A stretch of DNA of 64,000 nt from positions 54,585 to 118,584 of the forward strand of contig SVLN01000001.1 of assembly GCA_015067925.1 (NCBI GenBank). Direction: 5' to 3'. Positions 1-64,000 of this stretch are shown here, in pieces. Source of the DNA: Oscillospiraceae bacterium (GTDB lineage: Bacteria; Bacillota; Clostridia; Oscillospirales; Oscillospiraceae). The notes beneath the pieces are model-generated. The model was not told where the DNA came from. It was given only the letters and a program-made list of their open reading frames with translations, and did not search any database. The translations under genes were made by a program, and so were the position numbers. How positions within the stretch are numbered: position 1 is the first letter of the stretch; each line of letters starts with the position of its first letter.

Positions 1-212
1 TCCGTGGTATCCGCGCCGCTGCCGTAGCGGATGAGGTTGGCGATGCGGTTAATGAGCACCGTAGTCTTGCCGCTTCCGGCGCCTGCCAGCAGGAGCAAAG
101 GTCCCTGGGTCGTCAGCACAGCTTCACGCTGCTGTTCATTCAATCTGGAAAAGCGGGAGGCGATCACATTGCGCCTGGCCCGCAGAAAACGTGATTCAAA
201 GGCTTCGTTCAT
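1..212 (-). CDS. pcrA: UvrD/PcrA-type ATP-dependent DNA helicase, N-terminal fragment (runs off the window)
   Basis: Minus-strand translation [62 protein letters not shown]-motif plus Walker A typical of UvrD/PcrA. Confidence 0.85.
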
Positions 213-274
213 GGTTTCACCTATCAAAGTCGAGATAGGTCTATTTTACTCTTCTTTTGCCTTTTGGTAAAGTC

Positions 275-979
275 CTAAAAATACGCACGGAGCATTTCAA
301 TGGCCTTTTTCTCGATGCGGGAGATCTGCACCTGGGACACGCCCAGCACCTGGGCGCATTTCTGCTGGGTCAGCGCGTGGAAATAGCGCAGGCGAATTAC
401 GTTGCGCTCCCGTTCGGGCAGTGCTTTGAGGGCTTGCGATAGGGTCAGGCGCTCCACCATTGCCTCTTCCGGTGAACCCTGGGTGAGCATATGCTCCAGG
501 GTAAGGCCGTCCTCTCCTGTCGGACGCTGAATGGATTCTGCTGCAGCTGTAGCCGTCTCTGCCACCGCGATCTCCTGGGGCGTAAACCCGCACACCTCCG
601 AGAGTTCTGACAGGGTTGGTTCCGTTCCGTTTCGGGCAATCAGCCGTTCTCTGGCCTGCTTGATGGCTGCCGCACGTTCCTTGACCGTTCTGCTGACCTT
701 CACGGTGCCGTCATCGCGCAGGAATCGCCGGATCTCCCCTGATATTTTGGGCACGGCGTAGGTGGAAAACTGGGTGCCAAACGCAGCATCAAAGCCAGCC
801 ACAGCCTTCAGAAACCCCAGGCACCCTAACTGATACAGATCATCCGGATCCACACCTCTTCCAAAAAACCTGCGGGCAATGGACCAGATCAGGCCGCTGT
901 TTTCCTCCACCAGGATCTGCGTGGCATTCTTATCTCCCTGTTGAGACCGGCGAATCAGTTCAAAGGTGTCCGCACTCAC
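275..979 (-). CDS. sigF: RNA polymerase sporulation sigma factor SigF
   Basis: Sigma-70 regions 2-4; directly downstream of SpoIIAA/SpoIIAB-like genes. Confidence 0.9.
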   Translation of the reverse strand: MSADTFELIRRSQQGDKNATQILVEENSGLIWSIARRFFGRGVDPDDLYQLGCLGFLKAVAGFDAAFGTQFSTYAVPKISGEIRRFLRDDGTVKVSRTVKERAAAIKQARERLIARNGTEPTLSELSEVCGFTPQEIAVAETATAAAESIQRPTGEDGLTLEHMLTQGSPEEAMVERLTLSQALKALPERERNVIRLRYFHALTQQKCAQVLGVSQVQISRIEKKAIEMLRAYF

Positions 980-1413
980 GCCTTGCCTCCCCGGCGGCCC
1001 ACGATCCGCTTCATATGTACCGTGGTACCTTTTCCCTTCTGGGATAAGACCTTCAGTTCATGCATAAAGGTCTGCATGATGGTGAAGCCCATGCCGCTGC
1101 GCTCTTCATTTCCGGTGGTGAACATCGGCTCTCTTGCCTTGGCAACATCCTCAATTCCCACACCGCGATCACGAACAGTAATATGAAGCTCTCGGCCTAC
1201 CACACCCGCACGCAGGGTGATCTGACCAATCGAATCGGGATAGGCATGTACAATGCAGTTGGTCACAGCCTCCGATACAGCAGTTTTGATGTCATTCATC
1301 TCATCCAGGGTCGGGTCCAGCTGTGCAGCAAAGCTGGCAGCCGCTGCACGGGCAAAGGCCTCGTTGCACGACAGGCTTGGAAAGCGAAGAATCATTTCAT
1401 TTTCGTATTTCAT
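976..1413 (-). CDS. spoIIAB: Anti-sigma F factor SpoIIAB (serine kinase)
   Basis: GHKL fold motifs (EAVTNCIVHAY, DRGVGI, ERSGMGFTIM); 4-bp overlap with sigF. Confidence 0.92.
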   Translation of the reverse strand: MKYENEMILRFPSLSCNEAFARAAAASFAAQLDPTLDEMNDIKTAVSEAVTNCIVHAYPDSIGQITLRAGVVGRELHITVRDRGVGIEDVAKAREPMFTTGNEERSGMGFTIMQTFMHELKVLSQKGKGTTVHMKRIVGRRGGKA

Positions 1414-1424
1414 CGTATTTCTCC

Positions 1425-1730
1425 TTAGTGAATTTCAGCAATTTTCTCAATACCGGCCGCTTTCAGAACTTTTAAGGGCTGTGCCGGCACATTCTGCAAA
1501 AGAACTTTTCCTCCCAGTTCCCTCAGCCTTCGCACCGTAAAGATCACCACAGCGATGCCGGAGGAATCCATAAACCCAACCGCCTGAAAATCCAGCACAC
1601 AGGTCAAGGGCAAATATTGATCCACCTTTTCCGCCACAGCCTGCATAATGCGCTTTGCCGAGTGGTGGTCAATTTCTCCCTTCAGAGCAATGGTCAGGCG
1701 TTTTTCCTGCAAGAAGCTTGTTAAATTCAT
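1425..1730 (-). CDS. spoIIAA: Anti-sigma F factor antagonist SpoIIAA (STAS domain)
   Basis: STAS domain with phospho-Ser motif FMDSSGIAVV; start trimmed to MNLTSFLQEKRL from the longer ORF. Confidence 0.88.
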   Translation of the reverse strand: MNLTSFLQEKRLTIALKGEIDHHSAKRIMQAVAEKVDQYLPLTCVLDFQAVGFMDSSGIAVVIFTVRRLRELGGKVLLQNVPAQPLKVLKAAGIEKIAEIH

Positions 1731-1803
1731 TCGTATCACTCCAAAAAACAAAAAATGGACGCAAACGGAACACCGTTTGCGTCCATTATAGGAAAGTTTT
1801 CCC

Positions 1804-3084
1804 TTAAATTTTGTCAGAATAAGACGGAGTATCGGCAATGCGCAGGATTTCTCCAGCCAGATACACAGATCCGCAGATCAGAATCAGGCCGTCCTCAGAG
1901 GTCTTTTCCTGTGCCAGATGGATGGCCTGCAGCACATCCGCCCGGGCGGAAGTATCCTGACAGATTTCCGCTGCTGTGCGTGCCAGGTCTTCAGAAGAAA
2001 GCGCGCGGGGCATATCCAGGGTGGTTGCCACAAAATGCGCCGCTCTTTTCGCAATAGCGTGCACGCAGGGCGCGTAGTCCTTATCCTGCATCATAGCCAT
2101 CACAACCGTCAGAGGCTTGTCGGGATAAAGCGTATCCAAGGCATCTTCCAACGCGGCGACGCCCGGCGGATTGTGGGCGCAATCCAGCACCATCCAGGGA
2201 CTCTTACTCAGGACTTGCAAGCGTCCGGGCCAAAAGACTTTAGCAAAACCTGAAAGGATGATTTCATCCTCCAATCCCAAGCAGCGGCAGAGTTCTAGAG
2301 CGATCGTGCTGTTGGCAACCTGATGGCCGCCTGCCAGCGGGATGGAAACAGAAAGATCGCCATAGCGGTAGGCGGTTTCTTCCGGCTTCAGCGCCACATT
2401 GGAGGGTGTGCATGTCTGCACCAATTCTGCGCCGACTTGCTTGCATCTTTCCTCCAGCACACGCAGTGCGATGGGATCCTGATTATAAGGCGTGACGACC
2501 TTGCTGCCGGGTTTGATGATGCCGGCCTTCTCCCCTGCCACCTGTTCGATGGTATCGCCCAGCTGCAGAATATGATCCAGGCCGATAGAGGTAACGCAGC
2601 AGCATGCGGGAGGATCGATCACGTTGGTGGCATCCAGTCTGCCGCCCAGGCCGACTTCCAGTACCACATAGTCGCAGCCCTGTTCATAAAACCAGAGCAT
2701 GCCGATGGCTGTGGTGATCTCAAACTCGTTGGCGGCATCGCCGCCGGAATCTTCCAGGCGCTGCTGCACTGCAAAGACCTGCTCTGCCAGACGGCAGAGA
2801 TCCTCCTTGGGAATCAGTTGTCCGTTCACCCGGATGCGCTCTTCAAATTCCTTGAGATAAGGCGAAGTGAACAGGCCCACGCGGAACCCAGCCTGCTGCA
2901 GCGCAGATGCGGTAAGGGCGCTGACGCTGCCCTTACCGTTGGTTCCTGCCACATGAACAAAGTGCAGGTTCTTCTGCACATTGCCCAGTGCCGCCATTAA
3001 GTTGGTGATGCGGTCAAGATCTTTTTTCTTGGAGTAGCGCGGGCGGCCGTGCAGCTGCTCCATGATCTCGTCGTAGGATCTCAT
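1804..3084 (-). CDS. folC: Bifunctional folylpolyglutamate/dihydrofolate synthase
   Basis: [11 protein letters not shown], Mur-ligase-like C-terminal domain, VLDCAHNP. Confidence 0.93.
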
Positions 3085-5711
3085 TTGTTAAGTCTGGCTT
3101 CGCTGTCGGCCAGCTGCTGCAGAAGCTTGGTCAGCTTCTCCTGCTTTTCCTTCTCAGCGGCCACAACGGCCTCAGGAGCCTTGGCCAGGAAGCCGGGGTT
3201 GCCCAACTTGGCAGCAATACGAGCCAGTTCGCCCTCGGCGTTCTTGCGCTCCTTGGCGATGCGCTGCAGTTCCTGCTTCTTGTCCACCAGCTGATCCATG
3301 GGCATATAGAGCTTCACGGCAGCGGTAACGGCCATGACCATATCCTCAAAGCCTTCGGGATCGGAGGTCAAAACCTCCACGCGGTCTGCATAGGCCAGAC
3401 GCTGCAGATAGGCAGTGCCCTGCTCGTAGATGGAGGTATCCTCTGCAACAATATACAGGGTGCTCTTGCGGCTGGGCGGAACATTCATTTCCGCTCTGCG
3501 GTTACGCACAGCGCGAATGGCGTCCATCACAGTCTCCATGGCAGACTCTTCTGCTGCGAAGTCCAGGCAGTCGCAGGCAGTAGGCCAGGAGGAAGTCATC
3601 AGGAAGTCGCCTTCATGGGGCAGCGCCTGCCAGATTTCCTCGGTGATGAAGGGCATATACGGATGCAGCAGCTTCAAAGTTTCCAGCAGCACGTAGCAGA
3701 GCACCTGCTGAGCCTGGATCTTGGCGGCCTCATCCTCGCCCTGCAGACGGGCCTTGGTGAGCTCAATATACCAGTCACAGTAATCGCTCCAGATGAAGTC
3801 ATAGACCTTGGCAGAGGCAACGCCCAGCTCGTAAGCTTCCATGTTCTCCGTGACTTCACGGATCAGGCGGTTGAGCTTGGAGAGAATCCACTTATCCTCC
3901 GGCTCCAGCTTTTCAGGCAGATGGCACTCGTCGATGGTCAGGTTCATCATCACAAAACGGCTGGCATTCCAGATCTTGTTGGCAAAGTTGCGCATGGCCT
4001 CGCACTTCTCCACATAGAAGCGCATATCGTTGCCGGGGCTGTTGCCGGTGATCAGGTTAAAGCGCAGGGCATCCGCGCCGTACTGCTCGGCCATCTCCAG
4101 CGGGTCGATGCCGTTGCCCAGGCTCTTGGACATCTTGCGGCCCTTGTCGTCGCGCACCAGGCCGTGGATCAGCACGGTGTTGAAGGGCACTTCCTTCATA
4201 TGCTCGCAGCCGGAGAAAATCATTCTGGAGACCCAGAAGGTGATGATATCGTAACCGGTAACCAGAACGCTGGTGGGATAGAAATAATCCAGATCCGGGG
4301 CCTTTTCGGGCCAGCCCAAGGTAGAAAACGGCCACAGCGCGGAGGAGAACCAGGTATCCAGCACATCGGGATCACGCTCAATATTGGCAGAGCCGCACTT
4401 CTCGCAATGGGTGGGATCTTCACGGGTGCAGGTCATGTGACCGCAGTCGGCGCAGTACCACACAGGGATCTGGTGGCCCCACCACAGCTGGCGGGAGATG
4501 CACCAGTCGTGCAGGTTTTCCATCCAGTTGATATAGTTCTTGGTGAAACGCTCGGGAACGTACTTGATCTCGCCGTCCTTGACCACGCGAATTGCCTCAC
4601 GGGCCAGGGGCTCCATCTTCACGAACCACTGCGCGGAAACGATGGGCTCCACGTCATTGCCGCAGCGGTAGCAGGTGCCCACGTTGTGCTGATGCTCTTC
4701 GATCTTCTCCAGCAGACCAAGCGCTTCCAGATCGGCCAGGATAACCTTTCTGGCTTCGTAACGATCCAGGCCCTGATACTTGCCGCCAAACTCATTGATC
4801 TTGCCGTTGTCATCCAGGACGCGGATGGTCTCCAGATTGTGGCGCAGGCCGACCTCAAAGTCGTTGGGGTCGTGGGCGGGCGTCATCTTGACGCAGCCGG
4901 TACCGAATTCCAGGTCCACATAGTCGTCGGCCACGATGGGAATCTCGCGATCCATCAGGGGCAGCAGGCACTTCTTGCCAATGATGTCCTGATAGCGCTC
5001 GTCAGCGGGGTTCACAGCCACGCCGGTATCGCCCAGCATGGTCTCAGGGCGGGTGGTGGCAACGATCACATAGCGGCCTTCTTCGCCAACGATGGGGTAC
5101 TTCAGATGCCACAGCTTGCCGGGCTTGTCCTTGTACTCAACTTCAGCGTCGGACAACGCGGTGACACAGTTGGGGCACCAGTTGACGATACGGCTGCCCT
5201 TGTAGATCAGGCCCTTTTCATACAGGGAGACGAACACTTCGCGCACGGCGTTGGAGCAGCCTTCATCCATGGTGAAGCGAGCGCGGTCCCAATCGCAGGA
5301 AGCGCCCATCTTCTTCTGCTGCTCGACAATGCGGTTGCCGTACTTGTTCTTCCAATCCCAGACTCTCTCCAGGAACTTTTCGCGGCCCAGGTCGTGACGG
5401 CTCAGTCCTTCCTTGGTGCGCAGCTCTTCTTCCACCTTGATCTGGGTGGCGATGCCGGCATGGTCGGTACCGGGAACCCACAAAGCGGCGTAGCCCTGCA
5501 TGCGCTTAAAGCGGATCAGAATATCCTGCAGGGTGCAGTCCATGGCGTGACCCATGTGCAGCTGGCCGGTGACATTGGGAGGGGGCATAACGATGGTGAA
5601 GGGTTTCTTTTCGGGGTCGATGTCCGCATGGAAGCAGCCGGCATCCATCCATGCCTTGTAGATGCGCTGTTCGACTGTCTGCGGCTCATACACCTTCGGC
5701 AGTTCTTTCAT
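3081..5711 (-). CDS. valS: Valyl-tRNA synthetase
   Basis: Class I aaRS motifs [14 protein letters not shown] and KMSKSLGN; C-terminal coiled coil; start set at [11 protein letters not shown], downstream of a T-box leader. Confidence 0.97.
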
Positions 5712-5729
5712 GATTCTTACACTCCTTTT

Positions 5730-5976
5730 CGTGTTCGGGGCAATAAAAATCGCCCCAAGTCTCAGACTCAGGGCGATTGAGTAACCGCGGTACCACCTGA
5801 ATTTCCCATAAATGGGACACTCGTTGTCTCTGTAACGGGAGAACCCGCCGTTTCTTACTGCATTTCGGAAACGAAGCTCCGGGACGACCTTCCACACACC
5901 TTTCGCCTGCCTTGCACCCACCGGCAGATCTCTGAACCAAGGGAGTGTGTACTCCTTCCCTTCTGTGCCTTTTTCT
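5730..5976 (-). promoter_or_regulatory. T-box leader controlling valS
   Basis: Minus strand carries the T-box core AGGTGGTACCGCGG (5784-5798 region) followed by a GC-rich terminator (AATCGCCCTGAGTCTGAGACTTGGGGCGATTTTT). A stem-I-like region lies upstream. Confidence 0.93.
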
Positions 5977-5982
5977 TGACTC

Positions 5983-6011
5983 AATATAAGGCAAATCTCC
6001 AGATTTGTCAA
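5983..6011 (-). promoter_or_regulatory. Sigma-A type promoter for the T-box/valS transcript
   Basis: TTGACA (6011-6006) - 17 bp - TATATT (5988-5983) on the minus strand. Confidence 0.75.
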
Positions 6012-6018
6012 GAAGAAT

Positions 6019-6044
6019 GCCGGAAAAGCAGCTGCTTTTCCGGC
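6019..6044 (-). terminator. Perfect 26-nt palindrome downstream of the phosphoglucomutase gene, probable terminator
   Basis: gccggaaaagcagctgcttttccggc is its own reverse complement; located between pgcA stop and the valS promoter; the T-run is weak. Confidence 0.5.
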
Positions 6045-6051
6045 AAACATC

Positions 6052-7755
6052 TTATTTCATTGCATCGAGTCTTCCGGACATCTCGGCCTTGAGTTCATCA
6101 AGTCTTGCCAGGGAGGCTTCTTCGGTGGCGGCAACAGCGCTGAAGTAGATCTTCAGCTTCGGCTCGGTGCCGGAGGGACGGACGATGATCTTGGCACCGT
6201 CAGAGAGGTTCAGCTCATACACGTTGGAGCTGGGAAGACCGGTTTCGCCCTTTTCGCCGCTGACGCGATCCACGCACTCGCCTGAGCGATAGTCCACGGT
6301 GGAGACGATCTTGGCGCCACACAGGCTGTCGGCCGGATCGTTACGCAGGCCATCGACAAACGCAGCGATCTTACCGGGGCCTTCCAGGCCGGCCATTTCC
6401 ACGCTGATGACGCCGGCGCGATAGTAGCCGTAAGTATCGTAAATCAGATCCATCTGCTGGGCCAGGGTGCGGCCCTCAGCCTTGCAGGTGGCGGCCATTT
6501 CAGCCACCAGCATTGCGGCAACAACGGCATCCTTATCGCGGGCATAGGTGCCCTTCAGATAGCCGCAGCTCTCTTCAAAGCCGAAGATGAACTTATCCTG
6601 TTCGCCCTTTTCTTCCAGGCGCAGGATCTCACCGCCGATGTACTTAAAGCCAGTGAGCACGCTCACAACCCTGACGCCATAATTTGCAGCGATCTTATCG
6701 GCCAGCGGAGAGGAAACGATGGAGCGGACAATCTCGCCGTCCGCAACAGTCTTGCGACTGAGGATGAAGTCTAAGAGCAGGCAGCCCAGCTCGTTGCCGG
6801 AGAACTTGCGCCAGCCGTCGGGGGTTCTGGCAGCAACGGCGATGCGGTCAGCATCCGGGTCAGTACCGACAATGATATCCACATCGGTGTTCTCGGCGGT
6901 CTTGAAGGCCACAGCCAGGGCTTCGTCCGTTTCGGGGTTGGGATAGGGGCAGGTGGTGAAGTCGCCGTCGGGCTCTTCCTGCTCCTTGACGACCTGGGCG
7001 GAAACGCCCAGCACATCAAAAATGGCGCGCACTGGGATATTGCCGGTGCCGTTCAGCGGCGTGTAGAGAACCTTCAGGTTCTTGAGGGCCTCGGCATCGG
7101 CGCCGACGCGCTCAGCCAGAACCGTGCGATAATAACTCTGCCAGACATCTTCGCTGATATAGTTCACAAGGCCGCTGTCCAGAGCGTCCTGAAGGGGCAT
7201 CAGTTCTTCACCAAAGATGGGCGTCTTCTGGATGGCATCAAATACGATGGCGGCAGGTTCGTCTGTCATCTGGCAGCCATCGGGACCATAGCACTTCATG
7301 CCGTTGTAGCGGCCGTCGTTGTGGCTGGCAGAAATCACAATGCCGCAGCCGCATCCCAGCTCACGCACAGCGTAGGAAAGCATGGGAGTCGGGGCCAGAC
7401 GATGATATAAGAACACATGGATGTTCATCTGGGCCAGCGCCGCAGCGCAGACCTCAGCAAAGAGCTGGGAGTTGTGGCGGGAGTCGTAAGCAATGGCGCA
7501 GCGCTTGGGCAGATCGGTGCTGTTGAGCCAGCTGCCCAGACCGCGTGCGGCGCGGCGCACGGTGTAGACGTTCATTCTGTTGATGCCGGCGCCCATCAGG
7601 CCGCGCATACCGGCGGTGCCGAAGGCGATGATCTGGCCGAAGCGCAGTTCCTGCTCGGTGGCATCGTTTTCGATGGCGTTCAGCTGGGCACGCAGATCCT
7701 CCGGCATGTTCTCCTGCTGCAGCCATGCGGCGTATTCCAGTTCAAATGCTTTCAT
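6052..7755 (-). CDS. pgcA: Phosphoglucomutase/phosphomannomutase family protein
   Basis: [49 protein letters not shown] motifs. Confidence 0.93.
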
Positions 7756-7786
7756 TCTTGTTTCCTCCTCTTATTCATTGCAAGGG

Positions 7787-7813
7787 AAAAAGGCCGATTG
7801 GTCAAATCGGCCT
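7787..7813 (-). terminator. Rho-independent terminator
   Basis: aggccgatt...aatcggcct stem followed by T-run on the minus strand, downstream of the 7839-8336 gene. Confidence 0.7.
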
Positions 7814-7838
7814 GGGGTTCGCTGGAATATGACAGGAC

Positions 7839-8336
7839 TCAGACGTCCTCAATGATGGGAGAGGGCTGCTTGGGCTGGGGATTGGTCATGGCGCGGAACT
7901 GGGCGCGGCTGTCGCGCACCTTTGCCAGGGCCGCTGCCACGGCATCTTCTGTCTGCTTCAGGGAGTCATCCACATACTCGCTGGTGACCTGACGCAGTTC
8001 CTTCATTTTGACCTGAGCATTGCGGATCATTTCCGCAGCCTGGGTTTTGGCTTCATTGTAGATCTCTTCCTCGGAGATCATCTGCTTGGCACGCTGCTCT
8101 GCCTGACGCAGAATGTTCTCTGCCTCACGCTTGGCATTGGTGATCACTTCATTGCGGGATTCGACGATCGTCTTGGCCTGCTTCAGTTCGCCGGGAAGCT
8201 GACTGCTGATCTCGTCCAGAATATCCAAAACCTTGTCACGTTCCACCACGCACTTGTCAGCGCCCAAAGGCAGGCTCCAAGCGGACTGGACCATTTCATA
8301 CAAGGAGCTGATCAGTTCTTCAATATTGTTTGCCAT
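7839..8336 (-). CDS. Conserved coiled-coil protein of unknown function (DivIVA/ATP-synthase-b-like)
   Basis: Long Ala/Glu/Lys/Gln-rich helical region; adjacent to coaD. Confidence 0.75.
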   Translation of the reverse strand: MANNIEELISSLYEMVQSAWSLPLGADKCVVERDKVLDILDEISSQLPGELKQAKTIVESRNEVITNAKREAENILRQAEQRAKQMISEEEIYNEAKTQAAEMIRNAQVKMKELRQVTSEYVDDSLKQTEDAVAAALAKVRDSRAQFRAMTNPQPKQPSPIIEDV

Positions 8337-8350
8337 CGTTACACCCTCCG

Positions 8351-8842
8351 TTATTTGCTGTTTGCTTTATTGATTCTCTTTGTAACTTCGTCGATCAGGA
8401 TTTCCGGAACATAATCTTCCAGAGAAACATGATACGAGCCCAATTCCCGAACAACGCTGGAGCTTAAGTACATGTATTCGTGCTCCGCGGTGAGAAACAT
8501 CGTATCAAGCTGCGGGTTGATCGAGCGATTGATGAGCGCCATCTGGAATTCATGCTCAAAGTCGGAAACCGCACGCAGACCCTTCACGATCACACAGCTG
8601 CCTTTGCGCTGGGCATAGTTGGCCAAAAGCTCGTTGGAGGCATCCACCTCCACATTGCCCAAATGGGCAGTGACGCGGCGGATCATATCCTCGCGCTCTG
8701 ATTGCGTGAACATGGGATTCTTTTCTGCATTGACCATCACACAGACGATCAGGCGATCAAAAATCTTTGAGGCGCGCTCAATAATATTCAGGTGACCCTT
8801 GGTAATCGGGTCAAAGCTGCCGGGATAAATTGCAATTTTCAT
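8351..8842 (-). CDS. coaD: Phosphopantetheine adenylyltransferase
   Basis: IYPGSFDPITKGHLNIIERA; C-terminal YLSSSVVRELG. Confidence 0.96.
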   Translation of the reverse strand: MKIAIYPGSFDPITKGHLNIIERASKIFDRLIVCVMVNAEKNPMFTQSEREDMIRRVTAHLGNVEVDASNELLANYAQRKGSCVIVKGLRAVSDFEHEFQMALINRSINPQLDTMFLTAEHEYMYLSSSVVRELGSYHVSLEDYVPEILIDEVTKRINKANSK

Positions 8843-8848
8843 AGGACC

Positions 8849-9397
8849 TCATGTGCCGGTCTTGCGGTATAGCGTGATGATGGTTTTCCCATATCGATAA
8901 TCTTTAGAACGTTCAAAACCCGAAAGTTCCTGAGATAGCTCTTTTTCGACCGGTCTCTCACAAATAATTATACCACCGTCTTTGACAATGTCAATTGTGG
9001 AGATTCGTTTCAGAGCGTTTTCCAAGAAAGATTCTGCATAAGGAGGGTCTAAAAATATTAAATCAAAGCGCTGTTTCGTCGTCTGCAGGAAGGAGGCATA
9101 GTCGCCGGTGAACACCGTGGAACGCTCCTGCATGCGGGTCTTGCGCAGGTTCTCCTTAATGAGCTTTACCGCCTCGGAACGATTGTCCACAAACACGGCG
9201 TCTTTGGCGCCGCGGCTCAGCGCTTCGATGCCCAACTGGCCGGTACCGGCAAACAGGTCCAAAACACTCCTGCCTTCGATGTCGAACTGAATAATATTGA
9301 ACAGTGCCTCTTTCACGCGATCCGTAGTGGGGCGGGTCTGCTCCCCTTCCGGGGTGAGCAGGCGCACACCTCTGGCTGTTCCGGTAATCACTCTCAT
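8849..9397 (-). CDS. rsmD: 16S rRNA (guanine(966)-N(2))-methyltransferase RsmD
   Basis: MRVITGTARG, RPTTDRVKEALFNII, VLDLFAGTGQLGIEALSRGA, FLDPPY. Confidence 0.95.
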   Translation of the reverse strand: MRVITGTARGVRLLTPEGEQTRPTTDRVKEALFNIIQFDIEGRSVLDLFAGTGQLGIEALSRGAKDAVFVDNRSEAVKLIKENLRKTRMQERSTVFTGDYASFLQTTKQRFDLIFLDPPYAESFLENALKRISTIDIVKDGGIIICERPVEKELSQELSGFERSKDYRYGKTIITLYRKTGT

Positions 9398-11223
9398 GTT
9401 GTTTTCTCCTCTTTTGCGTGGAAATGGTCATATACTGCCCGAGCGGCATTTTTCGGCACAATGGCAGCCAATTCCTCATAAGAAGCGGCTCGAATGGCCT
9501 TGATGGATTTGAACGCTTTCATCAGATCCTGTCTGCGCTTTTCGCCCACACCGGCAATGTCCTCCAGTTCTGAATGACGCTGGCGCTTGCTGCGCAGCTC
9601 CCGGTGATAGGTAATGGCAAAGCGGTGGGTTTCCTCCTGAATCCTTCCCACAAAGGCAAACAGTGCAGGAACCGCCGAAATGGCAAACTGTTCCCCATCC
9701 GGAGAAATCAGCGCCCGGGTACGGTGACGATCGTCTTTTACCATGCCGTAAACAGGGAACGAAAGGCCCATTTCAGATAGCTCTTCCTGCACGCACTTGG
9801 CATGACGGTCGCCGCCGTCAATGAGTAGAAGGTCAGGCTTTTCATCAAAGCCCTTGTCCCCAGCTAAAAAATGTGCAAATCTGCGGTGCAGAACCTGCCG
9901 CATGGAGGCATAGTCGTCGGGGCCATCCATATCCTTCAGCTTAAAGCGCTTATAGTCCCGCTTTAAGGGCTTTGCATCCACAAACACCGTCATGGATGCA
10001 ACAATGCTGTCAGAGCCCATGTTGGAAATATCGTATGCCTCAATTCGCCGGGGCGGATTCTCCAACCCCAGGCTGCTCTGCAGCAGGGTCAGGGTTCCGG
10101 CCAGGCGTTCTTCCCGGCTGGTAACGCGCTCGGCTTCCTGCTTGGCGTTGCTCACCGCCAGATCCACAAGCTTCGCCTGGTCACCCCGCTGGGGCATGTG
10201 GATGCGCACCTTTTTCTGCAGTTCCTGCTGCAGAAGCTTTGCAAATTCATCGGCATCTTCCATCACACAGGGCAGCAGAATCAGCTTCGGCGCCGCGCGG
10301 CGCTGCAGATAATACTGCTTGACAACGGCAGAAACCGCCTCTTCCCTGCTATCGGCCACGGACAGGATCTCATAATCCTTATCCACCAGGTCGCCGTCGA
10401 GGTAATGCAGCACCACAAAGCAGGCCTTGGCCTCGGTCTGATAGTAACCAATCACATCAGTATCGGACATGCTGCCCGCCGTAACCAGCTGCCGCTGGCC
10501 CAGCGACTCAATAGATCGCAGGCGATCGCGCAGTTCCGCGGCACGCTCAAACTCCAAGTTCTCGGAGGCCTGCTGCATTTCTTCGGTAATCTCAGCGGCC
10601 AGAGCGCGATAATCGCCCTTTAGAAGCCGCTGGATCTGCTCGTAAATGGCATAGTAATCCTTTTGTAATCGGCTGAGCTGGCACCAGGCATTGCAGGCAC
10701 CCATGTGATAGTTCAGGCACGGACGGTCCTTGCCCAGATCTCTGGGAAACTTCTTGCTGCAGCCGGGCAGCTTGAAGGTCAGGCGGATGGTATCCAGCAG
10801 CTGCTGGGTCACGCCGCGGCTGCCAAAGGGGCCGTAATAGGCGGCTCCATCGTCTTTGGCATAGTTCTCCATGCGCAGCGTGGGATATTCCTCACGCATG
10901 TCCAGGCGCAGGTACGGAAAGCCCTTGTCGTCCTTGAGCAGGATATTGTACTTGGGCATGTGCCGCTTGATGAGGCTGCATTCCAGAATCAGCGCTTCAA
11001 ACTCCGAGGCAGCGGCGATCACGTCGAAGGAATCGATCATGCTCACCATCAGCCGGGTTTTGGGCGAATGAGACGCCAGATCCGCAAAATACTGACTCAC
11101 ACGATTTTTCAGTTTTTTCGCTTTGCCCACATAGATGATATTGCCGGACTTATCCTGCATCAGATACACGCCCGGTGTCATCGGCAGAGAGTGGGCTTTT
11201 TCCTTGAGTTCTTCCCGCGTCAT
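9394..11223 (-). CDS. uvrC: Excinuclease ABC subunit C
   Basis: GIY-YIG domain (PMTPGVYLMQDKSGNIIYVGKAKKLKNRV), UVR motif, C-terminal HhH; start trimmed to MTREELKEKAHSL. Confidence 0.96.
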   Translation of the reverse strand: MTREELKEKAHSLPMTPGVYLMQDKSGNIIYVGKAKKLKNRVSQYFADLASHSPKTRLMVSMIDSFDVIAAASEFEALILECSLIKRHMPKYNILLKDDKGFPYLRLDMREEYPTLRMENYAKDDGAAYYGPFGSRGVTQQLLDTIRLTFKLPGCSKKFPRDLGKDRPCLNYHMGACNAWCQLSRLQKDYYAIYEQIQRLLKGDYRALAAEITEEMQQASENLEFERAAELRDRLRSIESLGQRQLVTAGSMSDTDVIGYYQTEAKACFVVLHYLDGDLVDKDYEILSVADSREEAVSAVVKQYYLQRRAAPKLILLPCVMEDADEFAKLLQQELQKKVRIHMPQRGDQAKLVDLAVSNAKQEAERVTSREERLAGTLTLLQSSLGLENPPRRIEAYDISNMGSDSIVASMTVFVDAKPLKRDYKRFKLKDMDGPDDYASMRQVLHRRFAHFLAGDKGFDEKPDLLLIDGGDRHAKCVQEELSEMGLSFPVYGMVKDDRHRTRALISPDGEQFAISAVPALFAFVGRIQEETHRFAITYHRELRSKRQRHSELEDIAGVGEKRRQDLMKAFKSIKAIRAASYEELAAIVPKNAARAVYDHFHAKEEKTT

Positions 11224-11234
11224 ATTCTCCCCAT

Positions 11235-11290
11235 AAAAAAGCTGCCCCATTCGCGCGGGTTTGCATACCAATCTCACGCGAACGGGGTCA
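11235..11290 (-). terminator. Probable terminator between the HPr and uvrC genes
   Basis: Minus strand CCCCGTTCGCG...CGCGAATGGGG followed by CAGCTTTTTTA. Confidence 0.6.
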
Positions 11291-11302
11291 GTTACAAATC
11301 AA

Positions 11303-11563
11303 TCAGAATACGTCAACCTGGAGCATCTGAGTGAGCTCCTCAACAGCTGCTTCTTCATCCACGCCGTCAGCAATCAGCGTGATGGTGGTGCCCTGGATCA
11401 CGCCCATAGAAAGGACGCCCAGCAGGCTCTTAGCATTGATCTTGCGATTGTCAACTTCAATCCAGATGCTGCTTCTGAACTCGTTGGCCTTCTGAATAAA
11501 GTAAGTAGCTTGCTTGTTGTGCAGGCCAGATTCGCATCTGACAACAGACTGTTTCGAGATCAT
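11303..11563 (-). CDS. HPr family phosphocarrier protein
   Basis: GLHNKQATYFIQKANEF around the active His; KSLLGVLSMGV around Ser46; about 86 aa. Confidence 0.85.
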   Translation of the reverse strand: MISKQSVVRCESGLHNKQATYFIQKANEFRSSIWIEVDNRKINAKSLLGVLSMGVIQGTTITLIADGVDEEAAVEELTQMLQVDVF

Positions 11564-11682
11564 GATGATTACTCCTTTGCCATAACGCAGTAAATTGCGC
11601 CGGATATAAGGCAGTTTTCTAACCTTATGCTCCATTATAGCAACATAAATGCAAATCGTCAACGGCAATCTTGTTGTGATTT

Positions 11683-14055
11683 CTAACGAAATTCAGCAAT
11701 GGTAACGCCGTCTTCTCCTTCACCATATACACCAAAACGGAAACTTTTGATATTTTTGTTCTGTTTCAGATGCTGCTGCACGGCTTTGCGCAGAACACCG
11801 GTTCCCTTGCCATGGATGATACGAACCGTCTGGAGTCTGCCCAGAAGGGCGTTATCCAGGAACAAATCCAGCACCGGCAGCGCCTCATCCACCGCCATAC
11901 CGCGCAGATCCACCTCAGAGGATGCCGCCGTGGCGCGCAGCTCACGGGTGGATTTTTCGATGATCCGCTTGATCTGCTTTTGCTGTTCATCTTCCAGGAG
12001 GATCACCTCATCCTGCTTGGCCTTCACCTTCAGGATTCCGGCCTGAAGATTGAGGGTGCCATCTGCAGCAATGGACAGAACCGTTGCCTTCGTGTTGTGC
12101 TTGAGCAGCTGTACCGTATCGCCTGTCTTGATGGGGCGGCTGGGCTCGGGTCGGGCAATCTTCTCCTGACCGGCGTAGAGCTTGCTCTCGGCCTCGTTCA
12201 AGCTGCGGCGCAGCTCTGCCTGACGTTCGTTCATGCCCTGGGCATCCGCCGCATCCTTGGCCTGCTTGCGCAGGGCCTTGAGTTCGTCATAGACCTGGTT
12301 GGCCGTTCTACGGGCCTCAGCGATGATCTCCTGAGCGTCACGACGGGCAATTTCCATGGCGCGGTCGTGTTCCTTCTTGATCTCCTGGTAGTACTCGTCA
12401 GATTTCTTCTTTGTCTTTTCCACTTCCAGGCGCATCTGCTCGGCTTCAAGCTTCGCCTGCTCCATCTGCTGGCGCTGTTCATCCAGCTGGGAGAGAACTT
12501 CTTCAAAGTTCTGGTCGTTCTCGTCCACCGTGCTGCGGGCATCGTCAATGATGTCCTCCGGCAGGCCGAGTCGGCGGGAAATGGCAAAGGCGTTGGACTT
12601 TCCGGGCACGCCAATGAGCAGACGGTAGGTCGGCTGCAGAGTCTGCACATCAAACTCGCAGGAAGCGTTGGTGACGCCCTTGGTGCGGATAGCATAAACC
12701 TTGAGCTCAGCATAGTGGGTGGTGGCGGCAATGCGTGCACCCATCTTGCGGCAGAATTCAATGATGGCAATGGCCAGGGCCGCACCTTCGGCAGGATCGG
12801 TACCGGCACCCAACTCATCAAAGAGCACCAGAGAAGAAGAATCGCAGATGTTGATGATTTCGACAATATTCTTCATGTGGCTGGAGAAGGTGGAAAGGCT
12901 CTGCTCAATGGACTGCTCGTCGCCAATGTCAGCAAGCACCGTCTCATAGACGCTGATATAGCTGCCGTCATCCACCGGCAGGTGCAGGCCGCACTCCGCC
13001 ATCAGGGTCAGAAGGCCGATGGTCTTCAGGGTAACGGTCTTACCGCCCGTATTGGGGCCAGTGATGACCATGGTATCAAAATCATCGCCCAGACGCACAG
13101 AAATGGGCACAACATTCTTGCGGTCGATCAACGGATGACGCGCGCGCTTGAGCTCCAATTTGCCGTCGGTGCGGATGCCTGGCTCCATGGCCTTCATGTT
13201 GAAAGAAAGTCTCGCCTTGGCAAAAATGACGTCAAGACGGATCAGAGTCTTGTAGTCACGCTCGATGTTTTCCCGGTGGTTAGCTGCCTCCGCGGAGAGC
13301 TCCGCCAGGATGCGCTCAATCTCCTTCTGCTCCCGGATCAGCAGTTCTCGCAGAGCATTGTTGGCGTTAACCGCGGAAACAGGCTCAATGAAAAACGTGC
13401 CGCCGGAAGAAGAAACGTCATGGATCAGGCCGGGAATCTCGTTCTTATATTCGCTGCGAACAGGCACCACATAGCGGTCCGAGCGCAGGGTCACGATGGG
13501 CTCGCGCAGGTACTTGGCGTAAGCGGGATTGGTGATGATCTTCTGCAGACTGTCCTTGACCTTGGCGCTCTGGATGCGCATATGGCGGCGAATGTCCGCC
13601 AGTTCGGAGCTGGCAGCATCGGCAATCTCCTCTTCCGAGATAATGGAATGGGTAATGCGGTCCTCCAGATAGCGGTTGCCCGTCAGGTCCAGGAACAGTT
13701 CATCCAAGCAGGAGGTGGTGTTGCCATCGGCATAGGCCTTGACCAACCGGGCGCTGCGCAGCACACCGGCCACGCGCAGCAGTTCCGACGTAGTAAGGCA
13801 GCCGCCGCGGTCCGCGCGATCCAGGGAGGCGCAGATATCCTTTACATCACCAAAACTGGGCGTGCCCTTAAGGGTAATCAGATGGCAGGCCGCTGTGGTC
13901 TGGGCCTGCAGTTCACGGATATCCTCGGCGTCCGTCAGGGGCAAAAGTTTCAGACACTCGTCCTTGGCGTCGGCACTGACGGCGCAGGAAGAGAGCATCT
14001 GCAGCACTGCAGGCAGCTCAAGCGTATCCAGGGATTTTTTGTATAAAGCGTTCAT
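11683..14055 (-). CDS. mutS2: Endonuclease MutS2
   Basis: TGPNTGGKTVTLKTIGLL Walker A, DELGAGTDPAEGAALA, C-terminal Smr domain (DLRGMAVDEALPVLD..IIHGKGTGVLRKAV). Confidence 0.96.
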   Translation of the reverse strand: MNALYKKSLDTLELPAVLQMLSSCAVSADAKDECLKLLPLTDAEDIRELQAQTTAACHLITLKGTPSFGDVKDICASLDRADRGGCLTTSELLRVAGVLRSARLVKAYADGNTTSCLDELFLDLTGNRYLEDRITHSIISEEEIADAASSELADIRRHMRIQSAKVKDSLQKIITNPAYAKYLREPIVTLRSDRYVVPVRSEYKNEIPGLIHDVSSSGGTFFIEPVSAVNANNALRELLIREQKEIERILAELSAEAANHRENIERDYKTLIRLDVIFAKARLSFNMKAMEPGIRTDGKLELKRARHPLIDRKNVVPISVRLGDDFDTMVITGPNTGGKTVTLKTIGLLTLMAECGLHLPVDDGSYISVYETVLADIGDEQSIEQSLSTFSSHMKNIVEIINICDSSSLVLFDELGAGTDPAEGAALAIAIIEFCRKMGARIAATTHYAELKVYAIRTKGVTNASCEFDVQTLQPTYRLLIGVPGKSNAFAISRRLGLPEDIIDDARSTVDENDQNFEEVLSQLDEQRQQMEQAKLEAEQMRLEVEKTKKKSDEYYQEIKKEHDRAMEIARRDAQEIIAEARRTANQVYDELKALRKQAKDAADAQGMNERQAELRRSLNEAESKLYAGQEKIARPEPSRPIKTGDTVQLLKHNTKATVLSIAADGTLNLQAGILKVKAKQDEVILLEDEQQKQIKRIIEKSTRELRATAASSEVDLRGMAVDEALPVLDLFLDNALLGRLQTVRIIHGKGTGVLRKAVQQHLKQNKNIKSFRFGVYGEGEDGVTIAEFR

Positions 14056-14073
14056 AGTCTCTCCTTTGAATAA

Positions 14074-14829
14074 TCAAAGTAAACTCGTAAGGGATTTATA
14101 GAAGTCCAGCGCGGAAAAGCCGCGCTCAAATTGGGTTACAAGATAAGTCTCACACACCGCGCCCAGTTCGTCCAGCACACTCTCCGAGACCTGGAAAGAA
14201 AAGATCTTGCTCTTTTCCTGCAGGCAGATAAAACGCATGGCCGAAAGGGTCCCCTGGCCGATGGGCAGGCGGATGCCGTTGTGCTCCGCGTCGGAACAAG
14301 CGGCGCATTGGATAGTGCCCAGGGAGACATTGAAGCAATTTGCCTCATCGCTTCCGCAGACGGGACAGGCCTCCAGCTGGGGATAGTAGCCCGCGTGGCA
14401 GGCAATGCGCAGTTCAAACACAGCTTTGATGAGCTTCTGGGGTTTGTTCAGCCGGCAGAGAGCGTAGAGGGCGTTGAGCGTCAGTGACAGCACCTCATCC
14501 GAGGGAGCATCTTCCTGGGATACAGCCTCGGCCACCTGCACAAAATAGGATGCCAAAGCCAGAGCGTCCAGATCCTTGCGCAGTTCGGAGAACTGGTCAA
14601 TGGGGACCGCCTCGTTGATGGTGGCAAAGCCGCGGTAGTCAAAATAAGTAAACTCCGAATAGGCCAGAAGTTGACAGGCACCCTTGAGCCTGCTGGACCG
14701 GGAGCGCACGCCCCGGGCCTTGAGGGTCATCAGGCCGTGATCCCGGGTGAGCACCGTCAGGAGTTTATCGGAATCCTTGTATTCAGTTTCCCGCAGGATC
14801 AGGCCTTCCGTCTTTAAATACATACGCAC
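14074..14829 (-). CDS. recO: DNA repair protein RecO
   Basis: N-terminal OB fold (TEGLILRETEYKDSDKLLTVLT); Cys4 zinc site CPVCGS...CAACS. Confidence 0.93.
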   Translation of the reverse strand: MRMYLKTEGLILRETEYKDSDKLLTVLTRDHGLMTLKARGVRSRSSRLKGACQLLAYSEFTYFDYRGFATINEAVPIDQFSELRKDLDALALASYFVQVAEAVSQEDAPSDEVLSLTLNALYALCRLNKPQKLIKAVFELRIACHAGYYPQLEACPVCGSDEANCFNVSLGTIQCAACSDAEHNGIRLPIGQGTLSAMRFICLQEKSKIFSFQVSESVLDELGAVCETYLVTQFERGFSALDFYKSLTSLL

Positions 14830-14844
14830 TCCTATGTAGGTTCC

Positions 14845-14949
14845 TCAGGCAGATTGTTCCTGAGGTTTTTCTTTCTCCCGTCTGTAGAGCAGATAATACT
14901 CCGGCGCACCCGTTTCCAGAAACAACGACCAAAAGAACTCAGCATCCAT
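14845..14949 (-). CDS. yqzL: YqzL-like micro-protein (34 aa)
   Basis: Minus strand MDAEFFWSLFLETGAPEYYLLYRREKEKPQEQSA*; lies between era and recO, matching the position and W..F..TG....YLLY pattern of Bacillus YqzL; below the length cutoff of the supplied ORF track. Confidence 0.75.
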   Translation of the reverse strand: MDAEFFWSLFLETGAPEYYLLYRREKEKPQEQSA

Positions 14950-15085
14950 GGTTCGATCCTCCGCATCGTGATCTGATGCTAGGATTCTCCCTGCTCATAA
15001 CCTCTATGCAAGGAAGATCATTCCGCGCTGCTGCTCTTTTGATTATATACGATGCTTTGCGTCATTGCAAGGCACAGAACTCCAA

Positions 15086-15113
15086 GAAAAAAGGGCGGAA
15101 ATCCGCCCTTTTC
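15086..15113 (-). terminator. Rho-independent terminator downstream of era
   Basis: aagggcgga-aa-tccgccctt stem with A/T tracts on both sides. Confidence 0.7.
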
Positions 15114-16004
15114 TTAATCATTGGTGTAACCAAAATTATGGATAAGGAAGTTGCTGTCTCTCCAGTTTTCCTTCACCTTGACCCAGGTCTGCAGGAAGAT
15201 CTTCGCGCCCATAAAACGCTCGCAGTCCTCGCGGGCCATGGAGCTGATCTTCTTCAGCATGGCCCCCTGCTTGCCGATGATGATACCCTTGTGGCTGGCC
15301 TTTTCGCAGTAGATGGTAGCGTCCACATCAATCACGCCGCTGTCCCGCTCGGAAAAGCGCACGATCTCCACGGCAGTACCATGGGGAATCTCCTTATCCA
15401 GACACCACAGAAGCTTTTCGCGGATGATCTCCGCAATGACCTGGCGCTCCGGCTGGTCGGAGACCATGCCGTCCGGGAACAGCTGCGGGCCTTCCTCAGC
15501 AAACTTGCAGCACTCCTCCAGAAGAGTCTGTACGCCATCGCCTTCCTTGGCAGAAATCGGAACAATGGCCTCAAAGTCATGGGCCTGGGAATATACCGCA
15601 ATCACTGCCAGAAGGGTGTCCTTCTCCACCGTGTCAATCTTGTTGATGACCAGGATCGCCGGGGCACCGGAAGATTTGATCTGCTTAATCAGTTCTTCTT
15701 CCTGGGTGCCGATGTTGGCAATGGGTTCTACCACCAGCAAAATGGCGTCCACGTCCGCCACGGACTCCTTCACAACGTCCACCATGTAGTCACCCAGGCG
15801 GGTGCGGGGCTTGTGGAAACCCGGGGTATCCATGAACACGATCTGAGTATCCTCATGGTTCCACACGCCGCAGATGCGGTTTCGGGTGGTCTGGGGTTTA
15901 TTGGAAACAATCGCAACCTTTTCGCCCACGATGGCATTGGTCAGGGTGGACTTGCCCACGTTGGGTCGGCCCGCGATGGTAATCATTGCAGATTTTGTAA
16001 TCAT
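15114..16004 (-). CDS. era: GTPase Era
   Basis: GRPNVGKSTLTNAIVGEKVAIVSNKPQTTRNRI, DTPGFHKP, NKID, C-terminal KH domain; start trimmed to MITKSAMITIAG. Confidence 0.97.
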   Translation of the reverse strand: MITKSAMITIAGRPNVGKSTLTNAIVGEKVAIVSNKPQTTRNRICGVWNHEDTQIVFMDTPGFHKPRTRLGDYMVDVVKESVADVDAILLVVEPIANIGTQEEELIKQIKSSGAPAILVINKIDTVEKDTLLAVIAVYSQAHDFEAIVPISAKEGDGVQTLLEECCKFAEEGPQLFPDGMVSDQPERQVIAEIIREKLLWCLDKEIPHGTAVEIVRFSERDSGVIDVDATIYCEKASHKGIIIGKQGAMLKKISSMAREDCERFMGAKIFLQTWVKVKENWRDSNFLIHNFGYTND

Positions 16005-16014
16005 TCGTATCTCC

Positions 16015-16521
16015 TTATTTTCGCGGAAGTTCCACTTCAGCGAGAATGGCTTCTTCTCTGGCGCGCATGGCACGCTTCTGCTCGGCTTCATCCAGGTGGT
16101 CGTAACCCAGAAGATGCAGCACAGAATGCACGGTTAAGTATCCCACTTCTCTTCTCAGAGAATGGCAGTATTCTCTGGCCTGTTCCTGGGCCCGCTCCAA
16201 AGAGATGACCATATCGCCCAGAGGGACAAAGCCTGTTTCGGGGTCCTGCAGCTCTCTGACATCAAAGGGGAACTCCCCGGCAATCAGATCAAACATCGGG
16301 AAGGACAGCACATCCGTGGCCTTGTCCAGCTCGCGCATTTCGCGATTAATGGCCTGGATGCCGTTGTCGTCAGTGATCAGCACATTGACCTCACAAGGCG
16401 CCTGCACATTTTCCATCTTCAGGGCAGTGCAGATACAGGCTCTGATCTGAAGATTCAGGATCAGATTCATGGGCGCAAAACGCTCAAAACGGATGTTGAT
16501 TTTGTGATTCGTGCATTTCAT
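16015..16521 (-). CDS. ybeY: Endoribonuclease YbeY (rRNA maturation)
   Basis: NREMRELDKATDVLSFPMF, GDMVISLERA, HSVLHLLGYDH. Confidence 0.95.
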   Translation of the reverse strand: MKCTNHKINIRFERFAPMNLILNLQIRACICTALKMENVQAPCEVNVLITDDNGIQAINREMRELDKATDVLSFPMFDLIAGEFPFDVRELQDPETGFVPLGDMVISLERAQEQAREYCHSLRREVGYLTVHSVLHLLGYDHLDEAEQKRAMRAREEAILAEVELPRK

Positions 16522-16523
16522 GC

Positions 16524-17543
16524 TTATTTGCCTCTTTTCTTACCCTGTGTGCTCTTCCCTACGGGTTTTGCAGGTTGTTTCTGCTTTTCCTCTGCCTGAG
16601 CCGCTTTTTCATAGGCCGCAATGATGCGCTGCACCAATACGTGGCGCACCACGTCGCTGGCGGACAGATGGCAGATGGCGATATCTTCCACACCGTCGAG
16701 GATCTTCACTGCCTCTTTCAGGCCGCTGACCTTGTCGGCAGGTAGATCGATCTGGGTCACGTCGCCGGTAATGACCACCTTGGAGTTGAAACCCATACGG
16801 GTCAGGAACATCTTCATCTGCTCACGGGTGGTATTCTGGGCCTCGTCCAGGATGATAAAGCTGTCATCCAGAGTGCGGCCACGCATATATGCCAGGGGCG
16901 CAACTTCGATGCTGCCCCGCTCCAGATACTTGGCATAGGTCTCTGCGCCCAGCATGTCGAAGAGCGCATCATACAAAGGCCGCAGATACGGATCAACCTT
17001 GTTCTGCAGGTCGCCTGGCAAAAAGCCCAGGCGCTCACCGGCTTCCACAGCAGGACGGGTCAGAATAATACGGTTGACTTGCTTGGCCCGGAATGCCGCC
17101 ACGGCCTCGGCGACTGCAAGATAGGTTTTACCGGTACCGGCCGGACCGACACCGATGGTAATGGTATTTTTCTCAATGGCTTTGAGGTACTTTGTCTGGC
17201 CCAGGGTCTTTGCCTTGATGGGCTTGCCCTTGGCGGTAACGCATACCACGTCCTTGGCCATTTCGCCAATCTGGCTGTCGCGGCCTTCGCGGACCAGACC
17301 GATCAGATAACGCACGCGCTGTTCGTCAATGGTCTCGCCCTTGGCAGCCAGGGACAGAAGGCCCTCCAGGGTGCGAACGCCATAATCGGCGCTTTCTTCA
17401 TCGCCGGTAACCTTCAGTTCCGTGCCGCGGTTTGCAATGCGTACGGAAAAGGCGTCCTCGATCAGGCGGATATTCTCATCAAAAGAACCGAACACGGAGA
17501 TCAGCTCTTCCACTCTTTCTGCATTGATCGTACGTTCTGTCAT
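16524..17543 (-). CDS. phoH: PhoH family protein (ATPase)
   Basis: GPAGTGKTYLAVA, ILTRPAVEAGERLGFLPGDL, FIILDEAQNTT. Confidence 0.95.
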   Translation of the reverse strand: MTERTINAERVEELISVFGSFDENIRLIEDAFSVRIANRGTELKVTGDEESADYGVRTLEGLLSLAAKGETIDEQRVRYLIGLVREGRDSQIGEMAKDVVCVTAKGKPIKAKTLGQTKYLKAIEKNTITIGVGPAGTGKTYLAVAEAVAAFRAKQVNRIILTRPAVEAGERLGFLPGDLQNKVDPYLRPLYDALFDMLGAETYAKYLERGSIEVAPLAYMRGRTLDDSFIILDEAQNTTREQMKMFLTRMGFNSKVVITGDVTQIDLPADKVSGLKEAVKILDGVEDIAICHLSASDVVRHVLVQRIIAAYEKAAQAEEKQKQPAKPVGKSTQGKKRGK

Positions 17544-18730
17544 TCGAATACCTCATCACTCCATGGATTGATCTGCTGAATCTGGGCAATCATCTCGTTG
17601 GCGTCGCTCACAACGCGCAGCTGCCAGATGCCATCCCGGCATTGCAGCGAAAACGATCTGTTTAGGATCTTTCCTGCTCCCAGGCTGCGGGTAACATAGG
17701 CCTGCTCTGCATCCAGAAGCAGCTGCTGTGCCTGCTCTTCCGGCATTTTATGCACCAACGTATCATAACGCCGACAGGTCGTTTTGACAAGGCTTACGGG
17801 AAATTTGATTCCGCCCGGCAGTGTCCATTGATATACAGATTCTATTTTATCATATCCAGTCAAGGAAATTCCATCATCCGAGAAGAAATTCCACCGTTTT
17901 TTTCCAAATATTAACGACCATCCGGTTTTCTGTTCCGGCGTGCTTTCCATCAAGATCGATTCTTCCGGCAGAATCAGCTCAGTTACATGCTGCGTATAGG
18001 CAAACACCTCTGCGTCTGCATTGCGGCAGACAATTGCATTCCAGCTGCTGCCCAAGCCGCTGACCAGCATCTCTCCTTTTAGGACAGAGTCGCCCACCTC
18101 GACCACCGGAAAGCCCGCATAGACCTGCATCTCGGTTACCACGCCGGCGCGCGCGGCAATCACATTGCTCACAAGATGCGGATCACGAACATCTGGTTTT
18201 TCTTCCCTTTCTTTCACCAGCACCACTGCCCTGCCGCCTTTTTTGTTTACGCTGATCCACTCCAGCTCCGGCAGCATCCTCAGCATATGATTTTTGACCA
18301 TCTGTCCGTCTATGGTGCGCACATAGGTTCCCTGGTGAATTCCAATACTCTCCAGGGCTTGCAGAATCTGCTCAGCTGCCAGCCGCTCGTTTCCTTGCAC
18401 CTCCATCGTCCAGATGAATTGCTGCAGAAAAATCGTCAGGACAGCAAACAGCGGCAGAAGCAGTAAGGCATAACGCTTTTTCAATCCTCGATACTTGTGC
18501 CGGAAGCCAAAGGTTTTGCTTTTGATCACAGTGGCATCCTGCTCACAGAGATTTTCTACTGCCCGCAGGCTCCTGCGATGGATCACAAAGCTGACCTGAG
18601 CATCTATGCTGCGCAGATCCCAGAACGGGATCCCTTCACTGACCATACGATTGACGGAACGAATCGGCCAGGGGCCGGAGAGTGTCACACGGCAGGTTCC
18701 AAGAAAGTAATCCACGATCTTCTGCATCAT
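17540..18730 (-). CDS. yqfD: Sporulation protein YqfD
   Basis: Transmembrane segment plus conserved YqfD family sequence; 4-bp overlap with phoH and next to yqfC. Confidence 0.85.
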   Translation of the reverse strand: MMQKIVDYFLGTCRVTLSGPWPIRSVNRMVSEGIPFWDLRSIDAQVSFVIHRRSLRAVENLCEQDATVIKSKTFGFRHKYRGLKKRYALLLLPLFAVLTIFLQQFIWTMEVQGNERLAAEQILQALESIGIHQGTYVRTIDGQMVKNHMLRMLPELEWISVNKKGGRAVVLVKEREEKPDVRDPHLVSNVIAARAGVVTEMQVYAGFPVVEVGDSVLKGEMLVSGLGSSWNAIVCRNADAEVFAYTQHVTELILPEESILMESTPEQKTGWSLIFGKKRWNFFSDDGISLTGYDKIESVYQWTLPGGIKFPVSLVKTTCRRYDTLVHKMPEEQAQQLLLDAEQAYVTRSLGAGKILNRSFSLQCRDGIWQLRVVSDANEMIAQIQQINPWSDEVFE

Positions 18731-19008
18731 CGTTTCCTCCGATACCCCACCGAGTCGATTTTCCCGCAGATGCGCATGCTCATGCGATCCATCTGCTCAA
18801 TACGCAGGCCACTGCCTTCAATATACAAAAGTTCCATTGCGGTAAACACCGTGATTTCATGATCCGAAAAGCCGCAGATCCCGCCATGGTTTTCCACATA
18901 GACATTTGCATCTGCCTCCAGCGTGACTTTGGGGACATCGCGGACCACGACTGTCGGAAGATCCACCGCTTTCATTGCACCCAAAAGCAGACGCACAGAG
19001 CGTTTCAT
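18727..19008 (-). CDS. yqfC: Sporulation protein YqfC (YabP/YqfC family)
   Basis: LEADANVYVENHGGICGFSDHEITVFTAMELLYIEGSGLRIEQM; upstream of yqfD. Confidence 0.88.
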   Translation of the reverse strand: MKRSVRLLLGAMKAVDLPTVVVRDVPKVTLEADANVYVENHGGICGFSDHEITVFTAMELLYIEGSGLRIEQMDRMSMRICGKIDSVGYRRKR

Positions 19009-19082
19009 TCACATCACCTCAAAAAAATCTATGCCGGACAGGCAAACATATTTCCATCTTCACATAGATTCCAACATAGGAG

Positions 19083-20279
19083 GTGATTGTTTTGTCCCGC
19101 ATCCTGCGCAGCCGCACGCTGCGTGACGCGCTTGTTTTTCTGGCTGTAGCGTTTATCGCTGTTTTTCTTCTGTCAAACCCACAGGAAGCCATCAACGCCT
19201 GCAGGGATGGTCTTCAACTCTGTGCCAATGTCATTGTCCCTTCCCTGTTTCCGTTCTTCGTGCTCTCAGGCCTGATCGTCAATCTGGGCATGGTACGCTA
19301 TTTAGACCGATTGTTTCAGCCGGTGATGCAGCCGCTCTTCGGTCTCAGCGGTGCATGCTCCGCCGCTCTGGCGCTGGGAATGATTGGTGGATATCCCATC
19401 GGCGCACGAACTGCACTAAATCTTTACGAATCTCACCAAATCAGCAAATCCGAAGCGGAGCGTCTGCTGGCGTTCTGCAACAACTGCGGCCCTGCGTTTC
19501 TCTTTGGAGTAGTAGGAGCTGGCATTTTTGCCTCCGGAAGCATCGGCTTTTTTCTATATCTGATCCATATCCTGGCCTCCCTTCTCATTGGCATGCTGCT
19601 GCGGCTCTTTCGCAAACCAACGCAGACACAGTCCGTGTACCTGCGGCGCTCCCAGGCTCCGGCCATGCGCTTCCCTGCTGCCTTTACCAAGGCTGTCAAA
19701 GACGGTTGTACCTCCACCCTGAACATCTGTTCCTTTATCGTCTGCTTCACCGTTCTGATCCGTTTTGCTTTCCTGAGCGGCGCTATGGATGCCTGCTCTG
19801 CTGCGCTGAGCACGTTGCTGCAGCCCATCGGGGTCTCGCAAAGCGGCGCTGAAGCGCTCCTGGTGGGCATGATCGAGATGTCCTCCGGGGTCTGGGGTTT
19901 GAAAGACGCGGCTATGAGTGTCTCATCCAAAGTAGTGATGGCAGCGTTTATCCTTGGTTGGGCAGGTCTTTGTGTACACTGCCAGGTACTGTCCTTTACT
20001 GCCGAGTCACCGCTCTCCGTTCGTCCGTATCTGATGGGCAAGTTCCTTCACGGTGCCATTTCAGCATTGTTTGTCTGGGTGTTATATCAGTTCATCCCTA
20101 TCTCCCAAAGTGCCTCAAGCTGCTACATAAGCCAGGTCAGCAGTATCTGCAGCACCGATTTTTCCGCTGCGCTACGCAGCTCCACACTGACAGCCGGTAT
20201 CGTCTGGGGGCTTGTTTGTCTGATCTGTCTGTACTTTATGAAGAAAAGTGGTAGCAATCGAGTGCGCCATCGTGTATAA
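19083..20279 (+). CDS. ylbJ: Sporulation integral membrane protein YlbJ-like (nucleoside recognition/gate domain)
   Basis: CANVIVPSLFPFFVLSGLIVNLG, GGYPIGAR repeat-type gate domains, FCNNCGPAF. Confidence 0.85.
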   Translation: MIVLSRILRSRTLRDALVFLAVAFIAVFLLSNPQEAINACRDGLQLCANVIVPSLFPFFVLSGLIVNLGMVRYLDRLFQPVMQPLFGLSGACSAALALGMIGGYPIGARTALNLYESHQISKSEAERLLAFCNNCGPAFLFGVVGAGIFASGSIGFFLYLIHILASLLIGMLLRLFRKPTQTQSVYLRRSQAPAMRFPAAFTKAVKDGCTSTLNICSFIVCFTVLIRFAFLSGAMDACSAALSTLLQPIGVSQSGAEALLVGMIEMSSGVWGLKDAAMSVSSKVVMAAFILGWAGLCVHCQVLSFTAESPLSVRPYLMGKFLHGAISALFVWVLYQFIPISQSASSCYISQVSSICSTDFSAALRSSTLTAGIVWGLVCLICLYFMKKSGSNRVRHRV

Positions 20280-20308
20280 TAGAGGCATCCAATCTGCGAG
20301 GTGATTGT

Positions 20309-20518
20309 ATGCTCTTCCGCAAAAAGCATCCCAGACTCTGCGAATACTGCAAATTTGCCGCTCCTGCTGAAGATGGGTGGTGCATCTGCAAAAAGAAGGG
20401 CATCGTGCGCGAGGATCACCGCTGTTTTCGTTTCCGCTATGATCCGCTGCAGCGCAAACCAAAGCACGCCAAGGCGCTGGATTTTTCCAAATACGACAAA
20501 ACAGATTTTTCCCTGTAA
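20309..20518 (+). CDS. Small Cys-rich protein, putative zinc-binding, function unknown
   Basis: 69 aa with CxxC...CxC...C arrangement; good RBS (gaggtg); ends at a hairpin terminator. Confidence 0.7.
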   Translation: MLFRKKHPRLCEYCKFAAPAEDGWCICKKKGIVREDHRCFRFRYDPLQRKPKHAKALDFSKYDKTDFSL

Positions 20519-20521
20519 AAA

Positions 20522-20550
20522 ACACCCGAACTGCTGAGCAGTTCGGGTGT
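20522..20550. terminator. Bidirectional terminator
   Basis: acacccgaactgc-tga-gcagttcgggtgt between convergent genes. Confidence 0.85.
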
Positions 20551-20562
20551 TCTGTTTCTTTA

Positions 20563-21846
20563 TCAGATCTGTTCCAGAGCCTGTTCCAGATCCGCGATCA
20601 GATCGGCCTTGTTTTCCAGGCCGCAGGAAAGACGGATCATACCGGCCGGGATACCGGCGGCGGCGAGCTGCTCGTCGGTCATCTGGCGATGGGTGGAGGA
20701 AGCGGGATTCAGGCAGCAGGTGCGTGCATCTGCCACGTGGGTCTCAATGGCGGCAAGTTTCAGGGCCTTCATAAAGGTGTTCGCCGCATCGCGGCCGCCC
20801 TTGAGTTCAAAGCTCACAACGCCGCAGGAGCCATTGGGCAGATACTTCTGTCCAACCTCATAGTACTTATCGCCGGGCAGACCGCAGTAGGTCACGCTTG
20901 CGACCTTGGGATGGGCGTTGAGATACTCGGCAACCGCCTGACCGTTTTCACAGTGACGCGGCATACGCACATGCAGGCTCTCCAGACCCAGGTTCAGGTA
21001 AAAGGCATGCTGCGGAGACTGAATGGAGCCAAAGTCACGCATCAGCTGAGCAGTGCACTTGGTAATGAAGGCACCTTCCTTGCCGAACTTCTCGGCATAG
21101 GTGATGCCGTGGTAGCTGTCGTCCGGTGTGCACAGGCCGGGGAACTTATCGGCATGGGCCATCCAGTCAAAGTTGCCGCCATCGACAATGCAGCCACCCA
21201 CGGCAACGCCATGACCATCCATATACTTGGTGGTGGAATGGGTGACGATGTCGGCGCCCCACTCAATGGGACGGCAGTTGACGGGCGTTGCAAAGGTGTT
21301 GTCGATAATCAGGGGCACACCATGCGCGTGGGCCACCTTGGCAAAGAGTTCAATATCCAGAACGGTCAGGGCAGGGTTGGCGATGGTCTCACCGAACACA
21401 GCCTTGGTGTTGGGGCGGAATGCCGCATTGAGTTCTTCCTCGGTGCAGTCAGGGCCGACAAAAGTGGTCTCGATGCCCATCTTCGCCATGGTGACGGAGA
21501 TCAGATTAAAGGTACCGCCGTAAATGCTGCTGGAGCAAACCAGATGGTCGCCGCAGTTGGCAATGTTGAACAGGGCGTAGAAGTTGGCAGCCTGACCGGA
21601 AGAGGTCAGCATGGCAGCGGTGCCGCCCTCAAGCTGGGCGATCTTGGCAGCGACATAGTCGTTGGTGGGATTCTGCAGGCGGGTATAGAAGTAACCACTC
21701 GCCTCCAGATCAAAGAGCTTGCCCATATCCTCACTGGTGGCATACTTGAAGGTCGTGCTCTGCACGATGGGGATCTGACGGGGCTCGCCGTTGCCGGGCG
21801 TGTAGCCGCCCTGAACACAAATCGTATCGGTCTTATAGTTATTCAT
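20563..21846 (-). CDS. metY: O-acetylhomoserine aminocarboxypropyltransferase/cysteine synthase (PLP)
   Basis: Cys/Met metabolism PLP enzyme motifs: TLCVQGGY, LTSSGQAANFYAL, HSTTKYMDGHG, IRLSCGLE. Confidence 0.92.
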   Translation of the reverse strand: MNNYKTDTICVQGGYTPGNGEPRQIPIVQSTTFKYATSEDMGKLFDLEASGYFYTRLQNPTNDYVAAKIAQLEGGTAAMLTSSGQAANFYALFNIANCGDHLVCSSSIYGGTFNLISVTMAKMGIETTFVGPDCTEEELNAAFRPNTKAVFGETIANPALTVLDIELFAKVAHAHGVPLIIDNTFATPVNCRPIEWGADIVTHSTTKYMDGHGVAVGGCIVDGGNFDWMAHADKFPGLCTPDDSYHGITYAEKFGKEGAFITKCTAQLMRDFGSIQSPQHAFYLNLGLESLHVRMPRHCENGQAVAEYLNAHPKVASVTYCGLPGDKYYEVGQKYLPNGSCGVVSFELKGGRDAANTFMKALKLAAIETHVADARTCCLNPASSTHRQMTDEQLAAAGIPAGMIRLSCGLENKADLIADLEQALEQI

Positions 21847-21868
21847 GGATGATGACTCCTTTCATGTA

Positions 21869-23203
21869 TCAATCCGCGCTCCAGCGGAACTGAGAGACCA
21901 GCGGAGATGAAATATCATGATATTTTAAGCCCTCGGCCACGCCGTCGATGGTGATCTGCACACGCCGCACACCGGAAAGGCGGCACAGCGTTGCAACCAC
22001 CGCCCGCACCGCGTTCTGTTCCGCGATACGGCTTCGGCTGGCGTTGAGAAACTCTTTTGAAAAATCAACACTGCACAGGCTGTCTGTGACCACAACGGAG
22101 TTGACCACAGTTCCGGCAGGGATCGGATTGCTTAAACCGGCTCGGGGCTGTGCCTCCAGCAGGCCTCGCATCGTGGCTTCCGCCACAGTCTGGCTGGCAG
22201 AGAAACGCAGGCGCATGGGAACGCCCACCAGCAGCTCGCTGCCCTCTGAGTACAGATAAATGGTCGCGTCAAATTCGTTCAGGCTGCTGCGGATCGGACC
22301 AATGGCCGTTTCATCGCGATAAATGGGCTCGGACAGGTCCAGATTCACATACTGGCCCACGCGCTGACCTTCCACCAGGAACTGCACAGCTTCCACACCT
22401 TCGTGTTCCGTCAAGGTGTTGACAACAGAGTAGATGACCAAATGTTCTTCCCGCGCAGTCTTCGGTCTGTTGTCAAAAAACGCTTCAGAGAAATCCACCA
22501 GGCAGATGCCGTCGTTTATATGGGCATCGATGACCCGCGTTCCGGTCGGCAGCACCGTCTGAAGATTGGCGCTGCCCGGACCTTCCAGCAGTTCATTCAG
22601 AACTACTAAGGGCAGCGACTCCGGGATGTCCAGATGCACAGAGCGGGAATCCAGCAGAAGATATCGGTTGGATGGATCAGAGAAATATAGATTAACCGTC
22701 GTTTCGGATGCGTCTTCATTGCGGACCAGGAACACAAAATCCTCCGGTGTCATGGGTTCCTTGCCGAAGGACAGCATTCCATCTGCTGTATCAACCACAA
22801 CCGCATCCACGCCATCGACCTGGGTCATGGTCATGGTCAGGCAGGCCATGGCAATGGTGAGGTCTAAAGAACTCAGATTATGAAACTCTTCTGAAAGGAT
22901 CACCGTAAGCAGTCCATCAATCCAGGTGCAGTCAACCAGAACCGTCCCCGGCGGGAACGGACATTCCAGGAACTCTTCATCGGGGCCCTCCAGATAGCGG
23001 GAAATCAGCTCCGTGATGGCGATGTTTCGGTCTTCCAGGTCAACCGCCAGCGGATAGACCACGCCATATTCCGAAGTGAAGGAAACGTCGCGATTTTTGT
23101 AAAAAAACGAAATGGGGTTCACTCTCTGCTCAGACGCGGCCGCACATGCACCCAAGCCGAACACAAGGGCGAATACGAGAAGCAAGGCAAGCAGTTTCTT
23201 CAT
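21869..23203 (-). CDS. Lipoprotein with three GerMN-like domains
   Basis: Signal peptide with lipobox FGLGAC; three repeats of (R/E)(Y/L)LEGP..(a)..(l/f)P.GT.V....(i)..(g)(l/i)..V(d)(l/f)SEEF. Confidence 0.85.
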   Translation of the reverse strand: MKKLLALLLVFALVFGLGACAAASEQRVNPISFFYKNRDVSFTSEYGVVYPLAVDLEDRNIAITELISRYLEGPDEEFLECPFPPGTVLVDCTWIDGLLTVILSEEFHNLSSLDLTIAMACLTMTMTQVDGVDAVVVDTADGMLSFGKEPMTPEDFVFLVRNEDASETTVNLYFSDPSNRYLLLDSRSVHLDIPESLPLVVLNELLEGPGSANLQTVLPTGTRVIDAHINDGICLVDFSEAFFDNRPKTAREEHLVIYSVVNTLTEHEGVEAVQFLVEGQRVGQYVNLDLSEPIYRDETAIGPIRSSLNEFDATIYLYSEGSELLVGVPMRLRFSASQTVAEATMRGLLEAQPRAGLSNPIPAGTVVNSVVVTDSLCSVDFSKEFLNASRSRIAEQNAVRAVVATLCRLSGVRRVQITIDGVAEGLKYHDISSPLVSQFRWSAD

Positions 23204-24642
23204 AGCTCGTCCTCCTCCATCACGTAGGGAAACACAACAGTAAAGATCGTTCCGCCGTCAGGGTTGGCTTCAACCTGAATTGTTCCGTCATTGTGCTCCA
23301 CCAGGTCGTGTACGATGGAAAGGCCCAGGCCACTGCCGCCCATGGCGCGGGAGCGTGCCTTGTCCACACGATAGAAGCGGTCAAAAATATGGCTCATTTC
23401 CTCTTCGGGAATGCCGAAGCCATTGTCTGAAACCTGAACCTTGATCTGCTTTTTGTCGTGGGAAACATGGACGCGAACCGTTCCGCCGTCATAGTTATAT
23501 TTGATTGCATTCTCCACCAGATTGAAAATGATCTGATGCAGCGAATCTTCATGGTTAAACATGTAGCAGGACCACTGCAGATCCCGCTCGATTTGAATGG
23601 ATTTCAGCTCCGCCTGGGGCTGCAGAATACGGCAGACACGCTGGGCCACCTCAGACGCATCAACCACATTGCCCCGCTCCTGCACATCGCTGTCGAGCTT
23701 GGAGAGCGTGAGCAGTTTCGTACTCATGCGGGTCAGGCGATCAGCTTCATTGCCGATGTCACGGACAAACTCCTGAACAGTTTCCATTGGCATTTCATGC
23801 TGCAGGATAGAGTCTGAGAGCAGTTTAATAGAGGCCAGCGGCGTTTTCAGCTCATGGGAAGCATCCGATACAAACTGCCGGCGGACCTCCTCCGCCTCCC
23901 GCAGGCGCTCTGTGAGCTTATTGAACTCCGTGCCCAACGCGGTGATCTCATCATTGCCGCGCATTTCAACCACATGACTGTAATTGCCTTCTCGCACGAC
24001 AGAAATGGAATGCAGGATTTTGTTGATACGCTTGTTGGAAAGAGCAGCGAACACCAGGGAAAACGCAAGAATCACAAATTCCAGAAACAACGTAATGGCA
24101 GAGGTCATCAGGGCAATCTGCCGGTACAGTGCCGCCTGATCGGCGTCCTGTTCCATCAGATAAACCGCTCCCACAGGGCTGTTCAGATACATAATCGGCG
24201 TAGCCGCCTGACTTTGCAGGGTACTGCTTGTCATAAGGCAGTAAACGACATCATTGCCCGAAAGGGCGCTGACCACTTCAGGAAGCAATGCGATCTTGCC
24301 TTCCTGATTCTGCACAAGGCTGCTGTCATACAGGCACAAACCGCTTTGGTTCGTAATGATGATGCGATCGGTTTCCAAGTCGTCCAGCAGGCTCATGACC
24401 TGATGCACAGAGTCCTCACTCAACGCCTGAGCGCCAGAAAAGGAAGAAGCGACCAGCTGGGCTCTGCCGAAAACAGCAGAGTGTTTGTTCTGCTTCATCA
24501 TCTGCCAGGTGGCTTCCATGGTAAGTAAATTCAGGCATACCAAAGCGACTGCGGTGATCAGAACATAGATCACCGCATACTTGAATTGTGTTGTGCTCTT
24601 GACAGAGAACGTCAATCCATTACGCCTTGAAATAGTAGCCAA
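23200..24642 (-). CDS. Sensor histidine kinase (HAMP, HisKA, HATPase)
   Basis: DASHELKTPLASIKLLSDSIL, NLVENAIKYN, DNGFGIPEEEMSHIFDRFYRVDKARSR, GGSGLGLSIV. Confidence 0.95.
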   Translation of the reverse strand: MATISRRNGLTFSVKSTTQFKYAVIYVLITAVALVCLNLLTMEATWQMMKQNKHSAVFGRAQLVASSFSGAQALSEDSVHQVMSLLDDLETDRIIITNQSGLCLYDSSLVQNQEGKIALLPEVVSALSGNDVVYCLMTSSTLQSQAATPIMYLNSPVGAVYLMEQDADQAALYRQIALMTSAITLFLEFVILAFSLVFAALSNKRINKILHSISVVREGNYSHVVEMRGNDEITALGTEFNKLTERLREAEEVRRQFVSDASHELKTPLASIKLLSDSILQHEMPMETVQEFVRDIGNEADRLTRMSTKLLTLSKLDSDVQERGNVVDASEVAQRVCRILQPQAELKSIQIERDLQWSCYMFNHEDSLHQIIFNLVENAIKYNYDGGTVRVHVSHDKKQIKVQVSDNGFGIPEEEMSHIFDRFYRVDKARSRAMGGSGLGLSIVHDLVEHNDGTIQVEANPDGGTIFTVVFPYVMEEDEL

Positions 24643-25300
24643 CTCCCCACTTGGTCAGAATGTATTCCGGATCCGCCGGATTGGGCTCCAGTTTTTCGCG
24701 CAGGCGGCGAATATGCACGTCAACCGTGCGGATATCGCTGCGGAACTCATAACCCCAAACGGTGTCCAGCAGGTTCTCACGAGAGAACACACGGCCCGGA
24801 TTATGGATCAGCAGTTCGATCAGATCAAATTCCTTTGCGGTGAGGTCCACACAAAGATCGCCCTTATAGGCGTTGCGCTCGGTGGAGTCTACGGTGAGAA
24901 TACCCGAGGTAATGCGTTCATTCTTCGGCTGCTCGTTCTTCTGGTTGGCACGGCGCAGCAGTGCGCGGATACGGGCCTTGAGCTCGAGAATGTTGAACGG
25001 CTTGGTGAGGTAGTCGTCCGCGCCCTGCTCAAAGCCCATGAGCTTGTCCATGTCCTCACTCTTTGCAGAGAGCATGATCACAGGAACCTCAGAAAACTGA
25101 CGGATCTCCTGGCAGGCCTGCAGACCGTCCACATTGGGCATCATCAGATCCAGAACGATCAGATCCGGCTTTTCGGACTTGGCAAGCTCAATGGCCTGCA
25201 GGCCGTCAGAGCCGGTAATCACCTCATAGCCCTCGTTCTCCAGATTAAAGCGAATGCCTTTGACCAACAGTTCTTCGTCGTCGACAACAAGAATTTTCAT
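24620..25300 (-). CDS. OmpR/PhoB family response regulator
   Basis: KILVVDDEELLV, DLIVLDLMMPNVDG, winged-helix C-terminus. Confidence 0.96.
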   Translation of the reverse strand: MKILVVDDEELLVKGIRFNLENEGYEVITGSDGLQAIELAKSEKPDLIVLDLMMPNVDGLQACQEIRQFSEVPVIMLSAKSEDMDKLMGFEQGADDYLTKPFNILELKARIRALLRRANQKNEQPKNERITSGILTVDSTERNAYKGDLCVDLTAKEFDLIELLIHNPGRVFSRENLLDTVWGYEFRSDIRTVDVHIRRLREKLEPNPADPEYILTKWGVGYYFKA

Positions 25301-25699
25301 TTAGGTTCCCTCCACAGTTATATAATCCAATAGTTTTGCCAATGTTTTTTCGCCAATTCCTTCCACCTTTGTCAGTTCCTGAACACTGTGGAAATCGCCA
25401 TGTTCTGCTCGATAATCCAGAATTCTTCCAGCCAAAACTTCACCAATGCCGGGCAGACTGATCAGCGCTTCCCGATCGGCGCGGTTGATGTCAATCAAGC
25501 CGTCCTTTTCTTCTTGTACAATCATCAGATGCTCGTTGGAAGGCGCAGAGGCTGCCTCATCCGCAACCGGCACAGACGAAGCTGAATCAACCCGTACGCC
25601 GCGCGTAATCTGATTGGTTCCAAAGAAGCAGCCGAAACAAAACAGCAAGCACGCCGCAGTGCACAAAAGCAACAGCCGTTCCGTACGATTGATTCGCAT
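25301..25699 (-). CDS. ComEA-like helix-hairpin-helix protein (membrane anchored)
   Basis: N-terminal TM, tandem HhH DINRADREALISLPGIGEVLAGRILDYR...LTKVEGIGEKTLAKLLDYI. Confidence 0.85.
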   Translation of the reverse strand: MRINRTERLLLLCTAACLLFCFGCFFGTNQITRGVRVDSASSVPVADEAASAPSNEHLMIVQEEKDGLIDINRADREALISLPGIGEVLAGRILDYRAEHGDFHSVQELTKVEGIGEKTLAKLLDYITVEGT

Positions 25700-25718
25700 T
25701 GCATCACATCTTTCTGCG

Positions 25719-25746
25719 TTGACAAGACCATAGAATCTGGTATAAT
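25719..25746 (+). promoter_or_regulatory. Sigma-A type promoter upstream of dacF-like gene
   Basis: TTGACA - 16 bp - TATAAT. Confidence 0.7.
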
Positions 25747-25840
25747 TCAAACAAACGGAGAATATACGGAATGATATAGAATTATATCATAATCTGTTGC
25801 TTTTGTACAAGACTCATTTCGCTCACATTGCAGGTGTGTT

Positions 25841-27214
25841 ATGAAAAAATTTCGTACTTATTTCGCGTTTCTTTTATGCATCCTGGTGATTTTCACCACT
25901 TCTGCGCCCGCTTTTGCTGCGCAATCGGATGCGCCTGCCCTTTCCGCCCGCGCAGCCATGCTGGTTGATCTGCAGTCAGGCCGTGCACTTCTGAGCCACA
26001 ATGCCGACGAAAAGGTCTATCCCGCCAGTTTAACAAAGATCATGACCTGTCTTCTGGCCCTGGAAAACAGCAATCTCGACGACATCGTCACAGTCAGCGA
26101 ATCTGCCCTGGCAGGCATTGATCCCGACGGCACCACCGCCGATCTGAAACCCGGTGAAGAGATCAGCATGAATGACCTGCTGCACTGCATTACGGTCTAT
26201 TCCGCCAACGAGGCCTGCAACGTCATTGCAGAGCATGTCAGCGGCAGTGTCTCCGCTTTCCTCGCTCTGATGAACCAGCGTGCCGCGGAACTGGGCTGTA
26301 CCGGTACCCACTTCACCAATACCCACGGTCTGCATGATGAGGCCAACTACACCACCGTGCGTGATTTGTATCTGATTACCGAGGCCGCCCTGGAGCATGA
26401 GGCTTTCCGGCTGATGACCGCCAAGACCAGCTACACGGTCCCTGCCACGAATCTGTCTGCCGAGCGCAAACTGAACACCTCAAACTATCTCATCAGCCGC
26501 CAGAGCCGTGAGGATTATTACTATCCCCTCGCCACCGGCATCAAGACCGGCTTCACCACGCCTGCGGGCCGCTGCCTGATCTCCCGGGCCAATAACGGCA
26601 CGCTGGATCTTCTGGTGATCGTCTGCGGTGCGGCCACTATGATCGACACCAACGGCAATCTGATGATCGAAAGCTTTACAGACGCAAAATCCCTCTTTGA
26701 GTACGGCTTCAATACCTTCCGCGCTGTAACCCTGGTCACTCCTCTGGAGCCCTTGGGCAGCATTCCTGTTACGCTGAGCGCGAACGTGGCCTCTTCTGTG
26801 TTTGCCCCCGCCGAAAAGATCACGACGCTGCTTCCCAGGGATTATGATCCTGAGTTGGTGGAGCGAATCATTAAACTGGACAATCCCGACGGGATGGAAG
26901 CTCCCGTTGCTAAGGATCAGAAGGTCGGCACTGTGGAGGTTCGCTATAACGGTGAAATCATTGGATCCACCGATCTTCTGGCCATTGCTGCCATTGAGCG
27001 CTCCTTTATGAAACAGCTTGGCAGCAGTATTTCGGCGTTCTTCCAGTCCTCTGCATGGAATATCATTCTGGCAGTGATTGCGTTTTTGGCGCTGGCCTTC
27101 GTGATCACGCTTATCATTCTGTATCTGCGCGCGCGGCGCAACCGCAAACGCCGCCGCGATCTCAGACGCAGGGAGCAGATGCTCAGCAAAATGCATGGAG
27201 GGAATGAATCATGA
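25841..27214 (+). CDS. dacF: D-alanyl-D-alanine carboxypeptidase (peptidase S11)
   Basis: Signal peptide; SxxK (ASLTK), SxN (SAN), KTG (IKTGFT); C-terminal TM and basic tail. Confidence 0.92.
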
Positions 27215-27774
27215 CGCTTTCCGCTCTTTGCGAACAATGCCAGCACTGCACCGGCTGCGGTTTGTCGCAGACCCGCAATAAGCTCGTATTCGGCGTCGGC
27301 CCTGAAAATGCAGAAGTTCTTTTCATCGGCGAAGGCCCCGGCCAGCAGGAGGATCTGCAAGGTGAGCCCTTTGTGGGTGCCGCCGGACATCTTCTCGACG
27401 ACATGCTGCTGATTGTGGACCTGGGCCGCGACAACTGCTATATTGCCAATATCGTCAAGTGTCGCCCGCCCGGAAACCGGGATCCCCTGGAAACCGAGCA
27501 AGAGGCCTGCTTCCCCTGGCTGCAGCAGCAAATCGAGATTCTTCAGCCGAAAATCATCGTCTGCCTGGGCCGTATCTCCGCGCAGAAACTCATCAAGCCG
27601 GATTTCCGCATCACCCGCGAGCACGGACAATGGTTCAGTTACAACGGAATCCCCATTATGGCCATGTACCACCCCTCCGCCCTGCTGCGCGACCCGTCCA
27701 AACGGCCGGAGTCTTTCCGTGATTTAAAAATCCTGCAGCAAAAAGTCTCGGAATTATGTACCCATACGCCTTAA
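27211..27774 (+). CDS. Type-4 uracil-DNA glycosylase family protein
   Basis: [44 protein letters not shown], Cys cluster for 4Fe-4S. Confidence 0.93.
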
Positions 27775-27799
27775 AAGCAGCTGCGCCGCAGCTGCTTTT
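27773..27799 (+). terminator. Rho-independent terminator
   Basis: aaaagcagctgc-gcc-gcagctgctttt. Confidence 0.75.
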
Positions 27800-27827
27800 T
27801 GCCATCCTGCAAGTCAGAGGTGAATCT

Positions 27828-28718
27828 ATGAACAAAAAACGAATCCTGCGAACGCTCCTGCTCATCGTTGTTTTCACGATGTTGGTCTGCTTTGTTCTGA
27901 TGGCTCTCAACTCCAGTCTTGTCGTTCGTCGTTATCAGATTGAAGATGATCGGATTACCGCACCTGTGCGCATTGCCCTGCTCACCGATCTTCACTCATG
28001 CAAATATGGCGAGAATCAGCAGGAGCTCATCCGGGCCCTGGATGAGCTGTCGCCGGATCTTGTGTTGCTGGGCGGCGATATTTACGATGATGAGGTGCCG
28101 CACGATAACACTGAACGCTTCCTTTCCGGCATTGCTGGCTGCTACCTTTGTTATTACGTCACCGGCAACCACGAATACTGGGCTGGTGCAGAGGAATGGG
28201 CACACATCAAAAGCATGCTGGAAGCTCACAACATTACCATCCTCTCAGATCAAAGCACAATGATTTCCGTCAACGGCAATGACATCAATCTCTGCGGCGT
28301 CAACGACCCGGACGTTTACATGGTCACCTATGACCCGGAAGCCGATCCCGCGCTGCATGACCGGGCAAAGGCGAACAAGCTTGAAACCTTCTTCCTGCAG
28401 CTTGACTCTGTTTCCCAAATTGCAGATAACGGGAATTACACCATTCTGCTCTCCCACCGACCGGAGCATATGCAGGCCTATTCTTCCCATCCCTTCGACC
28501 TGGTGCTCTGCGGCCATGCCCATGGTGGGCAGTGGCGCATCCCTGGCCTTCTGAATGGCCTTTACGCGCCGAATCAGGGGTTGTTTCCCTCCCACGCCGG
28601 TGGGAGATACGAAGAAAACGGAACTACTATGATCGTCAGCCGCGGCCTCGCCCGGGAATCGACGAAGGTGCCTCGTATCTTCAACCGACCGGAACTGGTT
28701 TTGATCGATCTTCAATAG
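27828..28718 (+). CDS. Membrane-anchored metallophosphoesterase
   Basis: LLTDLHSC, LLGGDIYDD, GNHEYW, GHAHGGQWR; N-terminal TM. Confidence 0.93.
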   Translation: MNKKRILRTLLLIVVFTMLVCFVLMALNSSLVVRRYQIEDDRITAPVRIALLTDLHSCKYGENQQELIRALDELSPDLVLLGGDIYDDEVPHDNTERFLSGIAGCYLCYYVTGNHEYWAGAEEWAHIKSMLEAHNITILSDQSTMISVNGNDINLCGVNDPDVYMVTYDPEADPALHDRAKANKLETFFLQLDSVSQIADNGNYTILLSHRPEHMQAYSSHPFDLVLCGHAHGGQWRIPGLLNGLYAPNQGLFPSHAGGRYEENGTTMIVSRGLARESTKVPRIFNRPELVLIDLQ

Positions 28719-28787
28719 ATTTGTCCTTTTTATCGGACACAAGCTGTGATAAAATGATACCAACACAGAGAATCGAGGTGCTGTACC

Positions 28788-29777
28788 ATGGCGAAATCTG
28801 CGAATCAAAAACTCAAGCTACTGTATCTTCAAAAGTATCTTCTGGAGCACTCGGATGAGAACCATCCTGTTACTGTGGCGGATATGATCGCCTATCTTGC
28901 CGGTCACGACATCTCGGCTGAGCGCAAGAGTATCTATGACGATCTTGAGGCGCTGCGCCAGTTTGGTCTGGATATCATCAAGACGTCCGGCCGCTCCACC
29001 GGCTACTTTGTGGGTGAACGGGACTTTGAACTGCCGGAACTGAAGCTTCTGGTGGACAGCGTGCAGTCCTCCAAATTCATCACCCACAAAAAGACCCTCT
29101 CCCTCATCAAGAAAATCGAGAGCCTGGCCAGCGTGCACGATGCGCAGCTGCTGCAGCGCCAGGTCTACGTGCGCAACCGGGTCAAGAGCATGAATGAGAG
29201 TGTTTACTACAACGTGGACGAGATCTCCGGTGCCATCACCCAGGACAGAAACATCAAATTTCTCTATTTCGAGTACACCACTTCAAAGGAACACCGCTAC
29301 CGCCGCGACGGCGACTTTTACGAGATCAGCCCCTTCGCCCTGATGTGGGACGATGAAAACTATTACATGCTGGGCTGGGAAGAAGACTCCCGTCAGATGA
29401 AGCACTTCCGTGTGGATAAAATGACCAACATCAGCACCCTGGAAACGCGCCGCACCGGAAAGGAGCACTTTGAGGGAATCGATATGAGCGCCTACACCCA
29501 GAAGGTCTTCGGCATGTTCTCCGGCGAACCCCGGCAGGTCAAGCTCCGCTTCGAAGAGCACCTGGTAAGCGCCGTTATTGACCGCTTCGGCAAGGATCTG
29601 ATCATCATGCCCGAACCGGACGGCAGCTTTACCGTGAATCTGGATGTGGTGGTCTCTCCCCTGTTCTTCGGCTGGGTCTTTGGCTTTGCTACCGAAGTGC
29701 AGATCCTGCACCCGGCTGACGTACGGGAAGAAATGCGCACCCTGGCCCTGGCCGTGGCGGAGCAGAACGGTGGCTGA
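28788..29777 (+). CDS. WYL domain-containing transcriptional regulator
   Basis: HTH N-terminus (ISAERKSIYDDLEALRQFGLDI), WYL region (SPFALMWDDENYYMLGW), WCX domain. Confidence 0.9.
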   Translation: MAKSANQKLKLLYLQKYLLEHSDENHPVTVADMIAYLAGHDISAERKSIYDDLEALRQFGLDIIKTSGRSTGYFVGERDFELPELKLLVDSVQSSKFITHKKTLSLIKKIESLASVHDAQLLQRQVYVRNRVKSMNESVYYNVDEISGAITQDRNIKFLYFEYTTSKEHRYRRDGDFYEISPFALMWDDENYYMLGWEEDSRQMKHFRVDKMTNISTLETRRTGKEHFEGIDMSAYTQKVFGMFSGEPRQVKLRFEEHLVSAVIDRFGKDLIIMPEPDGSFTVNLDVVVSPLFFGWVFGFATEVQILHPADVREEMRTLALAVAEQNGG

Positions 29778-30523
29778 TGATGGACGAACGAGCTCTTTTC
29801 ATTCGCTCAGTCAGCCTGACGGACGAACCGTATGGCTGGCTGCGGGATATTCCCGCCATCGCTCACCTGATGCGGCAAGAAATCAACCTTACCAAGCCGG
29901 TCACCTTCTTCGTGGGCGAAAACGGTACGGGAAAATCCACGCTTCTGGAGGCCATCGCCGTGGCCAGCGGCTTCAATCCCGAAGGCGGCACCAGAAATTT
30001 TAACTTTTCCACCCAGGATACCCATTCCAGCCTGAGCCGTTCTCTGCGCTTGGTGCGAAACCGCTATGCAAAGGACGGATTCTTCCTGCGGGCGGAGAGT
30101 TTTTACAACGTAGCCAGCTACATCGACAAGCTGGACGCTGAGCCCGGTTTTGGCGGGCCGCTGATCGACAGCTACGGCGGCGTTTCTCTGCATGACCAGT
30201 CCCACGGCGAAAGCTTTCTGGCCCTGGTGCAGCACCGTTTTCACTCAGACGGCTTGTATTTTTTGGACGAGCCGGAGGCCGCCCTGTCACCCATGCGTCT
30301 TTTGACCCTGATGGCAGAGATCCATTCCCTGGCCAAAGACGGCGCGCAGTTTTTGATCGCCACCCACTCCCCGATCCTCATGACCCTACCCAATGCCCAG
30401 ATTCTGCAGTTTACTGCTGCTGGCATTGAAGAAGTGAGCTATCGGGAAACGGAGCATTTTCAGATCACCAAGCAGTTTCTGGATTCCCCGGAGCGGATGC
30501 TCCACTATCTTCTAGGCGAATAG
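29777..30523 (+). CDS. AAA/ABC-type ATPase
   Basis: FFVGENGTGKSTLLEAIA, LYFLDEPEAALSP, FLIATHSPILMTLP; stop/start overlap with the WYL gene. Confidence 0.9.
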   Translation: MMDERALFIRSVSLTDEPYGWLRDIPAIAHLMRQEINLTKPVTFFVGENGTGKSTLLEAIAVASGFNPEGGTRNFNFSTQDTHSSLSRSLRLVRNRYAKDGFFLRAESFYNVASYIDKLDAEPGFGGPLIDSYGGVSLHDQSHGESFLALVQHRFHSDGLYFLDEPEAALSPMRLLTLMAEIHSLAKDGAQFLIATHSPILMTLPNAQILQFTAAGIEEVSYRETEHFQITKQFLDSPERMLHYLLGE

Positions 30524-30525
30524 AC

Positions 30526-30557
30526 AAAAAGAGCAGCGGATCAACCGCTGCTCTTTT
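30526..30557. terminator. Bidirectional terminator
   Basis: aaaaagagcagcgg-atcaa-ccgctgctctttttctt. Confidence 0.85.
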
Positions 30558-31353
30558 TCTTCTTTAGAACGAGAATTAAAACGAGGGAGAGTGCAGCAAC
30601 TCCTGCTACCAAACAGGTGGGCAGAATCCATGCAGGCGTCAAAGCACTCTGCGCACCTTCGCCCGAGGCAGGATAGAGCTGAATCGTCTGATACTCCACC
30701 ACAGGCAATTCTTTGCTTGTGGGTTCACTCAAACAAACCCAATCCCTTCCTTGGGGCGTCGTCCCCAAGTATCCCCAAATGCGTCCGTCCTTGTCCTTGT
30801 AAAGGTGCTCGAACACATAATTGCTCTCAACCATTTCTTCCGCATTCATAAGCTTACTGAAGGTCGCAACTGCACCGGGGTAGTCATAGGTAAACGGCCT
30901 GGGCACGTTTTCCAGCATGGAAATCGCCGTGCCGTCATCAGGATAAAGCGCTTCTTTGTGCTCGTCCAGAAAGCTTTGGCCATCATATTCCAGAATGGTC
31001 TGATCCAATTTGATCCAGCCGGAGATGAGTTGGATGCCGGTGGAATAGTCCACGTATCCCCATTCCCCATCTTCAAGGGTGCAGAGAATCTTGAGCCGGA
31101 TTCCGTTCGCCAACGATCCCGGTTCGATTCTGCCTTCCGATGAAGTGTAGTACTTCACTTTCCCATCCGGTTCCGAATATACCTTTACAGCGCCCTCAGG
31201 TGCATTCATAATATGAACGCGGCCATACAGCTCACAGCCATGCTTGCTATGATTCACATAGCTTCGATAATCGATCAAATCCGCCTGGGCTGTGATGCCC
31301 AAAAGGAGCACCAACAATACAAGCAGCGCAAACAACCGATACGTCCGTTTCAT
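30541..31353 (-). CDS. Paralog 1: secreted/membrane-anchored SH3-like protein of unknown function
   Basis: Signal peptide (GITAQA), H..HGCELYGRVHIMNAPEG motif, SH3-like segments, C-terminal TM + KKKK tail; homologous to the next two ORFs. Confidence 0.8.
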   Translation of the reverse strand: MKRTYRLFALLVLLVLLLGITAQADLIDYRSYVNHSKHGCELYGRVHIMNAPEGAVKVYSEPDGKVKYYTSSEGRIEPGSLANGIRLKILCTLEDGEWGYVDYSTGIQLISGWIKLDQTILEYDGQSFLDEHKEALYPDDGTAISMLENVPRPFTYDYPGAVATFSKLMNAEEMVESNYVFEHLYKDKDGRIWGYLGTTPQGRDWVCLSEPTSKELPVVEYQTIQLYPASGEGAQSALTPAWILPTCLVAGVAALSLVLILVLKKKKSSG

Positions 31354-31384
31354 CCATCGTGCTCCTTTCTTTCCAGGCTATACC

Positions 31385-32269
31385 TTAAGCCTCAAAGTCC
31401 CGGTCATCGCCGCGCCAGCCGGTGCACTGAAGAGACTTCATTCTTCCTTTCATGGTCTTGGGTTTCATGATTCCCGGCTGGGTATTGTTCCAGCTCTCTG
31501 CTCCCCTTTTCTTTTTCAGAGTAAGAATCAAAGCAATAGAAATAACAGCAACTCCAGCCACCAGGCAAGTGGGCAGAACCCACGCAGGGGCCGACTCGCT
31601 CTGGATCTCAATGTCCGACGCTGGATATAAATTAAGGGGCTGATACTCAGCCACAGGAAGATTGGGATTGATTGGATCACTCAGGCAAATCCAGCAATCC
31701 CTTCCTTTGATGTAACCCCAAAGCAGACCATTCTCATCTTCGAACAACCAGTCAAAGACGGTTTTGCTTTCCAGCAAGTGTTCTGCATTTACAGAAGAAA
31801 CCGAGGCAGGGGCTCCGGGATAAGGATAAGTGAACGGAAACATTGTGCCTTCCAGCATTTGCACCGCCGTACCATCGTCCGAATACAGAAGCAGGCTATG
31901 ATCCTCAATGAAGCTTTTGGAGTCATATTTCAGGACAGTTTGATCCATTCTGATCCATCCGCCAGTGGCGCCACCCGGAACAGAAAACCGAATCACGCCC
32001 CAGGCCTCATCCCCGTAAGTATAAGAGATAAACACCTCTTCACCATTCTGCAAGGTGCCCAAAACTTCTTTTCCGTTTGGTTTTCGATAAACGCCCAGGG
32101 CGCCTTCCGCTGCATTGATGTAGTGGCTTCGACCATAAAACTTACAATCATCTCTATGCCAATCTAAAAAGTTGTTTTGAAATTCCAGAATCATATCAGC
32201 TTGTGCTGTGATGCCCAGCACAAGAACAAAAACCAAGGATAGTGCAATTAACCGAAAAATCCGTTTCAT
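31385..32269 (-). CDS. Paralog 2: secreted/membrane-anchored SH3-like protein of unknown function
   Basis: Shares GITAQAD, H.DDCKFYGRSHYINAAEGALGVY, DDGTAVQMLE, WICLSDP, LPTCLVAGVA + TM with paralog 1; extra basic C-terminal tail. Confidence 0.8.
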   Translation of the reverse strand: MKRIFRLIALSLVFVLVLGITAQADMILEFQNNFLDWHRDDCKFYGRSHYINAAEGALGVYRKPNGKEVLGTLQNGEEVFISYTYGDEAWGVIRFSVPGGATGGWIRMDQTVLKYDSKSFIEDHSLLLYSDDGTAVQMLEGTMFPFTYPYPGAPASVSSVNAEHLLESKTVFDWLFEDENGLLWGYIKGRDCWICLSDPINPNLPVAEYQPLNLYPASDIEIQSESAPAWVLPTCLVAGVAVISIALILTLKKKRGAESWNNTQPGIMKPKTMKGRMKSLQCTGWRGDDRDFEA

Positions 32270-32272
32270 CCA

Positions 32273-33052
32273 TTATACCTCCTTTGTTTTCTTCCCCCTC
32301 AGAACGGCAAGTAAACCGCCGGAAAGCACAGCAACACCGCCCACCAGAACGGCAGCCAAAGTGCCCGTATCCATCGTGTTCGGCACATCGATCACCTTCA
32401 CAGGGTACAGTTCCAGCTGCTGACGTCCGGCATCAGGCAGTTCACTGTTGGTGGGATCAGACACGCAGATCCAGCCACGGCGGCCCATAAAGTAACCCAC
32501 ATGGCCCCAGATACGGCCTTCCTCATCCTCAAACAGACTTTGCAGAGAAAACCACTCATCACTCAGCACATACTCGGCCGGAATGTAGCTCTTGGTCGGG
32601 CCGGAACCAGGATAGGCATAATCGTAAATCAGATCTTCATCCGTAAGACTCTCCAACATGGCCTTAACCACAGCTTCATCCTCAAAAAACGCTTCAGAGT
32701 ACTCTTCCGTAAAGCTTACATGATCATATTTCAGAACGGTATCCGCAAGCGGCATCCAGCCGTCGCCTTCCGGAGTCTCCACGTAGCCCCAGGCTTCGTT
32801 GTCATACGTAAACTGCACATGCAGGGCCGTGCCGTTCTCCACCGTGCCTACGACGCTGCTGCTCTTAGGAGAAACGTACACAGCTAGGCCGCCCTCCGGG
32901 CTGTTGACAATTCTGCTGCGGGCGTAATAGCTGCATTCCTTCGAATGGCTGCGATAGAAGCTGTCCTCCGGCTCCCAGATCACATCCGCCTGAGCAGCAA
33001 AGCTGAAAAAGATGCAAAGCACCAGAACAAGGGCGAAAAAACGAACTCTCAT
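32273..33052 (-). CDS. Paralog 3: secreted/membrane-anchored SH3-like protein of unknown function
   Basis: Shares AAQAD, HSKECSYYARSRIVNSPEGGLAVY, WGYVETPEGDGW, GRRGWICVSDPTN, C-terminal TM. Confidence 0.8.
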   Translation of the reverse strand: MRVRFFALVLVLCIFFSFAAQADVIWEPEDSFYRSHSKECSYYARSRIVNSPEGGLAVYVSPKSSSVVGTVENGTALHVQFTYDNEAWGYVETPEGDGWMPLADTVLKYDHVSFTEEYSEAFFEDEAVVKAMLESLTDEDLIYDYAYPGSGPTKSYIPAEYVLSDEWFSLQSLFEDEEGRIWGHVGYFMGRRGWICVSDPTNSELPDAGRQQLELYPVKVIDVPNTMDTGTLAAVLVGGVAVLSGGLLAVLRGKKTKEV

Positions 33053-33405
33053 AACAATCCCTCCATTTCAATCATTTGCAGCACAAGGCCCAGGAAATAC
33101 GACAGGGCGTTGGCCTGCAGCGAGAACCAAAACGGCTTTTTGACCGAGCTGGCAGCTTTGTAGCACCGCCACTCAATCAAGACTGCCGCGACTTCCAAAA
33201 CAATCACCACCGGCACCATAGGAAGCTCCCCATTCATCCTTGCAAAGGAATGCAGAAGCACCACCGGCGGATTGGTCAGGCAGTTGCACAACGTGACCAC
33301 CAAAAGGTCTCTTCCCCGCACGCCGCGCAGCCGCGCGAAGCACAACTCAATCAAAAGCGTCAGTAGAAGGGAAACCAAAAGGCTCAAAAGCAAGTCACTT
33401 CCCAA
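33049..33405 (-). CDS. Small membrane protein of unknown function
   Basis: 118 aa, several TM segments; overlaps both neighbours by a few bp in the same direction. Confidence 0.7.
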   Translation of the reverse strand: MGSDLLLSLLVSLLLTLLIELCFARLRGVRGRDLLVVTLCNCLTNPPVVLLHSFARMNGELPMVPVVIVLEVAAVLIEWRCYKAASSVKKPFWFSLQANALSYFLGLVLQMIEMEGLL

Positions 33406-34402
33406 CGCGCTGCCTCCTTCCCGCCGCAGGCACCAGGATCAGAAGGCTCACAAGCGCAAGAACGCACAGCCAGAGCCCTCCCTCTCCCGGCAGATGAAGG
33501 CCCAGATATTGGGGCAAGAAACCGACAAACAGCGCCAGGGTCAGAAGACCAAACATGGCACCGCAGCTGGCACGGTATCGGGTACACAGACTGTAAAGGG
33601 TCATGGGCATGGTCATGTTAAAGAGGAAAATGGCGCACAGGCCCGCCAAGGCATATTCGCCCAGCAGAAACAGCACCGCACTCAAAAGCAGAGAAACAGC
33701 GGCGGAAAGCCGAATCCCCCAGCGGTCGGAGACAATTCCGCCGCAGGCCTTGCCGCCCGCAGTACATACAACCGCCAGCAGAGCAAATACACCGGTTTTC
33801 CAGGAAAAGGCCATGAACAAACCACTCATGGAGCGCAGCACAACCACCAGGAACATGGCTGCAAGAATCAGTATACTCCAGGGCGCGTTTTCTTCCGTTT
33901 GCTCCTCCTGCTTCGAGGCAAGCAGCAAGCACACCAACGCACAGGCAACCAGCACCAGGGCAACAGGAACCGAAAACATCGCCGTTCGTTTACCCAGAAT
34001 CGTTCCCAAATACAAGCCAATGGCACCGGGCGCCACAAAGATGCCCAAGGGCGTCGCTTTTCTCGGCGCGCCACGCATCACCTCAACGCCGCCGCCCACA
34101 TGGAACAGGCCGTTGCCAATGCCGATCACAATGGCCGTGCTCATCAGACTGGGCAGCACAAATCCCGCCGCCACCAGCACGCAGCCCAGGGCGGAAAATC
34201 GGTTTGCCTTTCCAAAATAGTCCGCCAGAATCCCCATCGGCAGCTGCAGCGCGAACGCACAGAAATTATAGACCAGCAGCGAAATCGCCCAATTTCCTTC
34301 CCCATAAAAGCGGGAAAATAGAATCAGGGCGCAGGAAAAGTCCACCAAAAAATGCACGCAGGACAAAAAAGCTGTTCTAGTCGTGTAATTCATCGGCTTC
34401 AT
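33395..34402 (-). CDS. MFS transporter
   Basis: About 12 hydrophobic segments; GNGLFHVGGGVEVMRGAPRKATPLGIFVAPGAIGL; start set at MKPMNYTTRTAFLS with RBS. Confidence 0.85.
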   Translation of the reverse strand: MKPMNYTTRTAFLSCVHFLVDFSCALILFSRFYGEGNWAISLLVYNFCAFALQLPMGILADYFGKANRFSALGCVLVAAGFVLPSLMSTAIVIGIGNGLFHVGGGVEVMRGAPRKATPLGIFVAPGAIGLYLGTILGKRTAMFSVPVALVLVACALVCLLLASKQEEQTEENAPWSILILAAMFLVVVLRSMSGLFMAFSWKTGVFALLAVVCTAGGKACGGIVSDRWGIRLSAAVSLLLSAVLFLLGEYALAGLCAIFLFNMTMPMTLYSLCTRYRASCGAMFGLLTLALFVGFLPQYLGLHLPGEGGLWLCVLALVSLLILVPAAGRRQRVGK

Positions 34403-34506
34403 TTCCTCGCCCCCTTTATGGATATAGACGAAAAAGCTTCCTCTTTGTTCCAATTTTCTCACAAAAATATACAAGTGTCAAGATAAATCGATATCCATCG
34501 ATAAGA

Positions 34507-34541
34507 AAACCCCTTCAGAACAAATCTGAAGGGGTTTTGCT
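34507..34541 (-). terminator. Rho-independent terminator
   Basis: aaaaccccttcag-aacaaat-ctgaaggggtttt. Confidence 0.8.
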
Positions 34542-35017
34542 TACATTTCAATTAATTCCAGCACAAGTCGTGCAGCCTCGTCGGTACTTTGCTGACGGAT
34601 TTCTGCTCGATCACCGCTAAAATGAAACTCGGTGCACAAGGTGCTCTCGCCCTTCGACGCGGCGATATACACCAAGCCCACAGGCTTCTTCGTGTCATCG
34701 CTCTTGGGGCCTGCGATACCCGTGATGCCCACGCCCAGGTCCGCACCAATGGAATTGCGCACACCCTCGGCCATCTGCCGCGCGACAGGTTCCGAGACCG
34801 CGCCAAAGGCGCGAAGATCCTCTTCGCTGACGCCCAGGAGCTTTGCCTTGACAGCATTGCTGTAGCTCACCACGCCGCCGGGATACACCGCCGATGCACC
34901 GGATACATCCGTGATGCGCTTGCCCAAAAGTCCGCCTGTGCAGGATTCCGCCGTGGCCAGGCTCAGGCCCTTTTCTTTCAGGCGCTCTACCAAGGAAACA
35001 ACGGGATCAGTCTTCAT
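34541..35017 (-). CDS. CinA C-terminal domain protein (nicotinamide-nucleotide amidase family)
   Basis: LATAESCTGGLLGKRITDVSGAS..YPGGVVSYSNAVK, GITGIAGP. Confidence 0.93.
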   Translation of the reverse strand: MKTDPVVSLVERLKEKGLSLATAESCTGGLLGKRITDVSGASAVYPGGVVSYSNAVKAKLLGVSEEDLRAFGAVSEPVARQMAEGVRNSIGADLGVGITGIAGPKSDDTKKPVGLVYIAASKGESTLCTEFHFSGDRAEIRQQSTDEAARLVLELIEM

Positions 35018-36185
35018 ACTTGACCTGAACCTTTTCCACATTCTGCAGGGCGCGCTCGATCAGGCCTTCCACATCCAGAGGAGCCTCAGCCTCTTCCACA
35101 GCCTTCAGGCTGGGCTTGGTCTTGGGATGCTTGGGCGTAAAGACGGTGCAGCAGTCCTCATAGGGCAGAATGGAAGTCTCCAGTGTGCCGATCTTGCGGG
35201 CGATCTTGACAACCTCTTCCTTGTCCATGCCGATGAGCGGCTGGAAGATGGGCATATCAACAACATGAGCGGTCACGGCCATGGCCTGCATGGTCTGGCT
35301 GGCAACCTGGCCCAGGCTCTCGCCGGTGACCAGAGCTTCCGCACCGTGATCGCGGGCGATGCGCTCAGAAATGCGCATCATGAACCGGCGCATAATCAGG
35401 GTGAAGTATTCTTCCGGGCAGTTGTCGCGGATAGCTTCCTGGATCTCGGTAAAGCCGACGATATCCACCGTCATACGGCCCATGTAACGGGTCATCAGAC
35501 GAGCCAGTTCCAGCACTTTCTGCTTGGCAAGCTCAGAGGTGTACGGATAGGAGAAGAAATGGATGCACTCCAGCTCTGCGCCGCGCTTGCCGATCATATA
35601 GCCGGCCACAGGAGAGTCGATGCCGCCGGAGAGCAGCAGTGCCGCCTTGCCTCCCACGCCCGTGGGCAGACCGCCGGCACCGGGAGTCGCCGGGCCGTGA
35701 ACATAGGCCGCGTGATCACGCACTTCCACATAGACGGTATAGGCAGGATGATGCACATCCACCTTCAGATTCGGATAAGCCTCGGCGATCAGGCCGCCGA
35801 TGTGCTGGCTGATCTGGATGGAATTCAGGGGAAAGCGCTTATCTGAGCGCTTGGACTCCACCTTGAAGCTGGTTCCCATGGCCAGATCGTCGCCCAGATA
35901 GCTCTGCACCGCGGCAAAGATGGCGTCCAGATCCTTCTCGCAGGGTCTGCAGCGGCAGACAGAAACCACGCCGAAGATGGCGCCGCAGGCATCCCAGGCG
36001 CCGTCCACGTCGCAGGTGTCCTCCAGCGGTTCCACGTAGACCGTGGACTGGGTCAAATACACCTTGAACTTGCCGTAGGCAGCCAGTCTGCGGCGGATGT
36101 TGGACTTGAGTCTGTTTTCAAAATTATAGCGATTCGCACCCTTCAGCACGATCTCGCCCAACTTGAGCAAAAACATTTCATTCAT
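35007..36185 (-). CDS. thiI: tRNA 4-thiouridine synthetase ThiI
   Basis: THUMP domain; LLSGGIDSPVAGYMIGKRG PP-loop; MIPF-type C-terminus. Confidence 0.95.
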   Translation of the reverse strand: MNEMFLLKLGEIVLKGANRYNFENRLKSNIRRRLAAYGKFKVYLTQSTVYVEPLEDTCDVDGAWDACGAIFGVVSVCRCRPCEKDLDAIFAAVQSYLGDDLAMGTSFKVESKRSDKRFPLNSIQISQHIGGLIAEAYPNLKVDVHHPAYTVYVEVRDHAAYVHGPATPGAGGLPTGVGGKAALLLSGGIDSPVAGYMIGKRGAELECIHFFSYPYTSELAKQKVLELARLMTRYMGRMTVDIVGFTEIQEAIRDNCPEEYFTLIMRRFMMRISERIARDHGAEALVTGESLGQVASQTMQAMAVTAHVVDMPIFQPLIGMDKEEVVKIARKIGTLETSILPYEDCCTVFTPKHPKTKPSLKAVEEAEAPLDVEGLIERALQNVEKVQVKYED

Positions 36186-36246
36186 GAAGAAAATACTCCA
36201 ATCTATTATCTGATCCCGCACATATTACCATGCTGCGGTGCAAAAA

Positions 36247-37764
36247 TCAACCTCTTCCCAGATTCACGGAACGGAACTGAATGGCCTCCGCCAGATGCAT
36301 GGGACCAATTCGCTCCGCCCCCTCCAGATCTGCGATGGTTCTTGCCACTTTCAGGATTCGGTCGTGGCTTCTGGCAGTCAGTCCCAGACGGTCGAAGGCC
36401 TGCTTGAGCAGCGCGGAGGATGCCTCATCCAGCTCACAGGCGCTGCGCAGCACCCGCCCGGACATCTGGGCATTGCTCTGCACATCGGTTCCCACAAAAC
36501 GCTCCTGTTGAATCTTTCTGGCTGCATTGACCCGAGCGCGGATGGCCTCCGAGCTCTCCGCCGGGGCGCGGCGGGTCAGGTCCTCATAGGACACAGCAGG
36601 AACCTCAACCATGATGTCGATACGGTCGAGCAGCGGACCGGACAGCCGGCTCAAGTACTGATCCACCGCATTCTGGCTGCAGGTGCAGCGTCCGGAGGGA
36701 TCGCCGTACCAGCCGCATTTGCAGGGATTCATGGCGCAGACCAGCATAATTTCGCTGGGATAGCTCACCGAGCCGTTGGCACGGGAGATCGTCACCTGTC
36801 CATCTTCCAGCGGCTGACGCAAAATCTCCAGGGCATCCTTACGGAACTCGGGCAGCTCGTCCAAAAACAGCACGCCTTTATGGGCCAGGGAGATCTCACC
36901 CGGGCGCAGATTGCTGCCGCCGCCGGACAGGCCTACGGCAGACACCGTGTGGTGCGGACTGCGGAAGGGCCTTGTATGGATCAGCGGCTGGGATGCGTTC
37001 ACCATGCCCAGCACGGAATAAATCTTGGTCACTTCCAGGGCTTCCTGCCGACTCATATCGGGAAGGATCGACGGCAGCCGCTTGGAGAGCATGCTCTTGC
37101 CGCTGCCCGGAGGTCCGACCATCAGAATGTTGTGGCTGCCCGCAGCCGCAATTTCCAGGGCGCGTTTGACATTCTCCTGCCCTTTCACATCCGCAAAGTC
37201 CGCAGCGTAGCTCACCATAGTTTCGGGGTTCCAGGGCTGCCTTGCGGCAATGGGTTCTTCGCCGCTCAGGTGGCGCGCCAACTGCAACACATCCGTCACG
37301 CCGTAGACCGTCAGGCCGTCGGCCAGGGTGGCCTCTGCGGCATTTGCAGCCGGGACATAGAGTTCTTCAAAACCCAGTTCCTTTGCAGCCAGGGCCATGG
37401 GCAGCACGCCCGCCACGGGACGCAGCTTTCCCTCAAGACTCAACTCTCCCAAAAAGGCACATTTTGTCTTGGGCAGCTTCACCATTTCAGAAGCTGCCAG
37501 AATACCCAGAAGAATCGGCAGGTCATACACCGTGCCGGACTTCTTGGTACCTGCCGGAGCCAGGTTCAGTGTGATGCGGCTGACCGGGAACTTGAAGCCG
37601 CAGTTCTTGATGGCAGCCCGCACGCGCTCACGGGATTCCTTTACGGCAGCATCGGGCAGGCCCACCACTTCAAAGGCGGGCAGGCCGTTGGTGATATAAC
37701 ACTCCACCGAGACTTCATATCCGTTGATTCCGTTCAGTCCCAGGGATCTCACATTCTGCAGCAT
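36247..37764 (-). CDS. YifB/ComM family Mg-chelatase-like AAA ATPase
   Basis: MLQNVRSLGLNGINGYEVSVE, GPPGSGKSMLSKRLPSILP, RPFRSPHHTVS, FLDELPEF. Confidence 0.95.
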   Translation of the reverse strand: MLQNVRSLGLNGINGYEVSVECYITNGLPAFEVVGLPDAAVKESRERVRAAIKNCGFKFPVSRITLNLAPAGTKKSGTVYDLPILLGILAASEMVKLPKTKCAFLGELSLEGKLRPVAGVLPMALAAKELGFEELYVPAANAAEATLADGLTVYGVTDVLQLARHLSGEEPIAARQPWNPETMVSYAADFADVKGQENVKRALEIAAAGSHNILMVGPPGSGKSMLSKRLPSILPDMSRQEALEVTKIYSVLGMVNASQPLIHTRPFRSPHHTVSAVGLSGGGSNLRPGEISLAHKGVLFLDELPEFRKDALEILRQPLEDGQVTISRANGSVSYPSEIMLVCAMNPCKCGWYGDPSGRCTCSQNAVDQYLSRLSGPLLDRIDIMVEVPAVSYEDLTRRAPAESSEAIRARVNAARKIQQERFVGTDVQSNAQMSGRVLRSACELDEASSALLKQAFDRLGLTARSHDRILKVARTIADLEGAERIGPMHLAEAIQFRSVNLGRG

Positions 37765-37848
37765 AGCGTTCCTCCGCGTCCGGCCTTCATCAGCCCGTTC
37801 TTTCGTTCTTTTCTTTATTCTATCTTGCTTTCCCAAAAAATGCAATCG

Positions 37849-38967
37849 TCAGCGAACCCACTGAGGCGGATACTCCGGCAGGGCTATTCCCTGATCCTCC
37901 ACTTCCGTTACGCCCGGAAGAAAGACCCATTCATAGACGCGGTACCGACCTTTTCCGATCCCACCGCACTCGATCAGATTGCCATGCTCATCGTACTTCG
38001 TGTATTCACTGTCAGAGAAACGGCCTGCGTAGTACGTCTTTCTTACCTGCTTGTCTGCGTTTTGGCGGTACTCATAGCGGCGCTGTTCCTTCTTTTCACC
38101 GGAGATCGTATATTCGTAGACTGCGATCAGCCTGTCGTTTTCGTCATATTCGTAGGTGGTTCTCGCTGTAATCATGCCTCTGCTCGAAATGGCATATCGT
38201 TCCAGAATTTTCCCATTCTCGTCATAAACACACCTGTTTTCGTTGCTGGTGTGCCCGTTGTCATACAGGTCGTAGGTGCGCTCGATCTTTCCGTCCGGAC
38301 GATATTCCGTCACATGCCAATCGGGCGATGTTCCATGCGGTACTTCGTCGTATTTTGTCTTTTCCATGACCAGATTGCCGGTTTCGTCGTAAAAATACAG
38401 CACATGGTCGGTGAGCTTTCCCCTGTGATACCGCCGTTCGTCGCACATTCTGCCATCCTCAGAATACGAATAAACCAGTTCATCATAAATTTCATCCATT
38501 CCGAAGGTCGCAGAGAACGATTTGGAAGAAATGATTCTGCCCATTTCGTCATACTCATTTGTCACCTTATACGCCAGTTTTCCATCCGAGTCGTAGACAT
38601 ACCGGCGGATCAGGTTTCCATCCTCGTTATAGTAGAAAAGCTGATCGGAATATTCCTCGTTATATCGCTTCTCATCCGTCTCATCTTTGTATCTGTTGCG
38701 AAAAACCAGTCTTCCCTGACTGTCGTAGGAGAAGCGATTATGGTAGGCCTCCCATCCTATATCGCTGGAGCGGTTTTCATAGCTTTCCACCAGTCGTCCG
38801 TGTTTGTCATAGGTGCGCTCTCCCAGCACAACCGGATTCGGTTCCATCCAGGAAGCGTCCCGATACTCCAGTTCTCTGACGCAGACCCATACGCCGGTTT
38901 GGTTTTCAGTTGAACATGCGCTCATCAGAAGGCACAGGGCAATGACCATAAAAACAATCTTTTTCAT
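37849..38967 (-). CDS. Lipoprotein made of about 10 RHS/YD-type repeats
   Basis: Lipobox LLMSAC; repeated Y(D/N/S)xxG(R/N/K)(L/I) units (YDKHGRLV, YDSQGRLV, YNEDGNLI, YDSDGKLA, YDEMGRII, YSEDGRMC, YDETGNLV, YDENGKIL, YDENDRLI, YDEHGNLI). Confidence 0.85.
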   Translation of the reverse strand: MKKIVFMVIALCLLMSACSTENQTGVWVCVRELEYRDASWMEPNPVVLGERTYDKHGRLVESYENRSSDIGWEAYHNRFSYDSQGRLVFRNRYKDETDEKRYNEEYSDQLFYYNEDGNLIRRYVYDSDGKLAYKVTNEYDEMGRIISSKSFSATFGMDEIYDELVYSYSEDGRMCDERRYHRGKLTDHVLYFYDETGNLVMEKTKYDEVPHGTSPDWHVTEYRPDGKIERTYDLYDNGHTSNENRCVYDENGKILERYAISSRGMITARTTYEYDENDRLIAVYEYTISGEKKEQRRYEYRQNADKQVRKTYYAGRFSDSEYTKYDEHGNLIECGGIGKGRYRVYEWVFLPGVTEVEDQGIALPEYPPQWVR

Positions 38968-39141
38968 TCCGGTTCCTTTCTTACGCAAAACTGACATCTT
39001 CTTACAAAAATATTATACAAAACAGGTCTTTTGGTTGCAAGCCTTTCCTTTCTCTTGCACCAAAACTACCATTCTCCAAAACATCCATAAATTTATGCAG
39101 TTTTTTATGCAGTTTTTTTGAGCTTAAACAGGAATCTGCAA

Positions 39142-39170
39142 TTTACAAACCGAAAATGCTGTGTTATAAT
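39142..39170 (+). promoter_or_regulatory. Sigma-A type promoter for PFOR
   Basis: TTTACA - 17 bp - TATAAT, about 40 bp upstream of the start. Confidence 0.8.
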
Positions 39171-39208
39171 ATTGAAGTTTAGAACATTACTTTTAGGAGG
39201 TAATTCCA

Positions 39209-42200
39209 TTGGCCAGAAAGCTCAAAACAATGGACGGTAACAATGCCGCCGCATGGGTATCCTATGCGTTTACCGAAGTCGCCGGCATTTATCCCATCAC
39301 TCCGTCCAGCCCCATGGCTGACTACGTCGATCAGTGGTCCGCCCAGGGCATGAAGAACATCTTCGGCAACCCTGTTAAGGTCATCGAGATGCAGTCCGAG
39401 GCCGGTGCCGCCGGTACCACCCACGGCTCCCTGAACGCCGGTGCCCTGACCACCACCTACACCGCTTCCCAGGGCCTGCTGCTGATGATCCCCAACATGT
39501 ACAAGATCGCCGGCGAACTGCTCCCCGGTGTCTTCCATGTCTCCGCTCGCTGCGTCGCTTCCCAGTCTCTGAACATCTTCGGCGATCACTCCGACGTCTA
39601 CGCTTGCCGTCAGACCGGTTTCGCCATGCTGGCTGAGACCAATCCTCAGGAAGTTATGGACCTGGGCGCTGTTGCCCACCTGGCTGCCATTGAAGGCCGC
39701 GTTCCCTTCCTGAACTTCTTCGACGGCTTCCGCACCTCCCACGAGCTGCAGAAGATCGCCATCTGGGACTTTGAGGACCTGGCTGAAATGTGCAACATGG
39801 ACGCCGTCAACGAGTTCCGCAAGAGAGCTCTGAACCCCGAGCATCCCGTGATGCGCGGCAGCCATGAAAACGACGACATCTTCTTCCAGCATCGTGAGAG
39901 CTGCAACAGCTACTACAATGCTCTGCCCGAGATCGTTGAGAAGTACATGGCTAAGGTCAATGCCAAGCTGGGCACTGACTATCAGCTGTTCAACTACTAC
40001 GGCGCCCCCGATGCTGACCGCGTCATCATCGCCATGGGCTCCATCTGCGACGTGACCGAGGAAGTCATCGACTACCTGAACGCCAACGGCCAGAAGGTCG
40101 GTCTGGTTAAGGTCCGCCTGTATCGTCCGTTCCGCGCCGACAAGCTCCTGGCTGCTATCCCCGAGACCTGCAAGAAGATCGCCGTTCTCGACCGCACCAA
40201 GGAACCCGGCTCCCTGGGCGAACCCCTGTACCTGGATGTTGTTGCTGCTCTGGCCAACGCCGGCAAGTCCGACGTGAAGGTTATCGGCGGCCGCTACGGT
40301 CTGGGCTCCAAGGATACCGCTCCCGCTTCCGTCTTCGCCGTCTATGACGAGCTGGCTAAGGACGAGATGAAGCGCGAGTTCACCATCGGCATCGTCGACG
40401 ACCTGACTCACCTCAGCCTCGAAGAGCCGAAGAACGCTCCCAACACCGCTGCCAAGGGCACCATCGAGTGCAAGTTCTGGGGTCTGGGCGGCGACGGCAC
40501 TGTCGGCGCCAACAAGAACTCCATCAAGATCATCGGCGACCACACCGACAAGTACGTTCAGGCTTACTTCCAGTATGACTCCAAGAAGACCGGCGGTATC
40601 ACCATCAGCCACCTGCGCTTTGGCGATCAGCCCATCAAGAGCCCGTACTACATCAACAAGGCCGACTTCGTCGCCTGCCACAATCCGTCTTACGTCCTGA
40701 AGGGCTTCAAGATGGTCAACGATGTTAAGCCCGGCGGTATCTTCATGATCAACTGCCAGTGGACTCCGGAAGAGCTTGACAAGGTCATGCCCGCCGAAGC
40801 CAAGCGCTACATCGCTCAGAACAACGTTCAGCTCTACACCATCAATGCCATCGACCTGTGCGTTGAGATCGGTATGGGCAAGCGCACCAACACCACCCTG
40901 CAGTCTGCCTTCTTCACTCTGGCGAAGGTCATGCCGCAGGAGGACGCCATCGCTTACATGAAGGATGCCGCCACCAAGTCCTACCTGAAGAAGGGCCAGG
41001 ACGTTGTCGATATGAACCACAAGGCCATCGACCTGGGCGCCACCGCTTTCGTGAAGGTTGACGTTCCCGCCTCCTGGGCTGACGCTGTTGATGCTGCCGA
41101 AGAAAAGGCTCTCGTTGGCGATGCCAAGCTGGTCAAGCAGGTTTCCTCCATCCTCGAGCCCGTCAGCAAGATGGATGGCTACAGCCTGACTGTCGGCGCT
41201 TTCGCCGATCATGCCGACGGCACCTTCCAGCACGGCGCCTCCGCTTACGAGAAGCGCGGCGTTGCTGTCACCGTTCCCACTTGGGACGCTGAGAAGTGCA
41301 TCCAGTGCAACAACTGTGCTTATGTCTGCCCGCACGCCACTATCCGTCCCTTCGCCCTGACCGAGGCCGAAGCCGCTGCTGCTCCCGCTGCTGCTTCCAT
41401 CGTTCCCGTCAAGGCCGGCAAGGGCAAGGGTGTTTACACCTACACCATGGCCGTTTCCCCGCTGGATTGCATGGGTTGCGGCGTCTGCGTCGGCGTTTGC
41501 CCGACCAAGGCTCTGACCATGGTCCCGCAGGAGCAGGAAGCTGCCCAGCAGGAAGTCTTCGACTACATGGTCGCCAATGTTTCCGAGAAGCCTGAGGTCA
41601 TCGACCTGACTGTCAAGGGCAGCCAGTTCAAGACCCCGCTGCTCGAGTTCTCCGGCTCCTGCGCCGGCTGTGCTGAGACCGCTTATGCTCGCCTGGTCAC
41701 TCAGGTCTGCGGCGATCGTATGTACATCTCCAATGCTACCGGTTGTTCCTCCATCTGGGGCGGCCCGGCTGCTACCAGCCCCTACACCGTCAATAAGGAA
41801 GGCCGCGGCCCCGCTTGGGCAAACTCCCTGTTCGAGGACAACGCCGAGCACGGTCTGGGCATGCACATCGCTCAGAAGACCATCCGCGCCGAACTCATTG
41901 AGAAGGTCCGCAAGATGAAGGACAGCGGCAAGTCTCCCGCTGAGGCTGTTGCCGTTATGGAGAACTACCTGAACACCCTCAACGATGGCGAAGCCAACAA
42001 GGCTGCCACCGAGGCTCTGATCCCTGTTCTCGAGAACGCTGCCGCTCACGGCTGCCCGATCGCTCCCACCATCCTGGCCAAGAAGGAATTCCTGTCCAAG
42101 AAGTCCGTTTGGATCTTCGGTGGCGACGGCTGGGCTTACGACATCGGCTTCGGCGGTCTGGACCATGTCCTGGCTTCCGGCGAAGACGTCAACATCTTCG

Positions 42201-42757
42201 TCTTCGATACCGAGGTCTACTCCAACACCGGCGGTCAGGCTTCCAAGGCTTCCAACATCGGTCAGGTTGCTCAGTTCGCAGCTGCCGGTAAGGAAATCAA
42301 GAAGAAGTCCCTGGCTGACATCGCCATGAGCTACGGCTACGTTTATGTTGCCCAGGTCGCTATGGGCGCCAACCCCGCTCAGACCATCAAGGCCATCGCT
42401 GAGGCCGAGGCTTACAATGGCCCGTCCATCATCATCGGCTACGCTCCCTGCGAAATGCACTCCATCAAGGGCGGCATGCAGAACTGCCAGGCTGAGATGA
42501 AGAAGGCTGTTGAGTGCGGCTACTGGAACATGTTCCGCTTCAACCCGGCTGCCAAGGCCGAGGGCAAGAACCCGTTCACCCTGGACAGCAAGGCTCCCGC
42601 CGGCGGCTACCAGGAGTTCCTGATGAACGAGGCTCGCTACTCCCGTCTGACCCGCGAATTCCCCGAGCGTGCAGAGGTTCTGTTCGCCAAGTCCGAGGAA
42701 GCCGCGAAGGAGCGCTACGAGCACCTGCTCAAGCTGAAGGCTCTGTACGAGGCCTAA
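39209..42757 (+). CDS. nifJ: Pyruvate:ferredoxin (flavodoxin) oxidoreductase
   Basis: ITPSSPMADYVDQWSAQG; two 4Fe-4S motifs CIQCNNCAYVCPHATIRPF and CMGCGVCVGVCPTKAL; TPP domain GGDGWAYDIGFGGLDHVLASGEDVN. Confidence 0.98.
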   Translation: MARKLKTMDGNNAAAWVSYAFTEVAGIYPITPSSPMADYVDQWSAQGMKNIFGNPVKVIEMQSEAGAAGTTHGSLNAGALTTTYTASQGLLLMIPNMYKIAGELLPGVFHVSARCVASQSLNIFGDHSDVYACRQTGFAMLAETNPQEVMDLGAVAHLAAIEGRVPFLNFFDGFRTSHELQKIAIWDFEDLAEMCNMDAVNEFRKRALNPEHPVMRGSHENDDIFFQHRESCNSYYNALPEIVEKYMAKVNAKLGTDYQLFNYYGAPDADRVIIAMGSICDVTEEVIDYLNANGQKVGLVKVRLYRPFRADKLLAAIPETCKKIAVLDRTKEPGSLGEPLYLDVVAALANAGKSDVKVIGGRYGLGSKDTAPASVFAVYDELAKDEMKREFTIGIVDDLTHLSLEEPKNAPNTAAKGTIECKFWGLGGDGTVGANKNSIKIIGDHTDKYVQAYFQYDSKKTGGITISHLRFGDQPIKSPYYINKADFVACHNPSYVLKGFKMVNDVKPGGIFMINCQWTPEELDKVMPAEAKRYIAQNNVQLYTINAIDLCVEIGMGKRTNTTLQSAFFTLAKVMPQEDAIAYMKDAATKSYLKKGQDVVDMNHKAIDLGATAFVKVDVPASWADAVDAAEEKALVGDAKLVKQVSSILEPVSKMDGYSLTVGAFADHADGTFQHGASAYEKRGVAVTVPTWDAEKCIQCNNCAYVCPHATIRPFALTEAEAAAAPAAASIVPVKAGKGKGVYTYTMAVSPLDCMGCGVCVGVCPTKALTMVPQEQEAAQQEVFDYMVANVSEKPEVIDLTVKGSQFKTPLLEFSGSCAGCAETAYARLVTQVCGDRMYISNATGCSSIWGGPAATSPYTVNKEGRGPAWANSLFEDNAEHGLGMHIAQKTIRAELIEKVRKMKDSGKSPAEAVAVMENYLNTLNDGEANKAATEALIPVLENAAAHGCPIAPTILAKKEFLSKKSVWIFGGDGWAYDIGFGGLDHVLASGEDVNIFVFDTEVYSNTGGQASKASNIGQVAQFAAAGKEIKKKSLADIAMSYGYVYVAQVAMGANPAQTIKAIAEAEAYNGPSIIIGYAPCEMHSIKGGMQNCQAEMKKAVECGYWNMFRFNPAAKAEGKNPFTLDSKAPAGGYQEFLMNEARYSRLTREFPERAEVLFAKSEEAAKERYEHLLKLKALYEA

Positions 42758-42775
42758 GCTCCTATCTCCCTAATG

Positions 42776-42812
42776 CAAAGAGGTGTGACCTTTCGGTCAC
42801 ACCTCTTTTCTG
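42776..42812 (+). terminator. Rho-independent terminator
   Basis: aaagaggtgtgacc-tttc-ggtcacacctctttt. Confidence 0.9.
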
Positions 42813-42829
42813 TTCGTTTAAATGTAGCG

Positions 42830-42859
42830 TTGACAGATACATTGTCCTTTCAGTAAAAT
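42830..42859 (+). promoter_or_regulatory. Candidate sigma-A promoter
   Basis: TTGACA - 18 bp - TAAAAT upstream of the MBL-fold gene. Confidence 0.55.
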
Positions 42860-42901
42860 AAAAATAGAACGTATGTTATCTTTGGAAAGGAGTGCTCATC
42901 T

Positions 42902-44500
42902 ATGAAACTGACATTTCTCGGCGCTGCTCACGAAGTTACCGGCAGTTGTTACCTGTTAGAAATCGCCGGCCATCATATCCTGATCGACTGTGGCAGTGAA
43001 CAGGGCAAGGATTTGTATGAAAACCCGGAAATTCCCATTTCAGCCAAGGAAGTAGATGCGATTCTGCTGACCCATTCTCACATTGACCACGCCGGTCGGA
43101 TTCCCCTCTTGGTAAAAGACGGATATGCCGGTGCAATCTACTCCACTGACGCCACTTACGACCTGTGCGGCATCATGCTGCTGGATTCCGCTCATATTCA
43201 GGAGTCTGACGCGGAGTGGAAGAATCGCAAGAATCAACGTGCAGGAAAGCCTCTAGTAGAGCCCCTTTACACCGTTGCTGACGCGGAACAGACCCTCAGG
43301 CAGTTCCACCCCGTTCCCTATGGAACAAATCTGCAGTTGTTCGATGAGGTCGTGATCCACTTCACCGATGTGGGCCATCTGCTGGGCAGCGCTGCCATTA
43401 CCATTACTGTAACGGAAAACGGAAGAACCGAGAAGCTGGTCTTCTCCGGCGACATTGGAAACACCAATATGGCGATCCTCAAGGATCCTCAATATCTGAA
43501 AGAAGCCGACTATGTGGTAATGGAGAGCACCTACGGAGATCGCACCCATGGCGAACGCGTGGATACGGTAGGCGCTCTGGCTGACATGATTCAGCGGACC
43601 TTCGATCGGGGCGGCAACGTGGTCATCCCTTGCTTTGCTGTGGGCAGAACCCAGGAGATGCTCTACGATCTGCGCAAAGTCAAAGAGCAAAATTTGGTCA
43701 AAGGGCATGGAACCTGGCCTGTGTATATGGACTCTCCCCTGGCCCTGCGTGCCACAAAGATTGTCAGCGAGAACTACGCCGAGTGCTTCGACGAGGAAGC
43801 CCTTTCCCTGGTGCGCCAGGGCATTAACCCTCTGGAGTTCCCGGGACTTAAACTGGCAGAAACCAGCGATGAATCCAAACAAATCAACTTTGACGAAACG
43901 CCCAAGGTCATCATCTCCGCCAGCGGCATGTGCGAGGCCGGCCGCGTGCGCCACCATTTGAAGCACAACCTCTGGCGTGCAGAATCCACGGTGATTTTCG
44001 TGGGCCATCAGTCCAACGGCACCCTGGGCCAGGTCCTCCTGGACGGCGCCGATCAGGTCAAGCTCTTCTCCGAGACCATTGATGTGCGCTGCGAGATCAC
44101 CCGCCTGCAGGGGCTGTCCGGTCACGCGGATGACAAAGGTCTGATGAAATGGATCGGCGCCTTTGATCCCAAACCGAAGACTGTCTTCGTCACCCACGGT
44201 GAGGACGCTGTAACGGACTTTTTTGCAGATCGTCTGAAGAACGAACTGGGTATTCACGCTCTGGCCCCCTATCCCGGAGCGATTTACGATTTCACTGCCG
44301 GTCAGTGGGCCTTCGAAGGAACCAAAGAGCGCATTCAGAAGAATGCACCCCAGAAGAAGGTCAATCCCGCCTATCGCCGCCTTACCAATGCATTCAATCG
44401 ATTGGGCGAGATCGTCCGCAAGAGCGAAGGTCTGTCCAACAACCTCATCTCCAAGTTTGCAGAGCAGATCGAGGCTCTTTGCAAAAAGTGGGAAAAATAA
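42902..44500 (+). CDS. MBL-fold beta-CASP RNA metallohydrolase family protein
   Basis: LLTHSHIDHAGRIP, GHLLGSAAI, FSGDIGN, beta-CASP ISASGMCEAGRVRHHL, GLSGHAD. Confidence 0.93.
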   Translation: MKLTFLGAAHEVTGSCYLLEIAGHHILIDCGSEQGKDLYENPEIPISAKEVDAILLTHSHIDHAGRIPLLVKDGYAGAIYSTDATYDLCGIMLLDSAHIQESDAEWKNRKNQRAGKPLVEPLYTVADAEQTLRQFHPVPYGTNLQLFDEVVIHFTDVGHLLGSAAITITVTENGRTEKLVFSGDIGNTNMAILKDPQYLKEADYVVMESTYGDRTHGERVDTVGALADMIQRTFDRGGNVVIPCFAVGRTQEMLYDLRKVKEQNLVKGHGTWPVYMDSPLALRATKIVSENYAECFDEEALSLVRQGINPLEFPGLKLAETSDESKQINFDETPKVIISASGMCEAGRVRHHLKHNLWRAESTVIFVGHQSNGTLGQVLLDGADQVKLFSETIDVRCEITRLQGLSGHADDKGLMKWIGAFDPKPKTVFVTHGEDAVTDFFADRLKNELGIHALAPYPGAIYDFTAGQWAFEGTKERIQKNAPQKKVNPAYRRLTNAFNRLGEIVRKSEGLSNNLISKFAEQIEALCKKWEK

Positions 44501-44503
44501 CAA

Positions 44504-44531
44504 CAAAGAGGCAGCGTTTGCTGCCTCTTTC
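44504..44531. terminator. Bidirectional terminator
   Basis: caaagaggcagc-gttt-gctgcctctttc. Confidence 0.8.
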
Positions 44532-44533
44532 CT

Positions 44534-44917
44534 TTACTCCCAGGTAGCCCACACATCCGGGCAATAGCCAACGGTGGCCTTTTTGCCATTGCGCACGATG
44601 GGCGTTTTCATCAGTTTGGGGTTTTCAAAAACCTTGTCTTCTTTCTGCGTTTTGTCTGCCATATAGCGCAGCAAGTCAATGTCTGGGTTCTTCTGATCGT
44701 AATCGATCAGGTTCTCGATCCCTCCCACGGCACGCAGAACGGAATCAAACTCACCGCCGGACATGCCGTATTTCAGAAGATCGATCTTCTGCACCTTGAT
44801 GCGGCGCTCAGAGAAATAGCGCTCAGCCTTCTTTGTATCAAAGCACTTGCTTTTTCCAAAAATCTGAATATTCACATTCAATTCCTCCACGGATTTCGTC
44901 ACATTGTGTATTGACAT
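44534..44917 (-). CDS. ArsC/Spx-family protein
   Basis: IQIFGKSKCFDTKKAERYFSERRI, LMKTPIVRNGKKATVGY. Confidence 0.88.
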   Translation of the reverse strand: MSIHNVTKSVEELNVNIQIFGKSKCFDTKKAERYFSERRIKVQKIDLLKYGMSGGEFDSVLRAVGGIENLIDYDQKNPDIDLLRYMADKTQKEDKVFENPKLMKTPIVRNGKKATVGYCPDVWATWE

Positions 44918-44993
44918 TTTACACTATTTACAGCAAACTATAAAGTAGAATTTTCAAGACGTTTTGATTCACGTCTTTTAAGGAGAATGTCCC

Positions 44994-46187
44994 ATGATTT
45001 CTGAAAAAATGAAAAAGCTTTCCGCCGGCAAGTCCGCCATCCGCGCCATGTTTGAGGACGGTAAGAAACTCGCCGCTCAGTACGGCGCTGAGAACGTCTA
45101 CGATTTCTCTCTGGGCAACCCTAATGTTCCTGCGCCCCAGGCTGTGCGTGACGCCATTGTGGAAATCGCTACCAGCGAGGACAGCGTGTACCTGCACGGC
45201 TACATGTCCAACAGCGGCTATGAGACTGTCCGGCAGACCGTTGCCAACTTCCTGAACAAGGAGCACGGCACCAGCTTCTCAGTAGAGAACATTCTGATGA
45301 CCGTGGGCGCCGCCGGCGGCCTCAACGTCATCCTCAAGACCCTGATTAACCCCGGCGATGAGGTTCTGACCTTCGCCCCCTATTTCGCCGAGTACGGCAA
45401 CTATGTCATCAACTATGACGGCGTTCTGGTGGCTGTCAGCCCCAACACCGAGACCTTCCAGCCGAACCTTGTCGAATTCGAGCAGAAGATCACCGCCAAG
45501 ACCAAAGCCGTGATCGTCAATACGCCCAACAACCCCACAGGTGTCATCTACTCTGAAGAGACCATCCAGGCCATCGCCGCCATCCTGGAGAAGAAGCAGG
45601 CAGAATTCGGCACTTCCATCTATCTGATCTCCGACGAGCCTTACCGCGAGCTGGCCTTTGACGGCATCAAAGTCCCCTACCTGACCAAATACTACCGCAA
45701 CACCGTGGTTTGCTATTCCTGGAGCAAGTCCCTGTCCCTGCCCGGCGAGCGCATCGGCTACCTGGTGCTGCCTAGTGAGATGGACGACGCCCAGGAGATC
45801 ATCGACGCCGCTTCCATTGCCAACCGCGTCTCCGGCTTTGTCAACGCTCCGAGCCTGATGCAGCTGGTGGTCGCCCGCTGCATTGAAGAAAAAACCGACA
45901 TCGCCGTGTATGACCGCAACCGTGAAAAGCTCTACGGCATGCTGCAGGAGCTGGGCTTCGAGTGTATCAAGCCCGAGGGCGCCTTCTACATGTTCGTCAA
46001 GTCCCCCGTGGCCGACGAAAAGGAATTCGTCGCCAAGGCCAAGGAGCTGCGTCTGCTGCTGGTTCCCGGCTCCAGCTTTGCCTGCCCGGGTTACGTCCGT
46101 ATTGCCTACTGCGTTGCCTACGACACCATTGTTCGCTCTGAGCCTTCCTTCCGTGAGCTGGCCGCTTTCTACGGTCTGACGAAATAA
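44994..46187 (+). CDS. PLP-dependent aminotransferase, class I/II
   Basis: FSLGNPNVPAP, NTPNNPTGVIYSEE, YSWSKSLSLPGERIGYL. Confidence 0.93.
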   Translation: MISEKMKKLSAGKSAIRAMFEDGKKLAAQYGAENVYDFSLGNPNVPAPQAVRDAIVEIATSEDSVYLHGYMSNSGYETVRQTVANFLNKEHGTSFSVENILMTVGAAGGLNVILKTLINPGDEVLTFAPYFAEYGNYVINYDGVLVAVSPNTETFQPNLVEFEQKITAKTKAVIVNTPNNPTGVIYSEETIQAIAAILEKKQAEFGTSIYLISDEPYRELAFDGIKVPYLTKYYRNTVVCYSWSKSLSLPGERIGYLVLPSEMDDAQEIIDAASIANRVSGFVNAPSLMQLVVARCIEEKTDIAVYDRNREKLYGMLQELGFECIKPEGAFYMFVKSPVADEKEFVAKAKELRLLLVPGSSFACPGYVRIAYCVAYDTIVRSEPSFRELAAFYGLTK

Positions 46188-46224
46188 TCATCCATAGAAT
46201 CTATATTAAAAAGGAGTTTTGAAC

Positions 46225-46653
46225 ATGGCACACATTGATCGCATTCAGTTGGAAGAAAACCCGATTCTTTGGTCTGACAGAAAGCGCTACCTCGGCCTTC
46301 CGATCTCCTTCACAAAATACACTCTGGATGAGGATCGCCTCTATATCAAGAAAGGCCTTCTCAGCACCCAGACGAACGAAACGCTTCTTTACCGCATTCT
46401 GGATGTCAAGTCTACCCAGAGCTTGTGGCAGCGTATCTTTGGCGTGGGAACTGTTACGCTCTTCTGCGCAGACCAGAGCGATCCGGAATTGAAGTTGGAG
46501 AACGTAAAATCCTCGCAGAAAGTGCACCGCTATTTGAGTCAGGTCATCGAGGAACGCCGCCAGAACAAGGGTATTATCGGCCGCGAAATGTACGGTACCG
46601 CTGATCCTGACGGCGACTGCGATCATGACGACTTTGATGCGCCGCTTCTATAA
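46225..46653 (+). CDS. PH domain-containing protein (YdbT/bPH2-like)
   Basis: FTKYTLDEDRLYIKKGLLSTQTNETLLYRILDVKSTQSLWQRIFGVGTVTLF; ATG at 46225 with aaggag RBS. Confidence 0.82.
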   Translation: MAHIDRIQLEENPILWSDRKRYLGLPISFTKYTLDEDRLYIKKGLLSTQTNETLLYRILDVKSTQSLWQRIFGVGTVTLFCADQSDPELKLENVKSSQKVHRYLSQVIEERRQNKGIIGREMYGTADPDGDCDHDDFDAPLL

Positions 46654-46658
46654 GATGA

Positions 46659-46699
46659 AAAAACACCCCGAACCGGTTGCGGTTCGGGGTGTTCGTTTT
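46659..46699. terminator. Bidirectional terminator
   Basis: aacaccccgaaccg-gttg-cggttcggggtgtt then T-rich. Confidence 0.85.
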
Positions 46700-47938
46700 T
46701 TATTGGGCGCCAGCGCCCTTGCAGTAGGTTGCAAAGCTGTCCAGGCTCGTTTCCCGGGCAATATAATAGCGGCTGATGAGATACGGATCATCCTTGGATG
46801 TGTTGAACATCAGACCATTCATCTTGGTGCCGTAAACAAAGTACTCCTTCGCCACCTGCAGAGTCAGATTGCTGAAACGTCCGCTGGGATAGCAGAGTAC
46901 GTAAGGCATCTCGCCGGTCATAGAACCGATCTCTTTACAGCTGTTGGAAAACTCATAATGCAGCGTCTTTTCGTCCATAATGCCCAGATCGCCATGGGTC
47001 ATGGTGTGGCTCTGGATGGAAACCAGGCCGGAATCATACATTTCCTTAATCTGTTCCTCCGTAACTTTATGGGCCGTGCCATTGGGATGTCCGATCACAA
47101 AAATCGTGGCCTTCACATTGTACTTCTGCAGCAGCGGGAACAGGATGGTGTAGTTGTCATCGTAGCCGTCGTCAAAGGTGAGCATTACAGGCTTGTCATA
47201 GTCCTCCAGGTGGGAAAGGTCTTCAAACCAGATGGGATCATACCCATTCTCCATCAACCAGGCCAATTGCTTTTCCATTTCGGCAGGCTTGACAAACAAC
47301 TCGCTGATACCCCAGACATCATCGCTGACAGCATGGTACATCAGAGTCGGAACATTCACATTCTCGGTCATCGGCTGAATGTCCTTCACCTTCGCCAGGA
47401 AGCGAATGCCGTCCTTTGTTTCGTCCAGCACAACATTGGCCATTGTAGCGGCGTCATCCAGGCTGATATAGTTCTTCTCCTGCCACTGTCTGAGCGCATA
47501 ATCGGCTTCGTTCAGCGCCAGACCGGAGTTTGCCACAAAGCTGTCAAAAGGAACATATTCCAGCGTGCCGTCTGTCAGTACATCGGCATCCACGCCAAAC
47601 AGACGGATCGAGCCGCACACCGTCAAAGGCGGGAATTTGAGCTCATAGACCTCTTCTTCTAAAAGCTTGACAGATTCTTCCAAATTGGAAACGTCTGTCT
47701 GCGCAGCATCAAGGGCCTCATGAGCCGCTTCCAGCTCAGAGAGTGCCACAGAGAGCTGCTCCTTCAGCGTATCGCGTTCCCCGGAAACGTCCTGCACAGA
47801 TTGCTGCAGTTGTGCAATACTATTTTGCAGCTGCAGATTCTGCTGCTCAAGAAGCGCAATCTGGTCTTTTGCGCCGCATGCCGTGAGCAGTAAAAACATA
47901 ATAAGCGTCAGAACAAGGGCAATTATTCTTTTCATCAT
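46700..47938 (-). CDS. Polysaccharide deacetylase lipoprotein with N-terminal coiled coil
   Basis: Lipobox LLLTAC; coiled coil (LLEQQNLQLQNSIAQLQQ); NodB motifs MLTFDDGYDDNYT, SHTMTHGDLG. Confidence 0.92.
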   Translation of the reverse strand: MMKRIIALVLTLIMFLLLTACGAKDQIALLEQQNLQLQNSIAQLQQSVQDVSGERDTLKEQLSVALSELEAAHEALDAAQTDVSNLEESVKLLEEEVYELKFPPLTVCGSIRLFGVDADVLTDGTLEYVPFDSFVANSGLALNEADYALRQWQEKNYISLDDAATMANVVLDETKDGIRFLAKVKDIQPMTENVNVPTLMYHAVSDDVWGISELFVKPAEMEKQLAWLMENGYDPIWFEDLSHLEDYDKPVMLTFDDGYDDNYTILFPLLQKYNVKATIFVIGHPNGTAHKVTEEQIKEMYDSGLVSIQSHTMTHGDLGIMDEKTLHYEFSNSCKEIGSMTGEMPYVLCYPSGRFSNLTLQVAKEYFVYGTKMNGLMFNTSKDDPYLISRYYIARETSLDSFATYCKGAGAQ

Positions 47939-48176
47939 TGGTTCTCTCTTTCTTTTCTTGGTTCTTACCAATTCTATCATAGTGATTTTTTTCCATTCGT
48001 CAAGGGAGATTATCTAAATCGAAAACTCCCCTATCGTACACGCCTTGTAAAAGCTTTGCAGGATCTTTACGCAAAACAACAAGGTTTTACAATGATTTTA
48101 CTTGCTTTTGTCTTACCAAAAACATTCCTCTGTTATGCTTGTACCACAAAAACCCAAATACAAGAGGAGCTTCAAT

Positions 48177-49952
48177 ATGGACTTATTTGATGTTTTGAAA
48201 TTAATCGGCGGACTCTGTCTGTTCCTGTTTGGCATGAACCTGATGGGCGCTGCATTGGAAAAGCGTGCCGGTCACAGTCTAAATGCCATTCTTGGCAAAT
48301 TCATCACCGGTAAGATCGCCGGTTTCCTAACCGGTCTCGGTGTTACCTCCATCATCCAGTCTTCCTCCGCTACGACGGTCATGGTGGTCGGTTTTGTCAA
48401 TTCCGGTATTATGACGCTCCGTCAGGCCATCAATGTGATTATGGGTGCGAATGTTGGCACCACCGTCACCGCCTGGCTTCTGAGTCTGACCGGTATTGAA
48501 AGCGGGAACCTGTTTGTTCAGATGCTCAAGCCCACTTCCTTTACCCCCATTCTTGCCTTAATCGGCACTGTCCTTTATATGATGCCCAATGCAGACAGCA
48601 AAAAGAAGGATACTGCGCACATCCTTCTGGGATTTGCTACACTGATGTTCGGCATGGACATTATGTCCGGCTCCGTTGCCGGTCTGAAGGATGTGGAAGC
48701 ATTCCGCAACATTCTGATTATGTTCTCCAACCCCATCCTGGGCGTTCTGGCCGGTGCAGTATTGACCGCAATGATCCAGTCCTCCTCTGCCTCGGTGGGT
48801 ATTCTGCAGGCACTTTCCTCCACCGGACAGATCACCATGGGTGCGGCAATCCCCATCATCATGGGCCAGAACATCGGCACCTGCGTGACTGCCCTGATAT
48901 CCTCTATTGGAACCAACCGAAATGCACGGCGCGCCTCCCTGGTGCATCTTTGCTTTAATATCATTGGCACTGCGCTTCTTCTGTGCCTCTTCTGTGCAGC
49001 CAGGGCCCTGTTTGATCTCTCCGCCTTTGTGGGCAGTGAGGCCAATGAGATGACCATCGCAGTTGCACACTCTGTTTTCAATATTCTGTGCACAATCATC
49101 CTTCTCCCGGCATCCGGCCTTCTGGAAAAGCTTTCCTACAAGCTGATTCCGGAGCCGAAAAACACGGACTCTGTACCCAAGGATGTACCGCACCTGGACG
49201 AGCGCATGATGGCAACTCCTTCCATTGCTCTGGAGCAGTGCCGTCACGCCACCCACGAAATGGCCGATATTGCCTTTTCCTCTCTGCACAATGCATTGTC
49301 TCTTTACGATGCTTATGATAACACCGTCGCAACCTCCATTCACCAGAAGGAAGAACTGGTCGACCGGTATGAAGACATGCTGGGATCCTATCTGGTTAAG
49401 CTCAACACCTATTCCCTCAGCGATGAGGACAGCCACGAATCCACAAAGCTTTTGCACATGATCGGTGATTTGGAACGTCTTTCCGACCACGCGGTCAATG
49501 TCTTAGAATCCATGCAGGAGTTGCAGCAAAAGGGCGTACGCTTCACGCAGCAGGCCGACCGTCAGCTCCGGGCCATGATGTCCGCCGTCAGCGAAACGCT
49601 GGAACTGACGCAGCACGCTTACGAACAGAACGATCTGCAGATTACCTCACAGGTCGAACCTTTGGAGCAGATTGCCAATGTATTGAAAGATCAGCTCCGC
49701 GCGCAGCATATTCTGCGTATGCAGCGGGGTGAGTGTTCCGTGGAAGCAGGATTTATCTGGTCAGATCTTTTAACCAATCTGGAGCGAATTTCCGACCATT
49801 GCTCCAACATTGCAGGCTGTGTGATCGAAATGGCTCACGAGAAGCTGGATCTTCATGATTATCTGAAGACCGTAAAGGCAAACAGCCCCGAATTTGCCGA
49901 AATCTACGGTTCATATGCAAAAAAGTATCTGCACGATGCCGCAGGTCTATAA
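48177..49952 (+). CDS. Na/Pi cotransporter family protein with C-terminal PhoU-like domain
   Basis: GLCLFLFGMNLMGAALEKRAG, repeated QSSSATTVMVVGFVNSG/QSSSASVGILQAL; PhoU-like helices. Confidence 0.94.
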   Translation: MDLFDVLKLIGGLCLFLFGMNLMGAALEKRAGHSLNAILGKFITGKIAGFLTGLGVTSIIQSSSATTVMVVGFVNSGIMTLRQAINVIMGANVGTTVTAWLLSLTGIESGNLFVQMLKPTSFTPILALIGTVLYMMPNADSKKKDTAHILLGFATLMFGMDIMSGSVAGLKDVEAFRNILIMFSNPILGVLAGAVLTAMIQSSSASVGILQALSSTGQITMGAAIPIIMGQNIGTCVTALISSIGTNRNARRASLVHLCFNIIGTALLLCLFCAARALFDLSAFVGSEANEMTIAVAHSVFNILCTIILLPASGLLEKLSYKLIPEPKNTDSVPKDVPHLDERMMATPSIALEQCRHATHEMADIAFSSLHNALSLYDAYDNTVATSIHQKEELVDRYEDMLGSYLVKLNTYSLSDEDSHESTKLLHMIGDLERLSDHAVNVLESMQELQQKGVRFTQQADRQLRAMMSAVSETLELTQHAYEQNDLQITSQVEPLEQIANVLKDQLRAQHILRMQRGECSVEAGFIWSDLLTNLERISDHCSNIAGCVIEMAHEKLDLHDYLKTVKANSPEFAEIYGSYAKKYLHDAAGL

Positions 49953-49960
49953 AAACGAAA

Positions 49961-50169
49961 GGGTACTGCCGAGGCAGTACCCTGAGACTGTCAAAAAACT
50001 ATGGTGAGGTCTTCCGCAATAGAGCAGCGGGGGAAGGGAGAAGGGGGCAAAAAGCCCCCTTCGCGTATGATCAAACAGGTTTTCAAAACATTTGACAATG
50101 TTTTGAAAACCGCACAGCGTGTCGAAAACACTTTTTCGACACGCTGAGGGTACTGCCGAGGCAGTACCC
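49961..50169. repeat. Compound palindromic element (MITE/REP-like) flanked by identical 22-bp palindromes
   Basis: gggtactgccgaggcagtaccc at 49961-49982 and 50148-50169; internal hairpins 50040-50062, 50078-50111 (15-bp perfect stem) and 50115-50146 (14-bp perfect stem). Confidence 0.8.
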
Positions 50170-50173
50170 TTTT

Positions 50174-51112
50174 TTATTCTGTAATCGGTTTTCCATTTAG
50201 CCAGAGAACGGAAGGGTCGAAGTTCTTCAAATCCTTCACTCCGGTACACGCCATCAGGCGGGCAAGCTCATCATTCATGCCCGTCACATAGTCGATGACG
50301 CCCTGCGCGCCGTCCTTGCCAAGGGGCTGCATCAGCGCGCGGCCCACGGCCACAGCGTCCGCGCCCAAAGCCAAAGCCTTGTAAGCATCTGCGCCGGTAT
50401 CCATGCTGCAGTCCACAAAGACCTTCATCTTCCCTTCTGCAGCCTCCAGGATCCGCGGCAGGATCATAACAGGCGGCACAGCATAGCTCAGTCTTCCGTG
50501 ATGGTGACTCACAACGATGCCTCCCACCCCACATTCTGCGGATTTTCTTGCATCCTGTACACTCAGGATGCCCTTCATAATAAACGGTAGGCGAGTGCTC
50601 TGCACCAGATCAGCCACATCGTCCATGCTGTATTTTGACATTTTTTCGCCGTGGACCACATCAAACTTTCCGCCCTTGGTGAAAACATGGTCAATATCAA
50701 TGCCCACAGCCAAAGCGCCCAGATCCTCGGCACACGCAATTTGATCCTTCAGCTTCTGCCGATCTGCCAGGGGCTTCATAATGCGAACCGTCGGAGCGCC
50801 CACTTCCATGATACGACAGAACTCCTCGTTCTCACTCATGCCGACCCAGTTCACAGCCCCCAGGGCCTTAGCTGCGCGTGCATATTCCGTCATGCCGTCC
50901 GCGCGGTCGCGGAGAAACAAATGCAAATGGGAAAAAGCCGGCATCATAACAGGCGTTCGAAACAGCTTTCCAAAGAGTTCCATTGTAAGATCCGGCGTCA
51001 CAGAGTCAATCAAACGCTGCTCGATCAAAATGGATTCCAGATACTCCCGGGTGATTTTGCTGGCATCACCGGGCCGCACGGGCATCTGCATCGGTCTTTT
51101 TTCTTCTGCCAT
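50174..51112 (-). CDS. FMN-dependent alpha-hydroxy-acid oxidizing protein
   Basis: PFIMKGILSVQDARKSAECGVGGIVVSHHHGR, VFVDCSMDTGADAYKALALGADAVAVGRALM. Confidence 0.9.
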   Translation of the reverse strand: MAEEKRPMQMPVRPGDASKITREYLESILIEQRLIDSVTPDLTMELFGKLFRTPVMMPAFSHLHLFLRDRADGMTEYARAAKALGAVNWVGMSENEEFCRIMEVGAPTVRIMKPLADRQKLKDQIACAEDLGALAVGIDIDHVFTKGGKFDVVHGEKMSKYSMDDVADLVQSTRLPFIMKGILSVQDARKSAECGVGGIVVSHHHGRLSYAVPPVMILPRILEAAEGKMKVFVDCSMDTGADAYKALALGADAVAVGRALMQPLGKDGAQGVIDYVTGMNDELARLMACTGVKDLKNFDPSVLWLNGKPITE

Positions 51113-51166
51113 GGTAAAACCTCCTTGTTTTTCTTATCGTAACATACAATGCAGAGCCAGGCAAAT

Positions 51167-51209
51167 AAAAAATGCGCTCACCTCTTTTTCGGTGAGCGCA
51201 TTTTGCTTT
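51167..51209 (-). terminator. Rho-independent terminator
   Basis: aaaatgcgctcacc-tctttttc-ggtgagcgcatttt. Confidence 0.8.
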
Positions 51210-51212
51210 CTT

Positions 51213-52517
51213 TTACACGCCGTAGACCAGCCAGATATAGATATAGGCCGGAACAATAGCAGCCAGAGTAAAGGGAATGCCGATTTTAAAGAAATCGGAG
51301 TTCTTCACATCGTAGCCTTCTTTGCGCAGAATGCCGATGCCGGTAATATTGGCAGAAGCACCGATGGGCGTGATGTTGCCGCCCAGAGTCGCGCCGGACA
51401 ACAGGCCGAAGAACAGCGGAATGCCAACAAGGCTTGCATCCACACCCAGTCCGGGAGCCATCTGGGCAGCCAGGCCCGCAATGACGGGGATCATAGTGGC
51501 AACATACGGGATGTTATCAATGAAGGCGGAAATCAGGACAGAGGCCCAGACAATGATGGTATACATCATAAACAGGTTGCCGCCGCCCAGGTTGGCCAGC
51601 AGACCGGCCAGCGCATCAATCACGCCCTCATGGGTGATACCGCCAATCATCAGGAACAGACCGGTCAGCAGGCCCAGAGTCTCAAAGTCGATGGCCTTCA
51701 GCGGGCCGGTAACGGCCTGGAAGCTCTTCTTCTTGAGGAAATTATAAACGAGACCCACAACCAGCAGGCTGCAGCAGATGATGCCGTTGATCTCTGCAGG
51801 CAGATTCCAGCTGTCGGGAGCAAAGGAAGCGCAGACCAGCAGGCCGATGGCGCCGAAGAGCAGCACGGTGGGAACCATGTCGTTGACCTCAGTCAGCTGA
51901 CCGCTCCTGGGAATGGCACCCTTGTCCTTGCGGAAAATAAAGTACACAATCACGGCGGACAGAACAGCGCCCAGCTCAACTGCGAAGAAGATGGAGAGCT
52001 TGCCCTGATACCAGAAGAACTCCATGAAGTTCATATCCAGCGCAGAACCCAGCATGATGGCAGTGGTGTCGCCAACCAGGGTTGCAGCACCCTGCAGGTT
52101 GGAGGAAACAGCAATGGAAATGATGAAAGGAACGGGGTTGGTCTTCAGCTTCTTACAGATCTCCAGGGCAACGGGAGCGACCATCAGGACGGTGGCAACG
52201 TTGTCAACAAAGGCGGAGATGACACCGGCGAAGAGGGACAGACAGACAGCCGCCCACTGGACGTTGGGAACCTTTTCCATAATCATGTCAGCCATGCGCT
52301 CGGGCATACGGCTGTCGATGAACAGCTGCACAAGACCCATAGTGCCACCGATCATCAGAAGGACGTTGAAGTCCAGGCTGCCGATGATATCGGAAACGGG
52401 CAGCATACCGGAAACAATAAAGATAATGCCGGATGCCAGGGCAATGTAAGGACGGTATTTGCTGAAGGTCAACATCAGTACATAAGTGGCCGCGAAGAGA
52501 ATAATTGCAGGTAACAT
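51213..52517 (-). CDS. SLC13/ArsB/NhaD-type permease
   Basis: 12-TM-like; LSLFAGVISAFVDNVATVLMVAPVAL, ISAFIDNIPYVATMIPV, GGNITPIGASANI. Confidence 0.88.
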   Translation of the reverse strand: MLPAIILFAATYVLMLTFSKYRPYIALASGIIFIVSGMLPVSDIIGSLDFNVLLMIGGTMGLVQLFIDSRMPERMADMIMEKVPNVQWAAVCLSLFAGVISAFVDNVATVLMVAPVALEICKKLKTNPVPFIISIAVSSNLQGAATLVGDTTAIMLGSALDMNFMEFFWYQGKLSIFFAVELGAVLSAVIVYFIFRKDKGAIPRSGQLTEVNDMVPTVLLFGAIGLLVCASFAPDSWNLPAEINGIICCSLLVVGLVYNFLKKKSFQAVTGPLKAIDFETLGLLTGLFLMIGGITHEGVIDALAGLLANLGGGNLFMMYTIIVWASVLISAFIDNIPYVATMIPVIAGLAAQMAPGLGVDASLVGIPLFFGLLSGATLGGNITPIGASANITGIGILRKEGYDVKNSDFFKIGIPFTLAAIVPAYIYIWLVYGV

Positions 52518-52699
52518 CTGTATATTTTCCTTTCGTTTGTTCTTTTCCGTTCAGTCATGGCATAAGCCACTGCATTCACACAAATTTCATTATATCATCA
52601 CTTTGCTCTTGTTTAAAGGGTATTTTTGCTCAAAAAAAGAAAAGTTTTTCATTTGACTCTTCTTTTTATGGAGTCAGAATTCGTGATATGTGACACTGT

Positions 52700-53146
52700 T
52701 CAAAACACAAGTTCTTCCAAGATGTGTACAAAGGTTTGCAGGCCTTCCTTGTCTTGCTCAGAAAATCGCTCAAACCTCGGGCTGTCAATGTCCAGAACGC
52801 CGATGATTTCGCCATTCTTGCAGATGGGAACCACAATCTCGGAGTTGGACGCACCGTCGCAGGCAATATGTCCGGGAAATTCATGTACATTGGGAACCAA
52901 CTGTGTTTCGCCAATGGCAACGGCAGTGCCGCAGACTCCCTTTCCTACCGGAATCTCAATACAGGCAGGCTTACCCTGAAACGGTCCGAGAACCAGTTTC
53001 CCTTCCTTCATCAAATAAAACCCTGCCCAGTTGATCTCATCCAATTGGTCATAAAGCAGCGCCGAGGCGTTGGCAAGATTCGCGATTCTGTGAGGAACAC
53101 CCTCCACCAATGCCTTTAAGGCTGCGTGACATGCCGTATAATCCAT
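52700..53146 (-). CDS. GAF domain free-methionine-(R)-sulfoxide reductase
   Basis: NWAGFYL, FQGKPACIEIPVGKGVCGTA, FPGHIACDGASNSEIVVPI. Confidence 0.92.
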   Translation of the reverse strand: MDYTACHAALKALVEGVPHRIANLANASALLYDQLDEINWAGFYLMKEGKLVLGPFQGKPACIEIPVGKGVCGTAVAIGETQLVPNVHEFPGHIACDGASNSEIVVPICKNGEIIGVLDIDSPRFERFSEQDKEGLQTFVHILEELVF

Positions 53147-53360
53147 AGTATTTCTCCTCTCGCACGAGTTTTTCGTTATTATATCAGCATTGCGCTATTT
53201 TTACCAGGCATTCTCCGAAAAAGCCTTACCAATTTGCCCTTTTCGTTTCATTCTCCGGATTTTCCTGGAAAATAAGCCGAGAAATCCTTGACGCAAGGTG
53301 CAAATCACCTTAAAATACTGTTGTATCAATCATCTTTTTTCCATCCGAAAGGAGAAGCAT

Positions 53361-54515
53361 ATGCTCGATTACCAATCGATCCGCCCCATGAAGACCGCTA
53401 TCGTCGGCTGCGGCGCCATCAGCGAAATCTTTTTCAAGAATTTCACCGAGCGGTTCCGGATCATCGATCTGGTTAAATGCTGCTCCAAGAGCGGCATTTC
53501 TGCCCAGCGCAAGGCAGAACAGTATAACGTGCAGTGCAGCACCCTGGACGAGATTCTGGCAGATCCCGAGATTGAACTTCTCGTTAACCTTACCCCTGCC
53601 TCGCAGCATTACCAGATCATCAAGGCGGGCCTTATGGCCGGAAAGCATGTCTACTCAGAGAAGATCTTCACTCCGTATCTGCACCAGACCCAGGAGCTGA
53701 TGCAGCTTGCCGCCGACAAAGGCCTTTACATCAGCGGTGAACCGGATCATTTCCTCGGTGCCGCATGGCAGTGCGCCCGGGAGTACATCGACGCCGGCAT
53801 TCTGGGTGAAGTGACCAGCATTGCAGCCTCCAGCTGCAATAACCGTGGCGGAGTTTCCGAACGTATGAGCTTTGTCAACGAGATCGCCGGTGGTGTGGCT
53901 TACGACTTTGGCATCTATCTCATCGCCTCCATGGTGGCTCTTCTGGGTCCTGCAAAGGAAGTCTGCGGCATCATGCGCAATCATGTTCCCTCACGTGTGC
54001 ATCGCAACCTGAGCCACAAGGACTTTGGTCAGGAATATCAGACGCCCAATGAGGATCAATTGGCTGCCTCTATTCTCTTTGAGAGCGGTGCTGTGGCAAC
54101 GCTGCACATGAACGGCAACACCCTGATGACCACAAAACCGTATTTTATGATTCACGGCTCCGATGGTTCCCTCTCCATGTCCAGCCCCGCCGAGTTCAGC
54201 GGTGATATGCTGCTCTACCGGGCCGCCAGCCGCGAACCGACGATGCTGACCCCCGCCCATGGCTTCTACCATGATTCCCGCGGTCTTGGCGCGGCAGATT
54301 TAGCCTGGGCAATTCGCCTCGGCCGCAACCCCCGGGTTTCCGCCGAATTTGTTCTGCATTGTCAGGAAATCATCCAGGGGATTGACGAAAGCTTCCAAAC
54401 CAAGCGTTTTTATGAGATGACCACCACCTGCGACCGCCCTGCGCCTCTGCCAAAGGGATATCTGGGCCGCAATGCGGTCTTCTCCTACGACGAGGAAGGC
54501 GCACTGGTGTTCTGA
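53361..54515 (+). CDS. Gfo/Idh/MocA family oxidoreductase
   Basis: KTAIVGCGAISEIFFKNF; AGKHVYSEKI; ATG at 53361 with ggag RBS. Confidence 0.9.
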   Translation: MLDYQSIRPMKTAIVGCGAISEIFFKNFTERFRIIDLVKCCSKSGISAQRKAEQYNVQCSTLDEILADPEIELLVNLTPASQHYQIIKAGLMAGKHVYSEKIFTPYLHQTQELMQLAADKGLYISGEPDHFLGAAWQCAREYIDAGILGEVTSIAASSCNNRGGVSERMSFVNEIAGGVAYDFGIYLIASMVALLGPAKEVCGIMRNHVPSRVHRNLSHKDFGQEYQTPNEDQLAASILFESGAVATLHMNGNTLMTTKPYFMIHGSDGSLSMSSPAEFSGDMLLYRAASREPTMLTPAHGFYHDSRGLGAADLAWAIRLGRNPRVSAEFVLHCQEIIQGIDESFQTKRFYEMTTTCDRPAPLPKGYLGRNAVFSYDEEGALVF

Positions 54516-54522
54516 TCTACCA

Positions 54523-54555
54523 CAATAAAAGGACGGCTTCTGCCGTCCTTTTATT
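54523..54555. terminator. Bidirectional terminator
   Basis: ataaaaggacggc-ttct-gccgtccttttat. Confidence 0.85.
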
Positions 54556-56276
54556 TATGTCCTGATTTCATTCTGAAGCTGTTCTCCAATGGGTGCAAAT
54601 GCCTCGGCCTCCACCTTTTTGGCCCTTCTATCGAAGGTCAGAAGGCCGTTGATCTCATCCTCCACATCGGACACCTGAGTGTAAACAGTGGCGCACAGGC
54701 CCCTGGAAACCGCCGGAATGATCTGCTTCTGGTATAAGGTAATCAGCGCATCCTGATAGGATTGCTTGCTTTTAAAGGTACGGTAGCCGTAGCTTTGCGC
54801 CGGGTTGAACAAATGGCCCTCCACCGGAAGCGTATATCCACCGAACTCTGACAAGAACAGCGGTTTTGCTGTTTTCTTCGCCCGGAAGGGACGGAAATAG
54901 ACGTGCTCACTCTGCACGTCGCTCTTACGGCCGGAGAACCAGCCGGAAGTGCTGTCAATCCATCGCGTTGCATCCAATTCATGCAGCAAATCATATGCCT
55001 TGTCGCTTTCAAACTGGCCCCAGCCTTCATTAAAAATCGTCCAGCAGAAGATGCTTGGATGATTCTGAAGCTGCCGCACCGTCGCACGCATACCCTGCAG
55101 AAAGGCTTCTCTGCTCTGCGGATTCCGATGCAGCTGCCGATCACTGCGTCGTTTCAGGCCAACGGTCGGCAGCGCGGTATCCCGCAGGAAGTGATAGTCC
55201 GAGTTGTTCACCATATCCTGGAACACCACCATGCCCAGCCGGTCGCAGGCATAATAGAACGCCTCCGGCTCCACCTTGATGTGCTTGCGCAGCATATTAA
55301 AGCCAAGCTCCTTCATGGCCAGGATATCTTTTTCATAGCACGATGGATCCGCCGGGGTCATCAGGCCGTCGCTCCAGTAACCCTGATCCAGGATACCGTG
55401 GAAGAAATAAGGTTTTCCGTTCAGACAAAGACGCGCAAGGTCATTCACCGTTTCAACGGATAGGGTGCGCAGGGCGAAGTAACTATAAACCTGATCCTCT
55501 CCGGCTGTAATCTCACATTCATACAGGTAGGGATCCTCCGGCGACCAAAGCCTGGGTTCCGGGAGTTCCAGTTCCGCCATACCGTCAACCAAATCTGTAT
55601 GTAAGAGCCCGTTTGGAGTTCTGACCTGAACCTCGCCGTTGGGCAAATCCCCTTCGGCATGGATGCGAACACGTTTTTCCTCCGTCTCAAAGCGCAGATT
55701 CTTGATGTAGCGCTGTGGTACGGATTCCAGCCAGACGGTCTGCCAGATGCCGGAAGTAGGAGTGTACCACATGCCGCCGCGGTTGGCGGACTGTTTGCCG
55801 TAGGGATACACGCCGCAGCTCAATTGATCTAACGCACGAACCAGCAAGATATTCTCTTCCTGAAGCAGATCGGTGATCTCGAAGCAGAACGCCTCGTAGC
55901 CGCCTTTATGCTCCCCCAGAAACGAGCCATTGAGCCAGACAGCAGCAATCTGATCGACTGCACCAAAATGCAGAATCACCCGATCCTTGCGGAAGTTTTG
56001 CGGCAGAGAGAATTGCCTGCGATAATAAAGATACGCCTGCTCCGGTACCGCGCGGTGCACACCGGAAAGCAGCGTCTGGGGTGCAAATGGAACCAGGATC
56101 TTCTTCGAAAACACCTGTGGTGCCTGCTCTGACTTCGAAACGGCAAAGGCCCACTCCCCGTTCAGATTGAAAAAGGAATCTCTTCTCATCTGCGGCCGGG
56201 GATAATCCTGCCACGGTTGAGCGGATAACTGTTCTCCCTCAGAAGTGTATAGATTACAGAAAACCTTTTCTTTCAT
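54555..56276 (-). CDS. Glycoside hydrolase family 2 protein
   Basis: Sugar-binding + Ig-like + TIM barrel; acid/base FNEGWGQFE, nucleophile LSEFGGY. Confidence 0.92.
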   Translation of the reverse strand: MKEKVFCNLYTSEGEQLSAQPWQDYPRPQMRRDSFFNLNGEWAFAVSKSEQAPQVFSKKILVPFAPQTLLSGVHRAVPEQAYLYYRRQFSLPQNFRKDRVILHFGAVDQIAAVWLNGSFLGEHKGGYEAFCFEITDLLQEENILLVRALDQLSCGVYPYGKQSANRGGMWYTPTSGIWQTVWLESVPQRYIKNLRFETEEKRVRIHAEGDLPNGEVQVRTPNGLLHTDLVDGMAELELPEPRLWSPEDPYLYECEITAGEDQVYSYFALRTLSVETVNDLARLCLNGKPYFFHGILDQGYWSDGLMTPADPSCYEKDILAMKELGFNMLRKHIKVEPEAFYYACDRLGMVVFQDMVNNSDYHFLRDTALPTVGLKRRSDRQLHRNPQSREAFLQGMRATVRQLQNHPSIFCWTIFNEGWGQFESDKAYDLLHELDATRWIDSTSGWFSGRKSDVQSEHVYFRPFRAKKTAKPLFLSEFGGYTLPVEGHLFNPAQSYGYRTFKSKQSYQDALITLYQKQIIPAVSRGLCATVYTQVSDVEDEINGLLTFDRRAKKVEAEAFAPIGEQLQNEIRT

Positions 56277-57781
56277 TTCTTCTCTCCGTTTCTCTTCAGA
56301 TCCATCATGGCCTTTCCGGCCAGAATTTGCAGCAGCAAGCGAGTGTTTCCATCCGTCAGATTGAACTGATATCTGGCGCCAATTTTGTCGATGCGGTAAA
56401 TCACATTGTTGCGGTGCATGTGCAGGATACGGGAAACTGCCGTGGCATTGCAGTTGTTGGACAAGTACGTATGCAGGAGAACCAAATTGTTGCTCCCGGT
56501 GTTTTTGTCATCCTCCAACAGTTGAAGGAACGTTTCCGGACAGTACAATTCGAACGGATGCTCCGCGTAAAAACGATCAATCATATGGTCAACCAGAATA
56601 TCCTCATATGCCGCCGAAGTATCGCATGCAAAGCTCAGCGCCTCTGCCGCCTGCTGGCAGGCCATCTTCAGCGAGTGGAGGGAAAACAGATTCAAGCTGC
56701 ATCCAAATACCGCTCTCATAGCCTGCAGCTGCTGCAGGAGGCTTTTTTGCAGCGCAAGATCGTTCTCCGGGGTCTCCTGGCTGACTCCCATCAGCGCAAA
56801 AAGCTGATTTCTGTATCGGAAAAACCAAAATCGCGGAAAAAGTGCACGCAGCATCGTCATTTTCTCATCAACCGCTTCCGACGGTATGCCCAGATCAATG
56901 CAGGCAACCATAAAACGCTGATACCGGAACAACCCCAAGACAGAACAAATGCTGGTAAACTCACCGTCATCCGGTGCATCGATGATTTTGGAAAACAATT
57001 CGTCATGCAGATCCGTACTTTTACTGCTCAGCAGTCGAATGGAAGGGCCTGCCTCAATGCGCTGCATCAAGTGGATAATCATGTCAGAGAGACCCATGCG
57101 CTTCTTGTCACCATAATACAAACAGAAGTGCAGCACCACCACGCCATCCACACAGCAATCAGCAATCAGTACCCGCTGATTGCGAAGCACTTTTACAGCG
57201 CTGGAAATGGCTTTGGGCGATGAATAAGGCCGCTCTGCCGGATTCATGGAAAGCAGCTGGGTAAACAGGCCGCTGGGCGCACGGCCCGTTCGCAGGGTTT
57301 CGTAAAAAAATTGGTTTTCCTCTTCACTGACCGATCCACTGGATGCCAGCAAATAGAAGTTGGAATCCTGCAAAAAACACGGAGCTTTCAGAATCGGCAT
57401 ACTGCAATTGAGTAGTTCCTGCAGCGAGCCGTCGCGCAGCAATATCTCAGACAGTTCTCTGTCCCATTGCACCAGTTCTTCCTGTTTTTCCTGTAAATGG
57501 CTGAACACCGCAGTCACAGGCTTATCCGTGCGAATCACAAACTCACAGCATTCAACCTCAGTCTCCTGCATTGTAATCAGGCACAGCGCGCCCTCAACCT
57601 TGTTGTCAATCTGTGCATACATGGCCGCATCCAGAAGATACAAACTTCTGGAATCGAAACTGGTACCGGGATAATACACACGGATGCTTTTATACTTCCT
57701 TCCCATATCGGACGGAATTTTCAAGGGAATACAGCCGTATTCCTCAAAGAAATCCGTTAAAACGCCTGCTGTCAGTTGCAT
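56273..57781 (-). CDS. PucR/CdaR-type transcriptional regulator
   Basis: C-terminal PucR HTH (TYLSNNCNATAVSRILHMHRNNVIYRIDKIGARYQFNL); start set at MQLTAGVLTDFFEEYG. Confidence 0.9.
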   Translation of the reverse strand: MQLTAGVLTDFFEEYGCIPLKIPSDMGRKYKSIRVYYPGTSFDSRSLYLLDAAMYAQIDNKVEGALCLITMQETEVECCEFVIRTDKPVTAVFSHLQEKQEELVQWDRELSEILLRDGSLQELLNCSMPILKAPCFLQDSNFYLLASSGSVSEEENQFFYETLRTGRAPSGLFTQLLSMNPAERPYSSPKAISSAVKVLRNQRVLIADCCVDGVVVLHFCLYYGDKKRMGLSDMIIHLMQRIEAGPSIRLLSSKSTDLHDELFSKIIDAPDDGEFTSICSVLGLFRYQRFMVACIDLGIPSEAVDEKMTMLRALFPRFWFFRYRNQLFALMGVSQETPENDLALQKSLLQQLQAMRAVFGCSLNLFSLHSLKMACQQAAEALSFACDTSAAYEDILVDHMIDRFYAEHPFELYCPETFLQLLEDDKNTGSNNLVLLHTYLSNNCNATAVSRILHMHRNNVIYRIDKIGARYQFNLTDGNTRLLLQILAGKAMMDLKRNGEKK

Positions 57782-57802
57782 TGGGCTGTCCCCTCCCTCG
57801 AA

Positions 57803-57853
57803 TTGCACAAAGTGCACAATGCGCTTTTTTACATTATAGCAAAAAAGTGCGCA
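57803..57853. promoter_or_regulatory. Candidate operator/promoter region between divergent operons
   Basis: ttgcacaaagtgcacaatgcgctttttt...aaaaaagtgcgca: overlapping inverted and direct repeats between the PucR and M20 genes. Confidence 0.4.
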
Positions 57854-57956
57854 AAATCCAATGACAATCTTCCCTTCCGTTGATAAAATTGAAAATGGAA
57901 GATTACATACACACAAAACGGGCATCGAATTGCCCACAGAAAGGAGCAAGAATCGA

Positions 57957-59138
57957 ATGGATTTCAAAAAAGAAGCTGCCCAGCTTCAGGACTATATGGT
58001 TGCCTTCCGCCGTGAACTGCACATGTATCCCGAGCTGAGCCTCCAGGAGTTCGAAACCACCAATCGCATCGAACGCGAGCTGAACAAGCTGGGTCTGGAA
58101 TGCCGCCGCTTTGAGCCTGCCGGACTGATGGCAGAGATCAAGGGTGAAAAAGAAGGCAACGTCACCGTTGCGCTGCGCGCCGATATCGACGCTCTGCCCA
58201 TGACCGAGGAAACTGGTCTGGAGTTCGCCTCCAAGATCCCCGGCGTGATGCACGCCTGCGGCCACGATGGCCACACCGCTATGCTGCTGGGCGCTGCCCG
58301 CCTGCTGGTGGAGCACAAGGCCGACTTCGGCGGCACGGTTCGTCTGCTGTTCCAGCCGGGCGAAGAGTCCGGTAAGGGCGCGCAGACCATCATCGACCAG
58401 GGCGCAGGCGAAGGCGTGGACTACTTCTTCGGCATGCACGTCATGGAGTTCAACCCCGTGGGCATGTTCGCCGGCCGTTCCGGTCCTCAGATGGCCGGTG
58501 CTGAGAGCTTTAAGATCATCGTCAACGGTGCGGCCCATCACGCCGGTATGCCTCACCTCTCCGGCGGCGTGGATGCCACCCTGGCTGCCGCCGAGATCCT
58601 GATGGCTCTTCAGGGCGTCGTCTCCCGCAGAGTCGATCCCCTGGAAGGCGCTGTCGTTTCCGTCGGCACCCTGCATTCCGGCACCAGAAGCAACATCATC
58701 TCCGGCCATGCCGAGATGGAAGGCACCATCCGCTATCAGGCCCAGGCCGTTCGCGAGATCATCAAGACCCAGATGACCAAGCTGTCCAAGGGTATTGCTG
58801 AGGCTCACGGCGCTGAAGCCGAGATCGAATGGGGTCAGAATATTGATCCCGTCATCAATGACGAGTATGTTTACGAAGTTGCCCGCGAGGCCGCTCTGAA
58901 GATCGTCGACGATCCCAAGAACGTTCTGTGGGTCAAGGGCACCACCGGTGCCGAGGACTTCGGCTCCTATTCCCAGTGTGGCAAGGCCTGCTTCCTCACC
59001 GTTGGTACCAAGGGCAACGGCCCCGTATTCCCTGGCCACAGCCCGAAATTCAATATCAGTGAAGACGCCTTCCCCTATGGCGCCGCAATGCTGGCCCAGG
59101 TTGCCCTGGACCTTATGACTAAGGAGGTTACAAAATGA
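57957..59138 (+). CDS. M20 family metallopeptidase/amidohydrolase
   Basis: RADIDALPMTEETGLEFAS, MHACGHDGHTAMLLGAA, FQPGEESGKGAQ. Confidence 0.95.
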   Translation: MDFKKEAAQLQDYMVAFRRELHMYPELSLQEFETTNRIERELNKLGLECRRFEPAGLMAEIKGEKEGNVTVALRADIDALPMTEETGLEFASKIPGVMHACGHDGHTAMLLGAARLLVEHKADFGGTVRLLFQPGEESGKGAQTIIDQGAGEGVDYFFGMHVMEFNPVGMFAGRSGPQMAGAESFKIIVNGAAHHAGMPHLSGGVDATLAAAEILMALQGVVSRRVDPLEGAVVSVGTLHSGTRSNIISGHAEMEGTIRYQAQAVREIIKTQMTKLSKGIAEAHGAEAEIEWGQNIDPVINDEYVYEVAREAALKIVDDPKNVLWVKGTTGAEDFGSYSQCGKACFLTVGTKGNGPVFPGHSPKFNISEDAFPYGAAMLAQVALDLMTKEVTK

Positions 59139-60094
59139 GCACTACCGTACTGCTGACCAAAGCTGAAGTTGTCAACGCCCTGAAGAACTACCCCGAAATG
59201 ATCGAACTGCTGGAAAAGGCCCATGCCGAGCTGTCTGAAGGTTCCCTGAAGACCCTGCCCCGCAACGCCATCTTCCTGCCCAGCCGCATCATCATGGCCC
59301 AGATGCCCGCTTCCATTCCCAGCCTGGGTGTCGCCGGCACCAAGATCGCCATGTTCGGCGGTGCTCAGGGCCAGAGTGCCATTCTGCTCTTCGACGCAGA
59401 GTGCGGCGCCCTGAAGGCCATCGTGGCAGCCGAACCCATCACCGTGCTGCGTACCGCTGCCACCTCCGCCGCTGCCACCAATGTACTGGCCCGCAAGGAC
59501 GCTGAGGTTCTGTGTCTGCTGGGTGCCGGCAACCAGGCCGTTGGCCATGCCGAAGCCATCTGCGCCATCCGTCCCATTAAGGAGATCCGCGTATGGAGCA
59601 TCGACGAGCCCTCTGCAAACCTGGGTGTGGAAAAGATCTCCGCCCTGTGCCCCAACGCAAAGGTTACCGCTTACCTCGATGCCGAGGCCGCTGTCCGCGG
59701 CGCCGATGTCGTCTGCACCGTTACCAAGGCCAGAGAGCCCATCCTTCAGGGCGAGTGGCTCAAGCCCGGCGCTCATGTCAATGCTGTCGGCGCTGTTTCC
59801 GCCATGGGTCGTGAGCTGTCCACCTCCGTTCTGACCAACGGCAAGGTCTATGTCGACCAGATGGAGACCTGCATGGGTACCGCAGGCGATCTGCTGATCC
59901 CCATCAAAGAGGGCGAATACTCCCAGGATCAGATCGTTGGCGAACTGGGCGCTGCCATCAACGGCACCGTTCCCGGCCGTGAGAACGATGAAGAAATCAC
60001 CGTCTTCGAGTCCGTTGGTCTGGGCTGCCAGGACGTGGTTGCTGCTTACATCGCAGTAAAGAACGCTGAACCTGTCCACACCATCGAGTTCTAA
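59135..60094 (+). CDS. Ornithine cyclodeaminase/mu-crystallin family protein
   Basis: LPRNAIFLPSR, AAEPITVLRTAATSAAATNVLARKDAEVLCLLGAGNQA. Confidence 0.93.
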   Translation: MSTTVLLTKAEVVNALKNYPEMIELLEKAHAELSEGSLKTLPRNAIFLPSRIIMAQMPASIPSLGVAGTKIAMFGGAQGQSAILLFDAECGALKAIVAAEPITVLRTAATSAAATNVLARKDAEVLCLLGAGNQAVGHAEAICAIRPIKEIRVWSIDEPSANLGVEKISALCPNAKVTAYLDAEAAVRGADVVCTVTKAREPILQGEWLKPGAHVNAVGAVSAMGRELSTSVLTNGKVYVDQMETCMGTAGDLLIPIKEGEYSQDQIVGELGAAINGTVPGRENDEEITVFESVGLGCQDVVAAYIAVKNAEPVHTIEF

Positions 60095-60112
60095 TCCGGG
60101 AGGAGCAATACC

Positions 60113-61315
60113 ATGGATATGGAAATGATGAAAAGAAAATATGCCTTCATGCTGGCAAGAGTCGGCCTGAATGTGCAGCCCGGCCAGCCCGTTCTGGTGG
60201 ATGCACCCATCGAAGGCGCTTACTTCATGCCCATCTTCGCCGAAGAATGCTATAAGCTGGGTGCCAGTAATGTCGTCATTCACTACAACGACGAGCCCAC
60301 CCTGAAGGTCGCTGCCAAATATCGCAGCGACGAGGCTATGCGCAGCTTCGAAGCCTGGGAAGCCGCCAAGAGCGAGGTTTATCTGGATCAGGGCGCTTGT
60401 TATCTGCGTCTGGACGCTCCCAACCCCAAGCTGATGGCTGACGTGCCTGAAGCTCAGGTCAACGCCATTGTTGCCCACAACACCGCTGTCCGTAAGGCCT
60501 ACAAGAGTGCCAGCCAGCGCGGCCTGCAGTGGCTTGTAGCCACCGTTCCCACCCAGTCCTGGGCCGAGTTCATCCTGAAGGATGTGGCCAAGGAAAACGC
60601 CCTGGATGAGCTGTGGAAGCTGCTGTTCAAGATCTGCTACATCGATGAGCAGAACGACATCGAGGCCACCTGGGCCGAAAACAAGCGCCTGCACCAGGAG
60701 CGCGACGGGAAGATGGACGCCCACCACTTCCGCAAGCTGCACTACTCCTCCGTGCTCTCCGGAACGGATCTGACCGTCACCCTGACTCCGTACTCCAAGT
60801 ACGGCTTCTCCTTCCCCTCCAAGGTTCCCTTTATTCCGAACCTGCCTACCGAGGAGATTGGCGTCGCCCCCGAAAAGTACGGTACCAACGGTGTTGTCTA
60901 TGCCACCAAGCCCCTGCTGGTAGGCGGCAAGAGCGTGGAAAACTTCGGTTTCCGCTTTGAGAACGGCAAGGTCGTGGAAGTCATCGCAGAGGAAGGCAAG
61001 GACATTCTCGAGGCCCTGGTCGCCACCGACGAAGGCGCCAGCTACCTGGGCGAGGCTGCTCTGGTGGAATACCACTCCCCCATCAGCATGTCCAACGTGG
61101 TGTTCTATAACACCCTGATCGACGAGAACGCCTCCTGCCACCTGGCTCTTGGCCGCACTCTGGTTCCGCTGCCCGTTAAGGATACCGAGTGGACCTTTAA
61201 CCAGTCCTCCATCCATGTGGACTTCATGATCGGCACGCCCGATATGCGCGTGGTCGGCACCAAGGAGGACGGCACCGAAGTGGTCGTCTTCGACAACGGC
61301 GATTTCGCCATCTAA
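60113..61315 (+). CDS. Aminopeptidase, peptidase family M29
   Basis: GLNVQPGQPVLVDAPIEGAYFMPIFAEECYKLGASNVVIHYND; NVVFYNTLIDENASCHLALG; HVDFMIGTPDM. Confidence 0.95.
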   Translation: MDMEMMKRKYAFMLARVGLNVQPGQPVLVDAPIEGAYFMPIFAEECYKLGASNVVIHYNDEPTLKVAAKYRSDEAMRSFEAWEAAKSEVYLDQGACYLRLDAPNPKLMADVPEAQVNAIVAHNTAVRKAYKSASQRGLQWLVATVPTQSWAEFILKDVAKENALDELWKLLFKICYIDEQNDIEATWAENKRLHQERDGKMDAHHFRKLHYSSVLSGTDLTVTLTPYSKYGFSFPSKVPFIPNLPTEEIGVAPEKYGTNGVVYATKPLLVGGKSVENFGFRFENGKVVEVIAEEGKDILEALVATDEGASYLGEAALVEYHSPISMSNVVFYNTLIDENASCHLALGRTLVPLPVKDTEWTFNQSSIHVDFMIGTPDMRVVGTKEDGTEVVVFDNGDFAI

Positions 61316-61320
61316 CTACA

Positions 61321-61358
61321 TAAAAAAGGACCTGTCCAATCGGACAGGTCCTTTTTGT
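61321..61358 (+). terminator. Rho-independent terminator
   Basis: aaaaaaggacctgtcc-aat-cggacaggtccttttt. Confidence 0.9.
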
Positions 61359-61362
61359 TATC

Positions 61363-61757
61363 TCAACCGGGAATGCGGAACAGCAGGAACTGATCCGGCT
61401 GGTATACATCGTAAAGGTAGTTTTCCCGTCTGGCATCGATTGCCGTGCTGTTCAGGCCAATGACAATGCCATCATAGCCCACAGGCTTCTGAACGGAGAA
61501 GGTCATCTCAAAGGTGAAACTGCCATCCGGATTGCTGCGGAAACCGCCGCTCTGACCGAAATAGACGGGCGTTTGAACACCATCGATCAGCACCTGATAG
61601 ACAGAGATGCTCACCCATAGTCTTGCCGCAGACCCAGCAGGTTGCAGGCTCGGAGCAGTTTGCTTCAATTCAAACGTGTTTATGGCCGCAGCCGGCAAAC
61701 AGGGCAGCACACAGAGCAGTCCAGCAGTAGGGAAAGTATTTTCTTTATGTTAATATT
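61363..61757 (-). pseudogene. Probable degraded lipoprotein gene (signal peptide and body in different frames)
   Basis: Continuous C-terminal frame ...NTFELKQTAPSLQPAG...FRIPG; a lipobox-like LCAALFAGCG is encoded at the same place in another frame, and KKILSLLL just upstream lacks an ATG (ATA). Confidence 0.5.
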
Positions 61758-61848
61758 CCCCATCGTGACTACTGCGGCCATGGTCGCTGCACTCTCGGTC
61801 GTTCTTGTAAATCAGAACATCTTCTACCGTGATTATCTTTTTTGTTAA

Positions 61849-62199
61849 TTACGAGTTCTTTTTGCGAAAAATCCAGAAAGGTTTTTTCTTTAATCCCAAT
61901 CGCTCTAAACGACTCTCAATTGCTTTGTATGTGCGACCATGTTCTTTCGCAATATCTGAAACTCTCATCTTTGAATCAAATTCATCGTATAGCTTCGCAT
62001 CTTCAATATCCGTCCATGGTTTTCCTGCATTACGCAAGGGGTTCGCCGCAGCGCAATTCATTTGCTCAAGTGCGTAAAACAATGCACGAATTATTTCCGG
62101 TGAGTTATAGACACTTTCAGCCGGAAAGACTTCACCGGTTGTGGGGTCTACTCCATTCGCTAAAGATCGGATAATTTCCATTGCGCGAGCATGATCCAT
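61849..62199 (-). CDS. Small HTH/Myb-SANT-like protein of unknown function
   Basis: C-terminal WTDIEDAKLYDEFDSKMRVSDIAKEHGRTYKAIESRLERLGL. Confidence 0.75.
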   Translation of the reverse strand: MDHARAMEIIRSLANGVDPTTGEVFPAESVYNSPEIIRALFYALEQMNCAAANPLRNAGKPWTDIEDAKLYDEFDSKMRVSDIAKEHGRTYKAIESRLERLGLKKKPFWIFRKKNS

Positions 62200-62588
62200 G
62201 TTTTTCTCTCCCTAGTATAGTATTTTTATTATTATAAATGAAAAAGCTTTTGTTTTCAAAGAAAATCATGGTTTTGGTGGAAAAAAGCAAAACCGAACTG
62301 CTGGCCTCTTGAATGTCCTCGCCGTCACGGCCTCAATTTGTTCCGATTTTTAACCATTTCCAAACCTTTCGTCTGAAAATGCCTATGGTCTTGTGACCTC
62401 TTTTGCCCATTGTCCGAGGGTGTCCCGGTGGTGTCTGTGGTGCGTGTTGTGGTCATAAATCGAGCCTCGTTGGAATGCACCAACGATGCTCAAACGCTAT
62501 CTACGTGTTGATAGTAACTCTGTTGCAAGGACAGTCAACGGGTTTCTTCACCAAGACAACGCAAGGCGTGCGATGCCATAGTCAAAGA

Positions 62589-62990
62589 TTAACACAATGT
62601 GTCTTCTTTGCCTCGGTAAACCACAAACTTACAGAACAAGAATTCCAGTGCAAAATTGGTCACCATGGTAACAACCAAAATAATATAATCATTTATGCCA
62701 TGGGCTTCTACCAGATTACCGAGATAGGTCGATAATGGCGTGAACACCAGATAGAAGCCAAAAACTTTCGCCATCGCAACAGGTACATTTGCAGCGGACT
62801 TGAATGTATAGCGCCTATTCAGTGTAAAGTTCCACAGAATCGAGAGCACAAGGGAACTGAGATACGGAATCCAATAATCTTTGATAAAAATCTCAATCAG
62901 CGCAAATGAACCAATTTGAACGATGCCGGCAGAAATAGAAAACAGCGTAAACTTCACTACCTGCCATAGTTGCTTCTTTTTCTCTTTCAT
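62589..62990 (-). CDS. GtrA family membrane protein
   Basis: KFTLFSISAGIVQIGSFALIEIF...LSSLVLSILWNFTLNRRYTFKS. Confidence 0.88.
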   Translation of the reverse strand: MKEKKKQLWQVVKFTLFSISAGIVQIGSFALIEIFIKDYWIPYLSSLVLSILWNFTLNRRYTFKSAANVPVAMAKVFGFYLVFTPLSTYLGNLVEAHGINDYIILVVTMVTNFALEFLFCKFVVYRGKEDTLC

Positions 62991-63010
62991 GGAAGGTCCC
63001 TCACTGTACA

Positions 63011-63637
63011 TCAAGGAATATCCCGCTCTACCACCGTGGGCGGCTGATCCAGAACATCCGGTTTTTTCAGAATACGAACAAAGTACTTGAGCAGAGCCGC
63101 GTAATAATAACCGTCACAGATGCGTTCGTCCAGATTAAATTTCAGATCTATATACTTCTTGCTGGCTGCTTCACCGTTCACGATTTCTGTTGCGCGGCGC
63201 TTTTTTCCAAAGGCGCAGAAAACCGGAATCGTGCCAAAGTCATAGAGGTGATGGTAGACCGGCTGAATGCCGAGGGATGCCATAGAGGTAAAATAAGCAC
63301 TGCCGTGGAAGGGGCTGATTTCCAGAAGGAAACCGGGAATCAAACCGAAATAGTCCAGTGTCTTCAGCAGCCATACCACAAATTTCAGAACGAGGCCCGG
63401 AATCACGGTGAGGATTCCTGCGGTGTTGTCCACATTGGAGTCCAGCGGCGTGTTCTTAGCCGCTTCCACCTGAGCGTTAAACTTGCGATAGACATCTTCT
63501 GCCGTATCATAGGGATTCAGATGAACTTTGATAACCGTGTCCGGCGAATCAAGCGAAAGCTCTTTTTTTACCGTCATACTCAGGACAATATCCTCTCCTC
63601 GGGAGTACACCTTTTGGCCGGCAACGAAACGGTTGAG
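63011..63637 (-). pseudogene. N-terminally truncated 2-oxoacid dehydrogenase E2/chloramphenicol-acetyltransferase-like protein
   Basis: LNRFVAGQKVYSRGEDIVLSMTVKKEL...SPFHGSAYFTSMASLGI...DERICDGYYYA resembles the C-terminal part of the CAT-like fold; an in-frame TGA (63638-63640) sits just upstream and the N-terminal half is absent. Confidence 0.55.
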
Positions 63638-63689
63638 TCAACGTACAGGTGTTTTCTTTTCTCCATCTCTCTCCCGCTTTCTGTCTGTA

Positions 63690-64000
63690 TCAGATCGCCA
63701 TTTCCTCACATTGCGCCCAGAAGGAACGCATGGTATCTTCATATTTCTGCTGTTCCACCATATAGCTCATTCCGTGCTCAGCACCGGGGACGATCAGCAG
63801 TTCCTTCGGAGCGGAGCACGCCCGATAATTCTCATATGTCATGCTGACAGGGACAAAACTGTCTTCTGCGCCGTGAATGAACAGCACCGGTACACAGCAC
63901 TTTTTGAGGGCGTCCACGGTAGAATGTTCCTGCGGACTCATACGGATCCGCTTCTGCACCATCTTTTCTACCTGTGCTGTATGCAGGGCGTACGGCAGAT
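63690..64000 (-). CDS. Alpha/beta hydrolase, C-terminal part (runs off the window)
   Basis: VPVLFIHGAEDSFVPVSMTYENYRAC...PGAEHGMSY; frame stays open to position 64000 (...LPYALHTAQVEKMVQ). Confidence 0.85.
   Translation of the reverse strand, partial: LPYALHTAQVEKMVQKRIRMSPQEHSTVDALKKCCVPVLFIHGAEDSFVPVSMTYENYRACSAPKELLIVPGAEHGMSYMVEQQKYEDTMRSFWAQCEEMAI

Follow-up and report, generated by a model that had tools for sequence, protein, structure and literature searches.

A 163-bp MITE with IS1182-family ends very probably duplicated the terminator hairpin shared by two convergent genes in an Oscillospiraceae bacterium

The closest described relatives of the insertion reported here act on hairpins by removing them: IS1272 replaces its target hairpin (PMC5678879) and TnSha1 causes a partial deletion of it (PMC4923244). 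In the former study, the duplication of a whole stem-loop was drawn as pathway b of a cruciform model (PMC5678879). As far as the IS1182 family in general is concerned, PMC7335449 gives 2–60 bp as the length of the direct repeats recorded in ISfinder, and some members target palindromes according to work cited in PMC5678879. Hairpin targeting is already known for IS1182 relatives, and hairpin duplication was earlier just a drawn model; in the openly readable literature we found no terminator-duplicating MITEs or insertion sequences (IS) beyond the IS1272 and TnSha1 papers.

The locus described here lies in a stretch of 64,000 nucleotides from an Oscillospiraceae bacterium (the window, to which all coordinates refer). 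As the first-pass annotation had proposed, it is placed between convergent genes, namely a Na/Pi symporter gene with a PhoU-like C-terminal part (48102–49952, plus strand; NF037997 above cut-off) and a gene resembling FMN-dependent alpha-hydroxy-acid dehydrogenases of the L-lactate dehydrogenase/oxidase superfamily (50174–51112, minus strand; below family cut-offs). The palindromes and all the hairpins listed in that annotation are present where it had placed them. The exact repeat at the two edges is real and slightly longer than the 22 bp originally given, since a 24-bp sequence, AGGGTACTGCCGAGGCAGTACCCT, corresponding to a whole terminator hairpin, is found at 49960–49983 and again at 50147–50170 (neither with an assigned strand), where it is followed by a T-run and is terminator-like for the plus-strand gene. 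We read the two copies as the left and right target-site duplication of the element that they enclose.

This element spans 163 bp (49984–50146, plus strand; GAGACTGTCAAAAAAC ... CTTTTTCGACACGCTG) and has no ORF of its own; its boundaries were taken from the alignment of 91 copies and from the unit repeated in the same genome and in relatives. The left terminal inverted repeat (TIR), GAGACTGTCAAAAAAC (49984–49999, plus strand), fits the IS1182-type TIR CAG[ACT]CTGTC[AG]AAAAAG and is imperfectly matched by its right counterpart CAGCGTGTCGAAAAAG. The three further hairpins noticed earlier between the palindromes were all found, on the plus strand: hairpin 1, with a 9-bp stem, GAAGGGGGC-AAAAA-GCCCCCTTC (50040–50062; ssDNA fold, conserved region in A3), hairpin 2, with a perfect 15-bp stem, GGTTTTCAAAACATT-TGAC-AATGTTTTGAAAACC (50078–50111; paired in 88 copies), and the right-end hairpin, with a perfect 14-bp stem, CAGCGTGTCGAAAA-CACT-TTTTCGACACGCTG (50115–50146; covariation over 14 pairs), in which an inverted copy of the right TIR stands before the TIR itself. 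As ssDNA, the element folds at -48 kcal/mol, compared to -18.4 ± 2.8 for dinucleotide shuffles (z = -10.6), the folded span being 49985–50147, one base inward of the element start. Being short (163 bp), multicopy, devoid of a transposase ORF, and provided with TIRs and a target-site duplication, the element has the characters of a MITE. The feature is, very probably, a single insertion of this 163-bp MITE with IS1182-family ends and a hairpin-defined duplication, presumably served by an IS1182-type transposase in trans. Judged from the sequence, the anatomy of the element and the hairpin duplication can be held with high confidence, and what was duplicated at 49960–50170 is the predicted bidirectional terminator shared by the two convergent genes.

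The genome that contains the window (1.58 Mb in 62 contigs, 78% complete) was searched for copies, and the search returned eight full or partial ones with 84–100% identity, together with one diverged copy (contig C37, locus L026). With the exception of the query itself, the matches start and end inside palindromes; the copies are thus alike only between the palindromes, which places the latter outside the repeated unit. Reading of the flanks revealed that every copy except L008 has its own hairpin on both sides, as exemplified by AAAGCACCTGAACGGGTCTCGTTCAGGTGCTTTT at L003, AAACAGCCTTCCGGAAGGAAGGCTGTTT at L004, AAAGCCAATCGCAAAAGCGATTGGCTTT at L006 and AACAGCCACCCTTTCGGGTGGCTGTTT at L007, and a duplication of the hairpin was seen in seven of the eight copies (L001–L005, L007 and L006). 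Since each copy is bordered by a different hairpin of its own, the identical palindromes of our locus represent a target-site duplication of the local terminator and not element ends; their earlier reading as conserved ends does not hold, as they differ from locus to locus. The diverged ninth copy (L026:1400–1650) has another right end and a near-identical hairpin on both sides (AAAGGCTCCCGCATAGAATGATGCGGGAG).

When 301 genomes of the same family, from 106 genera, were sampled, the element turned up in 45 genomes and 25 genera, in numbers ranging from one to more than 40 per element-bearing relative; three genomes of a single genus have more than 40 matches each. It sits at unrelated loci with no conserved neighbourhood. 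From the regions fetched around the copies, a profile search extracted 91 distinct ones, 84 of which have both flanks and were used for comparing the end of the left flank with the start of the right one; a score of at least 12 was counted as a duplicated hairpin, random flank pairings having a 99th percentile of 6.5 and a largest value among 300 of 15. The same hairpin was present on both sides in 51 of the 84 copies (39 direct, 10 with an inverted loop and 2 ambiguous), so that the target duplications searched for are indeed there, and their length varies with that of the hairpin, to which it is equal. Scores of 12–15 are the weakest and unsafe singly, while the exact cases are safe: 23 MITE copies show exact direct duplications of 20–38 bp, 18 of them touching both element ends without any gap. 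A run of four T was observed at an outer foot in 22 of the 39 direct cases, which suggests that not every target need be a terminator. The remaining 33 copies do not show a duplicated hairpin, and some copies are located in loops or elsewhere, with duplications of 2–8 bp (L170, L135, L179). With several copies in its own genome, homologues in relatives and conserved hairpins, the element is not the kind of single, unconserved structure that would speak against mobility, and its mobility stands.

Some flanks depart from simple repetition. At L002, L005, L165, L153 and L183 the loop is inverted between the flanking hairpin copies, exactly so at L002. Inverted loops were considered as the main signature of the insertion chemistry and discarded, the full exact match being limited to one of ten cases (L002), against 23 direct ones, and essentially none being found in IS; because only L002 is a full exact inversion, a later inversion of the loop is likelier. 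At L139:1036–1197 and L013:1502–1662 the outer target arms differ between the two copies, yet in either copy they complement each other, which gives the impression of a re-palindromised target (at L139, ...CACCGACTGGG/CCCAGTCGGTG... in one copy vs. AAAACGACTGGG/CCCAGTCGTTTT in the other). Simple duplication followed by point mutation does not explain these arms; a fold-back mechanism, with one arm copied while the element inserts, would be one way to account for them. Other interiors were also encountered with the palindromic right end (CAGCGTGTCGAAAA...TTTTCGACACGCTG), or it stood nearly alone, often beside hairpins (L011, L079, L085, L088, L122, L129, L131, L134); these are candidates for further MITE subfamilies, perhaps of very short elements.

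The internal hairpins co-vary across genera, in line with the covariation proposed as a check of the element. Hairpin 2 was found in 88 copies, whose left arms are of 48 different sequences; out of 1312 stem positions, canonical pairing holds at 1302 (1269 Watson–Crick and 33 G–T), a proportion inflated by a search that takes the best stem per copy (shuffles reached at most 9, with an observed minimum of 10 and a median of 15). The palindrome at the right end, made of the right TIR and its own inverted copy, has a covariation score above those of all 500 shuffles, a control weakened by the relatedness of the copies. Such covariation, along with the predicted location of the element within both convergent transcripts, is what would be expected of a structured RNA or 3′-UTR regulatory element whose hairpins are kept for a host function, mobility being secondary. 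We consider this improbable. The Rfam comparison gave no match near any gathering score (best 11–22 bits vs. 39–500), so the structured RNA suggested earlier finds no counterpart there; the element occurs at unrelated loci whose neighbourhood is not conserved; and at the right end, palindrome and terminal repeat are one and the same. Moreover, the low share of G–T pairs (33 of 1302 canonical positions) fits conservation as DNA palindromes better than conservation as RNA. Within our preferred reading, that of a MITE insertion, any role of the internal hairpins can be proposed with low confidence only.

The element ends in sequences of the CAGNCTGTC(A/G)AAAAA type, which agree with the ends of autonomous IS1182-family IS of related Clostridia. 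Searches with NF033551 (IS1182 transposase) identified intact genes in related genomes, with ends resembling those of the MITE: CAGCCTGTCGAAAAAG at L091 and L092, CAGTCTGTCAAAGAAC at L034 and TAGACTGTCGAAAAAG at L094, in the genus of the high-copy genomes, where the contig breaks off within the gene. With NF033551 (cut-off 270), the proteins of L091 and L092 reach 380–393 bits, and they carry the Pfam domains DDE_Tnp_1_6 and DUF772. The motif CAG[ACT]CTGTC[AG]AAAAA is common to IS and MITE, which share only the outer 13–15 bp. An IS1634-type parent with long variable duplications was considered and rejected, as the IS that carry matching ends are scored as IS1182 members and reach only 20.7 bits for IS1634.

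Several of the visible IS1182-type IS ends adjoin a hairpin directly. Four IS1182-type transposases were aligned, and a single scan of GTDB genomes with them yielded 80 IS loci, mostly in Clostridia and including the complete genomes of Claveliimonas bilis and Chakrabartyella piscis. Both flanks and both TIRs were available at 49 loci, and 32 of these show a duplication of the whole hairpin, 20–38 bp long and exact in most cases; the IS end was picked among nearby TIR-like starts for the best duplication, a choice that slightly favours duplications yet cannot create exact matches of 20–38 bp. Most of the IS ends lie 0–1 base from the foot of the hairpin stem. No duplicated hairpin was seen at the other 17 loci, most of which adjoin two different hairpins. 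Two ends abutting two different hairpins were recorded for the IS1182-family loci L250, L256, L266, L267, L272, L273, L290, L291, L306 and L314, an arrangement that suggests recombination between IS copies.

No IS1182 transposase was found in the genome of the window, represented by a 78%-complete assembly. Multicopy IS tend to break assemblies. With no such gene in the genome itself, we infer that an IS1182-type DDE transposase mobilises the MITE in trans, a proposal that the shared ends would support and that we hold with moderate confidence. The dense palindromes of an intergenic repeat between convergent genes could also suggest a palindromic repeat of the REP/BIME type, ending in the palindromes and dispersed by a RAYT (Y1 tyrosine transposase), and Y1_Tnp genes do occur in four of five genomes tested. 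However, no Y1_Tnp match was obtained in the element's own genome, in which a search for a REP-associated tyrosine transposase had been advised, the TIRs match a DDE IS family, and the palindromes differ between copies, which refutes this explanation as to the ends. In addition, 51 of 84 copies here have a duplicated hairpin, whereas RAYT-linked repeats are not known for duplications of this kind. We regard a RAYT origin as highly improbable; of the proposal of a non-autonomous mobile repeat, multicopy and with homologues in relatives, the part that stands is thus the MITE type and not the REP/BIME type.

Insertion of the MITE into a single hairpin can also be compared with sites that lack it. 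The only other genome of the same genus (G001) has no element, and the intergenic part next to the orthologous gene end is unalignable; similarly, in orthologous gene pairs of the genus g120 the intergenic regions are too diverged for alignment, several having one terminator and no element. A high-copy palindromic repeat of g120, GTAGGGGCG(G/C)ATTNTATAT(C/G)CGCCC, is itself a target of the MITE (L158, L159, L160, L163, L169, L219). Across the fetched loci, this repeat (GTAGGGGCG...CGCCC) appears as one hairpin 35 times, a few of these occurrences being left flanks of filled sites, vs. two hairpins in the MITE-filled L158, L161 and L164; where paralogues of such palindromic targets are uninterrupted, they thus have one hairpin and not two. 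A second palindromic repeat (GTTATAAAAGGG...CCCTTTTATAAC) is targeted by the MITE as well, which has inserted in its loop or close to it, with duplications of 2–3 bp (L162, L167, L170, L171, L195); the insertions at L167 and L170 are in the loop, an uninterrupted copy is present in L162, and the duplication there is just 2 bp. That the repeat entered between two independent tandem terminators already in place is hardly credible, even if convergent genes often have two terminators, given the exact identity over 20–38 bp in 23 MITE cases and most of the 32 IS cases at unrelated loci and the single hairpin of uninterrupted paralogous targets.

In DDE transposition, the 3′ ends of the element are attached to the target at two positions that are staggered, and the stretch between them is duplicated when the gaps are repaired. 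For the MITE insertion we propose that an IS1182-type transposase, supplied in trans, would recognise a hairpin-forming target, often a rho-independent terminator, and that the two 3′ ends would join at the 5′ feet of the hairpin, one per strand, after which gap repair would copy the whole hairpin. Joining at the 5′ feet on both strands would duplicate the whole hairpin at any length. Both the strand chemistry of joining and the notion that the transposase recognises a hairpin or cruciform rather than a duplex palindrome are presumed here from the duplications. As far as sequence comparison goes, the data on the MITE and on the clostridial branch of IS1182 to which it is assigned fit pathway b, the duplication of the whole stem-loop. 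A further idea, to which we give limited credence, is that DNA structure is read in both partners, the transposase finding its target by the hairpin and the MITE hairpins being conserved since folded ssDNA or a cruciform of the element itself is recognised in transposition.

Termination at the locus seems to have been preserved. On the plus strand, the terminator scan found a complete terminator only at the right copy (stem 50146–50171, then a T-rich tail), and on the minus strand, of the two flanking copies, only at the left one (49983–49960, then TTCGTTTTT); the inner side of each flanking copy has no U-tract, and the U-tract of the left copy serves the minus-strand gene only. Because each outer copy retains one U-tract, transcripts of either gene would be expected to cross the element and end at the hairpin copy on its other side, which would make the insertion nearly harmless. 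Hairpin 2 passes the scan on the minus strand as well (50111–50078), and some minus-strand transcripts might stop inside it.

These insertions are numerous natural cases in which the target duplication left by a DDE transposase follows the extent of a hairpin and not a fixed stagger, and hairpin-length duplication can account for the odd direct repeats of 2–60 bp recorded in the IS1182 family. They show how an element can spread through terminators with termination intact on both sides, and how transposon targets can be set by the shape of DNA, not its sequence. For the annotation of MITEs and terminators in gut Clostridia, it follows that twin hairpins around intergenic repeats can be insertion footprints and not conserved ends.

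Compared to the known systems, the staphylococcal IS1272 and TnSha1 (PMC5678879, PMC4923244) share with the present insertions the IS1182-family DDE transposase and a hairpin target, often a terminator, with no primary sequence consensus, but they remove the hairpin wholly or in part, without duplicating the target, whereas here the hairpin is kept and duplicated. The IS1182 family as catalogued has the same transposase family, variable repeat length and palindromic targets; here, however, the variable repeat is an entire hairpin bounded at the stem feet (32 IS and 51 MITE insertions), and the family gains a MITE with several covarying hairpins. The SPRITE, RUP and BOX repeats of pneumococcus (PMC3049150, PMC10969869) are also short, non-autonomous and intergenic, some of them terminator-like, and we found no duplication of a target terminator described for them. 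Finally, REP/BIME repeats and the IS that insert into REPs resemble the present case in using palindromes as targets or components (PMC1525189), but REP-targeting IS recognise a conserved repeat sequence (PMC1525189), whereas here any hairpin seems to serve, irrespective of its sequence.
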